A stretch of DNA of 64,000 nucleotides from an uncultured Lachnospiraceae bacterium (GTDB lineage: Bacteria; Bacillota; Clostridia; Lachnospirales; Lachnospiraceae), in the NCBI GenBank assembly GCA_949878435.1, contig CATLAK010000003.1, forward strand, positions 62,001-126,000, given 5' to 3'. This document shows, piece after piece, positions 1-64,000 of this stretch. The first letter of the stretch is position 1; every line of letters starts with the position of its first letter. Position numbers and translations under genes: made by a program. The notes under the pieces were generated by a model. That model saw only the letters and a program-made list of their open reading frames with translations, ran no database searches and had not been told where the DNA came from.

Positions 1-119
1 ACAATATTTTGTATATCAAAATTATCGTCATCGCACATTTTGTCAAAAATGCCATTGGTTTTTTTTGTGTAATTATATATAATTATGTTAAAACTAATAT
101 ATTATACGGAGGGTTCATC

Positions 120-1499
120 ATGTATCAGTTAGATTTTAATCACCCTATTCACATACATTTTATAGGAATTGGAGGCATCAGCATGAGCGGTCTAGCCGAG
201 ATTCTTATCGACAAGGGCTTTATCGTCTCCGGTTCCGACACAAAGGCTTCCTCCCTGACAGAACTCCTTGTCAGAAAAGGCGCCAAAATTTATTATGGGC
301 AGAAGGCAGAAAATTTAAGCGGCGATATCGATCTTGTCGTATATACCAGCGCCATTCATCCCGATAATCCCGAATATGCTGCCATGCAGGATATGGGCAT
401 TCCTTCTCTGACCAGAGCCCAGCTCTTAGGACAGTTGATGAAAAATTATGAAATCCCCATTGCCATCAGCGGCACCCACGGAAAGACCACTACCACCTCC
501 ATGATCTCAGAAATCCTTTTAGAGGCAGGCGTCGACCCTACTCTTTCCATCGGCGGCATCCTTAAGACCATAGACGGAAATATCCGCATCGGTCACGGCA
601 AGTGTTTTGTCACAGAAGCATGCGAGTATACCAACAGCTTCTTAAGCTTTTTCCCCCAAATAAGCATTATCCTCAATGTGGAAGAAGACCACCTGGACTT
701 TTTCAGGGATATCGACCAGATTCGGCGCTCCTTCCACCAGTTTGCCGCACTTCTTCCTTCAGACGGCACCCTGATCATCAACGGCGAAATTCCTGAAATA
801 GACGCCATTCTTGAAGGGCTTAATTGTAATATCATTACTTACGGCAGTCTAGATTCCTATGATTATCATCCTGAAGATATCCATTATAACGAGACGGGAT
901 GCGCCAGTTTCACTTTAATAAGGAAAGACGGTTCTAAGGAATCCATCTGCCTGAATGTCCCCGGTGCGCATAATGTCTATAACGCCATGGCTGCCATTGC
1001 CCTCGCCGACCTGCTCTCCATCGATTATGCCGCTGTCAAAAAGGCGTTGTCCCATTTCCACGGAACCGATCGCCGCTTTGAGTATAAGGGAACCATGGGC
1101 GGAACGGTTATAATAGATGATTATGCACATCACCCTACAGAAATTACTGCAACTTTAAGTGCAGCACAAAATTATCCCCATAAGACCCTCTGGTGCGTGT
1201 TCCAGCCCCACACATTTACCCGCACAAAAGCTTTTATGAAGGAATTTGCAACGGCACTTTCTCTGGCAGACCGTATCGTACTCGCCGATATCTATCCTGC
1301 ACGGGAGACAGACGATTTAGGCATCAGCTCTAAGACACTTCAAAAAGAAATTGAAGCGCTTGGGAAAACCTGCTTTTATTTTCCCTCCTTTGCCGAGATT
1401 GAAAATTTTCTTTCAAAAAATTGTTCTTCCGGGGACCTGTTGATAACTATGGGCGCCGGAGACGTTGTAAACATTGGAGAAAATTTATTAAGACGTTGA
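120..1499 (+). CDS. murC: UDP-N-acetylmuramate--L-alanine ligase
   Basis: MurC is the cytoplasmic ATP-dependent ligase that adds L-alanine to UDP-MurNAc, the first step of stem-peptide synthesis. The 459-residue product has the N-terminal nucleotide-binding motif GIGGISMSG at about residues 16-24, the Mur-ligase P-loop GTHGKTTTT at 118-126 and EEDHLDFF at 188-195. Length and motif order fit MurC. I chose the ATG at 120 because GGAGGG lies at 108-113; the open frame runs further upstream but those residues do not look like MurC. The gene is followed by the DnaA-box cluster and dnaD, so it probably ends its own transcript. Confidence 0.96.
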   Translation: MYQLDFNHPIHIHFIGIGGISMSGLAEILIDKGFIVSGSDTKASSLTELLVRKGAKIYYGQKAENLSGDIDLVVYTSAIHPDNPEYAAMQDMGIPSLTRAQLLGQLMKNYEIPIAISGTHGKTTTTSMISEILLEAGVDPTLSIGGILKTIDGNIRIGHGKCFVTEACEYTNSFLSFFPQISIILNVEEDHLDFFRDIDQIRRSFHQFAALLPSDGTLIINGEIPEIDAILEGLNCNIITYGSLDSYDYHPEDIHYNETGCASFTLIRKDGSKESICLNVPGAHNVYNAMAAIALADLLSIDYAAVKKALSHFHGTDRRFEYKGTMGGTVIIDDYAHHPTEITATLSAAQNYPHKTLWCVFQPHTFTRTKAFMKEFATALSLADRIVLADIYPARETDDLGISSKTLQKEIEALGKTCFYFPSFAEIENFLSKNCSSGDLLITMGAGDVVNIGENLLRR

Positions 1500-1613
1500 T
1501 TATCCACATTATCCACATATTAGAATGCAAAAACGCATATCAGATATGTGGATATTTTTCTCCGCCCCTATGCCGGATTTCCCCTTATATCCACATTTTC
1601 CACACTTTCCACA
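1500..1613. promoter_or_regulatory. cluster of DnaA boxes
   Basis: Two perfect TTATCCACA boxes sit head to tail at 1500-1508 and 1509-1517, starting right after the murC stop. An inverted copy TGTGGATAT lies at 1547-1555. Three more abut at exact 9-bp spacing: ATATCCACA 1587-1595, TTTTCCACA 1596-1604 and CTTTCCACA 1605-1613. The consensus DnaA site is TTWTNCACA. The cluster lies 125 bp ahead of the dnaD-dnaI genes, so DnaA control of helicase-loading genes, or a DnaA-titration site, is a reasonable inference. No AT-rich unwinding element or dnaA/dnaN gene is present, so this is not an obvious oriC. Confidence 0.7.
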
Positions 1614-1737
1614 GTATTTGCAAGCCCTTGAAAATACTGGTTTTTCATCATTTTTTCCTATTTCAATTTCAGAATGCTTGTGCTATAATTCAATTTGCTT
1701 TCATTCGTGTAAATAAAATAAGGTCAGGTGATGATCC

Positions 1738-2781
1738 ATGAGTCGCTTTAAAATTTATCAGGAAAACAGTTCTGATGTGACCGTTGTGTCTAATTTATTC
1801 ATCGATGAATATATGAAGGATGCCAACGATGCCCAACTTAAAATTTATCTGTATCTGCTCCGCGTCATGAGCGCCGGTCGTTCTACCAGCGTCTCCGACA
1901 TAGCAGATCAGTTTAATCATACGGAAAAGGACGTCATAAGAGCACTCCGCTACTGGGAAAAAAAGAATCTCCTTACGCTGGAATACGACAACGCCAAAAG
2001 TCTTTCCGGCATACAGCTTTTAGATATTGCCAGACGCCCCGAAAATGATGCCGTTTTGCTTGCGCCTCTGGTTCAGCTTCCATCCAAGCAGGAGACGCCC
2101 CAGGAGAACCCTGCATTTTCCAAACCGGCTTACAGCCTCGACGATTTAAAGGAATTTAAGAACAACGAGGAAACCTCCCAGATTCTTTTTGTAGCAGAGC
2201 AGTACATCGGAAAGCCTTTAAGCCCTTCGGAAATCAAGACCATCCTTTTCTTTACGGACAAGCTTCATTTTTCAGAAGACTTAATCGACTACCTGATTCA
2301 ATACTGCGTGGGAAAAGGGAAAAAGGACTTCCGCTACATAGAAAAGGTTGCCATAAGCTGGGCGGAAGAGGGCATCACCACCCCCGGACAGGCTGCCAAG
2401 GCTGCCGTGAAATACGATAAGACCGTTTATGATACCATGAAAGCATTAGGCAAATCCGGCACTCCCACGAAAGCGGAAGCCGATTACGCCCTCAAGTGGG
2501 TGAAGACCTACGGCTTTACAAAGGATATTATTCTCGAAGCCTGCCGCCGGACGGTCATGGCAACAGACAAACACCGCTTTGAATATGCCGACAGCATTTT
2601 AAACAGCTGGCACCAAAAGCAGGTCCATCATAAATCTGATATCAAGGCGCTGGATGAAGCCTACACCCAAAGCAGGACCCTTTCCTCAAAGCCCCAGAGC
2701 ACAGGCGCAGGGCAGTTCAATCAGTTCATGCATAATGATTATGATTTTGATGCCCTTGAAAAGGAAATCCTGAGCAATTAA
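1738..2781 (+). CDS. DnaD-domain replication initiation protein
   Basis: A 347-residue protein with the architecture of Firmicute DnaD/DnaB primosome proteins, which act between DnaA and the DnaC-type helicase. Residues about 30-82 form a winged-helix region (ADQFNHTEKDVIRALRYWEK). Two DnaD/DnaB_2-like helical repeats follow at about 150-222 (starting near FVAEQYIGKPLSPSEI) and 230-300 (TPTKAEADYALKWVKTYGF). The next gene is a DnaI-like helicase loader only 25 bp downstream, matching a helicase-loading operon. The start ATG has a weak GGTCAGGTGAT ribosome site. The DnaA-box cluster upstream suggests regulation by DnaA. Confidence 0.85.
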   Translation: MSRFKIYQENSSDVTVVSNLFIDEYMKDANDAQLKIYLYLLRVMSAGRSTSVSDIADQFNHTEKDVIRALRYWEKKNLLTLEYDNAKSLSGIQLLDIARRPENDAVLLAPLVQLPSKQETPQENPAFSKPAYSLDDLKEFKNNEETSQILFVAEQYIGKPLSPSEIKTILFFTDKLHFSEDLIDYLIQYCVGKGKKDFRYIEKVAISWAEEGITTPGQAAKAAVKYDKTVYDTMKALGKSGTPTKAEADYALKWVKTYGFTKDIILEACRRTVMATDKHRFEYADSILNSWHQKQVHHKSDIKALDEAYTQSRTLSSKPQSTGAGQFNQFMHNDYDFDALEKEILSN

Positions 2782-2806
2782 AACGGAACCATAAGGAGAA
2801 CATGCC

Positions 2807-3778
2807 GTGGCATTAAACAATTCCCAATATGAAACGATTATGCGTGAATACGAAGACAGGCAGACAAGGAACAGGCATCTTGTAAAACAGCGCACAAAGG
2901 AAGTATACGAAAAGGTAGAAGGATACCGCGCTCTTTCTGAATCTATTGCCGCCATTTCCGTATCACAGGGGAAAAAGCTCTTAGAAGGCGATGAATATGC
3001 GCTGGACGAACTGCGGGAGTCTATCCGCAATCTTTCCAGCATGAAGGAGCAGCTCCTTATAAGCGCCGGTTATCCCAACGATTACTTAGCGCCCGTCTAT
3101 GACTGCCCCGACTGCCATGACACCGGTTATATTGAAGGCGCCAAGTGCCATTGCTTTAAGCAGGCAGTCATCGACCTTCTCTATGAACAGTCCGGTATCC
3201 GCAGCATGTTGGAAAAGGAGAATTTCAGCACCCTGTCCTACGATTATTATCAGGGCGAAGATCTCGAGCGTTTTAAAAGCGCCGTCCAGACAGGCAGGAC
3301 TTTCATAAAAAATTTTGATTCAGACTATCAAAATTTATTCTTTTATGGTACAGTGGGTACGGGCAAATCTTTTCTATCCGGCTGTATTGCCAGAGAACTG
3401 ATAGAAAGCGGACATTCTGTCATCTATTTCAGTTCCGCCGGACTCTTTGAAACTTTATCCAGAAATATGTTCGACTATAAAAATAAAGACGATATTCTCA
3501 GCTTTCATGAAGATCTTCATAGCTGCGATTTGCTCATCATTGACGATCTGGGAACCGAATACACCAGCAATGTTACTGCTTCCGTATTTTTTTCCCTGTT
3601 AAATCAGCGTCATCTGGGAAAAAAGTCCACCATCATCTCAACAAACCTCTCTTTAGAGGATTTGCGGAACCGATACTCGGACCGGATCTTTTCCCGGATA
3701 ACCAATCAATATACAATTTGTAAGTTTACCGGACCAGACATCCGGATGTACAAAAAAAGACTTCAAAACAGAAAGTGA
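2807..3778 (+). CDS. DnaI/DnaC-like helicase-loader ATPase
   Basis: A 323-residue AAA+ ATPase of the DnaC/DnaI family that loads the replicative helicase. A coiled N-terminal region leads to a zinc-binding cluster with cysteines at 100, 103, 114 and 116, as in DnaI. The AAA+ module has Walker A GTVGTGKS at 181-188 and Walker B LLIIDDLG at 242-249. The start is a GTG at 2807 with AAGGAG at 2793-2798; the ATG at 2802 is out of frame. It is co-directional with and closely spaced to the DnaD gene and prs, so the three probably form one operon. Confidence 0.9.
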   Translation: MALNNSQYETIMREYEDRQTRNRHLVKQRTKEVYEKVEGYRALSESIAAISVSQGKKLLEGDEYALDELRESIRNLSSMKEQLLISAGYPNDYLAPVYDCPDCHDTGYIEGAKCHCFKQAVIDLLYEQSGIRSMLEKENFSTLSYDYYQGEDLERFKSAVQTGRTFIKNFDSDYQNLFFYGTVGTGKSFLSGCIARELIESGHSVIYFSSAGLFETLSRNMFDYKNKDDILSFHEDLHSCDLLIIDDLGTEYTSNVTASVFFSLLNQRHLGKKSTIISTNLSLEDLRNRYSDRIFSRITNQYTICKFTGPDIRMYKKRLQNRK

Positions 3779-3787
3779 GGTACCTTC

Positions 3788-4978
3788 ATGGCGCATCGTG
3801 AAGAAACAAGAAACTTGGAAACAATCCCCGTAGGATCCCTTGGAATCATCCCCTTAGAAGGATGCAGAGCCCTTGGCGAAAAAGTAGATGATTACCTGGT
3901 AAAATGGCGTACCGTCCGCGAAAGCGAACACAAGGACAGCCTTGCTTTTGCCGGCTACCAAAGAGACTCCTACATTTTGAAGGCAAAAGTACCGCGTTTC
4001 GGCTCCGGCGAGGCAAAGGGCATGATTTTGGAATCTGTCCGCGGAACCGACTTATATCTTTTGGTGGATGTCGCCAATTACAGCCTGACTTACTCCTTAT
4101 GCGGGCACGAAAACCACATGTCTCCGGACGACCACTATCAGGATCTGAAAAGAATCATCGCTGCCGTAGGCGGAAAAGCAAGACGGATTACCGTCATCAT
4201 GCCCTTCCTCTATGAGAGCAGACAACATAAGAGAACAGCAAGAGAATCTCTCGACTGCGCACTTGCACTTCAGGAAATGGTTCACATGGGCGTTGACAAT
4301 ATCATTACCTTTGATGCCCACGACCCCAGAGTACAGAATGCGATTCCTCTACACGGCTTTGAAACCGTGCGCCCTACCTACCAGTTCATAAAAGGTCTTT
4401 TAAAGCATGTTCCGAATCTTGCCATTGATTCCAACCACATGATGGTGATCAGCCCGGACGAAGGCGGCATGAGCCGCGCCATCTACATGGCAAATGTGCT
4501 TGGGCTGGACATGGGCATGTTCTATAAGAGAAGAGATTATACCCGCATCGTGAACGGGCGCAACCCTATTGTAGCCCATGAATTTTTAGGCTCCTCTGTA
4601 GAAGGAAAGGATATGGTCATCATTGATGATATGATTTCTTCCGGCGAAAGCGTACTGGAAGTCGCCACTGCCTTAAAGGAACGCAAGGCACGCAAAATCT
4701 TTATCTGCGCTACTTTCGGTCTGTTTACCAATGGTCTTGAGCGGTTTGACAAAGCTTATGAAAATGGAATGATTGACAAGGTCCTGACCACCAACCTGAT
4801 CTACCAGACGCCGGAACTATTAGAGCGCGAATGGTACATAGACTGCGATATGAGTAAGTATATCGCCTATTTGATCGATACTTTAAATCACGACGCTTCT
4901 ATCAGCGATCTTCTGGATCCCAATAACCGTATCCAGGATGCAGTTGCGCGATATAAGGCAGGGGAAGCGATCGACTAA
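3788..4978 (+). CDS. prs: ribose-phosphate pyrophosphokinase (long form)
   Basis: PRPP synthetase transfers pyrophosphate from ATP to ribose 5-phosphate, feeding purine, pyrimidine, histidine and NAD synthesis. The PRPP-binding loop VIIDDMISSGES lies at 277-288, FDAHDP at 175-180 and SPDEGGMSRA at about 222-231. At 396 residues it is longer than the roughly 315-residue bacterial classic; the extra length is mostly N-terminal, a form I associate with clostridial genomes. It starts 9 bp after the helicase-loader stop with GTGAGG as ribosome site, and a strong hairpin follows its stop. Confidence 0.93.
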   Translation: MAHREETRNLETIPVGSLGIIPLEGCRALGEKVDDYLVKWRTVRESEHKDSLAFAGYQRDSYILKAKVPRFGSGEAKGMILESVRGTDLYLLVDVANYSLTYSLCGHENHMSPDDHYQDLKRIIAAVGGKARRITVIMPFLYESRQHKRTARESLDCALALQEMVHMGVDNIITFDAHDPRVQNAIPLHGFETVRPTYQFIKGLLKHVPNLAIDSNHMMVISPDEGGMSRAIYMANVLGLDMGMFYKRRDYTRIVNGRNPIVAHEFLGSSVEGKDMVIIDDMISSGESVLEVATALKERKARKIFICATFGLFTNGLERFDKAYENGMIDKVLTTNLIYQTPELLEREWYIDCDMSKYIAYLIDTLNHDASISDLLDPNNRIQDAVARYKAGEAID

Positions 4979-4994
4979 ACTCATTTAAATTTCA

Positions 4995-5047
4995 AAACGG
5001 CAGGTCTGCTGCAGATCATCCATAAATCTGCAGCAAGTCTGCCGTTT
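4995..5047. terminator. bidirectional intrinsic terminator
   Basis: A near-perfect 22-nt inverted repeat (AAACGGCAGGTCTGCTGCAG paired with CTGCAGCAAGTCTGCCGTTT) lies between convergent prs and the minus-strand membrane-protein gene. It is rich in GC near the stem base and followed by pyrimidine-rich sequence, so it can stop transcripts from both sides. Confidence 0.8.
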
Positions 5048-5075
5048 CTTCTATGATTGCTTTCGGTTCTCCATC

Positions 5076-6806
5076 CTACACCGCTTCATAGACATACAAG
5101 GTATAAGGAGAATCCTGATCCGTATAAGCGCCAATCAGCCCAATTCCCGCCTCCGCCGCATTGGTCAATTCTATTCTGGAGAAAATATACCTGCCCCCCA
5201 GCGCCTTGAAGGCGTCCACATCAATATAAATATCCCGGTCTGTCACGTTTAAACTGCGCTGGGCGTTCACGATGGACAGATCCGTACCTGAATACAAATA
5301 AGCCCTTGCCCCCCAGCTGTCGAAATAATCTCTGCTCTCTTCCACCCGCTCCAGTGCCGGGGCTACGATCTTGCGGAAATCTTCCTTATAACTCTGGGCG
5401 TAAAACCCAAGATACCCGTCCAGTGTGGCAATCCCATTGTACTCCAAAACCGCTGGATAAAAACCGTATGCAGCAGACCATTCCCCTTGATAGCCAATCT
5501 CCTTCTTTGCCTGCTCAAATAGCTCCTCAGAATAAAATTCTCCAAAGCTTAATTGCTCCGTCTTTTGTCCCTTCAGCAGCTGGTAAGCCTGGCTAAAGCA
5601 GGTGTGATACAAGTCATTGTACCGGGTGCCGGACAGCACGATAATCAGAACCGCCGCCACTGACAGCAAATTGGCAGCCGCCTTCCCATAATTCTTTCCG
5701 CTGTCATAAAGCCGTTTCAGCACCAGGAAAAAGGCTGCATACCAGATAAATGGACTGAAAAATACCGTCCTGTTAAACTGCCATCCTGTAAGCGGCGGAC
5801 AGATGGTCTCCACCACATTCCGGAAGCCTTCCCAATAATAGATTCCATAAACCACACTGTTAAAGACAAGGACCAGCATCAATAAATTATAGAGGTCGTG
5901 AAAAATGCCTTTAACGTCTTTCTTCACAAGATAAGCGCCATTCAAAAAGATAAAATACAGAATGCATACCGGCATTACCATATATGTATGCATGCTTTCT
6001 GCATGGAACATGCCCTTTGCGAACACCTCTCCTATGGTCCTTACAATCTCTGCTGCCGAAAGACTACCAGCCTCCATGGTAGCGCGGATCGTCACCTCAT
6101 CCCCCAAAAGTATGGTTCCAAACAGCCTGTACTCACATGCAATGCATCCGGCAGCCAAGACGCAAATGGCTAAAAGCATCCTTCCCGGAAACTTTTTGTC
6201 CTTAATCCACAGCCAAAGAAATGCCGCCGACATATATGCCAGGATAAACAGTCCGAAATAAGAAAAGTAGGACAAAATCGGATAAAAAAACAACGCCGCA
6301 TACCACTTTAAGGCAGGTTTCCTGTAGATTCTGCGGACCAAATAAATTACAAGCGGAATCGATGCAAATGGTATCCCAAAAGCCGGAAAAACATTTAACG
6401 CCCCATAAGCAAGCCCTGACAAATAGACGATCGGTCTGTAGTCCTCATACCTTTCACCACACACATCCTTTGCAAGGAGCACACAGGAAAACAAGGCTAT
6501 GAGGATCTTTATGAGATATCCTGCAATATACGCCGGATAAGCCGGAAGGATCATATAAAGCATGGTGTAGAGAGAAAACTCCGCCGGGAGCACATCCCTG
6601 CTGATTCCGCCCAAAAAGGGCACGTCCACGCCGCGCCCAAAAAAAGTCTTCGTGTCCTTCATCATTTGAAACTGGGGAATGAACAGGTCCAGATTGTCAT
6701 GGACCGCAATGATACTGCCTTCACCGCTTAAGGCAAAAATAAGACCCGCAAACACAATAAAACCAAACACAATGAAAAGATACCATTTGGAAATCAGTTT
6801 TTTCAA
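5076..6806 (-). CDS. polytopic membrane protein, DUF6044/YkoS-like
   Basis: A 576-residue protein with many membrane segments, including an N-terminal helix (residues about 7-27), a conserved early loop HDNLDLFIPQFQMM, a run of hydrophobic segments to about residue 390, and an extracytoplasmic C-terminal part of about 180 residues. It resembles the YkoS/DUF6044 group, whose members sit beside a GT2 glycosyltransferase, as here: the next gene upstream overlaps it by 4 bp (ATGA). A role in building or exporting a surface glycan or glycolipid is inferred from that coupling; the reaction is unknown. Confidence 0.7.
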   Translation of the reverse strand: MKKLISKWYLFIVFGFIVFAGLIFALSGEGSIIAVHDNLDLFIPQFQMMKDTKTFFGRGVDVPFLGGISRDVLPAEFSLYTMLYMILPAYPAYIAGYLIKILIALFSCVLLAKDVCGERYEDYRPIVYLSGLAYGALNVFPAFGIPFASIPLVIYLVRRIYRKPALKWYAALFFYPILSYFSYFGLFILAYMSAAFLWLWIKDKKFPGRMLLAICVLAAGCIACEYRLFGTILLGDEVTIRATMEAGSLSAAEIVRTIGEVFAKGMFHAESMHTYMVMPVCILYFIFLNGAYLVKKDVKGIFHDLYNLLMLVLVFNSVVYGIYYWEGFRNVVETICPPLTGWQFNRTVFFSPFIWYAAFFLVLKRLYDSGKNYGKAAANLLSVAAVLIIVLSGTRYNDLYHTCFSQAYQLLKGQKTEQLSFGEFYSEELFEQAKKEIGYQGEWSAAYGFYPAVLEYNGIATLDGYLGFYAQSYKEDFRKIVAPALERVEESRDYFDSWGARAYLYSGTDLSIVNAQRSLNVTDRDIYIDVDAFKALGGRYIFSRIELTNAAEAGIGLIGAYTDQDSPYTLYVYEAV

Positions 6807-7759
6807 TCTTTCTCCTCCCCGCTGTTAAACTGCCGCCTTTCCTTTTCGCATACCAGCGTAAAGCGATATTCAAAATCTCTCCTGTTCTTTAACGCCATAT
6901 TGGATAAAATCAGTCCCGCAAAGAATGACTGGATTGCCGCCATCACTACAAAGCCGCAGACAATCAGTGTCGGGAACTTCAGCACCAGCCCTGTCTTCAT
7001 ATATTCCAAGAGGACCGGTATAAAAAAGGCTGCCGCTATCACCGAAAGGAACAGCGCCAAAAAGCTAAAAAAGCCAAAGGGTTTATAATCCCGATATAGA
7101 CGAAAGATGGTGCCAAGCACCTTAAATCCGTCGGAGTAGGTATTCAATTTAGATTCGCTTCCCTCTGGTCTGTCCCTGTACTCCACGATCACATTGTCAA
7201 TCTGCATATGATTATAAACGGCATGGATAGTCATTTCCGTTTCAATCTCAAACCCTTTGGAAAGAACCGGAAAGGTCTTCACAAATCCATAGCTGAATGC
7301 CCGAAACCCAGTCATGATATCCTTGACCTCGCAGGCAAAGAGCCGGTTGATGCTTGCACGCACCAGGGAATTGCCCAGATTATGAAAAGGGCGCTTATTT
7401 TCCTCAAAGTAGGTAGAAGAAAGCCGGTCCCCTACCACCATATCCGCATTATGATGAAGCACCTTGTCCACCATCTCGGGCGCAAACTCCATAGGGTAAG
7501 TGTCGTCCCCATCCACCATGATATAGCAGCGGGCTTCTATCTCGCGGAACATCCGCCTGATCACATTTCCTTTTCCCTGCATGTATTCCTTGCGCACCAC
7601 TGCCCCTTCCTCTTCCGCAATCTTCGCCGTGCGGTCCGTGGAGTTATTGTCATATACATAGACCACCGCCTCCGGCAGGGCGTTCTTTGCATCCCTAATG
7701 ACCTTGGCTATGGTCTTTTCTTCATTATAACATGGAACCAAAACTGCTATCTTATCCAT
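6803..7759 (-). CDS. GT2-family glycosyltransferase, polyprenyl-phosphate type
   Basis: A 318-residue membrane-anchored family 2 glycosyltransferase. The N-terminal catalytic domain begins IAVLVPCYNEEKTI and carries the metal-binding DGDD at 83-86, as in dolichyl/undecaprenyl-phosphate sugar transferases. Two C-terminal hydrophobic segments (about 225-290) place it at the membrane. It probably charges a lipid phosphate with a sugar, which the overlapping DUF6044 protein may then use (YkoT/YkoS-like pairing; inference). I chose the ATG at 7759, which has GGAAGG 7-12 bp upstream, rather than an upstream in-frame start without a site. Confidence 0.85.
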   Translation of the reverse strand: MDKIAVLVPCYNEEKTIAKVIRDAKNALPEAVVYVYDNNSTDRTAKIAEEEGAVVRKEYMQGKGNVIRRMFREIEARCYIMVDGDDTYPMEFAPEMVDKVLHHNADMVVGDRLSSTYFEENKRPFHNLGNSLVRASINRLFACEVKDIMTGFRAFSYGFVKTFPVLSKGFEIETEMTIHAVYNHMQIDNVIVEYRDRPEGSESKLNTYSDGFKVLGTIFRLYRDYKPFGFFSFLALFLSVIAAAFFIPVLLEYMKTGLVLKFPTLIVCGFVVMAAIQSFFAGLILSNMALKNRRDFEYRFTLVCEKERRQFNSGEEKD

Positions 7760-7968
7760 CCCGTCGTTTCCTTCCCGTCCAGGCAGGCAAAACCTTCTAT
7801 GCCGCATATACTATATCACACACGTCTGAACATTACTTATTTTATCAGAGTTGCCATATGAAGTCCAGATATACGTGTTGCCAAAACAAATTCTGTGATA
7901 TATACTATTAAAAGCTGTTGTTACTTAGGAAAATCGTGCCGCAGATGCGGCATACAGGGAGTAGAGAT

Positions 7969-8709
7969 ATGATTCGATTGATTTTAGTCGCCGTTTTTGT
8001 CGTCTTATTTCTGATTTGCAGTATTCCGCTTTTGATCATTGAATGGATCATCGGAAAATTCAATATGCCCCTTAAGGATAAGAGCTCTCTTGCCATTGTA
8101 AAGTGGGCGTTCCGTGTCTGCCTTTTTTTTGCAGGCGTCAATGTCACCGTTATAGGGGAAGAAAATGTTCCCAAAGATGAGCCTGTGCTGTATATCGGAA
8201 ACCACAGAAGTTATTTCGATATCCTTATCACCTACATCCGTGTCCCCAGACCCACCGGCTATATCGCCAAAAGAGAAATGCTCAGGTGGCCGCTCTTAAT
8301 CAACTGGATGCGCAATCTCCATTGTCTGTTCCTGGACAGAGAGGATATCAAACAGGGACTTAAGATCATCCTTGAAGCAATCGAGGATGTGAAATCTGGT
8401 ATTTCCATCTGCATCTTTCCCGAGGGAACCAGAAACAGGGTCAATCATACCTTTATGGAATTTCATGAGGGAAGTTTTAAGATTGCCGCTAAGACCGGGT
8501 GCCCTATCATCCCCATGACAATCTACAATTCGGCTGATATCTTTGAAGATCACCTGCCAAAGATCAAACGGGCAAATGTCATACTGGAATACGGGAAACC
8601 TATTTATGTCAAGGATCTCTCCAAAGAAGATCAGAAAAAGGTGGGCGCCTATACCAAAAAAATTATCATGGATACGTACTTTAAATTAAAAGAAGAAGCA
8701 GATTTCTAG
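7969..8709 (+). CDS. plsC: 1-acyl-sn-glycerol-3-phosphate acyltransferase
   Basis: A 246-residue PlsC-type enzyme that acylates lysophosphatidic acid to phosphatidic acid at the inner face of the membrane. The catalytic HX4D motif is NHRSYFD at 78-84 and the substrate motif FPEGTRN is at 150-156. An N-terminal hydrophobic stretch (1-28) anchors it. The ATG at 7969 has AGGGAG at 7956-7961; upstream in-frame codons do not resemble the family. Its stop overlaps the stop of convergent murF by 4 bp. Confidence 0.92.
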   Translation: MIRLILVAVFVVLFLICSIPLLIIEWIIGKFNMPLKDKSSLAIVKWAFRVCLFFAGVNVTVIGEENVPKDEPVLYIGNHRSYFDILITYIRVPRPTGYIAKREMLRWPLLINWMRNLHCLFLDREDIKQGLKIILEAIEDVKSGISICIFPEGTRNRVNHTFMEFHEGSFKIAAKTGCPIIPMTIYNSADIFEDHLPKIKRANVILEYGKPIYVKDLSKEDQKKVGAYTKKIIMDTYFKLKEEADF

Positions 8710-10130
8710 TCTGCTTCTTTTCTTAATTCCGCCCTATTTTTAAGCTGTGCAACCACTTTCTCAAACTGCATGCCATGGGATGCCTTGACCAGTATGGTAT
8801 CTCCTTTTTTTAAAATATGCGGAAGTTCTTCCATCATCTGCTCTCTGGTCTCAAAATAATAAATCCGCGTCTTTTGATTTTCTAAGCTTGTTCCGTTTGT
8901 TTCCGCCGCACGTTCATACATCTTCCTGGATAGTTTTCCGGTGCAGATAAGAACATCTATTTTACTTTCCACCGCATATGCGCCGACCTCGCCATGGAGC
9001 TGCTCTTCTCTTTCCCCTAATTCAAACATATCCCCTAAGATGGCAGTCTTTCTGCCTAACGCTGTAGAAAGAAGATCGATTGCCGCACGCATGGATGCGG
9101 GATTGGCATTATAGCAGTCATCGATCAGAGTATACGCAGGCAGGGAAATCACATGACTCCTTCCGCTGACGCTCTCCACGCCGGCGATTCCCTGCTTGAT
9201 CTCATGAATCGTGAGCCCAAACTTAAGCCCCACACCTGCTGCCGCCAGCGCATTCAAGACCATGTGCGCCCCCGGCAGGGGTATTTCCACCGGAAACACA
9301 GACAAATCTGCGTGAATGGTCGCAAGGGAACCGAATAACCCCTTGCTCAACACATCCGAGGCATAAATTTCGTTGGATGGATCGCACCCAAAGCAAATAG
9401 GTTCGTGGTTTCCTTTTTTGTCCAGCCTTTTTAAAAGATCGTCATCTCCATTTACAAATACATACCCTTCAGGATTCATAAAATCAAAAATCTCAGACTT
9501 TGCTTTTAAAATTCCTTCTCTCGTTCCCAAATTTTCTAAGTGGCACTGTCCGATGTTGGTCATGACGCAGACATCCGGTCTTGCAATTTGGCTTAACCGG
9601 TGCATTTCCCCGAAATCACTGATGCCCATCTCCAAAACCGCAATCTCATGTTCTTCCCTGATAGAGAGGACAGTGAGCGGAAGACCAATCTCATTGTTGA
9701 AGTTTCCTTCCGTTTTCAGCACTTTGAATTTCACCGCAAGCACCGATGCAATAAATTCCTTGGTGCTGGTCTTTCCTACGCTTCCTGTAATTCCCACCAC
9801 CTTGACGGAAAGCTGCTTCCGGTAGAACTCCGCCACCGCCTTCAGCGCCTTGAAGGAATCCTCTACAAGAATATATGGCACAGGGCAATTATCTATCTCT
9901 TGTTCACATAGGATACCCATAGCTCCCTTTTTAATCACATCCGGTATAAAGGTATGTCCGTCTACCCGTTCTCCCTTTGTAGCGATAAAAACGCCGCCCG
10001 GTATTACCTTTCGGGAATCGATGACTACGCACGCCGCTTCCTTTTCATTCGATTCAATTGTTTTTCTTTCCGGCTCATGCAGAACGCCCCCACAGGCTTC
10101 TGCCATGTTCCGCATCGTCATATTTCTCAT
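8706..10130 (-). CDS. murF: UDP-MurNAc-tripeptide--D-alanyl-D-alanine ligase
   Basis: MurF joins D-Ala-D-Ala to the UDP-MurNAc tripeptide, finishing the cytoplasmic peptidoglycan precursor. The 474-residue product carries the Mur ligase P-loop GSVGKTST at 116-123, ITNIGQCHLENLG in the middle domain and the C-terminal DDCYNANPASM motif typical of MurF. GGAG lies 6 bp before the ATG. It is 28 bp downstream of ddl, which makes its substrate D-Ala-D-Ala, so the two are an operon. Confidence 0.96.
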   Translation of the reverse strand: MRNMTMRNMAEACGGVLHEPERKTIESNEKEAACVVIDSRKVIPGGVFIATKGERVDGHTFIPDVIKKGAMGILCEQEIDNCPVPYILVEDSFKALKAVAEFYRKQLSVKVVGITGSVGKTSTKEFIASVLAVKFKVLKTEGNFNNEIGLPLTVLSIREEHEIAVLEMGISDFGEMHRLSQIARPDVCVMTNIGQCHLENLGTREGILKAKSEIFDFMNPEGYVFVNGDDDLLKRLDKKGNHEPICFGCDPSNEIYASDVLSKGLFGSLATIHADLSVFPVEIPLPGAHMVLNALAAAGVGLKFGLTIHEIKQGIAGVESVSGRSHVISLPAYTLIDDCYNANPASMRAAIDLLSTALGRKTAILGDMFELGEREEQLHGEVGAYAVESKIDVLICTGKLSRKMYERAAETNGTSLENQKTRIYYFETREQMMEELPHILKKGDTILVKASHGMQFEKVVAQLKNRAELRKEAD

Positions 10131-10158
10131 AGATTACTCCAATATTCTTTTCTATCTC

Positions 10159-11214
10159 TCAGTTTTTATTTGCATTTACCGCATATGACAGTATCTTTTC
10201 GCAGAGTTCCCCGAAGCTCATCCCCTGAGCTGCCGCTTCCTGCGGAAGGAGGGATGTGGGCGTCATACCGGGAAGGGTATTCGCCTCTAAACAAAATAAA
10301 TCTCCCTCGCCATTCATCATAAAATCCATTCTGGCATAACTTTTTAGGCGCAGCGCCGAAAATGCCTTTTCTGCATATTCCTGCATCTCCTTGGTCTTTT
10401 CTGGGGAAAGCGCTGCCGGGCAGGTCTCGATCGCAGCGCCTGGCTGATACTTATTTTTATAATCATAGAACCCCTGAATGGGCGCGATTTCAATTACCGG
10501 CAAAGCCTTTCCGTCCATCACTCCCACGGAAAATTCCCTGCCTTCGATATACTGCTCTACGATTACTTCATCATCATATTTAAATGCTTCCTCAAGTGCC
10601 TGCTCATACTCCCCGCGGGACCATGCTATGCTGACCCCTACGCTGGATCCTCCGCGGCATGCCTTCACGATGCAGGGAAAAGGAACATCACTTTTTTGTG
10701 TGCTGCCCTTTGAAAGCCGGATACCAAACGGCGTGGGGATATGATAGTATGTAAATAATTCTTTGGACAGCCCTTTATCCATGGACAGGGCGGAACTCAC
10801 ATAATCTGTTCCTGTATAAGTAATACCCATCAGGTCGAAACACGCCTGTATCTTTCCGTTTTCCCCGTTTTCGCCGTGCAGCGCCATAAAGACTGCATCC
10901 GCCGCCTGGCAGATGGCGAGCACGTTCGGTCCGAAAAAGCTTTTGCTGCCGTCCTTACGCATGGCTTTGATCTGATCGATATCAGGATTTTGGTCCGTTA
11001 TCGTTCCCATCTCTCCAGCCCAATCTCTTTCTAAATCAAATAATCTTTCTATCTGATCAGGTTCCTGTCCTTCCTCCCATTCATGCCCCAGGTACACATC
11101 TAAGAGTACTGCCTTATGCCCGCGCTCCTTCAGTGCACGGTATATCATGGTTCCCGAGCTCAAAGAAACGTCTCTTTCCGTGCTGATGCCTCCAGCCAAT
11201 ACTACAATCTTCAT
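10159..11214 (-). CDS. ddl: D-alanine--D-alanine ligase
   Basis: An ATP-grasp ligase of 351 residues that makes the D-Ala-D-Ala dipeptide used by MurF in the next gene. The N-terminal GGISTERDVSLSSG, the ATP-grasp region VKACRGGSSVGVS and the C-terminal LEANTLPGMTPTSLLP are all characteristic. GGAGG precedes the start by a few bases. As a cytoplasmic peptidoglycan enzyme it matches its operon partner; no vancomycin-resistance genes are adjacent. Confidence 0.95.
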   Translation of the reverse strand: MKIVVLAGGISTERDVSLSSGTMIYRALKERGHKAVLLDVYLGHEWEEGQEPDQIERLFDLERDWAGEMGTITDQNPDIDQIKAMRKDGSKSFFGPNVLAICQAADAVFMALHGENGENGKIQACFDLMGITYTGTDYVSSALSMDKGLSKELFTYYHIPTPFGIRLSKGSTQKSDVPFPCIVKACRGGSSVGVSIAWSRGEYEQALEEAFKYDDEVIVEQYIEGREFSVGVMDGKALPVIEIAPIQGFYDYKNKYQPGAAIETCPAALSPEKTKEMQEYAEKAFSALRLKSYARMDFMMNGEGDLFCLEANTLPGMTPTSLLPQEAAAQGMSFGELCEKILSYAVNANKN

Positions 11215-11318
11215 TTTTCCTCCATTCCGAACCTTGAAATTCTATTCTATTATTTTACTACCTCATTTTGCCTGCAAAAAGAGAATATCATGCCTCACAC
11301 CTTGCAAAAAGTGCTCGT

Positions 11319-12866
11319 TTAAGCGCCATGTACGCTGACCACCTCACTGAGCATAAAAATCAGCCTGCTGTCCGCTTCAAACTGCTTCATAATACCGAGA
11401 TTCTCATCAATGAGCCTGTAATTGTTCTCTCCCACATTGTCAATATAGCTGATTGCCTTTTGATTTCTTCCCATAAAATAATGAAGATGGTTTTCAATAA
11501 TATTTTCGTATTCATGATTGCTTATGACATGGTTGACCAGCGTCATATACATCATGTCAAGAAGCAGTTCTCCTATATTCTCCTGTTCCTTGTCTCCCCC
11601 TGTCAAAAAGAGGGAATTTCTTGCCGTCTCAGATATCTCATCCGCCTTTATCATCAAAAGTTCGATGATCTCTTCACACAGAGGAAGCTTCACCGGCTGT
11701 TTTGTGGAAATATAAGTGACACAGCCTAAGAATAACACCTCATCCATCTTTTTTGCATAATCTTCTTTTGAGAGATAATCGGAAATATATCTGTGATACT
11801 CCTGTTGTCCGGATGCTCTGTATAGTTCTGCCGCCGCCGCGAGTTTCCACTCGCTTATCTTGTCATCCCCTTCATTGAGCTGTGCATATCTCCATGCACG
11901 GTCTGCCGCCTTCAGGCACTCGGTAGCATACGCTGTATCATAAAACTGATATAGATAACTGAACTTGGCAAGCACCATTGCAAACGCCCTTGCCGCCTGT
12001 AAATCTGCCGGTTCTACATAGGATGCCGCTCCTCTTCCCGCACCTTGTTCATAGACCATAACGCCCGAATAGACCGCTCCTGTCGCCGGGTCCTGCATCT
12101 TCAGCAGCCATTCGACTTCATAGCGGACTTCATCCAATATATCCGGAATCTCATTACCGCTCTCCGGAATCCCCATGTCATCTGTAAAGGCATCTCCGTA
12201 CAGCTCATAGGCAAGCAGTATGACCGCAATGCTCCGCGCCGCAGGTTCTACCAGTTTTGAGCCGCTTTCGTCCTGATGCCATCCGCCGCTCACATCCATG
12301 CTGACGGAGGCATCTTCCTTGAGAAGTGCCCTGCCCGTATGGCATGCATTGTGCGCCATTTCTCCTGCATACTGGCTGGTCAATGTCATGCCGCACCGGT
12401 TATAATAATACTGTCTGCAGGCTTCCTTAAAAACATCCCGGTACAGATCCTTTTCTATCCTAAAAGAATAGGATCTGCCGATTATAGGCGCTTCTATATA
12501 GTAAGTACCTGGCTCGTTTACTTCTGTAAAATCTCCGTAACTATTATATTCCTGTGACTCGTCCTGATATCCCTGTTCTTCAAGATATCCTGTATACACG
12601 ATTTCGCCTGTTTCCTTTTTCACTACATGAAATTCATCCGGCAGCTCCCTTCCGCAAAAAACCGCCACCTTCGTGCCATCCGGTATGTATCCTAATTGAT
12701 TCACAAAAATATTGGGGGAACTGACCGGCACCTCATAAGAAAGGACCGGCTCTTCCTCCATACTGATAAATGCATTTTCCGATTGCTGCGCCTGTCCTGG
12801 CAGGACGGCGCACCCTGTCAGAGATAAGACCCAGATAAGAATCAGCGCTCTTTTTATCCTGTGCAA
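11319..12866 (-). CDS. GH9-like lipoprotein, probably catalytically inactive
   Basis: A 515-residue secreted lipoprotein with a CelD N-terminal Ig-like domain (about 50-140, starting near NIFVNQLGYIPDGTKVAV) followed by a glycoside hydrolase family 9-like (alpha/alpha)6 domain. The usual GGWYDAGD catalytic block reads GGWHQDESGSK, losing the aspartates, and the C-terminal catalytic HR and NE blocks are not visible. Binding or a changed activity is therefore more likely than cellulase activity. I propose a TTG start at 12866: GGGAGG lies 7 bp upstream and the product then begins with a compact lipoprotein signal ending LTGC (Cys19). The ATGs at 12872 and 12884 are badly spaced. Confidence 0.75.
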   Translation of the reverse strand: MHRIKRALILIWVLSLTGCAVLPGQAQQSENAFISMEEEPVLSYEVPVSSPNIFVNQLGYIPDGTKVAVFCGRELPDEFHVVKKETGEIVYTGYLEEQGYQDESQEYNSYGDFTEVNEPGTYYIEAPIIGRSYSFRIEKDLYRDVFKEACRQYYYNRCGMTLTSQYAGEMAHNACHTGRALLKEDASVSMDVSGGWHQDESGSKLVEPAARSIAVILLAYELYGDAFTDDMGIPESGNEIPDILDEVRYEVEWLLKMQDPATGAVYSGVMVYEQGAGRGAASYVEPADLQAARAFAMVLAKFSYLYQFYDTAYATECLKAADRAWRYAQLNEGDDKISEWKLAAAAELYRASGQQEYHRYISDYLSKEDYAKKMDEVLFLGCVTYISTKQPVKLPLCEEIIELLMIKADEISETARNSLFLTGGDKEQENIGELLLDMMYMTLVNHVISNHEYENIIENHLHYFMGRNQKAISYIDNVGENNYRLIDENLGIMKQFEADSRLIFMLSEVVSVHGA

Positions 12867-12896
12867 TTCCATACCTCCCAACATTTCTCGCGTATA

Positions 12897-14093
12897 TTAT
12901 ACATTTTTTTCACAGGCAGGTAAAGAAAAGGTTTCATCTGCATAGACGATTCTGCCTTCAATCATGGTACACATGGTTTTTGCCTGTACCCGGATGGGAA
13001 GATCATCAAAAATTGCTATATCAGCATCTTTTCCAATTTCAAGGGAGCCTACTCTATGATCCACCCTGCATATTTCTGCCGGATAAATGGTGATTGATTT
13101 AAGCGCTTCTATCTCGTCCATTCCGGACTTGATTGCAAAGCCGGCACATATGGGAAGCGACTGGATCAGCGATACGGGATGGTCCGTGGTGATTGCCGTC
13201 TTCACCCCTTCTTTGTTTAAAATTCCCACCGTTTTAAACGCCATATTCTGCACTTCTATTTTACTCCTGCTTGACAGATCCGGACCTATGATTGCGGGAA
13301 ATCCGGACTTTTTCACCTGCTGGGCAATTAGGTGTCCTTCGCTGCAATGATCCAGTGTCATATCCAGATGAAATTCCTTGGCGATGCGGATCGCCGTCTG
13401 AATGTCGTCTGCCCGGTGCACGTGGGCCTTTAGCGGAATCTTCTTTTCAAATACAGGTATCCAGCATTCATAGCGGAAGTCTTCCTCCTCCCGCTTCATT
13501 CCCTCCTGCTTTTTCTCATAGTAGCGCTGCGCTTTAAAAAGTTCTTCCCGAAGCATGGCGGCTATCGCCATTCTGGTGGCTGGGGATTTGCCCTGCCCGG
13601 AATAATTGACCTTGGGGTTTTCTCCAAAAGCGACCTTCATGGCTGCCGGCGCTAAGACGATCATTTCATCAATGCTTCTGCCGAAGGTCTTTACAAAGGA
13701 AAAAGTTCCCCCCACTACGTTTGCGCTCCCCGGTCCGATCATAGCGGAAGTGATTCCTGCCCGCACCGCATCGCTAAAAGCTGCGTCTATAGGGTTGATG
13801 GCATCTATAGAACGAAGATAGGGCGTTATGGGATTCACAGTCTCATTGCAGTCATCCCCTTCCATGCCCTTCTTTTCCTCTGTGATTCCCATATGGCAGT
13901 GCGCCTCGATAAGCCCGGGCATCACCAAAAGTCCCAGGGCATTGATTACCGGCACGCCTTCCGGCAAAGGAAAAGGGGCTCCGTCTACCATCGGCCCCAA
14001 TTCCTTTATTTTCCCGTTTTCAATGCATATATATCCTTTATCCCAGATTTCTCCGGTCATAGTCAGTATTTTACCGCCGATTATATACAACAT
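12897..14093 (-). CDS. amidohydrolase, imidazolonepropionase-like
   Basis: A 398-residue metal-dependent hydrolase of the amidohydrolase superfamily. The HxH metal motif is EAHCHMG with histidines at 65 and 67. Further candidate ligands are in KAHVHRADD, DHCSEGH and the late aspartate of TTDHPVS; a C-terminal IAIFDDLPI closes the composite beta sandwich. The substrate cannot be told. GGAG lies 6 bp before the ATG at 14093; the in-frame ATG 12 bp upstream has no ribosome site. It lies between a cell-envelope lipoprotein and sporulation genes, without a tight operon to either. Confidence 0.85.
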   Translation of the reverse strand: MLYIIGGKILTMTGEIWDKGYICIENGKIKELGPMVDGAPFPLPEGVPVINALGLLVMPGLIEAHCHMGITEEKKGMEGDDCNETVNPITPYLRSIDAINPIDAAFSDAVRAGITSAMIGPGSANVVGGTFSFVKTFGRSIDEMIVLAPAAMKVAFGENPKVNYSGQGKSPATRMAIAAMLREELFKAQRYYEKKQEGMKREEEDFRYECWIPVFEKKIPLKAHVHRADDIQTAIRIAKEFHLDMTLDHCSEGHLIAQQVKKSGFPAIIGPDLSSRSKIEVQNMAFKTVGILNKEGVKTAITTDHPVSLIQSLPICAGFAIKSGMDEIEALKSITIYPAEICRVDHRVGSLEIGKDADIAIFDDLPIRVQAKTMCTMIEGRIVYADETFSLPACEKNV

Positions 14094-14140
14094 TTCTTTC
14101 TCCATTCTAAAGCTGCCTTAAACCATTTTCCCTTCTTATG

Positions 14141-15031
14141 CTAGTTCAATTTTGTCATGGGATTTACCGGCTCTCCGTCCTTTGTCAGCTTGAAATAGAC
14201 ATTGGTTCCTTCCACGCTGAAATACTTTGTGGGCGCAGCCACCTCTGCAATCACGTCTCCGGCTGCCACATAGCTTCCCTCAGACACAAGAATGTTGGTG
14301 AGCTGTCCATAAGTCGCCTCATAGCCTCCTCCTAATTCCATGGTAATTGCATTTCCAATCCGATCATCTTCAAATACGGAGCTGACTTTCCCTGCCGATG
14401 CCGCTGTAATCAGATCGCCTTCGTTCGCCTGGATAATGATGGCAGGATTATATTTATACTGTTGGAGCGTGGGAAAATAAATGGTCTTGTCCATGCTATA
14501 ATTCACCAGGATATTTCCCACAATAGGCCAGACCAGTGTGTCAGAATCGCTAAAGGTAAGCGCCGGCTGCATAGCGGTGGAAAGCGCTGTCGTATTCTCC
14601 TCTGGATCCGCTGATGCCTGCTTCGTATCTTCCTGCTTTTCTGTATTCTGATCCTTGGTATCCTGCTCTTTCTTTTCGGTTTCTGCACTTTCCTTGCCGG
14701 CACCATCGGACATACTATCGCTTTCCGACTGATCCGGGTTTTCTACCTTCTGGGAATTTGTCTCCTGAAAGTAAGGGTCGTAATCCAGGTCATCCTGGGT
14801 GGATGCTCCCTGCGTCACACTTTCCGCAAGGTTTACGCTGTCTTCTTCGTTCAGTCCTGCCGCCGTATTATTTTCAATGGCACTTAAATCTACCACATAC
14901 CCCTCGTCCTGTGTGTTTCTATCTCTTCCCAGCCATAAGCCTGTGGCAGTTAAAGAACCTAAAACCAGTACCGCTGAGGCAACCATAAGAATTCTTTCTT
15001 TTACAAGACCTCTTCTTCTACTTCTTCTCAT
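14141..15031 (-). CDS. SpoIIQ-like M23-fold protein
   Basis: A 296-residue membrane-anchored protein: basic N-terminus, one membrane helix at about 14-35, an acidic Ser/Glu/Gln-rich linker, and a C-terminal LytM/M23-like beta domain. Zinc ligands of active M23 peptidases are missing: the YxHL block reads TYGQL and HLHF reads NVYF. This matches SpoIIQ, which sits in the forespore membrane and binds SpoIIIAH across the septum rather than cutting peptidoglycan. The adjacent upstream gene is spoIID, supporting a role in engulfment. The ATG at 15031 has AGGAGG at 15039-15044. Confidence 0.85.
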   Translation of the reverse strand: MRRSRRRGLVKERILMVASAVLVLGSLTATGLWLGRDRNTQDEGYVVDLSAIENNTAAGLNEEDSVNLAESVTQGASTQDDLDYDPYFQETNSQKVENPDQSESDSMSDGAGKESAETEKKEQDTKDQNTEKQEDTKQASADPEENTTALSTAMQPALTFSDSDTLVWPIVGNILVNYSMDKTIYFPTLQQYKYNPAIIIQANEGDLITAASAGKVSSVFEDDRIGNAITMELGGGYEATYGQLTNILVSEGSYVAAGDVIAEVAAPTKYFSVEGTNVYFKLTKDGEPVNPMTKLN

Positions 15032-15216
15032 ATCTATTCCTCCTAGAACCTGTTCTGCCATGTATGCACATGATTTGTTCTTATGGATAGTTTTGCCCTT
15101 TTTTCCTTCTTTATTCAAATTTTCAAATTATTGCGATACTGTAAACTTGCAGCAGGGGGCATGCGCCATCAGCTGCCGACAGGCGCACGCTTTCTTACCG
15201 TAAGGCTGCGAATGTG

Positions 15217-16260
15217 CTATATTTTTTTCAGGAATGTATCAGGGAAAAAGCAGCTTAGTATTTTTATGTAGTCTTCGCCTTCCTTTGCCATTTCGTTGGC
15301 TGTGAATTGGCTCATTCCGAGTCCGTGTCCGACACCTTCGGAGGTTATGATGATTTTGGTGTCTTCTTCTATAAAGTGGAAGCTGGCAGATGAAAGGAGA
15401 TAAGCATCACGGAATTGTTCGCCGGATATGTACTTTTCTCCACGGGAGAGGTAGAGTACATATCCGGCGCTGTCTCGGTAGAGATTTATGTCGTCTATTC
15501 CTTTTTCCTTTGATATGGTTTCGTTTTTTAAGATTTCTTCCTCTGTAATTTGAAACGGCAGAGTTTTATCCCAGATTCGGTCGAATTCGGTTTTGTCATA
15601 GCGGACGGAACTTGCGTAATCTTTGGAAAGGAAGTCTCTGCTGCATGATACGCTTTTTAAATATGGGTATTCTGTAAGACCTAATTCTTCGCTATTGCGG
15701 GTGGAGCCGTTGCTGACAGCAAAATAGGAGCCGCTTACAGGCAGATTTTCGTAAGCTAGATAGACGCCTTTGGTCTGTGCCGCCGCTTCGTAGATTTTTT
15801 CTGTACCCTGTATAGTTCCGTAATCTTTATCTGTGATGTGGATGGATCGGGTTCCCTCGCCGCTTTCTGCTGCGGACAGAAGAAGACCGGAGCGGATTAA
15901 GACCGCCTGTGCTTTTAAGGCTTCCAGCTCAAAGTCGTTATCGATGCTTCTGGCAAGTCTGTCTGCTATGTATAACTCGAGGGGAATCTCTTCCACACCC
16001 AACACCGTCTCGTTGACCACCAAAAAGTCTTCTTCCGATATCGTATCTAAATTTTGCCAGGCAGAAGAGTTATCCTCTCCTTCTTTTAAATTGCCGAATA
16101 GAAATGTGATCAGATAGGGAATCATCAGCAAAAACAAAAGAACCGTACCAAGACTTTTGGTAAAAAATCCCGGTACGCTTCTTTTTATAGAATACAAGGA
16201 TGACCCGCCGCGGGCGGCATCCGTTGTTTTGACAGTTTGAAAGACTCTAAGTTTTTTCAT
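15217..16260 (-). CDS. spoIID: stage II sporulation protein D
   Basis: SpoIID is the mother-cell lytic transglycosylase that, with SpoIIM and SpoIIP, thins septal peptidoglycan during engulfment. The 347-residue product has one N-terminal membrane helix (about 35-55) and the SpoIID/LytB domain, including LELYIADRLARS, EALKAQAVLIRS and the C-terminal GVGHGLGMSQFTANEMA. It lies 185 bp upstream of the SpoIIQ-like gene on the same strand, so the two are a sporulation pair. Confidence 0.93.
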   Translation of the reverse strand: MKKLRVFQTVKTTDAARGGSSLYSIKRSVPGFFTKSLGTVLLFLLMIPYLITFLFGNLKEGEDNSSAWQNLDTISEEDFLVVNETVLGVEEIPLELYIADRLARSIDNDFELEALKAQAVLIRSGLLLSAAESGEGTRSIHITDKDYGTIQGTEKIYEAAAQTKGVYLAYENLPVSGSYFAVSNGSTRNSEELGLTEYPYLKSVSCSRDFLSKDYASSVRYDKTEFDRIWDKTLPFQITEEEILKNETISKEKGIDDINLYRDSAGYVLYLSRGEKYISGEQFRDAYLLSSASFHFIEEDTKIIITSEGVGHGLGMSQFTANEMAKEGEDYIKILSCFFPDTFLKKI

Positions 16261-16329
16261 AAGACACCTCCAGCCTATTTTATGTAGGGAGGCATCTTTT
16301 TATACCATTTATATCACTCTTTATGTTTG

Positions 16330-17514
16330 TTACATTGCCATGTCGTAAAGCCATCTTGCATACTTGCTCTGGCTTTGCCTTATTTTTTCCTGTTCGCGCT
16401 GTTCATGGAGCGCCATATCCACATGCTGTACGGTTCCCACGTTTCCGTTTTCATAGAGAAATACGCCGGTTCTGCGTACCATTCCCTTTGCCTCGTTCTG
16501 ATCATCGGCAAGTGTATAGTTTGTGGAAGCGTTCTGCAGGCAGATAGCTCCTACTCCCTTTTCTGCCAGTGAGTAGAGCTGCTGGTTTCCATTTTCATCC
16601 ATGACCCAGATTTTCAGTTTATCCCAGATTTCGTCTCCTTCATCGATGAAACCGTTGTGATCCGTGTCATAAGCGGCAAGGTCTGCAAAACCATTGCCCG
16701 ACTTGGTTCCGAAAAGTTCTGAACCGTCGTTGATGATACCATCGCCATTCTTATCAAGCGCTAAGAAACCGCTGCCGGCTCCTAAACGGTTGATCTCATC
16801 CTCTTTGCCGTCTCCGTCAATATCGAACAGAAAGGTCTGATCTGATAAATCTGCTATGTTTCCATCCAAGTTGATTACAAGCGGATCACACATGGAAGTC
16901 CGGGTGTAGCTCACAGTGTTTTCATAGTATTCCTGAAAACTGCGGCTCATCTCCAGATTCAGATTAAAATTGATTTCTCTCCCGTCTGCGCATCTGACCG
17001 TTCCGGTGGTGGAAAATGAGGTGGTCTCTGTTTCTTCATGATAATACTGGCTGCTGAACGTAAAAGTTTTTGCCCCTACACCTACGCTGGAAGCCAATGC
17101 GTCCTGTGTGGAAGTAAGGTCGCTCCCGCTGGCACTTTCCTCTCTGAGACTGAAATCTCTCCCTCTGTCAGGGAAAAGAATCGCCATCAAAAAGTTAAAG
17201 CATTGCTGGCGTATCTCGCGAAACTGCTGCTGCGCGCTGGCTGCCTCTGCGCTGCTGACACTGCCGGATGCAATTGTCTTCATCTTGGCACGCATCTCGT
17301 CAAAGCTGGATTTGAGCGCATCTTCGGGGTTCTTCCTGCCAGTCTGCGACTCATCTTTATTCACACTGGCATGTAATCCATTTCCAAGCAGACCGCCGGT
17401 TCCGTCCTGCAATCTCTGCCTGCTGTTGGTAATGGCTACTCTTGTTACTCTCGTGGTAGACGAAGAGTATCTTCTGGCGGAATCCATTCCTATTGAACTG
17501 GAATCTATTCGCAT
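16330..17514 (-). CDS. calcium-loop protein of unknown function
   Basis: A 394-residue protein that I recognise only as a type common in Lachnospiraceae. The N-terminal half is Ser/Thr/Gln-rich and lacks a signal peptide. The C-terminal half has three EF-hand-like acidic loops, DIDGDGKEDEI, DKNGDGIINDGSE and DTDHNGFIDEGDE, followed by a beta-rich tail. Calcium binding is likely from those loops; the function is unknown. I chose the ATG at 17514, which follows GGAGGAAGA; the upstream open frame lacks a site and looks non-coding. Confidence 0.7.
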   Translation of the reverse strand: MRIDSSSIGMDSARRYSSSTTRVTRVAITNSRQRLQDGTGGLLGNGLHASVNKDESQTGRKNPEDALKSSFDEMRAKMKTIASGSVSSAEAASAQQQFREIRQQCFNFLMAILFPDRGRDFSLREESASGSDLTSTQDALASSVGVGAKTFTFSSQYYHEETETTSFSTTGTVRCADGREINFNLNLEMSRSFQEYYENTVSYTRTSMCDPLVINLDGNIADLSDQTFLFDIDGDGKEDEINRLGAGSGFLALDKNGDGIINDGSELFGTKSGNGFADLAAYDTDHNGFIDEGDEIWDKLKIWVMDENGNQQLYSLAEKGVGAICLQNASTNYTLADDQNEAKGMVRRTGVFLYENGNVGTVQHVDMALHEQREQEKIRQSQSKYARWLYDMAM

Positions 17515-17910
17515 TCTTCCTCCTTCTTCTTGTCCCTTGCTTTTATCTCCCCTCCTTGATTGAAAAAAACAAAAATGATACACAAAAGGGCTGTCCGTTT
17601 CCCTAAAGCGTACCATCCGTGGCGACATAATTGATTCATATTGGGCGGGTATTCTGGCCATAAATACCTGCAATATATTTATCGGACGGGACGGAAATTA
17701 GTTTAGCTTAAATGGGGATTTTGTTTGGGAGGGAAATCGAGGGAGGACGAGGAAGGCGGCAGGATAAGGGCGGCAGCGGGATGGGAATGGAGAAAGGCAG
17801 GGAGCGGACTTGGGCGGGGCGCGCATAGCATATGGTTTTCCAAACAAAAGGATATAGGTGTATTATGTTGTATCAGAAAATTAGTAATATAAATGGGGGG
17901 GATGTGACAT
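17515..17910. other. intergenic stretch with G-rich segment
   Basis: A 396-bp stretch between divergent genes. The part at about 17728-17820 is almost pure purine on the plus strand with many GGG runs. It is flanked by the perfect 10-bp inverted repeat TTTTGTTTGG at 17719-17728 and CCAAACAAAA at 17840-17849. I see no gene, tRNA or clear promoter. The GGGGGGG just before the DUF368 ATG may act as its ribosome site. Confidence 0.4.
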
Positions 17911-18789
17911 ATGTTTAGGTATAGGGATGTGGTGAAGGATTGGGTTGGTATGAGGATTGATGGGAAGGCTTTGGTGAGAGGGTTGGTGCATGTTCTGCAG
18001 GGGGCTTTGATTGGGTTGGGGGCTGTGCTGCCGGGGATTAGCGGCGGGGTGTTGAGTGTCTTGTTTGGGGTGTATAAGCCGCTTATGGAGTTTTTGGCAA
18101 ATCCGGTTTCTTGTTTTAAGAGTCATGTTCCGCGGCTTCTGCCTTATATTTTGGGGTATGCGATTGGGTTTATGGGGGTTGCTAATCTGCTTGCTTTTTT
18201 GCTGGAGAAGTATCCGGATCCGTCGGTGTGTCTTTTTGTGGGATTGATTGTGGGGATGCTGCCATCGCTTTGGAAGGAAGCGGGGCTTTGCGGGCGGTCG
18301 GGCAGGTCGTTTGTCTCTATGGTTTTGGCTATGGTCTTTGTCTTTGCGCTGCTGATGGGGCTGCGCATGGCATCTGTGACGATTGTACCTGGATTTGTAT
18401 GGTATGTGTTCTGCGGTTTTTGTCTGGCACTCAGTATCATTGCGCCGGGGATGAGTTTTTCTACGCTGCTGATGCCCTTAGGGCTTTATACGCCCTTTGT
18501 GGACGGTATCGGGCATATGGCGGCGGAAGTTCTGATTCCCGGAGGGATTGGGGGTATTATCACGATCGTCTTTCTGTCAAAGGCGGTCAATGCTTTGTTT
18601 GATACGCATTATTCGGAGGCGTTCCATGGGATTGTGGGGATTATTATTGCCGCTACGGTTATGATCGTTCCTTTTGATGGGCTTTCGCTTTCCAGCAGAA
18701 ACGGGCTAATTAATGTGTTTTTCCTGGCGGCAGGTGTTTTTATTGCGGGGGCGATGGATAAATTTAATGCGGTGGGCAGTGAAAAATAG
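17911..18789 (+). CDS. DUF368 membrane protein, PopT-like
   Basis: A 292-residue polytopic membrane protein of the DUF368 family. The signature GLGAVLPGISGGVLSVLFG lies at about residues 36-54, and a second ALSIIAPGMSFSTLL at about 173-187 gives the family's internal repeat. DUF368 members (PopT) are reported to return undecaprenyl phosphate across the membrane for reuse in wall synthesis. Base use is odd: the plus strand here is strongly G-rich, whereas other plus-strand genes in the window are C-rich, suggesting recent inversion or transfer. Stop codons of this gene and mazG are 6 bp apart. Confidence 0.88.
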   Translation: MFRYRDVVKDWVGMRIDGKALVRGLVHVLQGALIGLGAVLPGISGGVLSVLFGVYKPLMEFLANPVSCFKSHVPRLLPYILGYAIGFMGVANLLAFLLEKYPDPSVCLFVGLIVGMLPSLWKEAGLCGRSGRSFVSMVLAMVFVFALLMGLRMASVTIVPGFVWYVFCGFCLALSIIAPGMSFSTLLMPLGLYTPFVDGIGHMAAEVLIPGGIGGIITIVFLSKAVNALFDTHYSEAFHGIVGIIIAATVMIVPFDGLSLSSRNGLINVFFLAAGVFIAGAMDKFNAVGSEK

Positions 18790-18795
18790 TTGGTT

Positions 18796-19269
18796 CTATT
18801 CAAGTCCCTTTCTTTTTTTTGCTGTGTCAATCAGTCCTTTTGCCTCGTCAAAAGCGCTTGGAAGATAGCTTTCCGCCCACTCTTTCCCTGCCTTTTCCTT
18901 CTTCTTTATATCGCTCCACTTATCCAGCGCTTCTCTCGAATCGGCTGCCGTCTCCTCTCCAAAAACGTGGGGATGGCGCCGGATCATCTTTTCACTGATA
19001 CCTTGGATAATGTCATCCATTGTGAACAAACCTTCTTCTTCCGCTATCTGTGCATGCATCACTACCTGCAGAAGCAAATCCCCAAGTTCTTCCTTTAAAT
19101 TATCCGAGTCACCGGTATCCTCTAAAATATTAATGCCGCAGATTACCTCTGCTGCCTCTTCGATGCAGGCGGCTTTCAGGCTAAAATGCGTCTGTTCTCT
19201 GTCCCACGGGCAGCCGCCGGGAGCACGCAGGCGCGCTATAATATTTTGCAATTCTTCAAATTTTGTCAT
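18796..19269 (-). CDS. mazG: MazG-family NTP pyrophosphohydrolase
   Basis: A 157-residue single-domain MazG protein. The sequence APGGCPWDREQTHFSLK at about 17-33 and the EExxE/D metal site (EEAAEVICGIN ... LKEELGDLLLQVVMH) define the family, which hydrolyses NTPs or dNTPs to monophosphates in the cytoplasm. Full-length MazG often has two domains; this is the short form. The ATG at 19269 has AGGAG 6 bp upstream. The upstream neighbour is the NADAR-containing operon. Confidence 0.9.
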   Translation of the reverse strand: MTKFEELQNIIARLRAPGGCPWDREQTHFSLKAACIEEAAEVICGINILEDTGDSDNLKEELGDLLLQVVMHAQIAEEEGLFTMDDIIQGISEKMIRRHPHVFGEETAADSREALDKWSDIKKKEKAGKEWAESYLPSAFDEAKGLIDTAKKRKGLE

Positions 19270-19337
19270 ATGTTTCTCCTTCCTAGCAGCAAACGTTTTT
19301 ATGTAGAGCGACAGATAAATTAAAAGCCATGTGGCAA

Positions 19338-19841
19338 TTATTTTAGAGCAGAAAGAATAAGACGGCTGCGCGCTTCCATGAGTGCAAATCCTAAAAGATT
19401 TTGACCATTCCATTTATTCATGTCAAATCTGTTCTCATCTGTCATGCCTAATCCGATTCCCCATACTTTGTCCATAACAGCGCATTCCGCCAGAATGCAA
19501 TCACCTGTTTCAACCAAAAGCTTTTTGATTTCTTCGTTTTGTCTAAATTTCTCAATAAGTCCATTATAAACGATTGCTTGACGCATTCCACTCCAAATCA
19601 GATCATCATATCCTGAAACCATTCTTCCAAGCGCTTTGATTTTACCGACATTATTAGTTGCCATAATCTCATCCGCAATCTTATTGTCTTTAAATAGGCA
19701 TGCCTTTCTAAACATCATATATTGTTCCATGGATGAAAATGCCACACCATCTAACTGGAAATCTGACAAATACCAGTTGCTTAAATAACCGTTTCTTTCA
19801 TCTGGATTATGGAAACATATTATTTTCGACAATCTGTTCAC
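19338..19841 (-). CDS. NADAR-domain ADP-ribose glycosidase
   Basis: A 167-residue single-domain NADAR (YbiA/DUF1768) protein, visible from NGYLSNWYLSDFQLDG, FSSMEQYMMFRKA, DLIWSGMRQAIVYNG and VWGIGLGM. NADAR enzymes cleave N-glycosidic bonds of ADP-ribose-type molecules; some remove ADP-ribose from guanine in nucleic acid, and a NADAR domain serves as the antitoxin part of DarTG1. Here the gene is last in an operon begun by a DUF3990 ADP-ribosyltransferase-like protein, overlapping the middle gene by 35 bp. An antidote role is therefore likely, but it is inferred. Confidence 0.85.
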   Translation of the reverse strand: MNRLSKIICFHNPDERNGYLSNWYLSDFQLDGVAFSSMEQYMMFRKACLFKDNKIADEIMATNNVGKIKALGRMVSGYDDLIWSGMRQAIVYNGLIEKFRQNEEIKKLLVETGDCILAECAVMDKVWGIGLGMTDENRFDMNKWNGQNLLGFALMEARSRLILSALK

Positions 19842-20247
19842 CTACTTTCTGAACTGCCAAATCTAAATCCAGGTCATGAAGACCTCTATATGCCGCACAA
19901 ATAAAGTCAATCGGTATAAGCTCTGCTATTCTTTTGCTGCTCATATTATAATACCATTGAAAATATGCATAGAACTGTCCTATCCAGTTCACTGTAAATC
20001 CTCCGATTGCATTTCCACAAATCGGCTTAAAATTATCTGTCTTACAAAAATATGTCCATAAATCCTTCGCATCAAGCGTACATACATATGCCTGACCCTG
20101 ATCAATAAATTTCCTGGTTCGGCTTATCATATAATTTTCTATAAAATGTCTGACATCTATCCCTGGTTCATATACTGTTATTTCCTCGAATAATTTCCCC
20201 TGCGTCTCAACTACTTCTTTCAAATATAACTCATTATACGCATGCAT
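19807..20247 (-). CDS. helical partner protein of DUF3990 operon
   Basis: A 146-residue, mostly helical protein with no named domain that I can assign. It resembles small proteins that recur next to DUF3990 genes in clostridia; shared-looking features are an N-terminal MHAYNELYLKEVVETQGKLF, a central GFTVNWIGQFYAYFQWYY and a C-terminal leucine-rich helix. It sits 23 bp after the DUF3990 gene and overlaps the NADAR gene. It could be a cognate neutraliser, an adaptor or a target-recognition subunit. No catalytic motif is visible. Confidence 0.7.
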   Translation of the reverse strand: MHAYNELYLKEVVETQGKLFEEITVYEPGIDVRHFIENYMISRTRKFIDQGQAYVCTLDAKDLWTYFCKTDNFKPICGNAIGGFTVNWIGQFYAYFQWYYNMSSKRIAELIPIDFICAAYRGLHDLDLDLAVQKVGEQIVENNMFP

Positions 20248-20270
20248 ATTTATATTTTCCCTTTCAATTA

Positions 20271-20921
20271 TTAAATCAATGTACTGAATACGCGATTTAC
20301 TTTATTTCTGTCTGAATTAATCAGCTTTTTCATATTATCACGGGCTGTTATATCTCTTTCATTGTACTTCTGATTAAACTCGGAATAATTCACAGGAATC
20401 AAAGCACTCTCCATTTCCTTTAATCCTGAATATGCCTTTTCCGTCTTAATGCAGTATTGCACACCCAAGCCGCCAAGGGAAAGCAGTTCCTCCAAAATCT
20501 CTATATCCACTTCATCTCGGACAAATGCTTTTGTAATATAAAAATACGATGCGTTTGCTCTCCATCCTTTAATTACATCATATGTTGACGTATCTATGCC
20601 ATACTTGCAGATAAATTTTTCAGACAAAATCCTATATCTCTTTGAATCGTCTGCCTGTCTGTGCTTCATAAGTTCCGCCATCCAAGACAAAATATTTTTA
20701 TCAGCAAAATCGAGCATCGATAAGCCGGTCATATCAAGTTTATACTTATGTACCCAGCCGCCTATACTCCCCGGATTACTTACAGCCCATTCTTTTGCCA
20801 GTTCAATATGCTCCGTCAGATAGAATCCTTTTCCATAATCATGCCGGTCTTCCCCCAACCCATATGTTGGAACAAATTTTTTATTGGGGCTTCCATGATA
20901 TAGGGTAATCTTGCTATCCAT
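20271..20921 (-). CDS. DUF3990 ADP-ribosyltransferase-like protein
   Basis: A 216-residue protein of the DUF3990 family, which has an ADP-ribosyltransferase-like fold. The N-terminal LYHGSPNK is the NAD-binding H-G block, followed about 25 residues later by YGKGFYLTEHIELAKEWA, the central block seen in ART toxins. A C-terminal acidic segment (EVDIEILEELLSLGG) may hold the late glutamate. It heads a three-gene operon with a small helical protein and a NADAR glycosidase. A toxin that modifies a nucleic acid or protein with ADP-ribose is the leading idea. GGGAG lies 8 bp upstream of the ATG. Confidence 0.8.
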   Translation of the reverse strand: MDSKITLYHGSPNKKFVPTYGLGEDRHDYGKGFYLTEHIELAKEWAVSNPGSIGGWVHKYKLDMTGLSMLDFADKNILSWMAELMKHRQADDSKRYRILSEKFICKYGIDTSTYDVIKGWRANASYFYITKAFVRDEVDIEILEELLSLGGLGVQYCIKTEKAYSGLKEMESALIPVNYSEFNQKYNERDITARDNMKKLINSDRNKVNRVFSTLI

Positions 20922-20956
20922 CTTTCATCTCCCTCGATTCATCATCTGTTCTTTTA

Positions 20957-20985
20957 ATTATACTCCCACCATAATGCATTTTCTA
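20957..20985 (-). promoter_or_regulatory. possible promoter of the DUF3990-NADAR operon
   Basis: On the minus strand a perfect TATAAT (20957-20962) is preceded by TAGAAA (20980-20985) at 17-bp spacing. The -35 match is poor, so strength is uncertain, but the position 36 bp before the DUF3990 ATG fits. Confidence 0.4.
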
Positions 20986-21000
20986 TTAATATTTTTTCAA

Positions 21001-21069
21001 GCGCAGCTTATGTTCCGCGTACGAAGCTGCGCATCCAGCTTTCGTTCATAGGACATACTTTCCTATGAA
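21001..21069. repeat. two small hairpins
   Basis: GCGCAGCTT (21001-21009) pairs with AAGCTGCGC (21024-21032), and TTCATAGGA (21045-21053) pairs with TCCTATGAA (21061-21069). Both stems are perfect. They lie between the hydratase terminator and the DUF3990 operon promoter. Neither has a T-run. Their role is unknown. Confidence 0.4.
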
Positions 21070-21073
21070 CCAA

Positions 21074-21115
21074 AATAAACCTGCCATGACCTCTTCCGTC
21101 ATCAGCAGGTTTATT
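21074..21115 (-). terminator. terminator after hydratase gene
   Basis: AATAAACCTGC (21074-21084) and GCAGGTTTATT (21105-21115) form a perfect 11-bp stem 12 bp after the hydratase stop. On the minus strand it is followed by TTTTGG, fitting an intrinsic terminator. Confidence 0.75.
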
Positions 21116-21126
21116 CATCTAAGTAA

Positions 21127-23415
21127 TTATACTCTGTTGTAATTAATCAGGCATCCTTTCAGGATGATCTGGCGTTCTTCGTCTGTGAGTTCGCCCAGTT
21201 TCACGGTAAACTGGGTAAGTCCTTCCTCGCCTACTTTGTATGCCTTGATCTCATCCGCCTTTTCTTCCACTGCCTTGCGGATTTCCGGGAAAAACAGGTA
21301 GTCTTTGTTCTTAAAAGGAAGGTCTCCTTCTGGAATCAGGAAGGGAAGCATGCCCCAGTTGATCAGGTTGGAGCGGTATCTCTTGGTTGCGTATTCGTTG
21401 GCAATGTTCGCCCATCCTCCAAGCACCTTCTGACAGGATGCCGCCTGCTCTCTGGCGGAGCCATCGCCGGGTTTTACTGCAAAGATGGTAGAACCAAAAC
21501 CTGTATTTTTCTTGTCCACCTGGGGGTAATCCTTTTTGATTACGTCCATCACTGGTTTTAGTTCCGGCTTTGCCTCTACGGGACATTTGTCTTCCATCAC
21601 TGCCTTCTGGGCAAGCTGGATATCCTTGGCAAGTCCAACATAAGCAGGATCTTTTCTGGACAAGGTAAACTCTGCAAGTCCCAGTGGATTGGAACGATAG
21701 GAGGACGTCTCGCCGGAGGGAATCAGTTCATCTGTTGTGGTCACTGGATCATGGATTTCGGACACCACGCGCAGAACCAGATTCTCGGGAAGTTCTGTCA
21801 TTGCCGGCCAGTCCTTGATATTAGGACCGAACTGAATCTCCACGGAGGGATCCGCCTTTCCCTTAGAATCAAATACTCTGTTTGCGTAAATATTTGCATC
21901 AAAGTGATACTGATATTTCTGAATCGGTCCGTCAAAGTCTGTTGCCGCCGTGAGCACGCCTTTGTTCGCCGCCGTCGCCGCAATGGAACGGGCGTCCATA
22001 AGTGCCACAGATGAAATCTGACCGTTCTGCAGCTTGGATCCTTCCCTGTTGGGGAAGTTTCTGGTAGAGTGGCGGATGCTGAAGGCATTGTTTGCCGGAG
22101 TGTCCCCTGCACCGAAGCAGGGACCGCAGAATGCCGTCTTCATCACGGCGCCCGTCTCAAGCAGCGCTGCCGCGCAGCCATTTTTGATCAGTTCCATGTA
22201 CACAGGCATGGACGCGGGATATACGCTTAAAGTAAATCCATCGGAACCGATATAGCTTCCCCGCATGATATCCGCTGCCGCACAGATATTTTCAAAACCG
22301 CCGCCTGCGCAGCCTGCGATGATGCCTTGGTCTACCAACAGCCTGCCATCATGTACTTTATTCTTTAAAGTGAAATCCACCGCACCGTCCAAAGAAACTG
22401 CCGCCTTTTTCTCCACATCATCCAAAATATCCAGAAGATTTGCGTTCAGTTCTTCAATCGCATAGGTGTTGCTTGGGTGGAAAGGCATGGCGATCATAGG
22501 CTTTATGGTGCCAAGGTCTATGGTGATCATGCCGTCATAATAGGTCACTTCGCCCGGATTTAATTCCTTATACTCTTCACGTCTTCCGTGAATCTCATAA
22601 AATTCTTTAATGGTGTCGTCGGTCTGCCAGATAGAAGACAGGCAGGTGGTCTCTGTGGTCATTACATCGATTCCAATTCTGAAATCAGCGCTAAGGGAAG
22701 CCACGCCCGGTCCCACAAATTCCATTACTTTATTCTTCACATAACCGCTTGCGAACACCTCGCCGATAATGGCAAGGGCAACGTCCTGGGGACCTACCCC
22801 CTTCACCGGTTCCCCTGTCAGATAGACGCCGACTACGCCGGGCATATTGATGTCGTAGGTCTGATTTAAGAGCTGCTTAACCAGCTCGGGACCGCCTTCT
22901 CCCATTGCCATGGTTCCAAGCGCGCCATACCGGGTGTGGGAATCGGAACCTAAGATCATCTTGCCACCGCCTGCAAGCATCTCTCTTGCAAACTGGTGAA
23001 TGACTGCCTGATGAGGGGGCACGTAAACACCGCCGTATTTCTTGGCACAGGTAAGTCCAAACATGTGATCGTCTTCATTGATGGTTCCTCCCACTGCGCA
23101 CAGAGAGTTGTGGCAGTTGGTGAGCACATAGGGAACCGGGAACTTTTCAAGCCCTGATGCCCTGGCTGTCTGGATGATTCCTACAAATGTGATATCATGG
23201 GAAGTCAGCTTGTCGAACTTGATCTTAAGCTTGTCCATGTTGTCGGATGTATTATGGTCTTTTAAAATGCCGTAAGCAATCGTCTCCTGCCTGGCTGCTT
23301 CCTTGGTGGTCTCCCTGCCCGTCTTTGCTCTCACTTCGGTTAAAGCCTGCGGGCTGTCGGGAATCACTTCTGTACCGTTTACCAGATAGGCGCCGCTGTC
23401 AAATACTGCTATCAT
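21127..23415 (-). CDS. aconitase-family hydratase (YbhJ-like)
   Basis: A 762-residue member of the aconitase superfamily, cytoplasmic and iron-sulfur dependent. [19 protein letters not shown] begins at 157. The three cluster cysteines are visible at 369 (IIAGCAGGG), 430 and 433 ([10 protein letters not shown]), so a 4Fe-4S centre is expected. Length and motifs match the putative hydratase YbhJ group better than AcnA or LeuC, so citrate may not be the substrate. No other TCA genes are adjacent. It has its own promoter in the direct repeat at 23466-23518 and a terminator after the stop. Confidence 0.82.
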
Positions 23416-23465
23416 TATCCTTTCCTCCTCGTTTGGTTTCTTATGTCATGGTGGATGCTTTTTTG

Positions 23466-23518
23466 CTTTCGAGGTTTATTATATGATAAAATAGGGGGAT
23501 TTGCAAACAGTCACTTTC
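23466..23518. repeat. 53-bp direct repeat, copy A, with promoter
   Basis: This copy matches 24483-24535 at 45 of 53 positions. On the minus strand it carries -35 TTGCAA (23501-23506), a 17-bp spacer and -10 TATAAT (23478-23483), which drives the hydratase gene. Its upstream edge supplies the last two codons and the stop of the DUF3791 gene. Together the two copies bracket the DUF3990/DUF3791 module. Confidence 0.8.
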
Positions 23519-23723
23519 CACATGCTTGCTTTTCCAACATTAATTCATCAATATCGTCGAAAGCGTTCTGCAATCTTTCCACATGATATATTTCATACAT
23601 ATCATAAATAAAATCCGTAAGTTCCAATTTATCCCATTCATGCAAAACTTGATTTGCCGTACTTCCTTTTTTTTCCGCATATCGCTCTATAAGATAAATA
23701 AAAAATTGCGTTTCTTTCGACAT
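23511..23723 (-). CDS. DUF3791 small protein
   Basis: A 70-residue helical protein that I recognise as DUF3791 from ETQFFIYLIERYAEKKGS, ELTDFIYDMYEIYHVE and the C-terminal DDIDELM. DUF3791 genes commonly accompany DUF3990 genes and are plausible antitoxins or adaptors; no activity is established to my knowledge. The ATG at 23723 has AAGGGAG 8 bp upstream and its coding region overlaps none beyond a few bases of the preceding gene's leader. The stop codon lies inside direct repeat A, so the C-terminus was shaped by the repeat. Confidence 0.78.
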   Translation of the reverse strand: MSKETQFFIYLIERYAEKKGSTANQVLHEWDKLELTDFIYDMYEIYHVERLQNAFDDIDELMLEKQACGK

Positions 23724-23728
23724 TCCTA

Positions 23729-23971
23729 TCACTCCCTTATATATTGCGAATTCCTTGGATCTCCGGTGACTTTTTCACTTTCCCACATATCAAAGATAAT
23801 ATGGGGACTCATTTTATAAATATCCAATTCAACATCAAGCAACATTTGGTATGTTTCGGATTCAATAAAATTTCGCACTGCCTCTCTCTCTTTTATACCA
23901 TACTTATCAATAATCAATTGGACAACCTGACGGTCATAGAAATCTAGTTTTCTTGCATCTACCTGACTCAT
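23729..23971 (-). CDS. small helical protein between DUF3990 and DUF3791
   Basis: An 80-residue protein with no domain I can name; it may be a distant DUF3791 relative. Two acidic amphipathic helices are visible (RQVVQLIIDKYGIKEREAV and MLLDVELDIYKMSPHIIF). The ATGA overlap with the end of the DUF3990 gene indicates translational coupling, as expected for toxin-antitoxin partners. GGAG is 10 bp before the ATG. Confidence 0.7.
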   Translation of the reverse strand: MSQVDARKLDFYDRQVVQLIIDKYGIKEREAVRNFIESETYQMLLDVELDIYKMSPHIIFDMWESEKVTGDPRNSQYIRE

Positions 23972-24447
23972 ATTATATCGTCTCCTTCAAAGCTTAAGTA
24001 TGATAATGCCTTCTTTGTTAAAAAGGCATACTGATCTGTTAAGTTTTGTGGCAGCAATTTTTCTACTGCTTGATTTCTTGTATATTTTCCATCCATATAA
24101 TCATCAATTACAGGAAGAGTAGCATCATTCGCAACCGGACCAATCACCAGATCATATACCTCTTTAACAGGTATTTCTTTTCTATTTGCCACCACAAAAT
24201 CAAGCCATTCGGCATTTGCAGTTTTAAATAGCAGAATCTTTAGTTCTTTCATCCGTTCTTCTTTCAATTCGTAAACATTTAGTACTGGATTGCCTTTTCG
24301 TCTCCTTCTGGTTACTGTTCTAGCCCATCTTATAGCCTGCTCTCTGCTAGAAGTTAAATAGAATCCAGCTCCAAAGTCTAATGCGCGAAGTTTTTCACGA
24401 ATCTCCGGCTTTTCAACTACAATATTGCTTCCATGATATAAAAGCAT
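23968..24447 (-). CDS. DUF3990 ADP-ribosyltransferase-like protein, second module
   Basis: A 159-residue DUF3990 protein. LLYHGSN opens the protein and LDFGAGFYLTSSREQAIRWA follows, the same two ART-like blocks as in the larger homologue at 20271-20921. A later segment, KEVYDLVIGPVANDATLP, is also typical of the family. The ATG at 24447 has AGAGGTG upstream and removes 16 residues that only extend through the promoter repeat from a TTG codon. It is first in a three-gene operon driven by the promoter in direct repeat B. Toxin function is inferred from fold and context. Confidence 0.8.
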   Translation of the reverse strand: MLLYHGSNIVVEKPEIREKLRALDFGAGFYLTSSREQAIRWARTVTRRRRKGNPVLNVYELKEERMKELKILLFKTANAEWLDFVVANRKEIPVKEVYDLVIGPVANDATLPVIDDYMDGKYTRNQAVEKLLPQNLTDQYAFLTKKALSYLSFEGDDII

Positions 24448-24482
24448 ATATTTCACCTCTCTTTTGGCAAAAGCTTCAATTT

Positions 24483-24535
24483 CTTTCGAGGACAATTATA
24501 TGATAAAATGGGGCAATTTGCAAATGGTCACTTTC
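24483..24535. repeat. 53-bp direct repeat, copy B, with promoter
   Basis: On the minus strand this copy has -35 TTGCAA (24518-24523), a 17-bp spacer and -10 TATAAT (24495-24500), 48 bp before the DUF3990 start. It is 85 percent identical to copy A at 23466-23518, with identity extending past both promoter boxes (CTTTCGAGG and TCACTTTC at the two ends). Confidence 0.8.
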
Positions 24536-24608
24536 AGACTGACGGCGGAAAATCTGACAAAAAAATCAGCGTAAGCGTTTCCATACTAAAATTAAAAGTT
24601 TCCCAATC

Positions 24609-25535
24609 TTATAATCCTGATAACGTCCTCATCACCAAATCCACATCCTTATTCTCAAGCTCCTGAATAATGTGCAGATATGTCTTCTGCGTTGTTGTCA
24701 TGCTTGCGTGTCCCAATCTGCGGGCAACGCTTGCAATTGACACTCCCGCAAAAAGCAGCAGGGAGGCATGGGTATGGCGCAGCCCGTGAATTGAGATTAC
24801 AGAAATGCCGCACGCCCTGCAATGCCTTGTCAGCACATCATTTACCGTGGAATTATAGATTTTATCCTGTCCTACAAATATAGGCTTATCCTCCGGCATA
24901 CCTTTTATCAGTTCCGAAAATTTGACCACAATCTGCCAATCAATCTGTATCTTTCTCACAGACGATTTGTTTTTTGTGGGCAGGAAACCGCCCTCGCCTT
25001 TGTAGTCCCATGTCTTACTGATGGATAAGGTCTGCCTTGCAAAATCAAAATCCCCCGGCGTTACTGCAAGCGCCTCCGAAAACCTCATGCCAGTCTTGGC
25101 AACAAGCAGGATAAACCAATCCCAGTTCGCTTCTTCTTTAATATCAAGATGTGCTATCAGTGTATGAAGTTCAAACTGGTTTAAGTATTTTATCTTTTTG
25201 GTTCTCGGCGTTTTTCCTTTAATAATCGCCTTTCTTGTCGGATCACGCCCAATCATTCCCTCGTCAACGGCATCAATGATTGCCCCCTTAAGCTGGTGGT
25301 GGAAATCAAGCGTCGTCTGCCTTTCATGCTCTTTCGCATAATCATTTAAGAGCTGCTGGTAGGCGGTTCTCGATAGTTCGCACAGTTTCAATTCCGGTGC
25401 AAGTTTTTCAACCCACTTCTGCGTCATAAGGTACTTTGACATCGTTGCTTCCCTTATAGCCCCTTTCTTGTACACGTCTACCCATTGCCTGTAATACTCG
25501 TAAAAAGGTGTTTCACTGTTCATATCTTTTAGCAT
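24609..25535 (-). CDS. tyrosine recombinase / integrase
   Basis: A 308-residue phage-type site-specific recombinase. The N-terminal SAM-like core-binding domain covers about 10-105 and the catalytic domain follows. The catalytic residues are visible: Arg151 (TGMRFSEAL), His250 and Arg253 (HGLRHTHAS), His276 (LGHAS) and Tyr286 (TYLHI). The ATG at 25535 has GGAGG 6 bp upstream. It lies just downstream of hsdR on the same strand. Such recombinases accompany type I restriction loci, where they can shuffle hsdS, or mark an integrated element; no hsdS is present here. Confidence 0.9.
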   Translation of the reverse strand: MLKDMNSETPFYEYYRQWVDVYKKGAIREATMSKYLMTQKWVEKLAPELKLCELSRTAYQQLLNDYAKEHERQTTLDFHHQLKGAIIDAVDEGMIGRDPTRKAIIKGKTPRTKKIKYLNQFELHTLIAHLDIKEEANWDWFILLVAKTGMRFSEALAVTPGDFDFARQTLSISKTWDYKGEGGFLPTKNKSSVRKIQIDWQIVVKFSELIKGMPEDKPIFVGQDKIYNSTVNDVLTRHCRACGISVISIHGLRHTHASLLLFAGVSIASVARRLGHASMTTTQKTYLHIIQELENKDVDLVMRTLSGL

Positions 25536-25605
25536 AAGCTGCCTCCATTTCTTGAAAACACTTACGCCGATACAAACAACCGGAAAGGACAAAACCATGT
25601 CATGT

Positions 25606-28569
25606 TCAATGACCAGTAAGCGGCTTGATTTCCTTATCCAGCGTTTTTCTAAGTTCCGCCATCATCTGTGCATAAAATTTGAACTTGGGGAGAGCGTTCT
25701 TCCTCGACTCCTTATAGCTGGTATAATCAATCGTTGCCTTTATCCTGCTCTCGTTTGGTATTTCCCCGTTCCTGTAATGGCTTGCCGCATACATGACATC
25801 ATCCTTCGATGCATACCATATCAGACAGAAATCTGTGATTACCCGGTCTATGCAGTCCTGTTTCATACTCTCCACAATATTTAAGATGGATTTTCCTTTA
25901 TATTTTTCCGCATCCATTTCAATTTCATCAATCAGCCCGGACATGATATCCGCAATCTTCGGATTGTCCTTGCGGAGCTCCTCCACATACTGCCTTATCT
26001 CTTCAATTTTCCGCTGCCGTTCTTCGGGGGTGATATCCTCTTCCCCATCATCCGGTGTGACTATATTCTGGATTAGATTAATGATATACTCATAATCTAT
26101 TTTTGTACTGCTGTATGCCATCAGCTCATAATCAGAATCTATCTGCACAGATTCAGGAATATCCTCTCCTTTGTCCGGCTTATTGTCCTGTATTTCTTTC
26201 AGCACATTAAAATAGTGCCCCGCATAATCATCGTATTCCTCCTGTGTGATGCCATATCCTTCAAGCATCCTGTCATCATAATTTGTAAATGATTTCATCT
26301 GGGCAAATAGCCTGTCAAAATTCTGGAAGATTTTAACAAATACTTCTTTTTCTTTCACTGACATTCTGGGAACCTCCGATGGAGTTTCCGCCGAAACACG
26401 CAGCGCTGAGAGCGCTTTCTCAAACGCCGCCTCTATTTCGTCCCATTCCGCCAGCAGTGCTTCCTTCGTCCCTCCTGCGGAGTACAGTTTGACTGCCTCG
26501 TCCACACATTTTTTGAATAATATAGGAGCCTGAAAGGTCACAATCTGTCCATATGCTTTATTTTTGTCATAAATACGGTTCGTCCTCGAAAAAGCCTGTA
26601 TCAAATCATGGGGTCCCATCGGCTGCCTGTCAATAAAAATAGTTGACATGCATGGAGCATCAAATCCTGTAAGAAGCCGATCTACAACAATCACTATATC
26701 AAGCTGCTCACTCCTGCTCTGGAATTTGGTTTCTTTTCTTGCAAGCCTCTTATTCAAGTTCCCATTGTAACCCTGAATCTGAGAAAGTTCATATTTTGTC
26801 CCGAACATCTCATTGTAATCATCAAGGGAAGCTTGCATTTTCTGCTGATTCACCTGAGAGCCTTCCTCATTCTCGGAAACGGAATAGGTTATAGCAAATT
26901 TAGGGAAATCAGGGAGCACCCGCTTTATTTTCTCGTCTATTACGAGAGAAGTCTCCCCCCTCTTTACCTTTGCCAGCAGTTCGTAATATTTCTGTGCAAG
27001 CTGGATGGAGCTTGTTGTAAGAAGCCCTTCGTATGTCATTCCCCTGCCGTTCTGAAACCCTAATTTATGATAAGATTTGTTCAGGATTACATCCAGCACT
27101 TTCAGCATGTGCGCCTCATTGTCATATGCATTCTTGTCTGTCTCGTCGGCAATATCCTTAGGACCGTTGTGTTCCACTTGAAATCCAAGGACGGCATTGT
27201 CATGAATCGCATTCTGTATCGTATACTTATGCAGCCTTTCTCCATACAGTTCCTCTGTTGTCCTCGGAAGATCCCCCATCTGCGGATATGGGTTCTCTGC
27301 AAATCTGGGTGTCCCGGTGAAACCAAACCATAAGGAATTTCCAAAAAATCGTTCCAGTTCCCTTTTCATTCCCGGCGTAACCGCCCTGTGGCACTCATCC
27401 ACAACAAATGCAATTTTAAGATTCCGTATTTTCCGATATTCCGGCATGTCTTCCTGAAGCCTCTTCATAATCAGCCTTTGCAGTTTTTGGATGGTTGTCA
27501 CAATCACCTGCCTGTCGCCTGATTTCAGTTTTTTCTTCAAGTCGTTTACATTGTCCGTCTCGTCAACATCCACCAAATCGTTATTTGCATAAGCCTGAAA
27601 CGCCATTGTGGTCTGAGTGTCCAAATCTTTACGGTCAATCAGAAATACAGCCTTGTCAAGGGCGGGTATGTCCATCAATAGATTCCTTGTCGCCTTGTAT
27701 GAAGTCAGCGTTTTCCCTGAACCTGTTGTATGCCACACATAGCCTGACCTGCCTGTTTTGGACGCTTCACGGATTGCCTCAATCGCATGGATCTGATACG
27801 GTCGCAGCAGAATCAGCTTTTTTGCATCTTCATCCAGCACGGTATATCTAGCAACCATCTCGTGTGCCGCCGGGATGCTGAGGACGCTTTTTGCAAAATC
27901 TATATAATCCGTTATTGGATTATTGTCCTTATCAAGCCAGCCACTGATAAACTTGGGGTTCAGCTCTGTGTCGCCTGCTGCGGAAAAGTATTTCGTATTT
28001 ACACTGTTGCTGATAACAAACATCTGCACTGCCGAAAAAATACCCGTAAATTTCCCTTCCCCGATATATTTCTTAATCTGCCAGAATCCGTCCATATAGG
28101 AGTGCTGCTTATTTTTCAATTCAATATGAATCATGGGGAGACCGTTAATTAAAAGCGTCACATCAAACCGCCTATCCCTTGCAGAAGCCTTGCTGTCCTC
28201 ATCCGTCTTTAATGCGCTGTACTGGTTGATGACCTCATAGACGCTGCTTCCGCCTGCAATATGCTCATGGTTCATAACAACGAGGTGGAGGCGCTCCGTA
28301 TCCCTCTGCACATGCACCTGGACTTTTCCGTTCTCTCCTACCAGCCACTCGCCTGCCTTGTAAAATGATGAAAACTGAAGCTGGTTCTTTACCTGTTCAA
28401 AGTCACTTTCCGTCAGAGATTCCCCATTCAGCCTCTCTTTATTGTTCTGCTCAAGAATATATTTAAAATTTGCCCATAAATCATTTTCCGTTTTCAAATC
28501 TTCCCTGTATACCCACTGTGAATCTCCATAAATATCTGACACAGATTGCAATGGAGCTTTCCCTCTCAA
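25606..28569 (-). CDS. hsdR: type I restriction enzyme HsdR, orphan, altered N-terminus
   Basis: HsdR is the motor and nuclease subunit of type I restriction complexes. The nuclease site is FDVTLLINGLPMIHIELKNK (about 135-154, with D136, E150 and K152). Walker A TTGSGKT is at about 281-287, DECHRA marks motif II, and QAFSRTNR a late helicase motif. The helicase core is intact. The 5-prime end is abnormal: the frame begins only at TTG-type codons, native similarity starts at about residue 11 (SDIYGDSQWVYREDL), and upstream DNA is a remnant of an unrelated plus-strand gene. hsdM and hsdS are absent, so it probably cannot restrict DNA and may not be expressed. Confidence 0.85.
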   Translation of the reverse strand: MRGKAPLQSVSDIYGDSQWVYREDLKTENDLWANFKYILEQNNKERLNGESLTESDFEQVKNQLQFSSFYKAGEWLVGENGKVQVHVQRDTERLHLVVMNHEHIAGGSSVYEVINQYSALKTDEDSKASARDRRFDVTLLINGLPMIHIELKNKQHSYMDGFWQIKKYIGEGKFTGIFSAVQMFVISNSVNTKYFSAAGDTELNPKFISGWLDKDNNPITDYIDFAKSVLSIPAAHEMVARYTVLDEDAKKLILLRPYQIHAIEAIREASKTGRSGYVWHTTGSGKTLTSYKATRNLLMDIPALDKAVFLIDRKDLDTQTTMAFQAYANNDLVDVDETDNVNDLKKKLKSGDRQVIVTTIQKLQRLIMKRLQEDMPEYRKIRNLKIAFVVDECHRAVTPGMKRELERFFGNSLWFGFTGTPRFAENPYPQMGDLPRTTEELYGERLHKYTIQNAIHDNAVLGFQVEHNGPKDIADETDKNAYDNEAHMLKVLDVILNKSYHKLGFQNGRGMTYEGLLTTSSIQLAQKYYELLAKVKRGETSLVIDEKIKRVLPDFPKFAITYSVSENEEGSQVNQQKMQASLDDYNEMFGTKYELSQIQGYNGNLNKRLARKETKFQSRSEQLDIVIVVDRLLTGFDAPCMSTIFIDRQPMGPHDLIQAFSRTNRIYDKNKAYGQIVTFQAPILFKKCVDEAVKLYSAGGTKEALLAEWDEIEAAFEKALSALRVSAETPSEVPRMSVKEKEVFVKIFQNFDRLFAQMKSFTNYDDRMLEGYGITQEEYDDYAGHYFNVLKEIQDNKPDKGEDIPESVQIDSDYELMAYSSTKIDYEYIINLIQNIVTPDDGEEDITPEERQRKIEEIRQYVEELRKDNPKIADIMSGLIDEIEMDAEKYKGKSILNIVESMKQDCIDRVITDFCLIWYASKDDVMYAASHYRNGEIPNESRIKATIDYTSYKESRKNALPKFKFYAQMMAELRKTLDKEIKPLTGH

Positions 28570-28968
28570 AAGCGACCTGTACGAGAGCTATCAATGACCT
28601 TACTGCTTCTGGTCTAATCACGCAAAAGTTCGGAATGCACACACAAATGGATTACTCCGGCATACGGGAAACCGGAATTTTTGAAAAAGGGATATGAACG
28701 TCTGAAATCACCTATGGAACGAATCCTTTATGTGAAAACACCGGTTCAGATTGAAAGACAGGTCATAAGCGGAATGCGGGCGCTGGCACATCAAACTATA
28801 ATCGGTGTAAATGAACAAAATGGTGCCGTTGCTGTTTCTAAAAAGACTGCTGCAAAAATTCCTGTAGATGCTATTTGTACCGAACAGTATTTTGGAGATT
28901 TCGGCGGATTTGTCTTTGAGGTATGGTCCTATGACCCTGCTATATTGGCGAAAAATGCCTGTGTATAG
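28538..28968 (+). pseudogene. remnant of winged-helix (MarR-like) regulator
   Basis: The plus strand encodes a winged-helix fragment (LTQIAMELSLSKATCTRAIN, DLTASGLI) in one frame. In the +1 frame from about 28681 it continues with YERLKSPMERILYVKTPVQ and EVWSYDPAILAKNACV, which looks like the C-terminal part of the same regulator family. The frame change falls in the run GAAAAAGGG near 28685. The 5-prime part is lost at the junction with hsdR and the 3-prime part ends at a TAG. I see no way to make a full-length product. Confidence 0.65.
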
Positions 28969-28993
28969 GAGAAAATCAAATGGAGGTATTCCA

Positions 28994-29401
28994 ATGAGCG
29001 ACTACAAACCGCCAATTCTTGACGGCAAGCGCGTTCTTGGAAACCCCAACGAGATTAGAGAGGTACAGAATGCATATGAAGCCTACGAACTAATGATGCA
29101 GTTAAATCCTGCATCCGTAGACGATCTCCTCAAAGCACACAAGCTGATGATGAGCGGTCTTGTGCCAGAAAATGGAAAGTTCCGCTCTGGCGGCGTAGGC
29201 ATCTTTGACGGAGAGGTGCTGATCCACATGGCTCCTCCAGCAGAATTTGTGCCGGAGCATATTCACAACCTGTTTGCATGGTATCAACAGTCAGAACTTC
29301 ACCCGCTGATTAAAAGTGCCGTCTTCCATTACGAATTTGAATTCATTCATCCCTTCGCAGAGGGGAATGTAACATTGAGACACCAGCAGAAAGCGGCGTA
29401 A
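28994..29401 (+). pseudogene. 5-prime part of an interrupted fic gene
   Basis: The product of this 135-codon frame begins like a Fic-family AMP-transferase (ILDGKRVLGNPNEIREVQNA, HKLMMSGLVPENGKFRSG) and runs to FEFIHPFAEGN at about 29340-29370. This is the start of the catalytic HPFxxGNGR motif. It then turns into unrelated residues and stops at 29401. Fic enzymes transfer AMP from ATP to protein hydroxyls; without the GNGR and following arginine the fragment cannot work. The matching 3-prime part lies 1.9 kb away. The ATG has GGAGG at 28982-28986. Confidence 0.85.
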
Positions 29402-29446
29402 CAGCGGCAAACTACTTTGTATATAAATTTGAATAGCGTATATGCC

Positions 29447-29485
29447 AAAGGATATTTCATCTTTTATTTGATGAATATCCTTTTT
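29447..29485 (+). terminator. intrinsic terminator ahead of AbiE pair
   Basis: AAAGGATATTTCATC (29447-29461) pairs with GATGAATATCC (29470-29480) with one bulge, followed by TTTTT. It separates the broken fic gene from the AbiE promoter and may mark the left part of the inserted segment. Confidence 0.75.
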
Positions 29486-29500
29486 GAAATTTAAGGTAAA

Positions 29501-29528
29501 TTGACATTTCGACAAAGAATGATATAAT
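29501..29528 (+). promoter_or_regulatory. promoter of the abiEi-abiEii pair
   Basis: A perfect TTGACA (29501-29506) and perfect TATAAT (29523-29528) are separated by 16 bp, 55 bp before the antitoxin ATG. Confidence 0.8.
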
Positions 29529-29583
29529 ATATGTGAATATTGATGACGAAATTCGTATATAATATATCAAAGAGGGCGAGGGT

Positions 29584-30246
29584 ATGCGAAAAACTTATAC
29601 AACTTTTGTGTGTGAACAATTAGCAGTGGTGCCAACAGGAATACCAATTTATACAGGGCAGATTGCAAAGAAGATTGCAGCGGTTTATGATTTGGAAGAA
29701 AAAGAAGCGGCGGCAGCGGCGGCAGTTGCGGTAAAGCGTGCGCTGGATGGGAAACTTTTACCGGAACTTCGGTGCTTCCAAAAAGGAATTTACTATCGTA
29801 CGGCAGTGACTCCTTTTGGTGAAACGGGAATTAACAAGGAAAAGCTGATCGCGGATAAATACTTGTTGCCGGATATTGGGTATGAAACTGGTCTGACAAC
29901 CCTTCATCGTATGGGACTGACTTCACAGATGCCACGGGAGCGTGTATTGGCGACCAATGCGGCGAAAGATTGTATGAGAACAGATAGAAAACTTGGTGTT
30001 GTGATTCGACCGCCCAAAGTTCCTGTCACAGCAGAAAATAAAGAATATCTGCAAATACTTGACGCATTGGATTTGTTAGAAAAAGCTCCGGTAGATGAAG
30101 AACACCCTTATGAGATTATTGCGGACTATATTCAGAAGAAAGGGATGAAATATAAAGTTCTGCTGGCATTTGCTGATTGTTATTATAATCATAATACGGT
30201 ATTGCGCCTTGCACATACCGCAAGTATGGGAGGAACTATGATATGA
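29584..30246 (+). CDS. AbiEi-like / DUF6088 antitoxin
   Basis: A 220-residue protein of the AbiEi/DUF6088 type that precedes an AbiEii nucleotidyltransferase. The N-terminal part (TGIPIYTGQIAKKIAAVY, then an alanine-rich helix) looks like a winged-helix DNA-binding region; the rest resembles the antitoxin body. In type IV AbiE systems this protein represses its own promoter and counters the toxin. The stop overlaps the toxin start (ATGA). G-rich codon use on the plus strand differs from neighbouring core plus-strand genes, supporting acquisition. GAGGGCGAGG lies ahead of the ATG. Confidence 0.8.
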   Translation: MRKTYTTFVCEQLAVVPTGIPIYTGQIAKKIAAVYDLEEKEAAAAAAVAVKRALDGKLLPELRCFQKGIYYRTAVTPFGETGINKEKLIADKYLLPDIGYETGLTTLHRMGLTSQMPRERVLATNAAKDCMRTDRKLGVVIRPPKVPVTAENKEYLQILDALDLLEKAPVDEEHPYEIIADYIQKKGMKYKVLLAFADCYYNHNTVLRLAHTASMGGTMI

Positions 30247-31232
30247 AATTACATGAAGATAAAGATGCGTTTGGTCTTTTGCTTGAAAACATACATGAAA
30301 AGACAGGATATCGAACAGATGTACTGGAAAAGGATTACTATGTTCTGCTAATCTTGCAGGAATTATCTAATTTTCAGGCAGACGGACTTCAGGCTTATTT
30401 CAAAGGCGGAACAGCCCTTTATAAAGCCCTGAAAACGACCAACCGTTTTTCCGAGGATATTGACCTTTCCGTTGATACCAGAGGATGTAGCAGGACACAG
30501 AACGATAAACGTCTGGAACGTGCAGCCAAGAAATATGTTTCCCTTCCGAGGGATGCGGCACAAGGGAAAACAAATCGTTCTGAGGTGATTGCGGTTTATA
30601 CATATGATCCTGTTACTGCTTTTGATGCAGACGATGCACTGCAACGTTTTGGCAAACTAAAAGTGGAAGCAACTTCTTTTACGATTAGTGAGCCGGTGGA
30701 GAGTTTAGAAATATCTGCGATGCTTTACAACCTGGCGACAGAGGAACAAAAGAAGATTCTTGAAACAGTGTATGATGTAAAGCCATTTTTTATCCAGACC
30801 ATCACTTTGGAACGCATTTTTGTTGACAAACTTTTCGCTGCGGAAGCGTATGTTCGTCATTCTTCCATAAATCAACGAGCGTTTGAGGCGGCAAAGCATA
30901 TCTATGATTTAGCAGTTATTGCACAGCATCCGAAAGTATCAGCGTTGTTATCAGATTCAGATAAATTAAAGCGTCTTTTGGAGATTCGTGTGGAGGAAGA
31001 AAAAGGACGCCTTGACGGAATACCTGGCGTTGTTCCGACAGGATTTATATTCTTTACACAGGCTGGAGATAATAGCGATGTCCGCAAAGCGTATGAAACC
31101 ATGCAGAACCAATATGTCCTCAGAGAACAAGATCGAATTGAGTTTGAGACAGCGGTAAAAGCCCTGATGAATATTCAGGAGAGCTTATTGAAAAATCCTG
31201 CATGGGTAGACTTTCATAATACAACAATTTAG
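30243..31232 (+). CDS. AbiEii/AbiGii-family nucleotidyltransferase toxin
   Basis: A 329-residue nucleotidyltransferase toxin. The catalytic fold is clear: FKGGTALYKAL (53-63) and then FSEDIDLSV with aspartates 72 and 74 forming the metal site. A later KLFA block (ERIFVDKLFAAEAY) is characteristic. AbiEii proteins cause abortive infection; related enzymes add nucleotides to tRNA 3-prime ends. Translation is coupled to the antitoxin by a 4-bp overlap. The pair sits between the two halves of a fic gene. Confidence 0.88.
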   Translation: MKLHEDKDAFGLLLENIHEKTGYRTDVLEKDYYVLLILQELSNFQADGLQAYFKGGTALYKALKTTNRFSEDIDLSVDTRGCSRTQNDKRLERAAKKYVSLPRDAAQGKTNRSEVIAVYTYDPVTAFDADDALQRFGKLKVEATSFTISEPVESLEISAMLYNLATEEQKKILETVYDVKPFFIQTITLERIFVDKLFAAEAYVRHSSINQRAFEAAKHIYDLAVIAQHPKVSALLSDSDKLKRLLEIRVEEEKGRLDGIPGVVPTGFIFFTQAGDNSDVRKAYETMQNQYVLREQDRIEFETAVKALMNIQESLLKNPAWVDFHNTTI

Positions 31233-31271
31233 CAAGTTGGGAGATTTATAAATAGTTTTCGCATTCCCATT

Positions 31272-31745
31272 GTACCATTACCAGACGGCAACGGTCGCAT
31301 GGGACGGATGTGGCACAGCCTCTTTCTCAGCCAGTGGAAGGAACTATTCTTCTGACTGCCGATTGAAGAATTAATTCAGTCACGGCAAAAGGAATACTAC
31401 GATGCCCTCGGTGCGGAGGACGCACAGACCGACAGCGCAGGTTTTGTGGAACTGATGCTCGAAATCATCCGGGACAGCCTGTCGGAGGTTACGATAGTTG
31501 GTCACAGTACCGATCAAGTTAGTGACCAAGTAACCGACCAAGATAAAATACCGACTGAACTGCTCTTCTCTGCTCTTGGCGATGAAACCCTCCCGGTTGC
31601 AGAGCTTATGGAACGGCTTGGACTTTCTCACAGACCGACCTTCCGCCAAAACTATCTGAATCCCGCCTTGGAGCTGAAACTTATCGAGCGCACGATTCCC
31701 GATAAGCCGAACAGTAGGAATCAGAAATATAGAAAATCCAAATAA
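31272..31745 (+). pseudogene. 3-prime part of the interrupted fic gene
   Basis: The reading frame resumes Fic similarity at PDGNGRMGRMWHSLF (from about 31281), the second half of the catalytic motif, and continues to a C-terminal winged-helix-like tail (LPVAELMERLGLSHRPTFRQ). An in-frame TGA at 31353-31355 replaces what is normally a Trp codon in this family. The fragment overlaps the 5-prime part by about four motif residues (GN and flanks), with A-E versus P-D before GN, so the halves may not be from one identical parent. Confidence 0.82.
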
Positions 31746-31816
31746 ATCGTTATCTCCCTGATTCTGATTTCAAAGGCAAACTGTCCATGTGTAGTTAAGA
31801 ATAAACACGCCGAAAA

Positions 31817-31863
31817 TAGCAGGAGGCAGCGCAATGTCTTAACATCGTCTGTGCCTCCTGCTA
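31817..31863 (-). terminator. terminator of the ABC-peptidase operon
   Basis: TAGCAGGAGGCA (31817-31828) and TGCCTCCTGCTA (31852-31863) form a perfect 12-bp stem 46 bp after the M24 gene stop. On the minus strand it is followed by TTTTCGG. Confidence 0.8.
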
Positions 31864-31908
31864 CAAAACTTGAAAACATTTCCATTTCAAATTGGACTGT
31901 TACATTAC

Positions 31909-33261
31909 CTAAACACTTCTTCCCACCAATTCCTGCACATTTGCCGGCAGATGGTTCAGCACTCTTACCTGTTCTCCTTCTTTGATCAGTGTCTTTTCAA
32001 TCACCAGATAATCCAAGCCCGGAATCCTTATCTGCGACCAATCCTCTCCGTATCCCTTCAATCCCACATCCATCATCAGAACGAGGTTTTCAGGAAGTTC
32101 ACCATTAAATTTCTCTGACAGCGCGCCATACATTTCCTGGCACTCGGTATAGCCGGAATTGTGGGATGTGACATAACCTTTCAGCTCACTGAACTGCTGA
32201 ATGGAAATCCCCAATTTTTTCCCGATTTCCTCTTCCCTATCTTTATAATACTGAATCATCGATTTCTCATGGGTATTTCCGGGAAGATTTTCCTTCACGA
32301 TGCGTTCAAATTCCTCTACGGAAAATTGAAACGCTCCTTCCAAAAACTCCATCAAAACCTTATGCTGATCCGTAATTTCAGATGGATCCTTTGTACATAC
32401 TACCGATATTCTCTGTGCCCCGCAAAGCCCGTCCCGTTTGGGTGCCACGCCTATGCTTACCACTTCTCCTTCCTGTATTACCTTATTTGTCGCCCTTCCG
32501 ATCATCGTTTTGTTGCTTTCTCCGGACATGACCATAATCTTAAATCCCTGCTCATCTGCGCCCAGTTCATTTGCAACTGCATATCCCCATTGGGCAACCT
32601 GCGCTTCCGTCAGCCCGGGCTCTAAGATTCTCGCCATAGCCTCTATCATGACATCGCTGATCCGGCAGCTTTCCTCAATCAACTTCAATTCTAATTTTGA
32701 TTTATTATATTTTATTTTGTAATACTCTTCTGACAGATCGTCTATGCTGGTCTGAGGCAATTGTTCCGATAATTCCTGATAGAGTCCTACCGGGAAAAAG
32801 ACCTTGGAGGAAAGGATTGCCACATTCTTTGGCTCCTTCCCGCAAGCTTCCACCACGATTGATGCCGGCGTATTCAGATTTTTATCCGCCTTCCCGGTGC
32901 CCAGATTCAGAATATCCATGACCCTTATTTTAGCGCCTGAACGGGGGCAGAGCTGCCGCGCGACAATGGCGCTCTCCGGACCTGCCATCAAGTACAGACC
33001 GTTCTCCCCCAGCACTGCCGCTATGGGTTCCACGATAATATTATTGTTTCCTGCAAGATAGGGAACATCACCGCAATAATGTTCATCCGAATAAACGATT
33101 CCGCAGTCATATCCCTTTTGCTTTAGCATATTCCAGGTGTTTTCCTGACGCGTCTTAAACTCCTTAGCAGGCAGCATATATTCTTTTTCAAAGGAAGGTG
33201 CATTCTCCAATACCTTCGATACGATTTGTGCCTGCTTCATCCAATTATTTTTATCAAACAT
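31909..33261 (-). CDS. M24-family (creatinase/prolidase-fold) protein
   Basis: A 450-residue protein with an N-terminal creatinase-like domain (about 30-180) and a C-terminal pita-bread M24 domain. Metal ligands of M24 peptidases seem lost: the usual D-x-G ... D-x-x-R block reads SIGVAPKRDGLCGAQRIS (269-286), with the aspartates replaced. A lone histidine remains in VTSHNSGYTE. It may be a creatinase-like hydrolase rather than a metallopeptidase. It starts 2 bp after the M20 gene stop, last in the ABC operon, so both enzymes probably act on the imported compound. Confidence 0.75.
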   Translation of the reverse strand: MFDKNNWMKQAQIVSKVLENAPSFEKEYMLPAKEFKTRQENTWNMLKQKGYDCGIVYSDEHYCGDVPYLAGNNNIIVEPIAAVLGENGLYLMAGPESAIVARQLCPRSGAKIRVMDILNLGTGKADKNLNTPASIVVEACGKEPKNVAILSSKVFFPVGLYQELSEQLPQTSIDDLSEEYYKIKYNKSKLELKLIEESCRISDVMIEAMARILEPGLTEAQVAQWGYAVANELGADEQGFKIMVMSGESNKTMIGRATNKVIQEGEVVSIGVAPKRDGLCGAQRISVVCTKDPSEITDQHKVLMEFLEGAFQFSVEEFERIVKENLPGNTHEKSMIQYYKDREEEIGKKLGISIQQFSELKGYVTSHNSGYTECQEMYGALSEKFNGELPENLVLMMDVGLKGYGEDWSQIRIPGLDYLVIEKTLIKEGEQVRVLNHLPANVQELVGRSV

Positions 33262-33263
33262 AC

Positions 33264-34559
33264 TTATTCCTCCACGGTTCCGACCCAGTTAACAATGATA
33301 TTTGCGTAAACTTCTATTGCCTGAAAGAACAATTCTTTATCCATGCTTTCATCTGTCGTGTGCAGGCAGTGTAAATCGCCAGGTCCTAAGATCAGGACGG
33401 GCATATTTCCGATTTTAGCCAGCTGGGCACCGTCGCACCCGCAGGGCAGACCTGCAACGGTCACATCTCCCATTACTTCTTTTTCGCTTTCAATCACGCT
33501 CTGCACGAAGCTGTCTGAAATATCCGTCTCAAAACATAGCGTCTCCTGAAACCAATTCACGCTTACGGGATGTTCGCAAAGCCATTCGTCGCCCTGGCAA
33601 GCCCTGTGCAGGCGCTCTTCAACTTCCCTTTTGATATCTTCTGATGAAATGTCAACCATTTTATAATTGTGATCATATTCGCTTGGAAGAAATTCAACAT
33701 CAAATTTAACCACACATTTTTCCGGAACAATGGATGCCCCGATGCCGCCTTCAATCTGACCGATATTGATCGTCGGATTACCCAAAAGCGGATGCCGCTT
33801 GGTCATCAGCCATTTATCTTCCAGTTCGTGAAGCGCCTCTATCAACTTCATTGCTTTTTCGATGGCATTCACGCCCCATCCCTTGGTGCTTGCATGGGAG
33901 GAAACCCCTGTAACTGCAAACTCCGCCAAAAATGCGCCTCTGTTACATGGCATGACCGTTAGCTGGGTGGGCTCCATGATAATCGCGCCGTCCGCCTTGT
34001 AACCCCGGACACAGCAGGCAATAGTTCCGTTTCCGCCGCCTTCTTCGTCAATTACAGATTCGATAAAAATATCCCCGGCAAGTTTGATTCCCGCCTTCTG
34101 CAGACAATCCACTGCAAGGATTGCCGCTGCAAGACCGCCTTTCATATCGGTAGTTCCCCGACCGTAGAAGCGTCCTTCCCTCTCTACGCAGTTGAAGGGA
34201 TCATTGCTCCACAGCTGTTTATCTCCGGGCGGAACAATGTCACAATGCCCGTTCAGCAGGATAGATCGCCCTTTGCCCCTCCCTTTAAAGGTCGCCACCA
34301 CATTTTCCCGGTCTTTATAATCATGATTTGCGTTATATCCCATACAACCGCAGATTTCATCGTTATCCGGTGAAAAGGCATCCACTTCCGCCCCCATCTG
34401 TGCAAAGCGCTGCTTGAGGTAATCCTGAATTCCTTTTTCTTTTCCATATTTACCGTTTTCCAGTATGCGGCTGTCATATGCAACCATATCCTTCAGTAAC
34501 GCAAAGCAGTATTCTTTATTTTTTTCTATCACTTCGTGTATTTTTTCTCTCGTACCCAT
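33264..34559 (-). CDS. M20-family deacylase/peptidase (ArgE/DapE-like)
   Basis: A 431-residue zinc hydrolase of the ArgE/DapE/CPG2 type. Zinc-binding residues are visible in NGHCDIVPPG (His105, Asp107), RGTTDMKGG (Asp138) and DEEGGGNGT (Glu172/173). A dimerisation lid follows (GVSSHASTKGWGVNAIEK). Family members cleave N-acyl or peptide bonds of small molecules in the cytoplasm. It lies directly after the ribose-type permease gene (13 bp), so its substrate is probably what that transporter brings in. The substrate is unknown. Confidence 0.85.
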   Translation of the reverse strand: MGTREKIHEVIEKNKEYCFALLKDMVAYDSRILENGKYGKEKGIQDYLKQRFAQMGAEVDAFSPDNDEICGCMGYNANHDYKDRENVVATFKGRGKGRSILLNGHCDIVPPGDKQLWSNDPFNCVEREGRFYGRGTTDMKGGLAAAILAVDCLQKAGIKLAGDIFIESVIDEEGGGNGTIACCVRGYKADGAIIMEPTQLTVMPCNRGAFLAEFAVTGVSSHASTKGWGVNAIEKAMKLIEALHELEDKWLMTKRHPLLGNPTINIGQIEGGIGASIVPEKCVVKFDVEFLPSEYDHNYKMVDISSEDIKREVEERLHRACQGDEWLCEHPVSVNWFQETLCFETDISDSFVQSVIESEKEVMGDVTVAGLPCGCDGAQLAKIGNMPVLILGPGDLHCLHTTDESMDKELFFQAIEVYANIIVNWVGTVEE

Positions 34560-34572
34560 ATCATTTACCTCA

Positions 34573-35523
34573 TCATCTTGTTTTCTTCTGCAAAGTCACT
34601 GCCAAAATAAGTACAATTCCAGTAAAGATCATCTGGTAATACCGCCCCATGCCGATCAAATCGAATCCGTTCGTGAGGACGCTCATTAAAAGCGCTCCTA
34701 TCAGGCTTCCCACAACACCTCCGACGCCTCCATTGACACTTGCCCCGCCAATGACCACAGCTGCGATTGCATTTAAGTCTAACCCGTCGCCTGCAAGAGG
34801 CTGTCCGGAATTTAACCGGGAAGCCATAATAAGCCCGCTGATTGCCGACATGGCTCCGCAGAACATATATACACGAATCTTTACCCATTCTACGGAAGTA
34901 CCAGCTAACCTTGCCGCTTCTTCATTCCCGCCTATTCCAAACACAGTGGCTCCGAATCTGGTCTTTTTCAAAAGAACATATCCAAAAACATAAGTAATGA
35001 TTATGATAAAGACAGGAATCGGCAGAGCTCCTATATTTCCTCTTCCAATCACGGAAAAGCTATCCGGAAGGTTGGTCACGCTTCTTCCGCCTGTCAATAC
35101 CAGCGCAAGACCTTTGGCAATCGTCATGGATGCCACGGTGGCAATAATCGGCGGTACGCCGCCTTTAGTAATGACAAATCCATTTATAAATCCAATTACA
35201 ATGCCCACAATCAGACCGCATAAGACGCCCACCACGGAATTCATGCCCCAATTTCCCATCACCATGGCTGCCATCACCCCTGAAAGGGACACGATTGCGC
35301 CAACCGATAAATCGATTCCGCCTGATATGATTACGAACGTCATTCCAACTGCAATAATCGCGTTAATGGAAGCCTGCCTGAATATATTCATAACATTAAA
35401 CAGCGTAAAAAAGTTTTCGCTTGCCAGGCTGAAAGCCATAAATATAATGATAAGCGCTGCAAATGCAATAAACTCCCGCTGCTTTAACAGCTTAATCTTT
35501 CTTTTATTTTCCGGACCCTTCAT
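34573..35523 (-). CDS. ribose-type ABC transporter permease
   Basis: A 316-residue RbsC-like integral membrane permease with about ten hydrophobic segments. IISGGIDLSVGAIVSLSGV and AAVVIGGASVNGGVG are hallmarks of the family. It partners the ATPase encoded immediately upstream (adjacent start and stop codons) and the lipoprotein two genes upstream. The imported sugar or nucleoside cannot be read from sequence. Confidence 0.92.
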   Translation of the reverse strand: MKGPENKRKIKLLKQREFIAFAALIIIFMAFSLASENFFTLFNVMNIFRQASINAIIAVGMTFVIISGGIDLSVGAIVSLSGVMAAMVMGNWGMNSVVGVLCGLIVGIVIGFINGFVITKGGVPPIIATVASMTIAKGLALVLTGGRSVTNLPDSFSVIGRGNIGALPIPVFIIIITYVFGYVLLKKTRFGATVFGIGGNEEAARLAGTSVEWVKIRVYMFCGAMSAISGLIMASRLNSGQPLAGDGLDLNAIAAVVIGGASVNGGVGGVVGSLIGALLMSVLTNGFDLIGMGRYYQMIFTGIVLILAVTLQKKTR

Positions 35524-37011
35524 TTACTGACCTCCTGTAATGTATTTCATCATTTCATTCAATGTAAGATTTTTTTGCTCAAATTCGCCAGTAATCCTGC
35601 CCTTATACATCGTAATGACCCTGTTGCTTACACGTAAGACTTCTTCCAGTTCTGATGAAATAAAAATCACTGACTTGTCCTGCTTTGCCAATGCATAAAT
35701 TGCTTGAAAAATTTCTTCTTTCGCCCCCACATCCACGCCTCTTGTAGGTTCATCGAGAATCAAAATATCACTGTTCGCGCATAGCCACTTTCCCAAAACC
35801 ACTTTCTGCTGATTTCCCCCGCTTAAGTTCAGCACCGGAAATTCCGCTGTAGGTGTCTTGATCTTTAAGTTATCGATCTGTTTCTCCGCTTCCTGTCGCT
35901 CTTTCTTCGTATTAATAAGGAAAAAGGATATAAACTTTTTCAGATTTACCATGGCAATGTTTCTTCGGATATTCAGATTCATGAACAGACCTTGTTCTTT
36001 TCTGCTCTCGGGAAGCAGACCAATCCGATGGGAAATTGCATCCTTCGGTCCCTTTATTCTGCATTCCTCGCCAAACACCTCTATCCTTCCATCCGTTATG
36101 GAATCTGCGCCGAAAATCGCTCTCATACATTCCGTGCGCCCAGCGCCTACCAGCCCTGCAATCCCCAGTACTTCTCCCTTTTTCAATGTGAAAGAAACGT
36201 CATGGATGTATTGATTGGATAAATTTTCAACCTTTAAGACAGGTTCAGAATCAATCACCTTATTTTCCTTAATCTGATTGTCAATATCTTCTCCTACCAT
36301 TAACTTAATGATTTCTTCTTTACTGACCTCATTCGTAACAGCGGTTTCCACAACCGTCCCGTTTCTCAAAACCGTAAGTCTGTCGCTGATTCTCGTCACT
36401 TCGTCAAGCCTGTGGGAAATATAGATGATGGAAACGCCTTTCTTTCGCAAATCTTCTATAATATCAAAAAGCTGCTCCACTTCCTGGATTGTCAGCGTAG
36501 CTGTTGGCTCATCCATAATGAGTATCTTTGCGTTATAGGAAAGCGCCTTGGCAATCTCCACCATCTGCTGCTGCGCAACGCTTAAGTCCCTTATCTTCGC
36601 ATGGACATTTAAATCCAAGTCGAATTTATTTAATAGTTCTTCCGCATTTTTATATACTGTCTTCCAATCGATCAAACGAGTTCTGTCTGAGATTGGTTCT
36701 TCCCCAAAATAAATATTTTTCGCTACGTCTAAGTCCGAAAATAGGGTAAACTCCTGGTAGATTACGGCAATCCCTTTTTCCTTGGCATCATTGGGGGTGC
36801 GGAAAAGCTGCTTTTCACCACCCAATTCAATCCAGCCGCCGTCAGGCATATGCACACCTGCCAGCGTCTTGATCAGAGTGGATTTCCCTGCTCCGTTGGC
36901 GCCTACCAGCGCGTGGATTTCTCCTTCTTTCAGCGAAAAATTAACCTTGTCAAGCGCCAGTACTCCCGGAAACCTTTTTGTAATATCTACTACCTTTAAC
37001 AGTTCTGCCAT
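35524..37011 (-). CDS. ribose-type ABC transporter ATPase (two domains)
   Basis: A 495-residue RbsA/MglA-like protein with two fused ATPase domains. Domain 1 has Walker A GANGAGKST (37-45) and MDEPTATL. Domain 2 has the weaker P-loop GLVGAGRTE, signature NLSGGNQQKVVLGKWL and LDEPTRGVDVG. Degeneration of the second P-loop is normal for this family. It powers import through the adjacent permease. Confidence 0.94.
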   Translation of the reverse strand: MAELLKVVDITKRFPGVLALDKVNFSLKEGEIHALVGANGAGKSTLIKTLAGVHMPDGGWIELGGEKQLFRTPNDAKEKGIAVIYQEFTLFSDLDVAKNIYFGEEPISDRTRLIDWKTVYKNAEELLNKFDLDLNVHAKIRDLSVAQQQMVEIAKALSYNAKILIMDEPTATLTIQEVEQLFDIIEDLRKKGVSIIYISHRLDEVTRISDRLTVLRNGTVVETAVTNEVSKEEIIKLMVGEDIDNQIKENKVIDSEPVLKVENLSNQYIHDVSFTLKKGEVLGIAGLVGAGRTECMRAIFGADSITDGRIEVFGEECRIKGPKDAISHRIGLLPESRKEQGLFMNLNIRRNIAMVNLKKFISFFLINTKKERQEAEKQIDNLKIKTPTAEFPVLNLSGGNQQKVVLGKWLCANSDILILDEPTRGVDVGAKEEIFQAIYALAKQDKSVIFISSELEEVLRVSNRVITMYKGRITGEFEQKNLTLNEMMKYITGGQ

Positions 37012-37034
37012 TTATTCCGCCTTTCTCCTTTATA

Positions 37035-37074
37035 TTAGAAATGGAGAGGTATGCAATCATCTCTCCATTTCTAA
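37035..37074 (-). terminator. intercistronic hairpin after the binding-protein gene
   Basis: TTAGAAATGGAGAG (37035-37048) pairs perfectly with CTCTCCATTTCTAA (37061-37074), 40 bp after the binding-protein stop and 24 bp before the ATPase gene. It lacks a U-run. Such hairpins usually reduce read-through and protect the upstream message, giving more binding protein than ATPase. Confidence 0.65.
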
Positions 37075-37114
37075 GAAAGTACTGATTGAATTGGCGTTCT
37101 CCAAGCCTGACCTA

Positions 37115-38119
37115 TTACCAGGAGAACCCTTCTGCATTTTCTTTGGAAACCATTTTCAAAGGAACTTCAATATTCTCTTCAACGCTTTCACCGTTTACCA
37201 CCTTAAGCGCTGTCTGGATTCCGATTCTTCCCATCTCAGCAGGCTGCTGTGCCACGGTTCCAGCCACAATATCGCCGCTTAAGATCAGCTGGACTGCATC
37301 ATCCATTCCGTCAATGCCTACCGCAATAATATCAAAATCTTTCGTGGTTGATTCAATAGCAGATTCTACCGCAATGGAGCCATAATCATTTACTGCCAAT
37401 ACGGCGTCCACATCAGGGTAAGCGGAGAGAATATTATCTGCTGCTGTTACAAATGCGGTCATACTATTCTCAACTGCATCGATTTTTTGCAGGATCTCAA
37501 TATCCGGATATTTTTCCAGTGCTGCCTGATACCCCTCAGCTCTTTCCTGGAAGGAACTGATGGGAGGACCGTCCAAAATGATGACTTTTCCTTTTCCACC
37601 CAGCTGCTGTGCAACAAATTCTCCGCCCGTTTCACCTGCTGCCTTATTGTTCGATGCGATAAAAGCGGTGATGTCTCCGCCTTCTGCCATAACGTCAAGA
37701 CAAATAACCGGGATTCCTGCCTCGTTTGCCATCTCCACCGCTGGTACGACAGCTTTTGAATCAACTGCGTTGAGCAGGATCACATCAACCTTCTGTGCAA
37801 TCAGATTTTCAACGCTGCTGATCTGATCCGCAACATTTAACTGGGCATCCGAAACAATCACTTCGACTCCTGCCGCCTTAGCCTCTTCTTCCACGCCTTT
37901 TTGCATAGCCTCGAAGAATGGGCTGTTCAGCGTCATGAAAGATACGCCAACCTTTATTTCTTTGGCTTCCGGTTCGCTGACATCTTCCGTATCGGCTGCT
38001 TCTGCCTCATTTTGGGGCTGTGTAGTTTCCTCCGTTTTCTCTTGTGTCTGCCCTGATGAACATCCCACACACAATAAACCAAGCATCAATGACATGATAA
38101 TTGCTAAACCTTTTTTCAT
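37115..38119 (-). CDS. ribose-type solute-binding lipoprotein
   Basis: A 334-residue periplasmic-binding-protein I-fold lipoprotein anchored outside the membrane. The signal peptide ends in the lipobox CVGC (Cys20), followed by a Thr/Glu-rich linker and then VGVSFMTLNSPFFEAMQKG, the usual opening of the RbsB family. It feeds the ABC permease and ATPase encoded next. A LacI-type operator lies 44 bp upstream of the start. GGAGGAAAG precedes the ATG. Confidence 0.93.
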   Translation of the reverse strand: MKKGLAIIMSLMLGLLCVGCSSGQTQEKTEETTQPQNEAEAADTEDVSEPEAKEIKVGVSFMTLNSPFFEAMQKGVEEEAKAAGVEVIVSDAQLNVADQISSVENLIAQKVDVILLNAVDSKAVVPAVEMANEAGIPVICLDVMAEGGDITAFIASNNKAAGETGGEFVAQQLGGKGKVIILDGPPISSFQERAEGYQAALEKYPDIEILQKIDAVENSMTAFVTAADNILSAYPDVDAVLAVNDYGSIAVESAIESTTKDFDIIAVGIDGMDDAVQLILSGDIVAGTVAQQPAEMGRIGIQTALKVVNGESVEENIEVPLKMVSKENAEGFSW

Positions 38120-38162
38120 ATAACTTTCCTCCTTTGTTTTGGTATTTGAAAAAATTTACATA

Positions 38163-38182
38163 AAATGAAATCGATTCCATTT
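38163..38182. promoter_or_regulatory. LacI-family operator of the ABC operon
   Basis: AAATGAAATCGATTCCATTT is a 20-bp dyad with one mismatched pair and shares the core TGAAATCGATT with the perfect site at 39219-39238 by the regulator gene. A second perfect palindrome, TTTTTGCCGGCAAAAA, abuts it at 38180-38195 and may be a short regulator-gene terminator or another site. Confidence 0.75.
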
Positions 38183-38210
38183 TTGCCGGCAAAAAAAGGA
38201 ATGTTCCAAA

Positions 38211-39236
38211 TTATACTCCTTTTAATGTAGATTCCCGAATCTCCAGACCAACCGGGAGAATGAGTTCTCTGCTGTCCCCCATATCGCCTGCGATTCTCTC
38301 TAAGAGCAGGTTCATTGCAGTTGCCCCTATTTCATAAGTGGGCTGCTTAACGGATGTAATCCTCGGATTGGAAAACTGCCTCCACTCCATATCGTCAAAC
38401 GCTACAATTCCCAGCTCTTCCGGAATCCTTTTATTCAATGCTCTAGCTGCCTTCAATACCCCCCATAGGATAAGGTCATTGGTTGCAAACAAGGCATCAC
38501 AATGCTGATTCACTAATAAATCCATGACATCTTCATAGGTATTGCTTGCTAAGAAGTCTCCGGTTTTGATAAGTTCCGGTTCCACAGTCATTCCGTTCTC
38601 TTCTAAAGCGATCTCATATCCTCTTAAACGTTCCCTGCCTGTGGTAGAATCCACGGAACCGTTTATGATTCCGATCCTTTTATAGCCCTTTTCAATTAAA
38701 TGCGTAACTGCCTGCCTGCTTCCTTCTCTATTCTGCACCAGAACGATATCGTATTTGCGCTGGATGTCGCCATTGGGTCTCCTGTCGAAAAAGACGATTT
38801 TCTGATCTCCCACAATATTATAATAATCTGCTCCCATATAAGCGCTTGATACGATCAGTCCATCCACCTTCCTGCTGATGAGTTCTTTCAGGTAGCGTCT
38901 CTCCTTCTCCGGATCGTCATCTGTGTTACAAAGGATAATGCTGTAATTCCGCTTGCTGGCTACATCCTCGATTCCTCTGACCACGGCGGTGTAAAAGGAA
39001 CCCATGATATTGGAAATAATCACTCCCACCGTCTTTGTTTCATTTATTCTAAGGCTTCTTGCCAATTCGCTTGGGGCATATCCAAGTTCATTGATTACTT
39101 CTCTTACCCGTGTCTCTGTCTCCTTCTTCACTAAAGGACTGTTATTTAAAACTCTGGAGACAGTCGTTTGGGAAACCTGTGCCATCTTTGCTACCAGTGC
39201 AATATTTACATTTTCCTCTTTTGAAATCGATTTCAA
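38211..39236 (-). CDS. LacI-family transcriptional regulator
   Basis: A 341-residue regulator with an N-terminal helix-turn-helix and hinge (NIALVAKMAQVSQTTVSRVL, residues about 11-30) and a sugar-binding C-terminal domain (VGVIISNIMGSFYTAVVRG). The start is a TTG at 39236 with AAGGAG 9 bp upstream; no ATG lies before the conserved HTH. The start codon falls inside a perfect 20-bp palindrome, so the protein probably represses itself. The ABC operon 91 bp downstream has a matching operator and is the likely main target. Confidence 0.88.
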   Translation of the reverse strand: MKSISKEENVNIALVAKMAQVSQTTVSRVLNNSPLVKKETETRVREVINELGYAPSELARSLRINETKTVGVIISNIMGSFYTAVVRGIEDVASKRNYSIILCNTDDDPEKERRYLKELISRKVDGLIVSSAYMGADYYNIVGDQKIVFFDRRPNGDIQRKYDIVLVQNREGSRQAVTHLIEKGYKRIGIINGSVDSTTGRERLRGYEIALEENGMTVEPELIKTGDFLASNTYEDVMDLLVNQHCDALFATNDLILWGVLKAARALNKRIPEELGIVAFDDMEWRQFSNPRITSVKQPTYEIGATAMNLLLERIAGDMGDSRELILPVGLEIRESTLKGV

Positions 39237-39238
39237 AA
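39219..39238. promoter_or_regulatory. perfect LacI-type operator at the regulator start codon
   Basis: TTTTGAAATCGATTTCAAAA is a perfect 20-bp palindrome covering the first codons of the regulator gene. Its position downstream of the promoter at 39270-39298 suggests a roadblock type of self-repression. Confidence 0.8.
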
Positions 39239-39269
39239 TTTTGTACTCCTTACCCTTTGTATCAATTAA

Positions 39270-39298
39270 ATTGTAAGTTAGTGGTCATAATTTGTCAA
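39270..39298 (-). promoter_or_regulatory. promoter of the LacI-family gene
   Basis: On the minus strand -35 TTGACA (39293-39298) and -10 TACAAT (39270-39275) are separated by exactly 17 bp, 34 bp before the TTG start. Confidence 0.75.
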
Positions 39299-39374
39299 TC
39301 ATTTTTTCATTCTTTTTATATACAATTACTTCCAACGCATCTATTGCACTGGTTTCTAATAGATTTAGACGGCT

Positions 39375-40055
39375 TTATTCCGCTTCCGGATACTCATTGC
39401 AGAGCAAGCGGTAAGGCGGTTCATCTTCCTCGATCTTCGGAAAACGACCTACCGGATCGTGAAAGCGGTTGTCGGCAGTATCATCGTTGCACATAGAAAC
39501 TTCGCCGATGAGAATGTCTCCCGAGCCCGGAACTACTGCAAAGCTGTGATACTGATGAGGCCACAGGGTAATGCTCTCGCCCGGTCTTAACGCTACCTGC
39601 GTACCGGCTGGCACGTAGTAAGAACGTCCGTCTGAATTTACAAGCACATCCGTGTTCGCATATCCGCCCTCTCCGTCATCATTGTAAACCTTAAGAAGCA
39701 GCGTGCCGCCTCCGCGGTTAATGATGTCCTCACTCTTTACCCAATGAAAATGGGACGGGAAGGTCTGTCCATCCTTTAAGTAAATCAACTTCTCTGCATA
39801 AACCTTTTTGTATTTCGGATTCTTCTGATTTCCGTTGCGGATAGTAATCAGCGCAAATCCCACTTTGTCAAAATCTTCCAGACCGCAGTCTGTGATATCC
39901 CACCCCAGCATGTTGTCGCGGATTTCATCATACTCATGGTCTTTTGTCTTCCACTCTTCGGGGGACCATTTGCAAAATGGCGGCAGTTCAATCTTATGCT
40001 CTTTCAGCATGGCTTCCATTTCCCGGATGCTCTGGTTAATTTTTGAGCGCTTCAT
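39375..40055 (-). CDS. D-lyxose ketol-isomerase-like cupin enzyme
   Basis: A 226-residue cupin of the D-lyxose/D-mannose isomerase family. Metal ligands are visible: HFHWVKSED gives His102, His104 and Glu109, and LWPHQYHSF supplies the later histidine. The enzyme interconverts an aldose with its ketose (lyxose with xylulose, or mannose with fructose). It follows the DUF4432 gene by 14 bp in the same orientation, and the LacI-controlled transporter lies downstream, so it probably acts on the imported sugar. Confidence 0.85.
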   Translation of the reverse strand: MKRSKINQSIREMEAMLKEHKIELPPFCKWSPEEWKTKDHEYDEIRDNMLGWDITDCGLEDFDKVGFALITIRNGNQKNPKYKKVYAEKLIYLKDGQTFPSHFHWVKSEDIINRGGGTLLLKVYNDDGEGGYANTDVLVNSDGRSYYVPAGTQVALRPGESITLWPHQYHSFAVVPGSGDILIGEVSMCNDDTADNRFHDPVGRFPKIEEDEPPYRLLCNEYPEAE

Positions 40056-40069
40056 GGTACTTTTCCTCC

Positions 40070-41086
40070 TTATAGTTTATCCATAAAATTCATTTTTACT
40101 GTATAGCTCTTGCTCTCTCCCGGCTTCAAAATCGGAGCTTGACAGCCTTCCTGACCTGGCTTTGGACCATCTAAGAATGCATTCATGGGTTCCATCCCCA
40201 TGACATACTCACCCTTGCCGAGCATCTTCCACTGGCAGAAGAAAGGAAGGTCATTTCCATCATACTGGATATTCACGCCGATACCACGCTTTTCATTAAA
40301 AACGGTATACTGGCTCATTCCATTTTGGTCCTTTTGCATCTTGTGGAAATAGCAGCGCTCTGGATAGGGATATTGGGGCGCCTCTACCTGCCTGCAGGTG
40401 TCCGCATATTTTGCTGCATGTGCCTCGCGCGGCACCGTCTCTAAGCTGTCAAAAAGAAGTCTCGTACCCTCTTCCAAAAGCGGATATCCATAGTTTAAAT
40501 GCAGCGCATAGACAAACTGTCTGTTCCCAAAACCATGGTTTGTAACCGTATCTGTTATAACAATACTGTCATTTTCATACGTAAACTCATATCGCCGGTG
40601 CAGGGTCAGATTCTCTCCGAAAATACGCGCTTCCCGCATGGTTCCTTCCAACGTGATTGTAGGATTTTCGCCCTTTACACCGCGCTCACACTTCACATGC
40701 TCTGCCGGCGCGTTGGAAATCCTGCCGTGAAGACCAAGCTCTTCTCCGTCTACATTCCCAGGATTGCCCAGATTCTGCAGACCGCAGGTCGTAAGCATCC
40801 CCACAAAGAAGCTGCGCATCCAGCGCGCCCCTTGGGCGTCATAATACTCTGGCGCGACAATACCGCAGGGAGCGATATAATTCATGTTCTTTCCCTTGTA
40901 GCGGACCTGGTATAAATCCATGCAGCGGTCGGGGAGTACGGTTACAGATAAATTTCCGCCGTTGGCGACTTCTATCACTTGAACACCCTTCTGAAAACCG
41001 CCCTTTAAGACAGCCTCCCGCAAAGACATGAGCTGGTTGGGATCCCCAACGTATTCCAGCCTTTCCTTATAAGCTTTACTCATCAT
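40070..41086 (-). CDS. DUF4432 aldose-epimerase-fold protein
   Basis: A protein of about 339 residues with the galactose-mutarotase-like beta sandwich of DUF4432. Visible blocks are VTVLPDRCMDLYQVRYKGK, LHGRISNAPAEH and YALHLNYGYPLL, with histidines in positions expected for sugar handling. It may epimerise or isomerise a sugar, in line with the isomerase encoded next. AAGGAGGTG precedes two ATGs (41086 and 41083); either may be used. Confidence 0.82.
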   Translation of the reverse strand: MMSKAYKERLEYVGDPNQLMSLREAVLKGGFQKGVQVIEVANGGNLSVTVLPDRCMDLYQVRYKGKNMNYIAPCGIVAPEYYDAQGARWMRSFFVGMLTTCGLQNLGNPGNVDGEELGLHGRISNAPAEHVKCERGVKGENPTITLEGTMREARIFGENLTLHRRYEFTYENDSIVITDTVTNHGFGNRQFVYALHLNYGYPLLEEGTRLLFDSLETVPREAHAAKYADTCRQVEAPQYPYPERCYFHKMQKDQNGMSQYTVFNEKRGIGVNIQYDGNDLPFFCQWKMLGKGEYVMGMEPMNAFLDGPKPGQEGCQAPILKPGESKSYTVKMNFMDKL

Positions 41087-41167
41087 TTTCACCTCCTTTT
41101 ATTCTTATTTTTCGCCTCCTAAGAGACCTTTGTAATGCACTTTCTCTGGCTTCGAGAAATTGCCCAC

Positions 41168-41196
41168 ATAGTATCATTTCGGTGCTTTGTTGTCAA
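41168..41196 (-). promoter_or_regulatory. promoter of the DUF4432-isomerase genes
   Basis: On the minus strand -35 TTGACA (41191-41196) and -10 TACTAT (41168-41173) have a 17-bp spacer. No copy of the LacI operator is seen near it. Confidence 0.7.
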
Positions 41197-41226
41197 GAAG
41201 TTAAAAAATGTAAAAAGGTGTGGGAA

Positions 41227-41502
41227 TTATTCCCCCACACCCTCACTTTCTAAAAACTGTGCGACATTCATACATCTGGGATGCTCCATTTCAAGACTCA
41301 AAAAGTCTTTGTCTCCAGTAAGTATGATATGCACATTAGATATCATGGCAGCGTTTAAGATTGGCTGATCCTTTGCATCACGTATCAGTTTTTCTGCATG
41401 GTTTACTGCTGGAATCAGTTCATAAGACATTTCCGCCAAAAGGACTTCTGCATCTGGCAGGACATTAGAAAAAAGAATGTTTGTATCGATTAATACCCAC
41501 AT
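41227..41502 (-). CDS. PIN-domain toxin, internally shortened
   Basis: A 91-residue VapC-like PIN nuclease. The first acidic motif VLIDTNILFS and the late block RDAKDQPILNAAM with ILTGDKDFL are present. PIN toxins of this family are usually about 135 residues; here about 45 residues between residue 15 and the RDAKD block, including the central part of the fold, seem deleted. Activity is therefore doubtful. It lies 2 bp after its antitoxin gene. Confidence 0.75.
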   Translation of the reverse strand: MWVLIDTNILFSNVLPDAEVLLAEMSYELIPAVNHAEKLIRDAKDQPILNAAMISNVHIILTGDKDFLSLEMEHPRCMNVAQFLESEGVGE

Positions 41503-41504
41503 TT

Positions 41505-41762
41505 TTACCTTCCTTTTCCGTAACGCACTTCGTCTACAAGCGCTTGAACATCATCTTCACTGGAAATCGCCATAGCTTCAGCTACTCCTGAAAAAGCAGA
41601 CTGTGCTTTACGGATTGCCTGTGCAGAAGCATTACTCAATACAACCTTTCCATCTTGCTTTTGGTAAAACAGAATCTTGTCACCGGATTTCAGACCAAGC
41701 AGACGTCGAATTTCAACCGGAACAGTAATTTGTCCATTCGCAGAAATTTTTGCTAAGTTCAT
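41505..41762 (-). CDS. AbrB/VapB-type antitoxin
   Basis: An 85-residue protein with an N-terminal AbrB swapped-hairpin DNA-binding domain (KISANGQITVPVEIRRLLGL) and an acidic C-terminal tail that would bind the PIN toxin. The ATG at 41762 has AAAGGGTG about 6 bp upstream. A TATAAT at 41815-41820 serves the pair. Because the toxin is shortened, the antitoxin may persist mainly as a self-repressor. Confidence 0.85.
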   Translation of the reverse strand: MNLAKISANGQITVPVEIRRLLGLKSGDKILFYQKQDGKVVLSNASAQAIRKAQSAFSGVAEAMAISSEDDVQALVDEVRYGKGR

Positions 41763-42119
41763 AAAAATCACCCTTTCTATTCTTGAAATCTAAAGAGAAA
41801 GTGATGTTACTTTTATTATACCCCGCCAAAATCAAAAGTAAAGCTGGCTATGTAGAAAAATATGAGGAAACTGTATTTTTAAGAAGAAAAGAGAATGTTC
41901 ATTTTTTACTTTTATTTTACTTGATACCTCTTAAATTTGGTACATCATAAATTACGTAAAATGTTTGGCTGCCCCGACTGCTAGGTGACTTATTTTTTGT
42001 AGATAAGTATATAAGTATCAAATGATAATATTTCTAATCGTCTTCAGAGTCAAATTCTTTGACAGTCTTTTTATCTGCCCTTACAGTTCAACCATAAGCA
42101 ACGCAGGATAGAACAGCAT
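41763..42119. other. AT-rich intergenic stretch with promoter
   Basis: A 357-bp region without a gene. On the minus strand -35 TTTACT (41837-41842) and -10 TATAAT (41815-41820), spaced 16 bp, would drive the antitoxin-toxin pair. The rest is AT-rich and I see no convincing coding remnant, tRNA or terminator in it. Confidence 0.55.
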
Positions 42120-42794
42120 TTACTTAATTGCAAAAAAAACTGCCTGAACATAAGAAAACCATAAAGGCTCCGCCCACCTGAAACCGCTCTTTTTCAGCAA
42201 GTCAAAGTGCTCCGTTATGGTGATGGGTAGTATTTCTGTTCCACGCCTTTCTATATGGCTTTGAATTTCTTGCTGCTTTCTGCCTTTTGAAAGCATATAG
42301 TTTTGCCAGCGCCTAACCGCTATAAGGTCTGCATTATCATTCTCCAATCGTATGTTTTCAAAGGTAATGAATATTCCATTTTCTTTCAAGGCTTGAAAGC
42401 AGTTTTTGACCGCGGTTTCCCTTTCTGCCCGGGGTAAATAGTAGTGGCATTGTATAGCTGTGACGATATCGAACTGTTCTCTGTAATCGAGTTCTTGTGA
42501 CGAAATATTCCGATATGTAATTCCATTATCGCCTAGCATGCCTCTTGCAATTTTGAGCATTTCTCCTGAAATATCACATAATGTAAAAGTTATTTCCATC
42601 CCGGAAAGTTCTGCCAATGCCTTGCGGGCTGTCTTGCCTGTACCGCAGCCCGTATCCAGCCAGTTTATCTTTTTAAAATTCATAGCCCGTACCATATCCA
42701 TTACCTGGCTGTGAAATTCCTCGTAATACGGCAGTGCACTGCTTATTTTACTGTCATATTCAAAGGAATTAAATGCAGACATATTATCTCTCAT
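42120..42794 (-). CDS. class I SAM-dependent methyltransferase
   Basis: A 224-residue methyltransferase. The SAM-binding motif I is NWLDTGCGTGKTARKAL, followed by an acidic loop (FTLCDISGEML) and motif IV-like FDIVTAIQCHYYL. The substrate is unknown; small-molecule targets are usual for such stand-alone proteins. The ATG at 42794 follows GGGAGG by 8 bp. It sits among decayed genes and has no obvious operon partner. Confidence 0.85.
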   Translation of the reverse strand: MRDNMSAFNSFEYDSKISSALPYYEEFHSQVMDMVRAMNFKKINWLDTGCGTGKTARKALAELSGMEITFTLCDISGEMLKIARGMLGDNGITYRNISSQELDYREQFDIVTAIQCHYYLPRAERETAVKNCFQALKENGIFITFENIRLENDNADLIAVRRWQNYMLSKGRKQQEIQSHIERRGTEILPITITEHFDLLKKSGFRWAEPLWFSYVQAVFFAIK

Positions 42795-42842
42795 TATCAA
42801 TACCTCCCAATCTCTCTTGCAGCATACACAAGTCTTATTCCT

Positions 42843-43034
42843 TCATTCCCCTTGTATACCATATTGCAGAATCCATCTATGGATTTCCTTCACCACCGGC
42901 TCTAAATCTCTTCCCATCTATGTCAGCGAGTACTCCACCTTGGGCAGAACCTGATGATACTCTTTGCGGTTGACCAGACCGTCCCTTTCCAATTCCTTCA
43001 ATTGTGCAGCCAGCATCTTGTGCGTAATCGGCGC
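42843..43034 (-). pseudogene. HxlR-family regulator remnant
   Basis: The minus strand encodes the second half of an HxlR winged helix: [20 protein letters not shown], then [21 protein letters not shown] at 42918-42920 sits where the family normally has Glu, and the same frame then continues GRDLEPVVKEIHRWILQYG to a TGA at 42843. The N-terminal half is missing: similarity stops at 43034, next to an oppositely oriented oxidoreductase fragment. It cannot make a working regulator. Confidence 0.75.
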
Positions 43035-43036
43035 AA

Positions 43037-43342
43037 ATGAAAACCATCATAGACCTAGCACATTTTGTCATGGAACAATCGCTTTATGGAAAATATGCAA
43101 TAAGCGTGACTACCTACGAAAATTACGGCGGACGGGATTGCGCTAAGGTTTTGAATAAGCTGCTGACTTATTCTGGCGCAACGCTCTGCGGAACCATTGC
43201 TTTCCGAAAAAAAGTACCCTCAAATTTACTGGAAAAACCGCGGTTAACAAAGAAAATCCAAAAAACCGCAAACAGATTTCGTGATCAAATGTTGGGAGGA
43301 GGCGAAGCTATGGAATTTATAGGGATGAAAGGAAGCGTATAA
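43037..43342 (+). pseudogene. flavodoxin-fold oxidoreductase C-terminal remnant
   Basis: The 101-codon frame resembles the C-terminal third of NAD(P)H-dependent FMN reductases or iron-sulfur flavoproteins (YGKYAISVTTYENYGG, then SGATLCGTIAFRKK). The N-terminal flavin-binding half is missing and no ribosome site precedes the ATG. HxlR regulators often sit divergent to such enzymes, so this and the adjacent HxlR fragment are probably what remains after a deletion joined them. Confidence 0.6.
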
Positions 43343-43945
43343 ATGATTTACGCCGCACAAAATGCTAATATTTATACAACTCCGCATAAAGACATCTTGG
43401 CGCATCTCCAAAACTTAATTCCATACAGCTTCCTCTCTGCTGCTGGAGTCCTCGCCTTTGATATCCCCAGGACTTATTGTAATTTCCGGCAAATCTCTTT
43501 CGGGCACAGTTTCTCCCTCTCTTACATGTACTGTCTTTTCAGGGCAGGTAAGGAATTTAAGTTTCTCCCGGTTGCATTCCATATTCCCGAGGGCGTCACC
43601 GGCGAAATCTATCAGTGTATGGATTATATCCGCAGTCATACCAACGAACCGATCAGCATCAATGACATCGCCCGGCAGATCCACCGGAGCAGTTCCTATA
43701 CCATGAAGCATTTTAAAGAAGAATTGGGTATGCCCATCAGCGCCTATATTACAAAGTGCCGTCTGGAGGATGCCAAAAGACTGCTGGCATACAGCGATAA
43801 AAGCCTAGCAGAAATCAGTGCATACCTGTGTTTCTCAAGCCAGGCCTATTTTCAAAACGTATTCAAAAAGCAGTATGGAATCACTCCCTTACAATACCGC
43901 AAGCAAGGATACGCATCTAAGACTTCTTTAAAAAGAATCCTTTGA
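43343..43945 (+). CDS. AraC-family regulator, short form
   Basis: A 200-residue protein whose C-terminal 100 residues are a clear AraC/XylS double helix-turn-helix (ISINDIARQIHRSSSYTMKH, then AEISAYLCFSSQAYFQNVFK and YGITPLQYRKQ). The N-terminal 90 residues do not resemble a complete sensor domain, so the gene may be truncated at its 5-prime end. Its ATG follows the oxidoreductase fragment stop with no clear ribosome site. DNA binding is likely; expression is uncertain. Confidence 0.65.
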   Translation: MIYAAQNANIYTTPHKDILAHLQNLIPYSFLSAAGVLAFDIPRTYCNFRQISFGHSFSLSYMYCLFRAGKEFKFLPVAFHIPEGVTGEIYQCMDYIRSHTNEPISINDIARQIHRSSSYTMKHFKEELGMPISAYITKCRLEDAKRLLAYSDKSLAEISAYLCFSSQAYFQNVFKKQYGITPLQYRKQGYASKTSLKRIL

Positions 43946-43961
43946 CGAAAAGAGGGCACTG

Positions 43962-45254
43962 TCACTCCTCTCGCCGGACAGTATCCCCCCTTTTAAATTC
44001 TCTGGTGGCAGACAAAATAATTACGCTTTCTAAATCCAGCATTCCTTCTTCAACGGCTGCCCAGTTCTCATTTTTATCAATCACCTGCACATTTACTTCA
44101 TCCACATAATATTCCTGCCCGAGAATCCCTTCTCTTTCTTTCACCACATAGACATAATTTCTGTCATTGTCTGTATGAAGGGCAGCGGCAGGCAGACAAA
44201 GCCTGTGCTTCTCGCCCGTATCAGATCTTGCGATGCTTCCCGCCAGCCCCGGGATTCCCATGTTTTCAGGCAGCTCTACCAATACCTCATATTTCCCAGG
44301 AATACTCCTGCTCTCCGCAAGATAAGCAACTTTCTCTTCCAGTACCTTGCCTTTTCCCTCTAACTCCACCAAGATCTCATCTCCCAGGCCGATATACTTT
44401 TTCTGCTCTTCATCTAAAGTAACTTTCAGCTGACAGGGAAGGGTCTCGTCAGATAAAAGCAGGACCGCAGTGTCCGGCACCCGCTCTCCCGGTCTTACAA
44501 GCACTTCCGTGACCACGCCGCTATAGGGCGCCGTCACCGCCCCCTGACTCTCCAGCACGCTCTGATATTCCTGCATCTTTTCGGAGAGGGATGCCCGCTC
44601 TAATTGCGTTCTTTCCAGTTCTGCCGTGACTTCCTCCGGAAGCAAAAGGTCCTCCACCGCCCTTTCCGCCTGTTTTACCGCCTCGTCCCGCCTAGCCTTG
44701 GCATCCGCCTCGCCGTATGCGGCGCTTTGCAGCGCATCCTTCAATGCCTCGTCGCCGCCCTCTTCCTCCAAGTCCTCCTGTGCCCTGACATAGCTTTCAA
44801 GGGCGCGCCCAACTTGGGTGTCCTCGATTCTGGCAGTGGTGTCATAATCTTCTCTCGCCCGGGCAAGTTCTAACTCCTTCTTTTGCCGGGCAATTTCCTG
44901 ATTGTTCAAAATAGCGTTTATCTGAAGGGAAAGCTGAGCAATCTCGTCCTGTTTCTCGTCCATCAGCTCTTTTAGGTCTGCAAGATCGATCTGCATCAAA
45001 ACATCCCCTTCCTCCACCCGTTCGCCTTCCTTGGCATAAATCGAATCGATTCTGACCCCCGGCAGATAGGTCACCGTCTTTTCCCCTCCTGCCACCACGA
45101 TTCCTTCCGCTTCCACTTTGTGCTCTATGTATTTCGTCTCCGGCTGACAGGTGGTCACCATAGGAAGCCGATATGCGTAGACGCTTTTAGAGATCACTGT
45201 GCAAATAACCATAAATACCAAAAAGGCAGCAAATCCTGCCATTACTTTTTTCAT
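43962..45254 (-). CDS. HlyD/RND-type adaptor protein
   Basis: A 430-residue membrane-fusion adaptor. One N-terminal membrane helix (about 5-25) is followed by a biotinyl-lipoyl half motif (VDSIYAKEGERVEEGDVLM-like region), a long coiled coil (about 95-205), the second lipoyl half (VTAPYSGVVTEVLVRPGERV) and beta-barrel domains. Such proteins bridge export pumps and the cell wall. It follows the ABC permease genes by 30 bp, yet no exporter ATPase or permease is next to it. Its partner may be elsewhere. Confidence 0.85.
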   Translation of the reverse strand: MKKVMAGFAAFLVFMVICTVISKSVYAYRLPMVTTCQPETKYIEHKVEAEGIVVAGGEKTVTYLPGVRIDSIYAKEGERVEEGDVLMQIDLADLKELMDEKQDEIAQLSLQINAILNNQEIARQKKELELARAREDYDTTARIEDTQVGRALESYVRAQEDLEEEGGDEALKDALQSAAYGEADAKARRDEAVKQAERAVEDLLLPEEVTAELERTQLERASLSEKMQEYQSVLESQGAVTAPYSGVVTEVLVRPGERVPDTAVLLLSDETLPCQLKVTLDEEQKKYIGLGDEILVELEGKGKVLEEKVAYLAESRSIPGKYEVLVELPENMGIPGLAGSIARSDTGEKHRLCLPAAALHTDNDRNYVYVVKEREGILGQEYYVDEVNVQVIDKNENWAAVEEGMLDLESVIILSATREFKRGDTVRREE

Positions 45255-45284
45255 CGCTCTGTCCTCTCCTCTATCGTTTTTCCG

Positions 45285-46166
45285 TTACTCCTTCAGCCCT
45301 GAATAGATGATTCCCTGTTCCAGATAATCCTGCCCCATCACGAATACGAACACCGCCGGTATCAACATGATCACGCTGACGCAAAAGGCATATCCCGCCT
45401 GCCCTAAAGTAATCTCCGGCAGGTACAGGGAAAGCGGCCATAAGGCTTTTTCTTCCAAAAACGCCATGGGCTGTTCCATCAAATTCCAGTATTCCAAAAA
45501 GCCCAGCACCATGGCAGAGAGCAGACCGCTTTTTCCCAGGGGAAGCCCTAATTTAACAAAAATCGCAAGTTCGCCAGCGCCGTCGATCCGCGCCGCCTCC
45601 AAAATCTGGGGCGGGATGCTCCGAAATCCCCCGTAGGATAAGAAAACCGGAAAGGTGGAAAAGACTGCCGGAAGGATAATCGCCTGATGGGTGTTTAACA
45701 GGTGCAGCTTATTTAATACCAGATAACTGGAAAGCATGGTCACCTGAAAGGGCAGAAGCATCAGCACCACATAAAGGGCGAACAATGCCCTGCTTCCCTT
45801 TACCGGATAAACGGCAAAGCCCCACGCCCCGGGGACTGCCACCAGGAGCTGTCCCGCCAGAATGCATCCTGCCAGTTTCATGGAATTCCAGAACAATACA
45901 AAAAACTGGGGCGTCTCAAACAAAAGCTTTTTATAATTTGCAAAGGATGGATAATCCGGCATCATCTTCCAGCTGATAAACTCTGCTCCCTCCGCGAACA
46001 TTGCGCTAAGATATCCTGAAAGTTCATAGGTATCCATCAGGGAACCCGACAGTAAAAGCAAAAGCGGCAGGATTACCAGCACCGTGGGAATCAGCAGCAG
46101 AAAAAGGGCAAAGCCTTTTTCCGCATTTTTTATTATTTTTTGTTCTTTTATTTTAAAGCCTGTCAT
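45285..46166 (-). CDS. MalG-type ABC permease
   Basis: A 293-residue inner permease of a CUT1-type carbohydrate importer with about six membrane segments. The EAA loop that contacts the ATPase reads EAARIDGAGELAIFVKLGLP. It begins 1 bp after the stop of the partner permease gene. An ATPase gene is absent; CUT1 importers often share a general MsmX-like ATPase encoded elsewhere. Confidence 0.88.
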   Translation of the reverse strand: MTGFKIKEQKIIKNAEKGFALFLLLIPTVLVILPLLLLLSGSLMDTYELSGYLSAMFAEGAEFISWKMMPDYPSFANYKKLLFETPQFFVLFWNSMKLAGCILAGQLLVAVPGAWGFAVYPVKGSRALFALYVVLMLLPFQVTMLSSYLVLNKLHLLNTHQAIILPAVFSTFPVFLSYGGFRSIPPQILEAARIDGAGELAIFVKLGLPLGKSGLLSAMVLGFLEYWNLMEQPMAFLEEKALWPLSLYLPEITLGQAGYAFCVSVIMLIPAVFVFVMGQDYLEQGIIYSGLKE

Positions 46167-46167
46167 T

Positions 46168-47031
46168 TTATCCTTCTCCTTTATCCCACAGCCTTTGCAG
46201 CAGAAGGATCACCATCATCAGAAAGCCGCCTGTGCACACCGCCGCTGCCGCCATTTTATCCAGTTCCAGATTCACGAACCAGTTGTTGAACAAATGCTGC
46301 AGAAGGTAAATACTCTTATCTGGATAAGCCCCCGCTGTAAGGTACGCCTCCCGATAAATCTTAAAGGAGTTCAGAAAGGACAGCACAACTATCGTGTAAA
46401 GGCTTCCTTTCAGATTAGGCAGAATCACATACCAAAGCCGCTGCCATTTTCCCGCGCCGTCCACCCTTGCAGCCTCCAAAAGCTGGACTGGGATGCTTAA
46501 AATACCCGCCATCCACAAAGTAACGGTATAGCCCATGTTTTTCCACACATAGCTTCCTGTGAGCACCCAAAAAGCATCCCCCGATCCTAAATATTCTCTA
46601 TGCACCTCGCCCCACAGTCCCGTCCACGCGCCCAGGCTGGTGAGAAACAGGTTCAAAAACCCCTGCTTGTAAAACGTCATTTTCCACACCAGCACAATGG
46701 TTGCCGTGGGCATGGCAAATGGGAATAGATAAAGAGATTTGATCCATCCTTTCTTTTTAAGACCACAGAGCAGCAACGCTGCTGCAAATCCTGACAGCAC
46801 CAAGAGCGGTATGCCCACCAATGTAAATCGGAATGTGTTCTTCACTGCCAGCAAAAATGCCTGATTTTGAAAAACGGACTGGTAATTTTTAATTCCGTTA
46901 AAGTCTCCCGTCACTGCCTCTAAGAACGACCTGCGCACCACATCTCCAAAAGGCGCCAGCACAAAGAGCAGGATTCCCGCAAATCCGGGGAAGACAAAGA
47001 AGCAGAAAAATCTTGTTTTCTTTTTTGCCAT
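46168..47031 (-). CDS. MalF-type ABC permease
   Basis: A 287-residue permease with about six membrane segments, starting KTRFFCFFVFPGFAGILLFV. Its EAA loop is EAARVDGAGKWQRLWYVILP. It forms the channel with the MalG-type protein encoded next. It starts 12 bp after the binding-protein gene, so all four genes make one operon. Confidence 0.88.
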   Translation of the reverse strand: MAKKKTRFFCFFVFPGFAGILLFVLAPFGDVVRRSFLEAVTGDFNGIKNYQSVFQNQAFLLAVKNTFRFTLVGIPLLVLSGFAAALLLCGLKKKGWIKSLYLFPFAMPTATIVLVWKMTFYKQGFLNLFLTSLGAWTGLWGEVHREYLGSGDAFWVLTGSYVWKNMGYTVTLWMAGILSIPVQLLEAARVDGAGKWQRLWYVILPNLKGSLYTIVVLSFLNSFKIYREAYLTAGAYPDKSIYLLQHLFNNWFVNLELDKMAAAAVCTGGFLMMVILLLQRLWDKGEG

Positions 47032-47043
47032 AAAACCGCCTCT

Positions 47044-49530
47044 CTACTCCGACATATAGATTGCAAGCTGCTGCCAGATGGCATCTAAGGTCTCCTCAAG
47101 GCTTTGACCGCCCTGTATATACTTTGCGCCCTCTTCAAACACTGCCTCCTCAAAAACAGTATCCTCGATATAAGGGGTGTCCGCACTTTCCATCCATCCC
47201 TCAAGGGTCTTTATTTCCTCCTCATCCGGGAAATAGACATCCAGATTCACTTCCACACCATCCTCATCTACCATTGCCATCGACCCATACTGATTGTTTT
47301 CACCCAGATATTCTTCTTCCGGTGTAAAGAGTTCTTCAAGCGCCTCTTTATTGACGGCTAGCCCGCCCAACGCGCACTGATTTTCTTTGCCCAGGAACGC
47401 CTTCAGGAAATCCACCGCTAATTCCTTTTTGGAGGATGAGGCGCTGATGCCCAGCATGGTCTGAGGCACAAAGATGTTGCTGCAAAGTCCGGTCATAGGC
47501 ACCAGCAGCGTATCCTCGTATCCCTTTGCCTTGGCGGCGGAAGTGATATCAAAATAGCCATAAGGGTATGTGGTCATACCTGCCATGAACTGGGTATAAT
47601 CCCCCACGTACTCTAAGGTATTTAGACCATACAGGGAAAGCTCGTATTCCCATTTATCTCCATACAGCTCTGAACACCAGCTGCCGGAATCGTTATACCT
47701 GTCTATGCTCTTTTGAGAGATGCCATCCATCTGCGCATCGTAGATTCTTTTAATCTGCACAAGGAATGCTTCCACTGCTTCCCGGTCTATTTCGCCGTTG
47801 TCCTTTTTCCATGCGGGTGCACTTGCCACGGCAAAGACCTTCATAATTCCTTTTTCGGAACAAATACCCAGGATATCTTTTTCGGGATGATCCGCCCGAA
47901 TCTGTTCCACTTCGTCCGCCACAGTGACAAGATCTTTCATCCCTGCAACATACTGTTCTCTCCCCAGCATAACCGGAAGGGCTACCTGTCCTGGCGCAGC
48001 ATAAATACCGGTATAGGCGCTATCCTCTCTCTTCAATGCCTGAAAAAGATTTTCAAACAGTTCTTCCTCCTTAGAAAGTCCCTCTATCGTGCCGCTTAAA
48101 TCCAGAAGCAGTCCCTTTTCGATGTAGGAATCCATGGGAAGTTCATCCAGCATCAAAAGATCGGGACCTTCCCCCGCCATGATTTCTGTATTCAACTTTT
48201 TGAGCGCATCCTCTCTGGTAATACCAGTGGTTATGCCGCTGCCCTCTGCCATGCCAATCTCATATTCCACAAATACGTCAGGATGGCTGACCTGATAGAG
48301 AGAAATTGCCGTCCTAAGGTCATAGCTTTCCTCAAGACTGTATAATTTTAATGTCTTGCTGGGAACAGAAGGCATATCAGGGTCGAAGGAAAATCTCACT
48401 AATTTGCCGCTGTTAAAGACGGCAAGAAATACTTCCTCTTCCAGCATAACCATATCTTTGATGCCATATTGAGGACTTCCCAGACGGGAAAGCGCGCCGT
48501 CAATCAGCTGCTCCACCCCTTCTTCGCCGATCACATGACGGTGCAGTCCTTTTTTACCTGCCAAATATAACGCGCCCTCTGTGTCAAAGAAATACGTAAG
48601 GTCATACCAGCTTCCGCCATTAAATCCCCGCTCGCCGTACTGCTCCTCCACAAACGCCTTAAGTACAGAATCTTCTATGTATTCCTTTTGATCCATGTCA
48701 TAAATGAGCGGGGTCTTAAAATCATACCCGTCTATGATCATCTTATTTTTGCTGAACTGAATCTGCATGGGTCTGCCCTCCAGCGTAAGATAAGACTCCG
48801 TGCTGCCATCCTCTTTGACTTCGTAAATCGTATCCCCATAGGTGGTTACGAAAATCCTTCCGGTATCCGACATCCAGATTCTGTTAGGGTACATTTCATC
48901 TTCTGTAACAGAAAGGGTAATTGGGATGACTGTTCCATCCGCCTTGACCAGCGCACACTCCGGCGACAGATTGAATACGGAATCGGATTCCTGTGCATCC
49001 TCTTCCTCCTCTGCGCCGCCTTCACTTCCTTCTCCCTCGGCACCTGCTGTGCTGCCTTCGCTTCCGTCTTCTTCCGCATCTGCTGTAGTGTCTGCGCTTC
49101 CTTCCTCTTCCCCATCTTCTGCAACATCTTCCCCAGCATGATTTCTTGCCTCGTAGTCATCGTAGATAATTCCCAAGCTGCCGTCTTCTGTCATCTGTAC
49201 ATCCATGACATAGGTCCTACTCAGTTTGTCTTCCAGCCAGTCACTGTTCTCACTTTCCCATGTGGTTCCATTATCCTTAGACTTTAGGACACCCATCTGA
49301 CGGTCCGTGATCAGCAATGTTCCATCCGAAAGCCTTCTCATTCCGCTGACGGTTCCAACCATCTCGGCTAAATCAATCTCTTCCTCCGCGTACCGTCCCA
49401 TGGCAGCGTCCGGCTCCCCGCCGGTGGGCGCTGTGCTGCTTCCTTCCGTCACGCTGGTACAGCCTGCCGCCAATGTCATCAGCGCTGCCATGAGCAGACA
49501 GATAAATCTTTTGCCTGATTTTTGCTTCAT
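47044..49530 (-). CDS. very large ABC solute-binding lipoprotein, propeller-like N-terminus
   Basis: An 828-residue lipoprotein (lipobox AAGC, Cys24). Residues about 45-375 look like a beta-propeller or BNR-type module (GTVSGMRRLSDGTLLITD, SKDNGTTWES), interrupted by an acidic Gly/Ser/Glu-rich low-complexity insert at about 125-165. Residues about 385-828 are a family 1 solute-binding domain (LRTAISLYQVSHPDVFVEYE, then IMAGEGPDLLMLDELP). The normal length for the family is about 420, so this is a fusion. The ATG at 49530 has GGAAGGAG 8 bp upstream. A BlaI-like dyad precedes the operon. Confidence 0.85.
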   Translation of the reverse strand: MKQKSGKRFICLLMAALMTLAAGCTSVTEGSSTAPTGGEPDAAMGRYAEEEIDLAEMVGTVSGMRRLSDGTLLITDRQMGVLKSKDNGTTWESENSDWLEDKLSRTYVMDVQMTEDGSLGIIYDDYEARNHAGEDVAEDGEEEGSADTTADAEEDGSEGSTAGAEGEGSEGGAEEEEDAQESDSVFNLSPECALVKADGTVIPITLSVTEDEMYPNRIWMSDTGRIFVTTYGDTIYEVKEDGSTESYLTLEGRPMQIQFSKNKMIIDGYDFKTPLIYDMDQKEYIEDSVLKAFVEEQYGERGFNGGSWYDLTYFFDTEGALYLAGKKGLHRHVIGEEGVEQLIDGALSRLGSPQYGIKDMVMLEEEVFLAVFNSGKLVRFSFDPDMPSVPSKTLKLYSLEESYDLRTAISLYQVSHPDVFVEYEIGMAEGSGITTGITREDALKKLNTEIMAGEGPDLLMLDELPMDSYIEKGLLLDLSGTIEGLSKEEELFENLFQALKREDSAYTGIYAAPGQVALPVMLGREQYVAGMKDLVTVADEVEQIRADHPEKDILGICSEKGIMKVFAVASAPAWKKDNGEIDREAVEAFLVQIKRIYDAQMDGISQKSIDRYNDSGSWCSELYGDKWEYELSLYGLNTLEYVGDYTQFMAGMTTYPYGYFDITSAAKAKGYEDTLLVPMTGLCSNIFVPQTMLGISASSSKKELAVDFLKAFLGKENQCALGGLAVNKEALEELFTPEEEYLGENNQYGSMAMVDEDGVEVNLDVYFPDEEEIKTLEGWMESADTPYIEDTVFEEAVFEEGAKYIQGGQSLEETLDAIWQQLAIYMSE

Positions 49531-49592
49531 TTTCGATACTCCTTCCACTTTAACAATCAGCCATTATGCTTGGCAAATTCCCTAAAAGCAAA

Positions 49593-49639
49593 CATGACTA
49601 CTGTGATAGTCTTTTAATTAGACTATCACAGTAGTCATG
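49593..49639. promoter_or_regulatory. BlaI-like operator before the ABC operon
   Basis: CATGACTACTGTGATAGTC (49593-49611) and GACTATCACAGTAGTCATG (49621-49639) are a perfect 19-bp inverted repeat with a 9-bp AT-rich centre. The same dyad in weaker form lies before blaI at 51786-51835. TACTGTGATAGT-type dyads suit BlaI/MecI winged-helix repressors. It lies 63 bp before the binding-protein ATG, overlapping the expected promoter. Confidence 0.78.
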
Positions 49640-49728
49640 TCATGTCAACCATAATGTCACACCAACCTGCACAAAAAGGCACTTTCATATTGCATGTGTT
49701 TCGCGCAAAAAGGCACTTCTAAATTTAT

Positions 49729-51309
49729 CTACCACCATAACTCTGAATATGCTCTAGATTCTTTTGGCGATAAATGAATCAGACCGACAATCTCTCCTTC
49801 CTCATTCCGGTCAGTGACTACCCCCGTGTCGCCATAAGTACCGTCTGCCGACTGGCTCGCCAACCTTCCCCTGAACCCGGTTTCCACTTCATTATCTGCC
49901 CAAAAATAAATAGGTTCTCCTTCATAATAAAGCTGGTAATCGCTATCACTTATTTCTGCACTGAGTCCATATATACCAAATTCATCAACCAATCTTTCAA
50001 TAAACTGTCTCGTACTGTCTGTCAGATACGCACTTTCCTCCACCGTTACTGCTTCCGACGAAGCGCTTACCGCATACTCTATGCCTTCACGCTCATTTGT
50101 CTGTTCGATTACGTCCTGCGCATTCGTCGTGTACTCCGCAGCTCCATAATCCTGCGTAACCGTTACCGCCTGTATCGCATCGGCTGCATATTCCTGTTCC
50201 TGCAAAGAGGAATGCACATCCTCCGCCACATTTACCGCCGTCCCCTCTACCAAAGCCACATTGATCTGTCCGCTGTCAGTTTCCGATACGTCAAATGCCG
50301 CTGACCGCATAGCATAAGCCTCGGAATTTGTGACAAAAAAAGCAGTTAAAGCCATACTGACCGCAAAAACAGCTGCCAACACGCCCGTAAGGGTCGTCTT
50401 TTTAAATGTCATGACCGCTACAATCCGCTCCTTCACGGCATTTTTTCCAAATCCCAGCCCTGTGCCGAACCCCAAATTTTTGCACGATGCCATGGACAGC
50501 AGTGTCATCGCATAATCCCGTCTTTCTCCGCCGCTATGGCGCACCACAGTCTCGTCGCACAAAAGCTCCATATCCCTGTTAAAGAGCAGATACATCACCC
50601 ACACAAGGGGATTGAACCAGTGAACGCACAACGCCAGATGGGCAATCAGTTTTTTCAAATTGTCCCGATGTTTTATATGCACCCATTCATGCCGAAGACA
50701 GAAGCTCATCTCCTCATCTTCCTTTAAGGAAAATCCTTTGGGAAAGACAATCGCCGGATGTATCACCCCATAAGTCACAGGTGTTGCTGTCCGGTCGGAT
50801 ATCTGAAATCTGATATCCCGCAGCTGCTTTTTGTCCTTCTCTTCTTTTGCTGCCAGCAAAATCAGCCTTTCCTTCTCCTGTTCCGGCATGGGAAGTCCTT
50901 CCCTGAACAGCCTGCTGTCCCGCACATAAAGAAAAACGGAACCCAAAAGCATAGCAGCTGTCCCCAGCAGGTAAATAGTTCTCACGATAGTACCTGCATC
51001 CATCCTTTCCGCTTTATCAAAACTTATATTGGCAATTTCAGAGGTCTGCATTTCTCCAAAATGTCCATCGTAAGTTGCAATCGTAACATGATACGCTTTA
51101 TTGTTTATAACCAGACTTCCTGCATCCGCCCAAAGCGTCGGAACGGCAGGAGGAAGCGGGATTGCCAAGGGAACCAGCAGACGCAAAATAGCAATTTCCC
51201 AAAGCAGAACCATCACTTTCTTTGGCAGGCGGTGTATCAACAGGGAGCGAAACAAAACAATCCCTAATATTAAAATTCCCGCCGTCACACTCATCTGTAT
51301 CAGACTCAT
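49729..51309 (-). CDS. BlaR1-like M56 sensor protease
   Basis: A 526-residue membrane protein of the M56 family. N-terminal membrane helices lead to a cytoplasmic zinc protease site RHEWVHIKH (HExxH at 207-211), then a further membrane helix at about 305-330. The extracellular C-terminal part (about 200 residues) has no penicillin-binding SxxK domain, so it is not a beta-lactam sensor of the classic type; an acidic region rich in Ala, Glu and Thr leads to a small beta domain. It follows the BlaI gene by 32 bp and probably cleaves BlaI on an outside signal. Confidence 0.87.
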   Translation of the reverse strand: MSLIQMSVTAGILILGIVLFRSLLIHRLPKKVMVLLWEIAILRLLVPLAIPLPPAVPTLWADAGSLVINNKAYHVTIATYDGHFGEMQTSEIANISFDKAERMDAGTIVRTIYLLGTAAMLLGSVFLYVRDSRLFREGLPMPEQEKERLILLAAKEEKDKKQLRDIRFQISDRTATPVTYGVIHPAIVFPKGFSLKEDEEMSFCLRHEWVHIKHRDNLKKLIAHLALCVHWFNPLVWVMYLLFNRDMELLCDETVVRHSGGERRDYAMTLLSMASCKNLGFGTGLGFGKNAVKERIVAVMTFKKTTLTGVLAAVFAVSMALTAFFVTNSEAYAMRSAAFDVSETDSGQINVALVEGTAVNVAEDVHSSLQEQEYAADAIQAVTVTQDYGAAEYTTNAQDVIEQTNEREGIEYAVSASSEAVTVEESAYLTDSTRQFIERLVDEFGIYGLSAEISDSDYQLYYEGEPIYFWADNEVETGFRGRLASQSADGTYGDTGVVTDRNEEGEIVGLIHLSPKESRAYSELWW

Positions 51310-51341
51310 TTCATACCCTCCTAAATTGTCAGCCCTTCTAC

Positions 51342-51695
51342 TCAGTTCAAGTCATCAATCAGCTTTTTGAGCTGATCCACTTCCTGCTTCGACAACTTCT
51401 TTCCATCCAAAAAAGCAGCGAAAAACTTTTCCTTGGAGCCGTCGAACATCTTATCGATCAGTTCCTCTGTCTCATAGTCCTGCACTTCCTGCCTGGAAAT
51501 CAACGGGCTGCACACAAACCCCGGCTCCTGCCTTTTGATAGCGCCTTTATCCACACATTTTTTAATGACAGTGTAGGTAGTGTTCCTGTTCCATCCAGTC
51601 TCTTCCTTTAAAATCTTTACAATCTGCCCCGCCGGCATTTCCCCCTCCCGCCAAAGCACTTCCATTACCTTTCGTTCCGAATCAAATAATTTCAT
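51342..51695 (-). CDS. BlaI/MecI-family repressor
   Basis: A 117-residue winged-helix repressor: FDSERKVMEVLWREGEMPAG opens the domain and TGWNRNTTYTVIKKCVDKGA is the recognition helix and wing. The C-terminal helices (KLSKQEVDQLKKLIDDL) dimerise and carry the usual protease-sensitive region. I chose the ATG at 51695, with AAAGGA 11 bp upstream; an in-frame ATG 24 bp earlier lacks a site. Likely targets are the dyads at 51786-51835 (own operon) and 49593-49639 (ABC operon). Confidence 0.9.
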   Translation of the reverse strand: MKLFDSERKVMEVLWREGEMPAGQIVKILKEETGWNRNTTYTVIKKCVDKGAIKRQEPGFVCSPLISRQEVQDYETEELIDKMFDGSKEKFFAAFLDGKKLSKQEVDQLKKLIDDLN

Positions 51696-51785
51696 GGTAT
51701 CTTCATTCCTTTCCCGCACATGACTTCTACCGTCAGATCAGCACACATCTTCATTTCCCGGCAGGTATCATTCCCTGTTACAAAA

Positions 51786-51835
51786 ATATGACTACCGAAA
51801 TAGTCTGTACATTTAGACTATCACAGCAGTCATAT
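51786..51835. promoter_or_regulatory. BlaI-like operator before blaI
   Basis: ATATGACTACCGAAATAGTCT pairs imperfectly with AGACTATCACAGCAGTCATA across a short spacer. Its right arm is nearly identical to the right arm of the dyad at 49593-49639 (GACTATCACAG, then AGTCAT). It lies about 90 bp before the blaI start. Confidence 0.72.
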
Positions 51836-51862
51836 CATGTCAAATACAATTTAACTTCTCTT

Positions 51863-53563
51863 TTATCCCTTTTTGATTAAAACCTTTTTCCCCTGAAAAG
51901 CAAATCCATACATATAAATCTTCTCTTCCGGAATTCCCTTCGCCCTCAGCGAAGCGGCGTAACCCTGCTCTTTAATCTGCTCGATTGCTGCCTGTGCCGT
52001 ATCCTCAAGACTCTCTTCTTCTTCCGGATCCATAACCTTAAATTCTATCAGTATCCCGTTATCTTCTTTTTTATGGGGTTCCAGCATTACATCGTAGCGT
52101 CCAAAACCGAACTCCCGATTGGAAGTAACTGAATAGCGTCCCGCCAATTCCACAATCAATCCTAATACGAAACCATGGTAAAAGCGTTCCGGCTCTGCCA
52201 AATCTGACGGTCTCATTCCACTGTCGAAGTAGCTGAAAGTGGAAAGCGCTACGCGGTTCATATATGCGTTCATAGCTTTCACATCTCCCATGATCAGCGC
52301 TTTTGTAAAACAATTGTAATCCGATGAGACACTGCCAAACCAACTGCGTATCATATTGCGGAACATAATCTTCACTTCAAAATTCGTAATTTCCAGCACA
52401 TATCTGGATACCCATCCGGTATATTCATCCGTGAGTATATCAAAACTTACCGCCTTCAGATATCCGCTTGCAAGAAGCAGACTCCATACTGCCTGTTCCT
52501 CCTGATCAAGCTGACTATAAACAATCTGCTCATCAAGATCTGTGGTAAGCTTTCCTCCCCGCAGAAGGTCTTCAAACGTCTCTTTTATGCCCGGGCTTCC
52601 CTCCCTAATAAGCTTGCCGACCAGACTGTTTGCACTGGTGTTTGCCCAATAAGGCTGAAACTTCTTCGTGTCTAAATAATTAATGATAGACCATGGATTG
52701 TAAATATCTGTCTGCTTCCCAAACGTAAAACCATCATACCATGATTTTACTTCCTGTTTCTTGTCAGACAAACTGTATTCATCCAATGCATTGAAAACCT
52801 CACTCTCGGTGAAGCCAAATGCAGTTTCATACTCCTCTGATGTAGTAGTTACCACCTTCAAGTTGTTCAAATCCGAAAAAATCGACTCTTTACTGACTCT
52901 GGTGATTCCTGTCATAATTGCGCGTTCCAAAAAAGCATTTGTTTTAAATGCAGCATTGAACATGCTCCTTGTATAGGAAACCATTTCATCCCAATACCCA
53001 TGCACATATGCCTCCTGCATAGGCGTGTCATATTCATCCAAAAGAATAATGACCTTTTTGCCATAATGGCGGCACAAAAACTCTGACATCCTATGAATCG
53101 CCATTGTGGCAGTCACCTCATTCATATCCGTGTCAATGCTTAAATAATATCTCTTCTCCTCCTCCGAAAGCAGATTCCCGTCCAGCAAAAAGCGATTCTT
53201 ATTATACAAACCGGCAAGAATCTGACCTATCCTCTGTTTCGTCATACTGAAACCAGATTCCTTCACATTTGCAAAGCTAAGCGAAATCACCGGATAGGCT
53301 CCCTGCATCTGCCTGTATTTTTCATCTTCCCATATGCAAAGCCCGTCAAATAAATCTTCCCTCCCTGCATATTCAACAGAAAAGAACTGCTCCACCATGC
53401 TCATTGTAAGGGTCTTTCCGAAACGCCTCGGTCTTGTAATTAAAGTCACACTGTCCCCGCCATCCCACCAATCACGTATAAAGGCAGTTTTATCAATATA
53501 AAAAAAATCATTTTCCCGTATCATCTCAAAATTCTGATGCCCGATTGCCACCGTCCTTGCCAT
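51863..53563 (-). CDS. AAA-ATPase-like / PD-(D/E)XK nuclease-like protein
   Basis: A 566-residue protein with an N-terminal AAA-like domain of the PF09820 type (FYIDKTAFIRDWWDGGD, RPRRFGKT at 44-51, IILLDEYDTPM) and a C-terminal DUF1703 region resembling PD-(D/E)XK nucleases (FGRYDVMLEP, then ILIEFKV). Members are common, multicopy and of unknown role in gut Firmicutes and Bacteroidetes. I chose ATG 53563, preceded by GAGG, over one 21 bp upstream. The gene stands alone. Confidence 0.82.
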   Translation of the reverse strand: MARTVAIGHQNFEMIRENDFFYIDKTAFIRDWWDGGDSVTLITRPRRFGKTLTMSMVEQFFSVEYAGREDLFDGLCIWEDEKYRQMQGAYPVISLSFANVKESGFSMTKQRIGQILAGLYNKNRFLLDGNLLSEEEKRYYLSIDTDMNEVTATMAIHRMSEFLCRHYGKKVIILLDEYDTPMQEAYVHGYWDEMVSYTRSMFNAAFKTNAFLERAIMTGITRVSKESIFSDLNNLKVVTTTSEEYETAFGFTESEVFNALDEYSLSDKKQEVKSWYDGFTFGKQTDIYNPWSIINYLDTKKFQPYWANTSANSLVGKLIREGSPGIKETFEDLLRGGKLTTDLDEQIVYSQLDQEEQAVWSLLLASGYLKAVSFDILTDEYTGWVSRYVLEITNFEVKIMFRNMIRSWFGSVSSDYNCFTKALIMGDVKAMNAYMNRVALSTFSYFDSGMRPSDLAEPERFYHGFVLGLIVELAGRYSVTSNREFGFGRYDVMLEPHKKEDNGILIEFKVMDPEEEESLEDTAQAAIEQIKEQGYAASLRAKGIPEEKIYMYGFAFQGKKVLIKKG

Positions 53564-53740
53564 AGAATACCATCCTCTTCTCACTTCATTTTACAGCTAC
53601 ATCATCCAGCCAATCTAATTTATTATACAATTAACTTAATTATAAATGGATTCCTGCACAAGCACAACTTATTTTGCAAAAGATGTTGAAATACCGTCAA
53701 TCTCATGCTAAAATTATCAGAAAAAATGGGGGTAAAATAT

Positions 53741-53923
53741 ATGCAGCTATGGGAAGAAAAAGCATACATTAAAGAAGAAGGTCTTGCTGAAGGTATCAAC
53801 GCATTTATCCTTGATTATCTGGAAGACGGCAAAAGCAAGAAAGTCATTATAGACAAGCTTATCCGGCGTTTTTCCTTATCTGAAGAGGAAGCGCAGCAAT
53901 ACTATGAAAAAAGTACTCTATGA
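53741..53923 (+). CDS. small protein, possible tail of a PD-(D/E)XK transposase-like gene
   Basis: A 60-residue frame with a GGGGG ribosome site just before the ATG. The charged helical sequence (LWEEKAYIKEEGLAEGINAF, then SLSEEEAQQYYEK) resembles the C-terminal tail of Rpn-family recombination-promoting nucleases or putative transposases. The catalytic part is absent. It could be a decayed remnant or a small independent protein; its end overlaps an alternative start of vanW. Confidence 0.45.
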   Translation: MQLWEEKAYIKEEGLAEGINAFILDYLEDGKSKKVIIDKLIRRFSLSEEEAQQYYEKSTL

Positions 53924-53948
53924 CCACATTGCTGTAAGAAGGTACGCT

Positions 53949-54776
53949 ATGGAAAACAATGCTATGCAAAAACCCGTCAAACGTTCTGCTCTAAGAAGCA
54001 AATTAGGTCTTATATACTATAGTTTTCTCCGCCGCCTTCTCTGGCTTACAATGAACAGGCAGTTCGCTGAAACCAGACTGTCTTCCAGTCTGCCCTTCGT
54101 TTACTTTACGCACAAGACTCCCCTTTTCCGGAAATTGAAAGATGTCGATATGTGGATGCAGCACAACAAAGTTACGAATTTAAAACTTGCCTCCGCCAAA
54201 GTAAACGGAATCGTTCTCCGTCCCGGCGAGGTATTCAGCTATTGGAAGCTGATTGGCAAGCCCTCCAGGCGCAAAGGTTATTTAGACGGGATGGTCTTAA
54301 AATCCGGCACCTTCCATGCGGGGTGCGGCGGCGGTCTCTGCCAGCTCTCCAATTTGATTTTCTGGATGACCATCCACACACCCCTCACCGTAACAGAACG
54401 CCACCGCCACAGCTATGATGTGTTTCCCGATTCCAACCGGACCCAGCCTTTCGGCAGCGGCGCCACCTGCTTTTATCCCCACGGAGACCTGATGATCCGC
54501 AATAATACGTCTGATACCTACCAGTTGTCCATCTGGATGGATGATACTTACCTGCATGGACAATGGCTCGCCTCCTCCAGTCCCGAGTACCGCTACGAGA
54601 TTGTAGAACGGAATCATGAAATGAGAAGCGAATTTTGGGGTGGGTATACTAGGCATAATGAATTATACCAGCAAAAATATGACCTAGCGGGCAACCTGCT
54701 AGAGGAACGATTGATTGTGCAAAATTCCGCAATTATGATGTACGAACCGTTTATCAGTGAGAAAACTGCAAAATAG
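53949..54776 (+). CDS. VanW-family protein
   Basis: A 275-residue VanW-domain protein. The core is RPGEVFSYWKLIGKPSRRKG, GCGGGLCQLSNLIFW and ERHRHSYDVFP. VanW occurs in some vancomycin-resistance clusters but is far more often a stand-alone gene of unknown, possibly envelope-related, function, as here; no vanHAX genes are present. AAGAAGG precedes the ATG at 53949. An upstream in-frame ATG at 53904 is possible. Confidence 0.85.
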   Translation: MENNAMQKPVKRSALRSKLGLIYYSFLRRLLWLTMNRQFAETRLSSSLPFVYFTHKTPLFRKLKDVDMWMQHNKVTNLKLASAKVNGIVLRPGEVFSYWKLIGKPSRRKGYLDGMVLKSGTFHAGCGGGLCQLSNLIFWMTIHTPLTVTERHRHSYDVFPDSNRTQPFGSGATCFYPHGDLMIRNNTSDTYQLSIWMDDTYLHGQWLASSSPEYRYEIVERNHEMRSEFWGGYTRHNELYQQKYDLAGNLLEERLIVQNSAIMMYEPFISEKTAK

Positions 54777-54797
54777 GCTCCGTTCTCGTAAAAAAAT

Positions 54798-54831
54798 CAA
54801 ACCAGCCGGAAACATTACTCCGACTGGTTTG
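54798..54831. terminator. bidirectional terminator between vanW and PPK2
   Basis: CAAACCAGCCGGA (54798-54810) pairs with TCCGACTGGTTTG (54819-54831) with one mismatch. The A-run upstream (54790-54796) and CTTT downstream give U-runs for both convergent genes. Confidence 0.8.
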
Positions 54832-54837
54832 CTTTCG

Positions 54838-56310
54838 CTATTCAAGTACCTTTTCCAATTCCTCAATCACAATCTTAAGCGCTTTGATGCGGGCATATTT
54901 CTTATCCACCGACTCCAAGATATACCATGGTGCGTAAGCCGTGCTGGTCTTTTGAATCATCTCGTCCACTGCCACCTCATATTCGTCCCACTTTTCTCTG
55001 TTGCGCCAGTCTTCCTCCGTAATCTTCCACTGCTTCCCGGGTGTGTTCTGCCTGTCGTTGAAACGGGCAAGCTGGGTATCTTTATCAATCTGCACCCAGA
55101 ATTTAATGATCACTGCTCCCCAGTCATGAAGCTCCTTTTCAAACTCATTGATCTCATTGTACGCCCTCTTCCAGTCATTTTCGCTGCAGAATCCTTCCAG
55201 CCGCTCCACCATCACGCGTCCATACCAAGTTCTATCAAAGATTGCCACATGCCCCGTCTTGGGAAGTCTGGTCCAGAAACGCCACAGATAATGTCTTGCC
55301 TTTTCATGGGGTTCCGGGCTAGCAATGGGATGTACCTCATACCCCCTCGGATCCAGCGCGCCCGTGATACGCTTAATGTTGCCGCCCTTTCCTGCCGCAT
55401 CCCATCCCTCATAAGCAATGATCACTGGAACACGCTTCCTGTACAGGCGGTTGTGAAGTTCTCCTAAATGCTTCTGCAGTCTGTCAAGCTCCTCCTTGTA
55501 CTCCTCCTCTTCCATGAACTTGTCATCCAAAGGTATCTCCGAGAGTTTGGGCATTTTCTGGAGGGGGAATACATTTTGCAATAAGGGCACTGCCATATTT
55601 CGATTCTGCATGGCAATCTCGATTCCCTGGGTCAGCGTCTCTAAAACCTGCAGCTCTGCCCATTTCTTAGATTTAGAATCAATAATATACCACGGCGCAG
55701 AAGGCGCATTGGTATCTTCCATGTACTGCCCGAACACTTCCTCACATTTTTTGTAATGCTTGTTCTGCCATCTGTCATTTTCGCTGACGCGCCAGCTGGT
55801 ATCAATATCCTTCTTAAGCGCATTGATCCGTTTCTTCTGTTCCTTCTCACTGATGTGGAAGAAAAACTTCATCACCAGATAACCATTGTCCGTGAGCTGC
55901 CGCTCAAACCTCCTGATACTGCCAATCCGCTGCTCGTAAGTTTTTTTATCCATCTCCCCGTGGAGGCACTTTCTGGTCACTTCATCCATCCAGCCGGAAT
56001 CCAAAAGCATGAACTTCCCCGCCTCCGGCAGCTTGGTAAAGTATCTGCACAAAAATGGTTTCCTGCTCTCCTCATCTGTGGGCTGATCCATTGTCGCCAC
56101 CTTAAAAAACCTGGGATCAATGTTCTGAATCATCTGCCCTATGGCTCTGCCTTTTCCCGCGGTTCCCCACCCTTCAACTAAAACCAGCACCGGAAGCTTA
56201 TGCTCCTTGATTTGCATCTGCTGGCTGAAAAGCTTTTCCCGTGCACCTTTCAGCCGCTCCTTCAATACTTCCTCCTCGGGCTTTTCCGTAAAAACAATGT
56301 TCTTCAGCAT
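54838..56310 (-). CDS. double-domain polyphosphate kinase 2 (polyphosphate:AMP phosphotransferase)
   Basis: A 490-residue protein with two PPK2 domains in tandem, the layout of polyphosphate:AMP phosphotransferases, which use polyphosphate to phosphorylate AMP. Domain 1 has a P-loop EGWGTAGKGRAIG (46-58) but a divergent Walker B block (LLDSGWMDE). Domain 2 has EGWDAAGKGGNIK and the intact FDRTWYGR with lid arginines. The second domain is therefore probably catalytic. I chose ATG 56310, with AAGGGTGG upstream. No polyphosphate synthase gene is adjacent. Confidence 0.87.
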   Translation of the reverse strand: MLKNIVFTEKPEEEVLKERLKGAREKLFSQQMQIKEHKLPVLVLVEGWGTAGKGRAIGQMIQNIDPRFFKVATMDQPTDEESRKPFLCRYFTKLPEAGKFMLLDSGWMDEVTRKCLHGEMDKKTYEQRIGSIRRFERQLTDNGYLVMKFFFHISEKEQKKRINALKKDIDTSWRVSENDRWQNKHYKKCEEVFGQYMEDTNAPSAPWYIIDSKSKKWAELQVLETLTQGIEIAMQNRNMAVPLLQNVFPLQKMPKLSEIPLDDKFMEEEEYKEELDRLQKHLGELHNRLYRKRVPVIIAYEGWDAAGKGGNIKRITGALDPRGYEVHPIASPEPHEKARHYLWRFWTRLPKTGHVAIFDRTWYGRVMVERLEGFCSENDWKRAYNEINEFEKELHDWGAVIIKFWVQIDKDTQLARFNDRQNTPGKQWKITEEDWRNREKWDEYEVAVDEMIQKTSTAYAPWYILESVDKKYARIKALKIVIEELEKVLE

Positions 56311-56414
56311 AATACCACCCTTCCCTTCTCCATATATATTTATTTTATTACAACCACTCCGCTTTTCCAATAAGAAAATAAGCCTCTTTTAAATCTAATT
56401 TACTCTCCAGCCAC

Positions 56415-56781
56415 AATGTCATTAAGTTTAGAGGGGAGCGTGGGCAGGACAGCAGTGACACGGAGCGGAGAGCGGACCAGGTACAGGGGGAGCGCATAAC
56501 CTATCGTTTCAAGTCTCTGCGAAAAATCGGCAATTTCACTTACAGAATGTTAGATTCCTAGGGAGAAATCGCCATGGATGGCGATTTCAGGAGTCGCGCG
56601 GCACGGATGCCGCTGACTCCGACCCGTCCGCCCCGAAACACCTAAGCACATTCTGTTAGTGAAATCCGATTTTGAGAGGAGACTTGAAACGATAGCTTAT
56701 GCGCTCCCCCTGTACCTGGTCCGCTCTCCGCTCCGTGTCACTGCTGTCCTGCCCGCGCTCCCCTCTAAACTTAATGACATT
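56415..56781. repeat. 367-bp inverted repeat with structured core
   Basis: The arms 56415-56517 and 56679-56781 are 103 nt each and reverse complementary at 101 positions. Pairing continues with small gaps inside (TTTCACTTACAGAATG and its partner near 56650). The 161-bp centre holds further stems: GAAATCGCCAT/ATGGCGATTTC at 56565-56588 and GAGTC..CGGCA/TGCCG..GACTC at 56591-56618. The arms are GC-rich with repeated GGAGCGGAGAGCGG. No open frame of note is present. It fills the gap between PPK2 and the amidohydrolase. Confidence 0.85.
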
Positions 56782-56798
56782 GCTTCTGTCAAGAGTGA

Positions 56799-58406
56799 TT
56801 ATGTGCTTCTCCTATAGAGTGTTTTTCCCTCTTTGATGGTCTCTTCCACCACAATATCCTTAAGTTCCATGGGGTCTGTCTTCAATGGATTTTTATCAAG
56901 AATGACCAGGTCTGCCAGTTTTCCTGCTTCTATCGTTCCCTTTTTATCCTCCTCATGGTAGGCATATGCTGCATGAATCGTAATGCCTTTTAATGCATCA
57001 AAAACAGATATCCTCTGCTCCTTGCCAATCTCGACTCCTTTACGGGTAATCCGGTTCACCGCACACCATACCGTCTGCATCATGTCCGGCTTCAGCACGG
57101 GGCTGTCCTGATGAAAATTATATTTTAATCCGCGTTCCAGCGCTGATTTCACGGGACTGATACGGTTTCCCCGATCCAGCCCCAGATTTTTTAAATGCAC
57201 ATCCCCCCAGTAGTAGGTATGCGCCACAAAGATGGAAGGCAGCATTCCTATTTTTTTCATCTCATCCAGCTGATCATCCCGCACGGTCTGACAATGAATC
57301 ATCACAGGTCTTGTATCTGCGTATGCTTTTCCGGCAGATGCAAGTGCCTTTTTAAAACACCGGATATATTGCTCAGATGCCTCATCCCCATTACAATGCG
57401 CCAGGATCTGATACCCGCCGTCAAGAGATTGCTTTATTACTTTTTCTACGGTCTCATCCGAATGGGTGGGATATCCGCAGTAGCTCTCTTCTCCCTCATA
57501 AGGTCTCGACAGCCATGCCGTCTTTCCCTGGGGAGAACCGTCCAAAATAATTTTTGCCCCGCCAATCTTATAATGGTTCTCATACCCATCCACTGCCTTG
57601 GCATGTGCCGACAGAAGATCCGAAATCCCGTCTTCATCACTTATGGCATAAGCAACCACGTCCAGCTTAAAGACGCCTTGCTCTGCATACTTAAGAAATT
57701 GTTCCACCCCTTCCCGATTCGTGCCTCCGTCCTGCACCGTGGTGATTCCGTATTTGAGGTAAATGTCCTGCACTTCGGACAGCTGCTTTATAGGATCCGC
57801 CTTGATTCTCGAAAATGCTTTCATCAGGACAGGCGCCAACGCGGGAACCTCCTCCAGATAGCCGTTCAGCTCCCCACCCCCGTCTCTGCCGTAATGCCCG
57901 CCCTTGGGGTCTTCTGCCTCCTTTGTAAGTCCCGCAAGTTTTAAAAGCGGGGTGTTTGCCACTGCCATATGACCGGACGTGTGAAAAAGGCAGACAGGAA
58001 TCGTTTCTGACACCTCATCCAGCACCAGGCGCGTAGGATGGGTCTCTTCCTTTAGGAAGTTATGGTCATATCCGGTTCCCACAATGGCTCCGTCTTCTCC
58101 AATCTGTTTTTCTTTCTTATATCGATTTAGGGTCTCTATAATCTCATCAAAGGTGGTACACCCGGACAAATCTGCAAACCCAGAAAACTGCGCATACATT
58201 GAGATATGGCTATGGGGATCAATAAAGGATGGCATCAGTGTCTTCCCTTTCAAATCTGCCTTTTCCACTTCCTCTCCCGCAAGTGCCTGAGCCTTATCAA
58301 GACTGCCTACATATTCAATCTTATCATCCCTGACCAGCACCGCCTCCGGTGCCTCCGTTTCCGCTGTCATGGTTATAATATCACCGCCATAAAATAGTTT
58401 CTGCAT
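56799..58406 (-). CDS. YtcJ-like amidohydrolase
   Basis: A 535-residue amidohydrolase of the YtcJ/amidohydrolase-3 family. Metal residues are visible in FIDPHSHISMY (HxH), a central lysine region (GGAKIILDGSPQGKTAW), ILAHCNGDEA and the late FHQDSPVLKP aspartate. The substrate is unknown. It starts at ATG 58406, preceded by AAAAGGG, rather than an in-frame ATG 48 bp upstream. It is monocistronic and its stop lies just beyond the 367-bp inverted repeat. Confidence 0.88.
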   Translation of the reverse strand: MQKLFYGGDIITMTAETEAPEAVLVRDDKIEYVGSLDKAQALAGEEVEKADLKGKTLMPSFIDPHSHISMYAQFSGFADLSGCTTFDEIIETLNRYKKEKQIGEDGAIVGTGYDHNFLKEETHPTRLVLDEVSETIPVCLFHTSGHMAVANTPLLKLAGLTKEAEDPKGGHYGRDGGGELNGYLEEVPALAPVLMKAFSRIKADPIKQLSEVQDIYLKYGITTVQDGGTNREGVEQFLKYAEQGVFKLDVVAYAISDEDGISDLLSAHAKAVDGYENHYKIGGAKIILDGSPQGKTAWLSRPYEGEESYCGYPTHSDETVEKVIKQSLDGGYQILAHCNGDEASEQYIRCFKKALASAGKAYADTRPVMIHCQTVRDDQLDEMKKIGMLPSIFVAHTYYWGDVHLKNLGLDRGNRISPVKSALERGLKYNFHQDSPVLKPDMMQTVWCAVNRITRKGVEIGKEQRISVFDALKGITIHAAYAYHEEDKKGTIEAGKLADLVILDKNPLKTDPMELKDIVVEETIKEGKTLYRRST

Positions 58407-58559
58407 AGCCCTTTTGTCCTTCCTGCTTTTTCCACTATTATAACACATGACCATGCAAAAATTGCATTTGCTGCCATCGGCTTTATGACTTTTTGAAAAA
58501 ATTAATTTATCCTGTTTACAATTGATAAGATATAGACTCTTTATAATGAGGATCTATTG

Positions 58560-59303
58560 TTATGCGTGCACATCCTTATGTTTCAAATAGAAGATTCCAA
58601 TCCCCGCAAACAGCACGAGGAACACACCTAACGCCACCGCAAATCCAGTGGGACTTGAAAGCACGTCTGTGCTCTTGTTCGCGTTCATCCCCATCATCAT
58701 CAGGGAATACGGCCAGAACATCCCCCATCCCTTATTGCTTAAGAGAAACCCAGCCACGCTTCCAAGCAGCGCCAGCGCAATCGGCACGGCAAAGCTTCGG
58801 ATCACCATAGAAAGTACCAGCTGCAAAGATGCCGTTATCATGCCCCCTAAACTGCCGCGCAGCAGCCAGAGCAGAATTTCCAAAGGCGGGAGTCCCGGCA
58901 GACCCACAAGTTTCCCGGACAGGATAAAGAGCAAGCCGACCCAAAGCTGCAAGAGTACCGTACAGCGCAGCGCCATCAGCAGTTTTGCAAGAAAGATATC
59001 CTCCTCCGGCGCAGGCATGGTCATCAAACTGTTCCAATTGTAATTGAGATGCTCTACCCGCCAGATATAGGAACAGTAAATGGCAATCAAAGGACCATAG
59101 AAAAAGTTAGCATAAAATAAAGAATGCTGCGTCCATAGGGAATACCATTCCGCCTTTAATAAGCCCTGATTATTCAAATAATTTGCCCCGCCCAGTACCG
59201 TTGGAAGCAACGGAATCGCCGCAAATACCAGCCACAGGTGGGAGTGTTTTAGTTTCATTTGTTCTGTTTTGATACATGCTGTCAGCATAAAAGCATTTTT
59301 CAT
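58560..59303 (-). CDS. lantibiotic-immunity-like ABC permease (LanG type)
   Basis: A 247-residue ABC-2 permease with six hydrophobic segments, of the MutG/SpaG kind. It opens TEQMKLKHSHLWLVFAAIPL and includes YIWRVEHLNYNWNSLM, common in this group. With the upstream E-type permease and F-type ATPase it would form a LanFEG exporter that removes lantibiotics or bacitracin-like peptides from the membrane. No lantibiotic precursor is present in the window. Confidence 0.82.
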   Translation of the reverse strand: MKNAFMLTACIKTEQMKLKHSHLWLVFAAIPLLPTVLGGANYLNNQGLLKAEWYSLWTQHSLFYANFFYGPLIAIYCSYIWRVEHLNYNWNSLMTMPAPEEDIFLAKLLMALRCTVLLQLWVGLLFILSGKLVGLPGLPPLEILLWLLRGSLGGMITASLQLVLSMVIRSFAVPIALALLGSVAGFLLSNKGWGMFWPYSLMMMGMNANKSTDVLSSPTGFAVALGVFLVLFAGIGIFYLKHKDVHA

Positions 59304-59339
59304 AAAGAACTCCTTTCGTCAAAATCCTTTTTCAAATTC

Positions 59340-60104
59340 TCAGCCGCAGCCCGGCGTGCGGCGTATGAACAATTGCCTGCCCCAAACATACCCGATAAGC
59401 AGCGCAGCCAAAAGCGTCACCAGCGCCGCCCTATCCAAGGGTACTTCATAATAACTCACAATACGGCTGCCCGCATCCCAATTTTGCCCGATATATGCCA
59501 GCAGATTATAGTACGCCCACACAATCGGTCTCCAAAGCGGCGAGTATATGAACCAGCTGAACAATCCCAGAAAGGAACCTGCCAGCCCTGCAGCCAGCGG
59601 CAAAATCTGGTTGGCGCTGAACAAAGATAAAAGCATCTGAAACAGCAGCACCCCAAGGCTCACAAGTCCGCACTGCAGCAGGAAACAAATCAGATGCCGC
59701 AGCGTCATCTCTCCCACAAAGCCATGAACCCGGGCAAACACAAGCATCATTACAAGCTCCGCCGCCACATAGCCTTCCACATATACGGCGCCCGTCAAAA
59801 ATTTCATATCGAACAATCGCCCCTTACGTTCCATGGTGCAAAGGAGCTTTAACGTATTTCCCTTTAGCTCCACATCACACAGGCGGCTTGCAAGCATGGC
59901 GATCATGGTGGGCATCAAGATGGTATTCACCATGCTTATGCATAGTAGCAGCCACATCCAACTATCCTCCGCCGACTCCATATGGGTGCTGCGTACCGCC
60001 CAGGACAGCCAGAGGAAGGTAAACAAAAGAAACGCTGCCGGTACCAGCACGATTTTTTTGCGCCGCACCTTCATCCATTCCGTTTTCCATTCGCGAAACA
60101 TCAC
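59340..60104 (-). CDS. lantibiotic-immunity-like ABC permease (LanE type)
   Basis: A 254-residue ABC-2 permease with about six membrane segments, of the MutE/SpaE kind (opens REWKTEWMKVRRKKIVLVPA). Its start overlaps the ATPase gene stop by 4 bp and it precedes the LanG-type permease by 36 bp, a typical LanFEG order. Confidence 0.83.
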   Translation of the reverse strand: MMFREWKTEWMKVRRKKIVLVPAAFLLFTFLWLSWAVRSTHMESAEDSWMWLLLCISMVNTILMPTMIAMLASRLCDVELKGNTLKLLCTMERKGRLFDMKFLTGAVYVEGYVAAELVMMLVFARVHGFVGEMTLRHLICFLLQCGLVSLGVLLFQMLLSLFSANQILPLAAGLAGSFLGLFSWFIYSPLWRPIVWAYYNLLAYIGQNWDAGSRIVSYYEVPLDRAALVTLLAALLIGYVWGRQLFIRRTPGCG

Positions 60105-61015
60105 AGGCTCCCCCTCCTTCCTGTCAGACTTAAGAAGATTTCCTCTAAACTCTTCTGCTTTTCTTCCACCCGGTATATACCGGCTCCGCTTTCTGCAAGG
60201 CGGTCAATCAGGCATGCCGTCTCACCATCTTCAAGCTTTGGCAGCTCCAGCGCGCCCTCGTTAAGGCTGCAGGAAATACCCTCTCTTTTTAAAACCTTGA
60301 GCGCTGCCCCCTGATTCAACGCGCACAGCCTTAAGCGCCCCCTGCTGTGTTCATGAAGGACTTCCAATTTATCCTGAAAAATTAATTGTCCATGGTTGAT
60401 GATTCCCACATAATCTGCCATCTGATCCATTTCTCCCAAAAGATGGCTGGAAACCAACACCGTCATCCCCATACGCTCCGGCAGTTCCCGGATCAGTTCC
60501 CTGATTTCCTGAATACCTGCCGGATCAAGACCGTTGGTGGGCTCATCCAGTATCAATAGGGAGGGATTGCCAAGAAGGGCTTCGGCAAGGCCAAGACGCT
60601 GCTTCATTCCCAAAGAATACTCACGCACCTTCTTGTCCTGCTGCTCCTCCATCCGAACCAGCTTCAGAACCTTGTCTATCTCCTGTCCCGGCACCTTTTT
60701 TAAAGTCTGCACAATCTCCAGATTCTCCCGTCCGGTAAGATGTCCGTAATAGGAGGGCGACTCTATGAGGGAGCCAGTCTCTTTTAAGATAGCAATGCGG
60801 TTTTTCCGATTGACCTGCATCCCGCCTATGGTCACCTGCCCGGCACTAATCTGGATCAGGCTAAGAAGCATCTTAAGTGTGGTGCTCTTTCCCGCTCCGT
60901 TGGGACCCATAAATCCGTAGACACAGGCTTTCGGCACTTTCAGATCCACATCCTTTACCACCTCCTTCCCCCTATACTGCTTCGTCAGACCTTTCGTCTC
61001 TACCATGTATTCCAT
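60101..61015 (-). CDS. lantibiotic-immunity-like ABC ATPase (LanF type)
   Basis: A 304-residue ABC ATPase. Walker A GPNGAGKST is at 37-45, the signature is YSLGMKQRLGLAEALLG and Walker B LLILDEPTNGLDP. It is close to LanF/BcrA proteins that power efflux of membrane-active peptides. ATG 61015 has AAAGGAG 7 bp upstream; the frame's earlier ATG at 61021 is too close to it. The divergent response-regulator gene starts 193 bp away. Confidence 0.9.
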   Translation of the reverse strand: MEYMVETKGLTKQYRGKEVVKDVDLKVPKACVYGFMGPNGAGKSTTLKMLLSLIQISAGQVTIGGMQVNRKNRIAILKETGSLIESPSYYGHLTGRENLEIVQTLKKVPGQEIDKVLKLVRMEEQQDKKVREYSLGMKQRLGLAEALLGNPSLLILDEPTNGLDPAGIQEIRELIRELPERMGMTVLVSSHLLGEMDQMADYVGIINHGQLIFQDKLEVLHEHSRGRLRLCALNQGAALKVLKREGISCSLNEGALELPKLEDGETACLIDRLAESGAGIYRVEEKQKSLEEIFLSLTGRRGSL

Positions 61016-61208
61016 GCACATTCTCCTTTCTTTTTCTCAAAATGCATTTTTATATAAAAGGAGCATACGCCTTCCGCCTTACACGGCAATGACGCATGCC
61101 TTACATTTACCTTAATTTTTGTTTAAAAAAGAGAAATCGTTCCAATTTTATTCTATAATAATAGAAACAAACGGCAAAACTAATCCATTTACAGGAGAGT
61201 CATGATAC

Positions 61209-61913
61209 ATGAACCATATTTATGAATGTCAAATCCTCTTAATCGATGACAACAAAGAGCTGCTTTCCATGATGACCCACATGCTAAGCAGGGAAGGTTT
61301 CACAAACTTAAGCACCGCTGCCTGCTGTCAGGAAGCAAGAGCGGCGCTTGCCAAAAGGCTGCCGGACCTTATCATTTTGGACGTTATGCTTCCTGACGGA
61401 AACGGCTTTTCCCTCTTTCAGGAAATTCGGGCAAAAGCAGACATCCCCATCCTCTTTCTCTCCGCCCGGGATGAAGACAACGACCGCCTGCTGGGGCTGG
61501 GGCTCGGGGCAGACGACTATCTGACCAAACCCTTTCTGCCCAAGGAACTGACCTTAAGAATCAGTGCTATCCTCCGGCGCACCTATCTCTCGGATCGTTT
61601 CATCCAATCAGAAACGTCAGACTTAAAGCTGGGAACACGAGTCGTTCATTTTGACCGGGGAACCGTGGAAACTGCTGAAGGGGAAACTGCCTTGACCGCT
61701 AAGGAATTGCTGATTCTCAAGAAACTTTATGAAAACCGGAACCGCATCGTGACCTTTGACGCCCTCTGCGACGCCGTATGGGGCGACGGTTACTACACCT
61801 ACGAAAATACGCTGATGGTGCACATCAGACGCCTGCGCGAAAAGCTGGAAGAGGATCCCTCGCATCCCCAATATCTCCTTACCGCCCGAGGCATCGGCTA
61901 CCGCCTGATATAA
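61209..61913 (+). CDS. OmpR-family response regulator
   Basis: A 234-residue response regulator. The receiver domain has the phosphorylated Asp58 (LIILDVMLPDG) and Lys107 (DYLTKPF); the C-terminal winged helix has TYENTLMVHIRRLREKL. It is followed 32 bp later by a sensor kinase and lies divergent to the LanFEG genes, which it likely activates. CAGGAGAG precedes the ATG. Confidence 0.92.
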   Translation: MNHIYECQILLIDDNKELLSMMTHMLSREGFTNLSTAACCQEARAALAKRLPDLIILDVMLPDGNGFSLFQEIRAKADIPILFLSARDEDNDRLLGLGLGADDYLTKPFLPKELTLRISAILRRTYLSDRFIQSETSDLKLGTRVVHFDRGTVETAEGETALTAKELLILKKLYENRNRIVTFDALCDAVWGDGYYTYENTLMVHIRRLREKLEEDPSHPQYLLTARGIGYRLI

Positions 61914-61945
61914 AAAAATAGGAAGGATATACAAGGTAACTCCCC

Positions 61946-63328
61946 ATGAAAGACCTGCTTAAGATATACCGCCGTTACATTTTTACCGCCGTCTCTATCT
62001 GCACTCTGGTTCTTATTTTCAATCTGCTGCTTTTGTTCTGTTTTCTCTTAAACCAGTTTGGATACAAGACAGCAGAAAATTATGCCTCCACCCGGACAAG
62101 TATCCTGTCTGCCCAGCTGACTTTAGATCACGGACAATATATCCTTTCAGAGGATGCCCAAAAGCTGATCGATGAGCAGCTTGCCTTCGCGATGCTCATC
62201 GACCAGGAAGGGAACGTGATCTGGAGCTATCATCTTCCCGACGATCTTCCCCGCACCTACTCGCTTACCCAAGTGGCATCCTTTTCACGCTGGTATCTGG
62301 AAGGCTACCCCGTCAAGATCCATATCCGCCCGGATGGTCTCTTTGTGGCAGCCACTCCCCGCCATTCCATGTGGAAACATACCGTGGAATTTAAAGAAGA
62401 TTTTATGAACGCCTTGCCCCTATACCTGCTGCTGGTTTTCCTAGGCAATCTGCTATTGATGCTTGTCCTCGCCCTGCTTTTCGGGCACCGCTTTTATACT
62501 TCCTTAAAGCCTTTGGTAAATGGAATCGACCAGCTCACAGGCGATCAGGTTCTCACCCTGCCTGAGCAGGGAATCGTGGGAAATTTGGCAGGAAAGCTCA
62601 ATAATGTCTCCGCCACTTTGGTTTTTCAACGACAGGCTTTGGATAAAAGGGATCATGCAAGAACCAACTGGATTGCCGGCGTCTCCCATGACATCCGCAC
62701 GCCCTTGTCTCTCATTCTTGGCTTTAGCGACAACCTTGCCGAAAGCCCTAATTTAAGTCTGGAAGAAAAAAAAGAAGCTGCCTCCATTCGGGAGAACAGC
62801 CTTCTGATCAAACGCCTGATCGAGGATCTTAATCTTACCTCGCGCTTAGAATATAACTCTTATCCTTTGCATGTAAAAAAGTATAACCCAGCCGCTCTTC
62901 TTCGCAGCCTGATTGCTTCCTGCTATAACCATGGTCTTAGCAGTCAATATTCGCTGGACCTTGCTCTGGATGCCTCACTGGAAGGACTTACCTTAAGCGG
63001 GGATCCCGACCTCCTTTTGCGCGCTTTCCGCAATCTGACAGACAACAGCATCCGCCACAACCCGGCAGGCTGCCATATCCAAATCTGCGGCAGATTACAT
63101 GGGGACTTCCTACAGCTTGATTTTTCCGATACAGGATGCGGTATCCCCGCTCTGGTCATCCAGCTCCTAGACCACACAGAAACAGCTGCTGATGACAGTT
63201 CCCTTCCCCATGTGATGGGGCTTAGAATCGTAAAACAGATTATTGAAATCCACCATGGGACTATAGAATTTGAAGGTTTAGAAGATGTGTGCCGGTCTGT
63301 TGTAATCCGGCTGCCATTTTTTAGATAG
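61946..63328 (+). CDS. sensor histidine kinase
   Basis: A 460-residue membrane kinase: helices at about 12-35 and 158-180 enclose an extracellular domain of about 120 residues. A HAMP-like linker leads to the H box GVSHDIRTPLSL (His248), N box FRNLTDNSIRHN (Asn367) and G1 DTGCGI (395-400), with the G2 block VMGLRIVKQI. The sizeable external loop suggests direct ligand sensing rather than BceS-type transporter sensing. It pairs with the upstream regulator and probably senses a cell-envelope-active peptide (inference). Confidence 0.9.
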   Translation: MKDLLKIYRRYIFTAVSICTLVLIFNLLLLFCFLLNQFGYKTAENYASTRTSILSAQLTLDHGQYILSEDAQKLIDEQLAFAMLIDQEGNVIWSYHLPDDLPRTYSLTQVASFSRWYLEGYPVKIHIRPDGLFVAATPRHSMWKHTVEFKEDFMNALPLYLLLVFLGNLLLMLVLALLFGHRFYTSLKPLVNGIDQLTGDQVLTLPEQGIVGNLAGKLNNVSATLVFQRQALDKRDHARTNWIAGVSHDIRTPLSLILGFSDNLAESPNLSLEEKKEAASIRENSLLIKRLIEDLNLTSRLEYNSYPLHVKKYNPAALLRSLIASCYNHGLSSQYSLDLALDASLEGLTLSGDPDLLLRAFRNLTDNSIRHNPAGCHIQICGRLHGDFLQLDFSDTGCGIPALVIQLLDHTETAADDSSLPHVMGLRIVKQIIEIHHGTIEFEGLEDVCRSVVIRLPFFR

Positions 63329-63330
63329 TT

Positions 63331-63999
63331 TTATGCAAATTCTTTATCCAATTGATACTTAATATCCACTCCCACATCATCGGCTCTATATCCATGGTAA
63401 TTTACATCCCCTTCATGTTGGAATGCATAATAGTGACCATTCTTCTTGGCGTATAATCTCCCTTTGATTTCAACCGCTTTATTTAGCAAATCCTGCGCCT
63501 CTTCATCGTTTAAGTCCATCCGGCTTCCGACCTTTCCTTTTCCATAAGGATTTTCTCTATCAAATTTATGCCTTGTGTCATTTGCAATGAACCTTCTAAT
63601 ACCCAATTCTTTTCTATAGTAATTTATATGTTCCATTTTAGAAAGATTCCGCAGATCAATCTCTTCTCCTGCAACAATTCCCTTTACCACCGGCGTTTCA
63701 AATAATGCGTTTGACAACAAACTTATCAATATATTATCTATCGCATATGTACATACCAACGACTCTTTTTCAGCAATCCAACACGGATTTCCTTGTTCTG
63801 AGCGATAAGTTCCTTGATTTGTCAACAATCCAAGCAGAAATGTTCTTTCTTCTCTTGTCTGAAAGTTTTGCAATAATTGAATTAATTTGAAATCATTGCT
63901 TATTTCCCTTTGTGTATCAATAACTCCTGTTTTTATTTCATGAACATTAGTCACTTCATCTCTTTTTACCCGTTTACATATATCAAGAAACCTATGCAT
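63331..63999 (-). CDS. unrecognised protein, cut by window end
   Basis: A frame of at least 222 codons that reaches the window edge; the ATG at 63999 may be internal. I do not recognise the family. It is soluble, with a leucine-rich middle (DNILISLLSNALFETPVV) and a conserved-looking C-terminal half (MEHINYYRKELGIRRFIAND, then KNGHYYAFQHEGDVNYHGY). Its stop is 3 bp from the histidine kinase stop (convergent). Whether it belongs to another accessory region beyond the window cannot be seen. Confidence 0.6.
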   Translation of the reverse strand: MHRFLDICKRVKRDEVTNVHEIKTGVIDTQREISNDFKLIQLLQNFQTREERTFLLGLLTNQGTYRSEQGNPCWIAEKESLVCTYAIDNILISLLSNALFETPVVKGIVAGEEIDLRNLSKMEHINYYRKELGIRRFIANDTRHKFDRENPYGKGKVGSRMDLNDEEAQDLLNKAVEIKGRLYAKKNGHYYAFQHEGDVNYHGYRADDVGVDIKYQLDKEFA

Positions 64000-64000
64000 A

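Follow-up and report, generated by a model that had tools for sequence, protein, structure and literature searches.

Within the 64,000-nucleotide stretch of DNA analysed here (the window), three genes lie in a row on the minus strand in the order A-B-C: an open reading frame of 216 aa encoding a DUF3990 protein (A, 20271..20921), one of 146 aa encoding a small helical protein (B, 19807..20247) and one of 167 aa encoding a NADAR (C, 19338..19841). The open reading frames bear out the co-directional trio described in a first-pass annotation of this DNA, with a gap of 23 bp between A and B and an overlap of 35 nt between B and C if C starts at the GTG at 19841. An alternative TTG start at 19832, which gives an overlap of 26 nt, agrees about equally well with the N-termini of relatives.

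Each of the three proteins matches its counterpart among the PDC-M42 profiles of PADLOC-DB (version 2.0.0), in which PDC-M42 is a phage defence candidate: PDC-M42A matches A at 5.9e-115 (residues 3-216), PDC-M42B matches B at 6.7e-61 (residues 1-138) and PDC-M42C matches C at 1.1e-79 (residues 6-161). The three-gene unit is therefore already catalogued, and we found no feature that separates the trio from PDC-M42, whose profiles come without description or mechanism. A paper on Bacillus cereus defence refers to the PDC systems as candidates from Payne et al. 2021 that are still unpublished (PMC11811056), and a search by name found no paper on PDC-M42 in the open-access literature (most subscription papers and preprints lie outside this search). 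The first-pass annotation had seen a distinct system in the pairing of a DUF3990 protein with a NADAR, a claim overtaken by this catalogue entry and by the published pairing of a non-DarT ADP-ribosyltransferase (ART) with a NADAR in YarT-YbiA (PMC11125620). Its proposed check, a search for conserved adjacency, came out positive: across 27 loci of the M42 clade, window included, an intact A-B-C stands in place at nine (the window, L039, L112, L113, L118, L133, L238, L239 and L240), and the pairing of DUF3990 with NADAR falls within one clade. Six further loci were scanned and left uncounted, three with C alone (L123-L125) and three from outside the clade (L234-L236). Because of the profile matches and these nine loci, we regard the arrangement as going beyond chance.

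Protein A and the DUF3990 family

The DUF3990 and NADAR identities given in the first-pass annotation hold. A matches Pfam DUF3990 (PF13151) at 3.2e-35 and carries both the LYHGSPNK and the YGKGFYLTEH motif; at E<=1, Pfam adds a sub-threshold match to ART-PolyVal, and DarT is absent. The putative triad H9, Y34 and Q155 is kept in 74, 75 and 75 of 77 aligned A proteins, respectively. This predicted H-Y-Q arrangement is inside the H-Y-[E/D/Q] ART pattern described for YarT (PMC11125620) and, as H-Y-[E,D,Q], for CmdT (PMC11618068), and a family survey places DUF3990 in the Pfam ART clan (PMC7955679). DUF3990 has been reported as the variable C-terminal domain of the type VI Rhs effector Rhs5, with a predicted immunity gene downstream, in a study whose experiments concerned Rhs1 and Rhs2, not the DUF3990 protein (PMC4524185); RhsA of E. 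bugandensis has a C-terminal DUF3990 whose function is called unknown (PMC10763514). No paper with an experimental test of a DUF3990 domain was found in the open-access literature, again with most subscription papers and preprints outside the search.

In a sample of 392 genomes from the order, 160 have DUF3990 matches. The genome of the window has eight DUF3990 places with nine matches, two of which are pieces of one broken gene; a DUF3791 gene adjoins six of these places and B adjoins the other two. Some of the genes are broken, in two pieces on contig C7 and by stops on contig C21. An HTH_3 domain stands at the N terminus of nine of ten long A proteins tested, the exception being L072; in the window neither A nor B carries an HTH.

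Protein C, a YbiA-type NADAR

C matches Pfam NADAR (PF08719) at 1.4e-47 and TIGR02464, the riboflavin-intermediate N-glycosidase model, at 1.7e-43 (148.5 bits against a cut-off of 73.7). Against the anti-phage NADAR model NF053876 it scores 41 bits, far under the cut-off of 240. Aligning C to crystal structures 8bau and 2b3w (YbiA) placed E39, K46 and E119 at catalytic positions, as the catalytic glutamate, the lysine and the YbiA-type glutamate, respectively (positions counted by hand on the alignment; roles from PMC11125620 and PMC11543638). These three residues are kept in 19 of 19 aligned M42C-like NADARs. As judged from this alignment, C is a YbiA-type NADAR with its catalytic residues intact. 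Proteins of this kind reverse the ADP-ribosylation of guanine on DNA and RNA (PMC11543638, PMC11833690), and NADAR-domain proteins are mentioned among systems discussed as validated (PMC13092281, 2026). Elsewhere, we observed NADARs fused to a macro domain (L142, 3174-4394) and to an ADP-ribosylglycohydrolase (L145, 1943-3322).

Protein B is the constant partner of the DUF3990 protein

B has no match in Pfam. AlphaFold2 predicts an all-helical fold (mean pLDDT 86.7, pTM 0.84, from a 7-sequence alignment), in keeping with the 146-residue helical protein of the first-pass annotation. Comparison with the PDB gave no match and no solved relative, and for that reason the idea that B binds A is a conjecture drawn from the architecture. 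PDC-M42B matches are present in 62 of 392 genomes of the order sample, 7 of 388 of the phylum sample and 21 of 37 of the genus sample, each count including this genome. We counted 76 B genes from loci, with the window excluded and L020 and L031 dropped as superseded; matches in G354, G334, G289 and G304 are outside this set. A lies directly upstream on the same strand in 64 of the 76 (median gap -1), two B genes lie no more than about 300 nt from the end of a contig and ten are without trace of A. C lies directly downstream in seven. A B-family gene at L023 (1480-2514) had no adjoining DUF3990 gene that we could find; a Fic gene comes next, after about 19 bases.

As the first loci had been found via B, we repeated the neighbour count from the A side. 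A sample of 160 genomes from the taxonomic family yielded 34 PDC-M42A matches of at least 100 bits, and 32 of them adjoin B; the exceptions are a gene at a contig end (L236) and one without B (L234), where A makes up the C-terminal portion of a larger protein. Among the 27 clade loci, most of which were found via B and are thus biased towards loci with it, B is full-length in all 15 that have a full-length A; the full-length clade A genes recovered by the A-side search number only seven, and B is present with all seven. C is absent or a stub at five of those 15 loci (L115, L120, L041, L132 and L241), so C is not essential, and at another (L117) a full C is displaced by about 2.5 kb. B, not the NADAR, is the constant partner of the DUF3990 ART. 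The first-pass annotation had cast the small protein as a second layer of control; because of these counts the roles look reversed, with B constant and the NADAR the optional layer.

The rarity of A without B would also be expected if B served as a CmdTAC-like adaptor or sensor, needed for the folding of A and released by a phage trigger while C limits background damage, and the CmdTAC ART does depend on a partner for folding (PMC11618068). We consider this account unlikely, as none of A, B and C gave a SecB-like chaperone match in Pfam at E<=1.

Gene loss often spares the NADAR

A is damaged or absent at 12 of the 27 clade loci. At seven of these C is full-length (L114, L116, L237, L119, L231, L192 and L233); at three others C is nine profile positions short (L191), split (L230) or interrupted where the contig stops (L232). 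Of the remaining two loci, one has B by itself (L040) and the other keeps a deletion remnant in which the start of B is joined to the end of C (L121). B is also truncated in L191, L192 and L233. All eight C proteins that survive a damaged or absent A in full-length or, in L191, near-complete form keep the E-K-E residues. Loci beside uvrB form a series, from A-B-C (L118) through an A without its H-Y end followed by B-C (L237) and B-C (L119) to C alone (L125). Assembly errors may account for some of the broken A genes, but not for the replaced ends and deletions. We also observed that the reading frame of the uvrB gene adjoining the module runs for no more than about 87 codons in L119 (near 4468) and L237 (near 1328), as if interrupted at the same point.

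Loss of A with retention of C is what a harmful A and a harmless C would lead one to expect, and the gene-loss patterns, read from the sequences, fit a toxin with antidotes. Frequent survival of C after loss of A would suit a plain DarTG1-like arrangement, with A the toxin, C the true antitoxin and B a minor accessory or regulator; a NADAR is the antitoxin in both DarT1-NADAR (PMC11543638) and YarT-YbiA (PMC11125620). The constancy of B next to full-length A, set against the dispensable C, argues against this arrangement, as do A-B pairs without an adjoining C in the wider family, and we judge it the least probable of the alternatives considered here.

B resembles a fusion of two small partner proteins

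A second DUF3990 module lies 2.6 kb from A-B-C in the same chromosome. It encodes, on the minus strand, a DUF3990 protein (A2, 23968..24495; PF13151 9.6e-52, PDC-M13A 1.2e-67), then an 80-aa partner (D1, 23729..23971; PDC-M13B 1e-33) and a DUF3791 partner (D2, 23511..23732; PF12668 2.1e-15, PDC-M13C 2.1e-33), and is thus PDC-M13-like. Using hhalign, we compared the halves of the 44-member B family with the families of D1 and D2, which had been collected in iterated searches that also included B proteins and were then limited to proteins no longer than 110 aa. The N half of B matched the 80-aa family at E 1.5e-7 with a probability of 93.9, where 60 column shuffles gave 1.8e-3 at best, and the C half matched DUF3791 (E 8.9e-7, probability 91.4; best of 60 shuffles 0.01), and the crossed pairings were near background (E 0.0026 and 0.2). 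Pfam DUF3791 itself matches five of the 44 B proteins, at best at 5.3e-7. When the comparison was restricted to the 13 B proteins of the close clade, the links to the 80-aa and DUF3791 families were not significant (E 0.0017 and 0.0036), so the kinship rests on the wider family.

Because the halves match a D1-type protein and then DUF3791, in the gene order of the neighbouring module, B looks as if the two small partners had been joined into one protein, and this chromosome would hold both versions of the partner, fused and split, 2.6 kb apart. DUF3791 genes adjoin other DUF3990 genes as well, and at L126 DUF3791 is fused to DUF3990, that is, the partner is joined to the ART. The same locus (3042-4582) has the DUF3791-DUF3990 fusion, an 82-aa protein and a NADAR of another type in a row.

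HTH_3 is found at the C terminus of all ten long B proteins in the 44-member set. A DNA-binding domain is common, though not universal, in type II antitoxins. B of the window lacks such a domain and shares with those antitoxins its place beside a putative toxin gene. This antitoxin-like architecture, with HTH_3 in the long forms and kinship to DUF3791, supports B as most likely an antitoxin.

NADAR-linked DUF3990 proteins of the tree fall in one clade

We built a tree from 77 A proteins, leaving out those under 140 aa, those without an adjoining B or DUF3791 gene, and L030 and L031; the tree carries a long-branch warning. All six A genes with a linked C, the displaced C of L117 counted among them, fall in one clade of nine (100/99), whose other three members are A-B pairs without C. 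Its neighbours are L072 and then a long-B form (98/93; 91/80). The forks that place the clade among the long-B forms have support of 89/87 and 89/41, which makes this nesting less certain than the clade itself. A genes of the DUF3791 type group apart from these (99/93). On the simplest reading of this tree, a single gain of the NADAR, at about the time when B lost its HTH, was followed by its loss in some lines.

NADARs near C stand alone elsewhere in the order, which makes standalone NADARs a plausible source, and C was probably recruited once from among them; the tree of C proteins mixes operonic and lone NADARs with support too low to place the source. This mixing, the lone relatives and the score of C above the TIGR02464 cut-off could also be expected of an ordinary hitchhiking NADAR, active on riboflavin intermediates or in general ADP-ribose clean-up, which would leave A-B as the functional unit. 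A hitchhiker would not readily account for the fixed place of C directly after B in one NADAR-bearing clade of A, or for the repeated decay to B-C or C in the same place, as beside uvrB, and we think it improbable.

Empty sites and a defence setting

The closest relative, G399, carries the neighbouring hydratase most similar to that of the window among the genomes of the genus (99%). In a blastn comparison of its locus (L193) with the window, flanks of 94-95% identity enclose 93 unrelated bases in place of 19286-21073, the block holding A-B-C. G399 is also without 23519-24479, the second DUF3990 module, which in the window is flanked by a 56-nt direct repeat (23463-23518 and 24480-24535, 84% identical) present in a single copy in G399. 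Because of the flanking repeat and the single copy, the second module resembles a cassette inserted upstream of the hydratase gene, and the clean empty sites show each module to be a discrete block that was gained or lost. Neither module contains a mobility gene.

Next to both modules lies a defence island (24609-31232) with integrase, type I HsdR, Fic and AbiEii-type genes. At L155, L156 and L133, A-B-C sits inside a type I restriction locus, adjoining hsdS, and on a Treponema plasmid A-B is near genes annotated as ToxN-type and HEPN. Among 73 neighbour proteins of eight loci, at most five match one type I specificity profile and at most three a type I methyltransferase (counted within the best 25 of 142 families), and the type I neighbours identified by Pfam come from two of the eight loci. 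For comparison, 95 control proteins taken from six of these genomes gave no match to either type I profile, and 14 other PADLOC families were matched among them. The type I link points to a defence setting that rests on few loci. A-B-C is probably an anti-phage module.

A proposed mechanism with two layers of antidote

Together our results favour, with a probability of roughly 55%, a module in which A is a toxin, B its cognate neutraliser and C, the NADAR, an added eraser. A would be an ADP-ribosyltransferase toxin that puts ADP-ribose on a component of the cell, and B a dedicated antitoxin that binds and silences it. Should some A escape B, the hydrolase C would strip ADP-ribose from a guanine base of DNA or RNA. 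In related two-gene forms, an HTH is often found on B (C-terminal) or on A (N-terminal), and neither is present in the window. The toxin/antidote idea of the first-pass annotation survives in the real pairing, the kept catalytic residues of C and the fitting gene-loss pattern; its novelty and the part given to the small protein do not.

Guanine is our best guess for the target because NADARs have been reported to reverse its ADP-ribosylation in DNA and RNA. Alternatively, A might modify a protein instead of a base, in which case the NADAR would not reverse the mark and the pairing would have another reason; the available portions of papers naming DUF3990 (including PMC7955679, PMC4524185 and PMC10763514) give no acceptor. 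Erasing by NADARs, where described, concerns guanine in DNA and RNA (PMC11543638, PMC11833690), and a protein target therefore seems to us doubtful.

More broadly, and with somewhat less than even confidence, we suggest that DUF3990 ARTs and DUF3791-type partners make up a large, little-studied superfamily of ADP-ribosylation toxin-antitoxin systems, in which one clade may have swapped the DNA-binding regulator of the partner for an eraser of base ADP-ribose, giving two layers, a neutraliser and damage repair. The fused partner, its split DUF3791-type relatives and the acquired NADAR offer a testable model of how an antidote that neutralises and one that erases come to be combined.

Comparison with known systems

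PDC-M13, represented by the second module of the window, has the same ART family, and its two small proteins find their likeness, in matching order, in the N and C halves of the B family. In PDC-M13, however, the partners are two genes rather than one, and the window's copy has no NADAR following it. Rhs effectors also carry DUF3990 in the toxin position (PMC4524185, PMC10763514), but are secreted polymorphic toxins.

DarT1-NADAR (DarTG1) likewise places an ART toxin and a NADAR antitoxin in one operon (PMC11543638). It differs in its DarT toxin, where the present module has DUF3990 and a third protein, and DarT1-linked NADARs of the BC4488 type carry a catalytic aspartate where C carries the glutamate E119 (PMC11125620, PMC11543638). 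We rejected an assignment of the trio to DarTG1, A not being a DarT by Pfam and C lacking the DarT1-type aspartate. DarG of DarTG2 both binds its toxin and removes the toxin's mark (PMC11543638); with neutralisation by B and erasure by C, the double job of DarG would therefore be split over two proteins. CmdTAC, too, has three genes including an H-Y-[E,D,Q] ART toxin, but its third gene encodes a SecB-like chaperone, in contrast to the NADAR here (PMC11618068).

In YarT-YbiA of myxobacteria, a non-DarT ART is paired with a YbiA-type NADAR antitoxin that has the catalytic glutamate (PMC11125620). YarT, however, belongs to the HYD1 ART clade, YbiA lies upstream of the ART, and the available text of that paper describes no third protein. 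For A, Pfam at E<=1 gives no family other than DUF3990 and ART-PolyVal. The three-gene unit (PDC-M42) and the pairing of a non-DarT ART with a NADAR (YarT-YbiA) are known already. New within the open-access literature, which excludes most subscription papers and preprints, are the kinship of B with the split partners, the constancy of B, the clade of A genes linked to a NADAR, the pattern of gene loss and the empty sites. As far as the sequences tell, the logic of A-B-C is close to that of YarT-YbiA and differs from it by ART family name, gene order and the extra partner.
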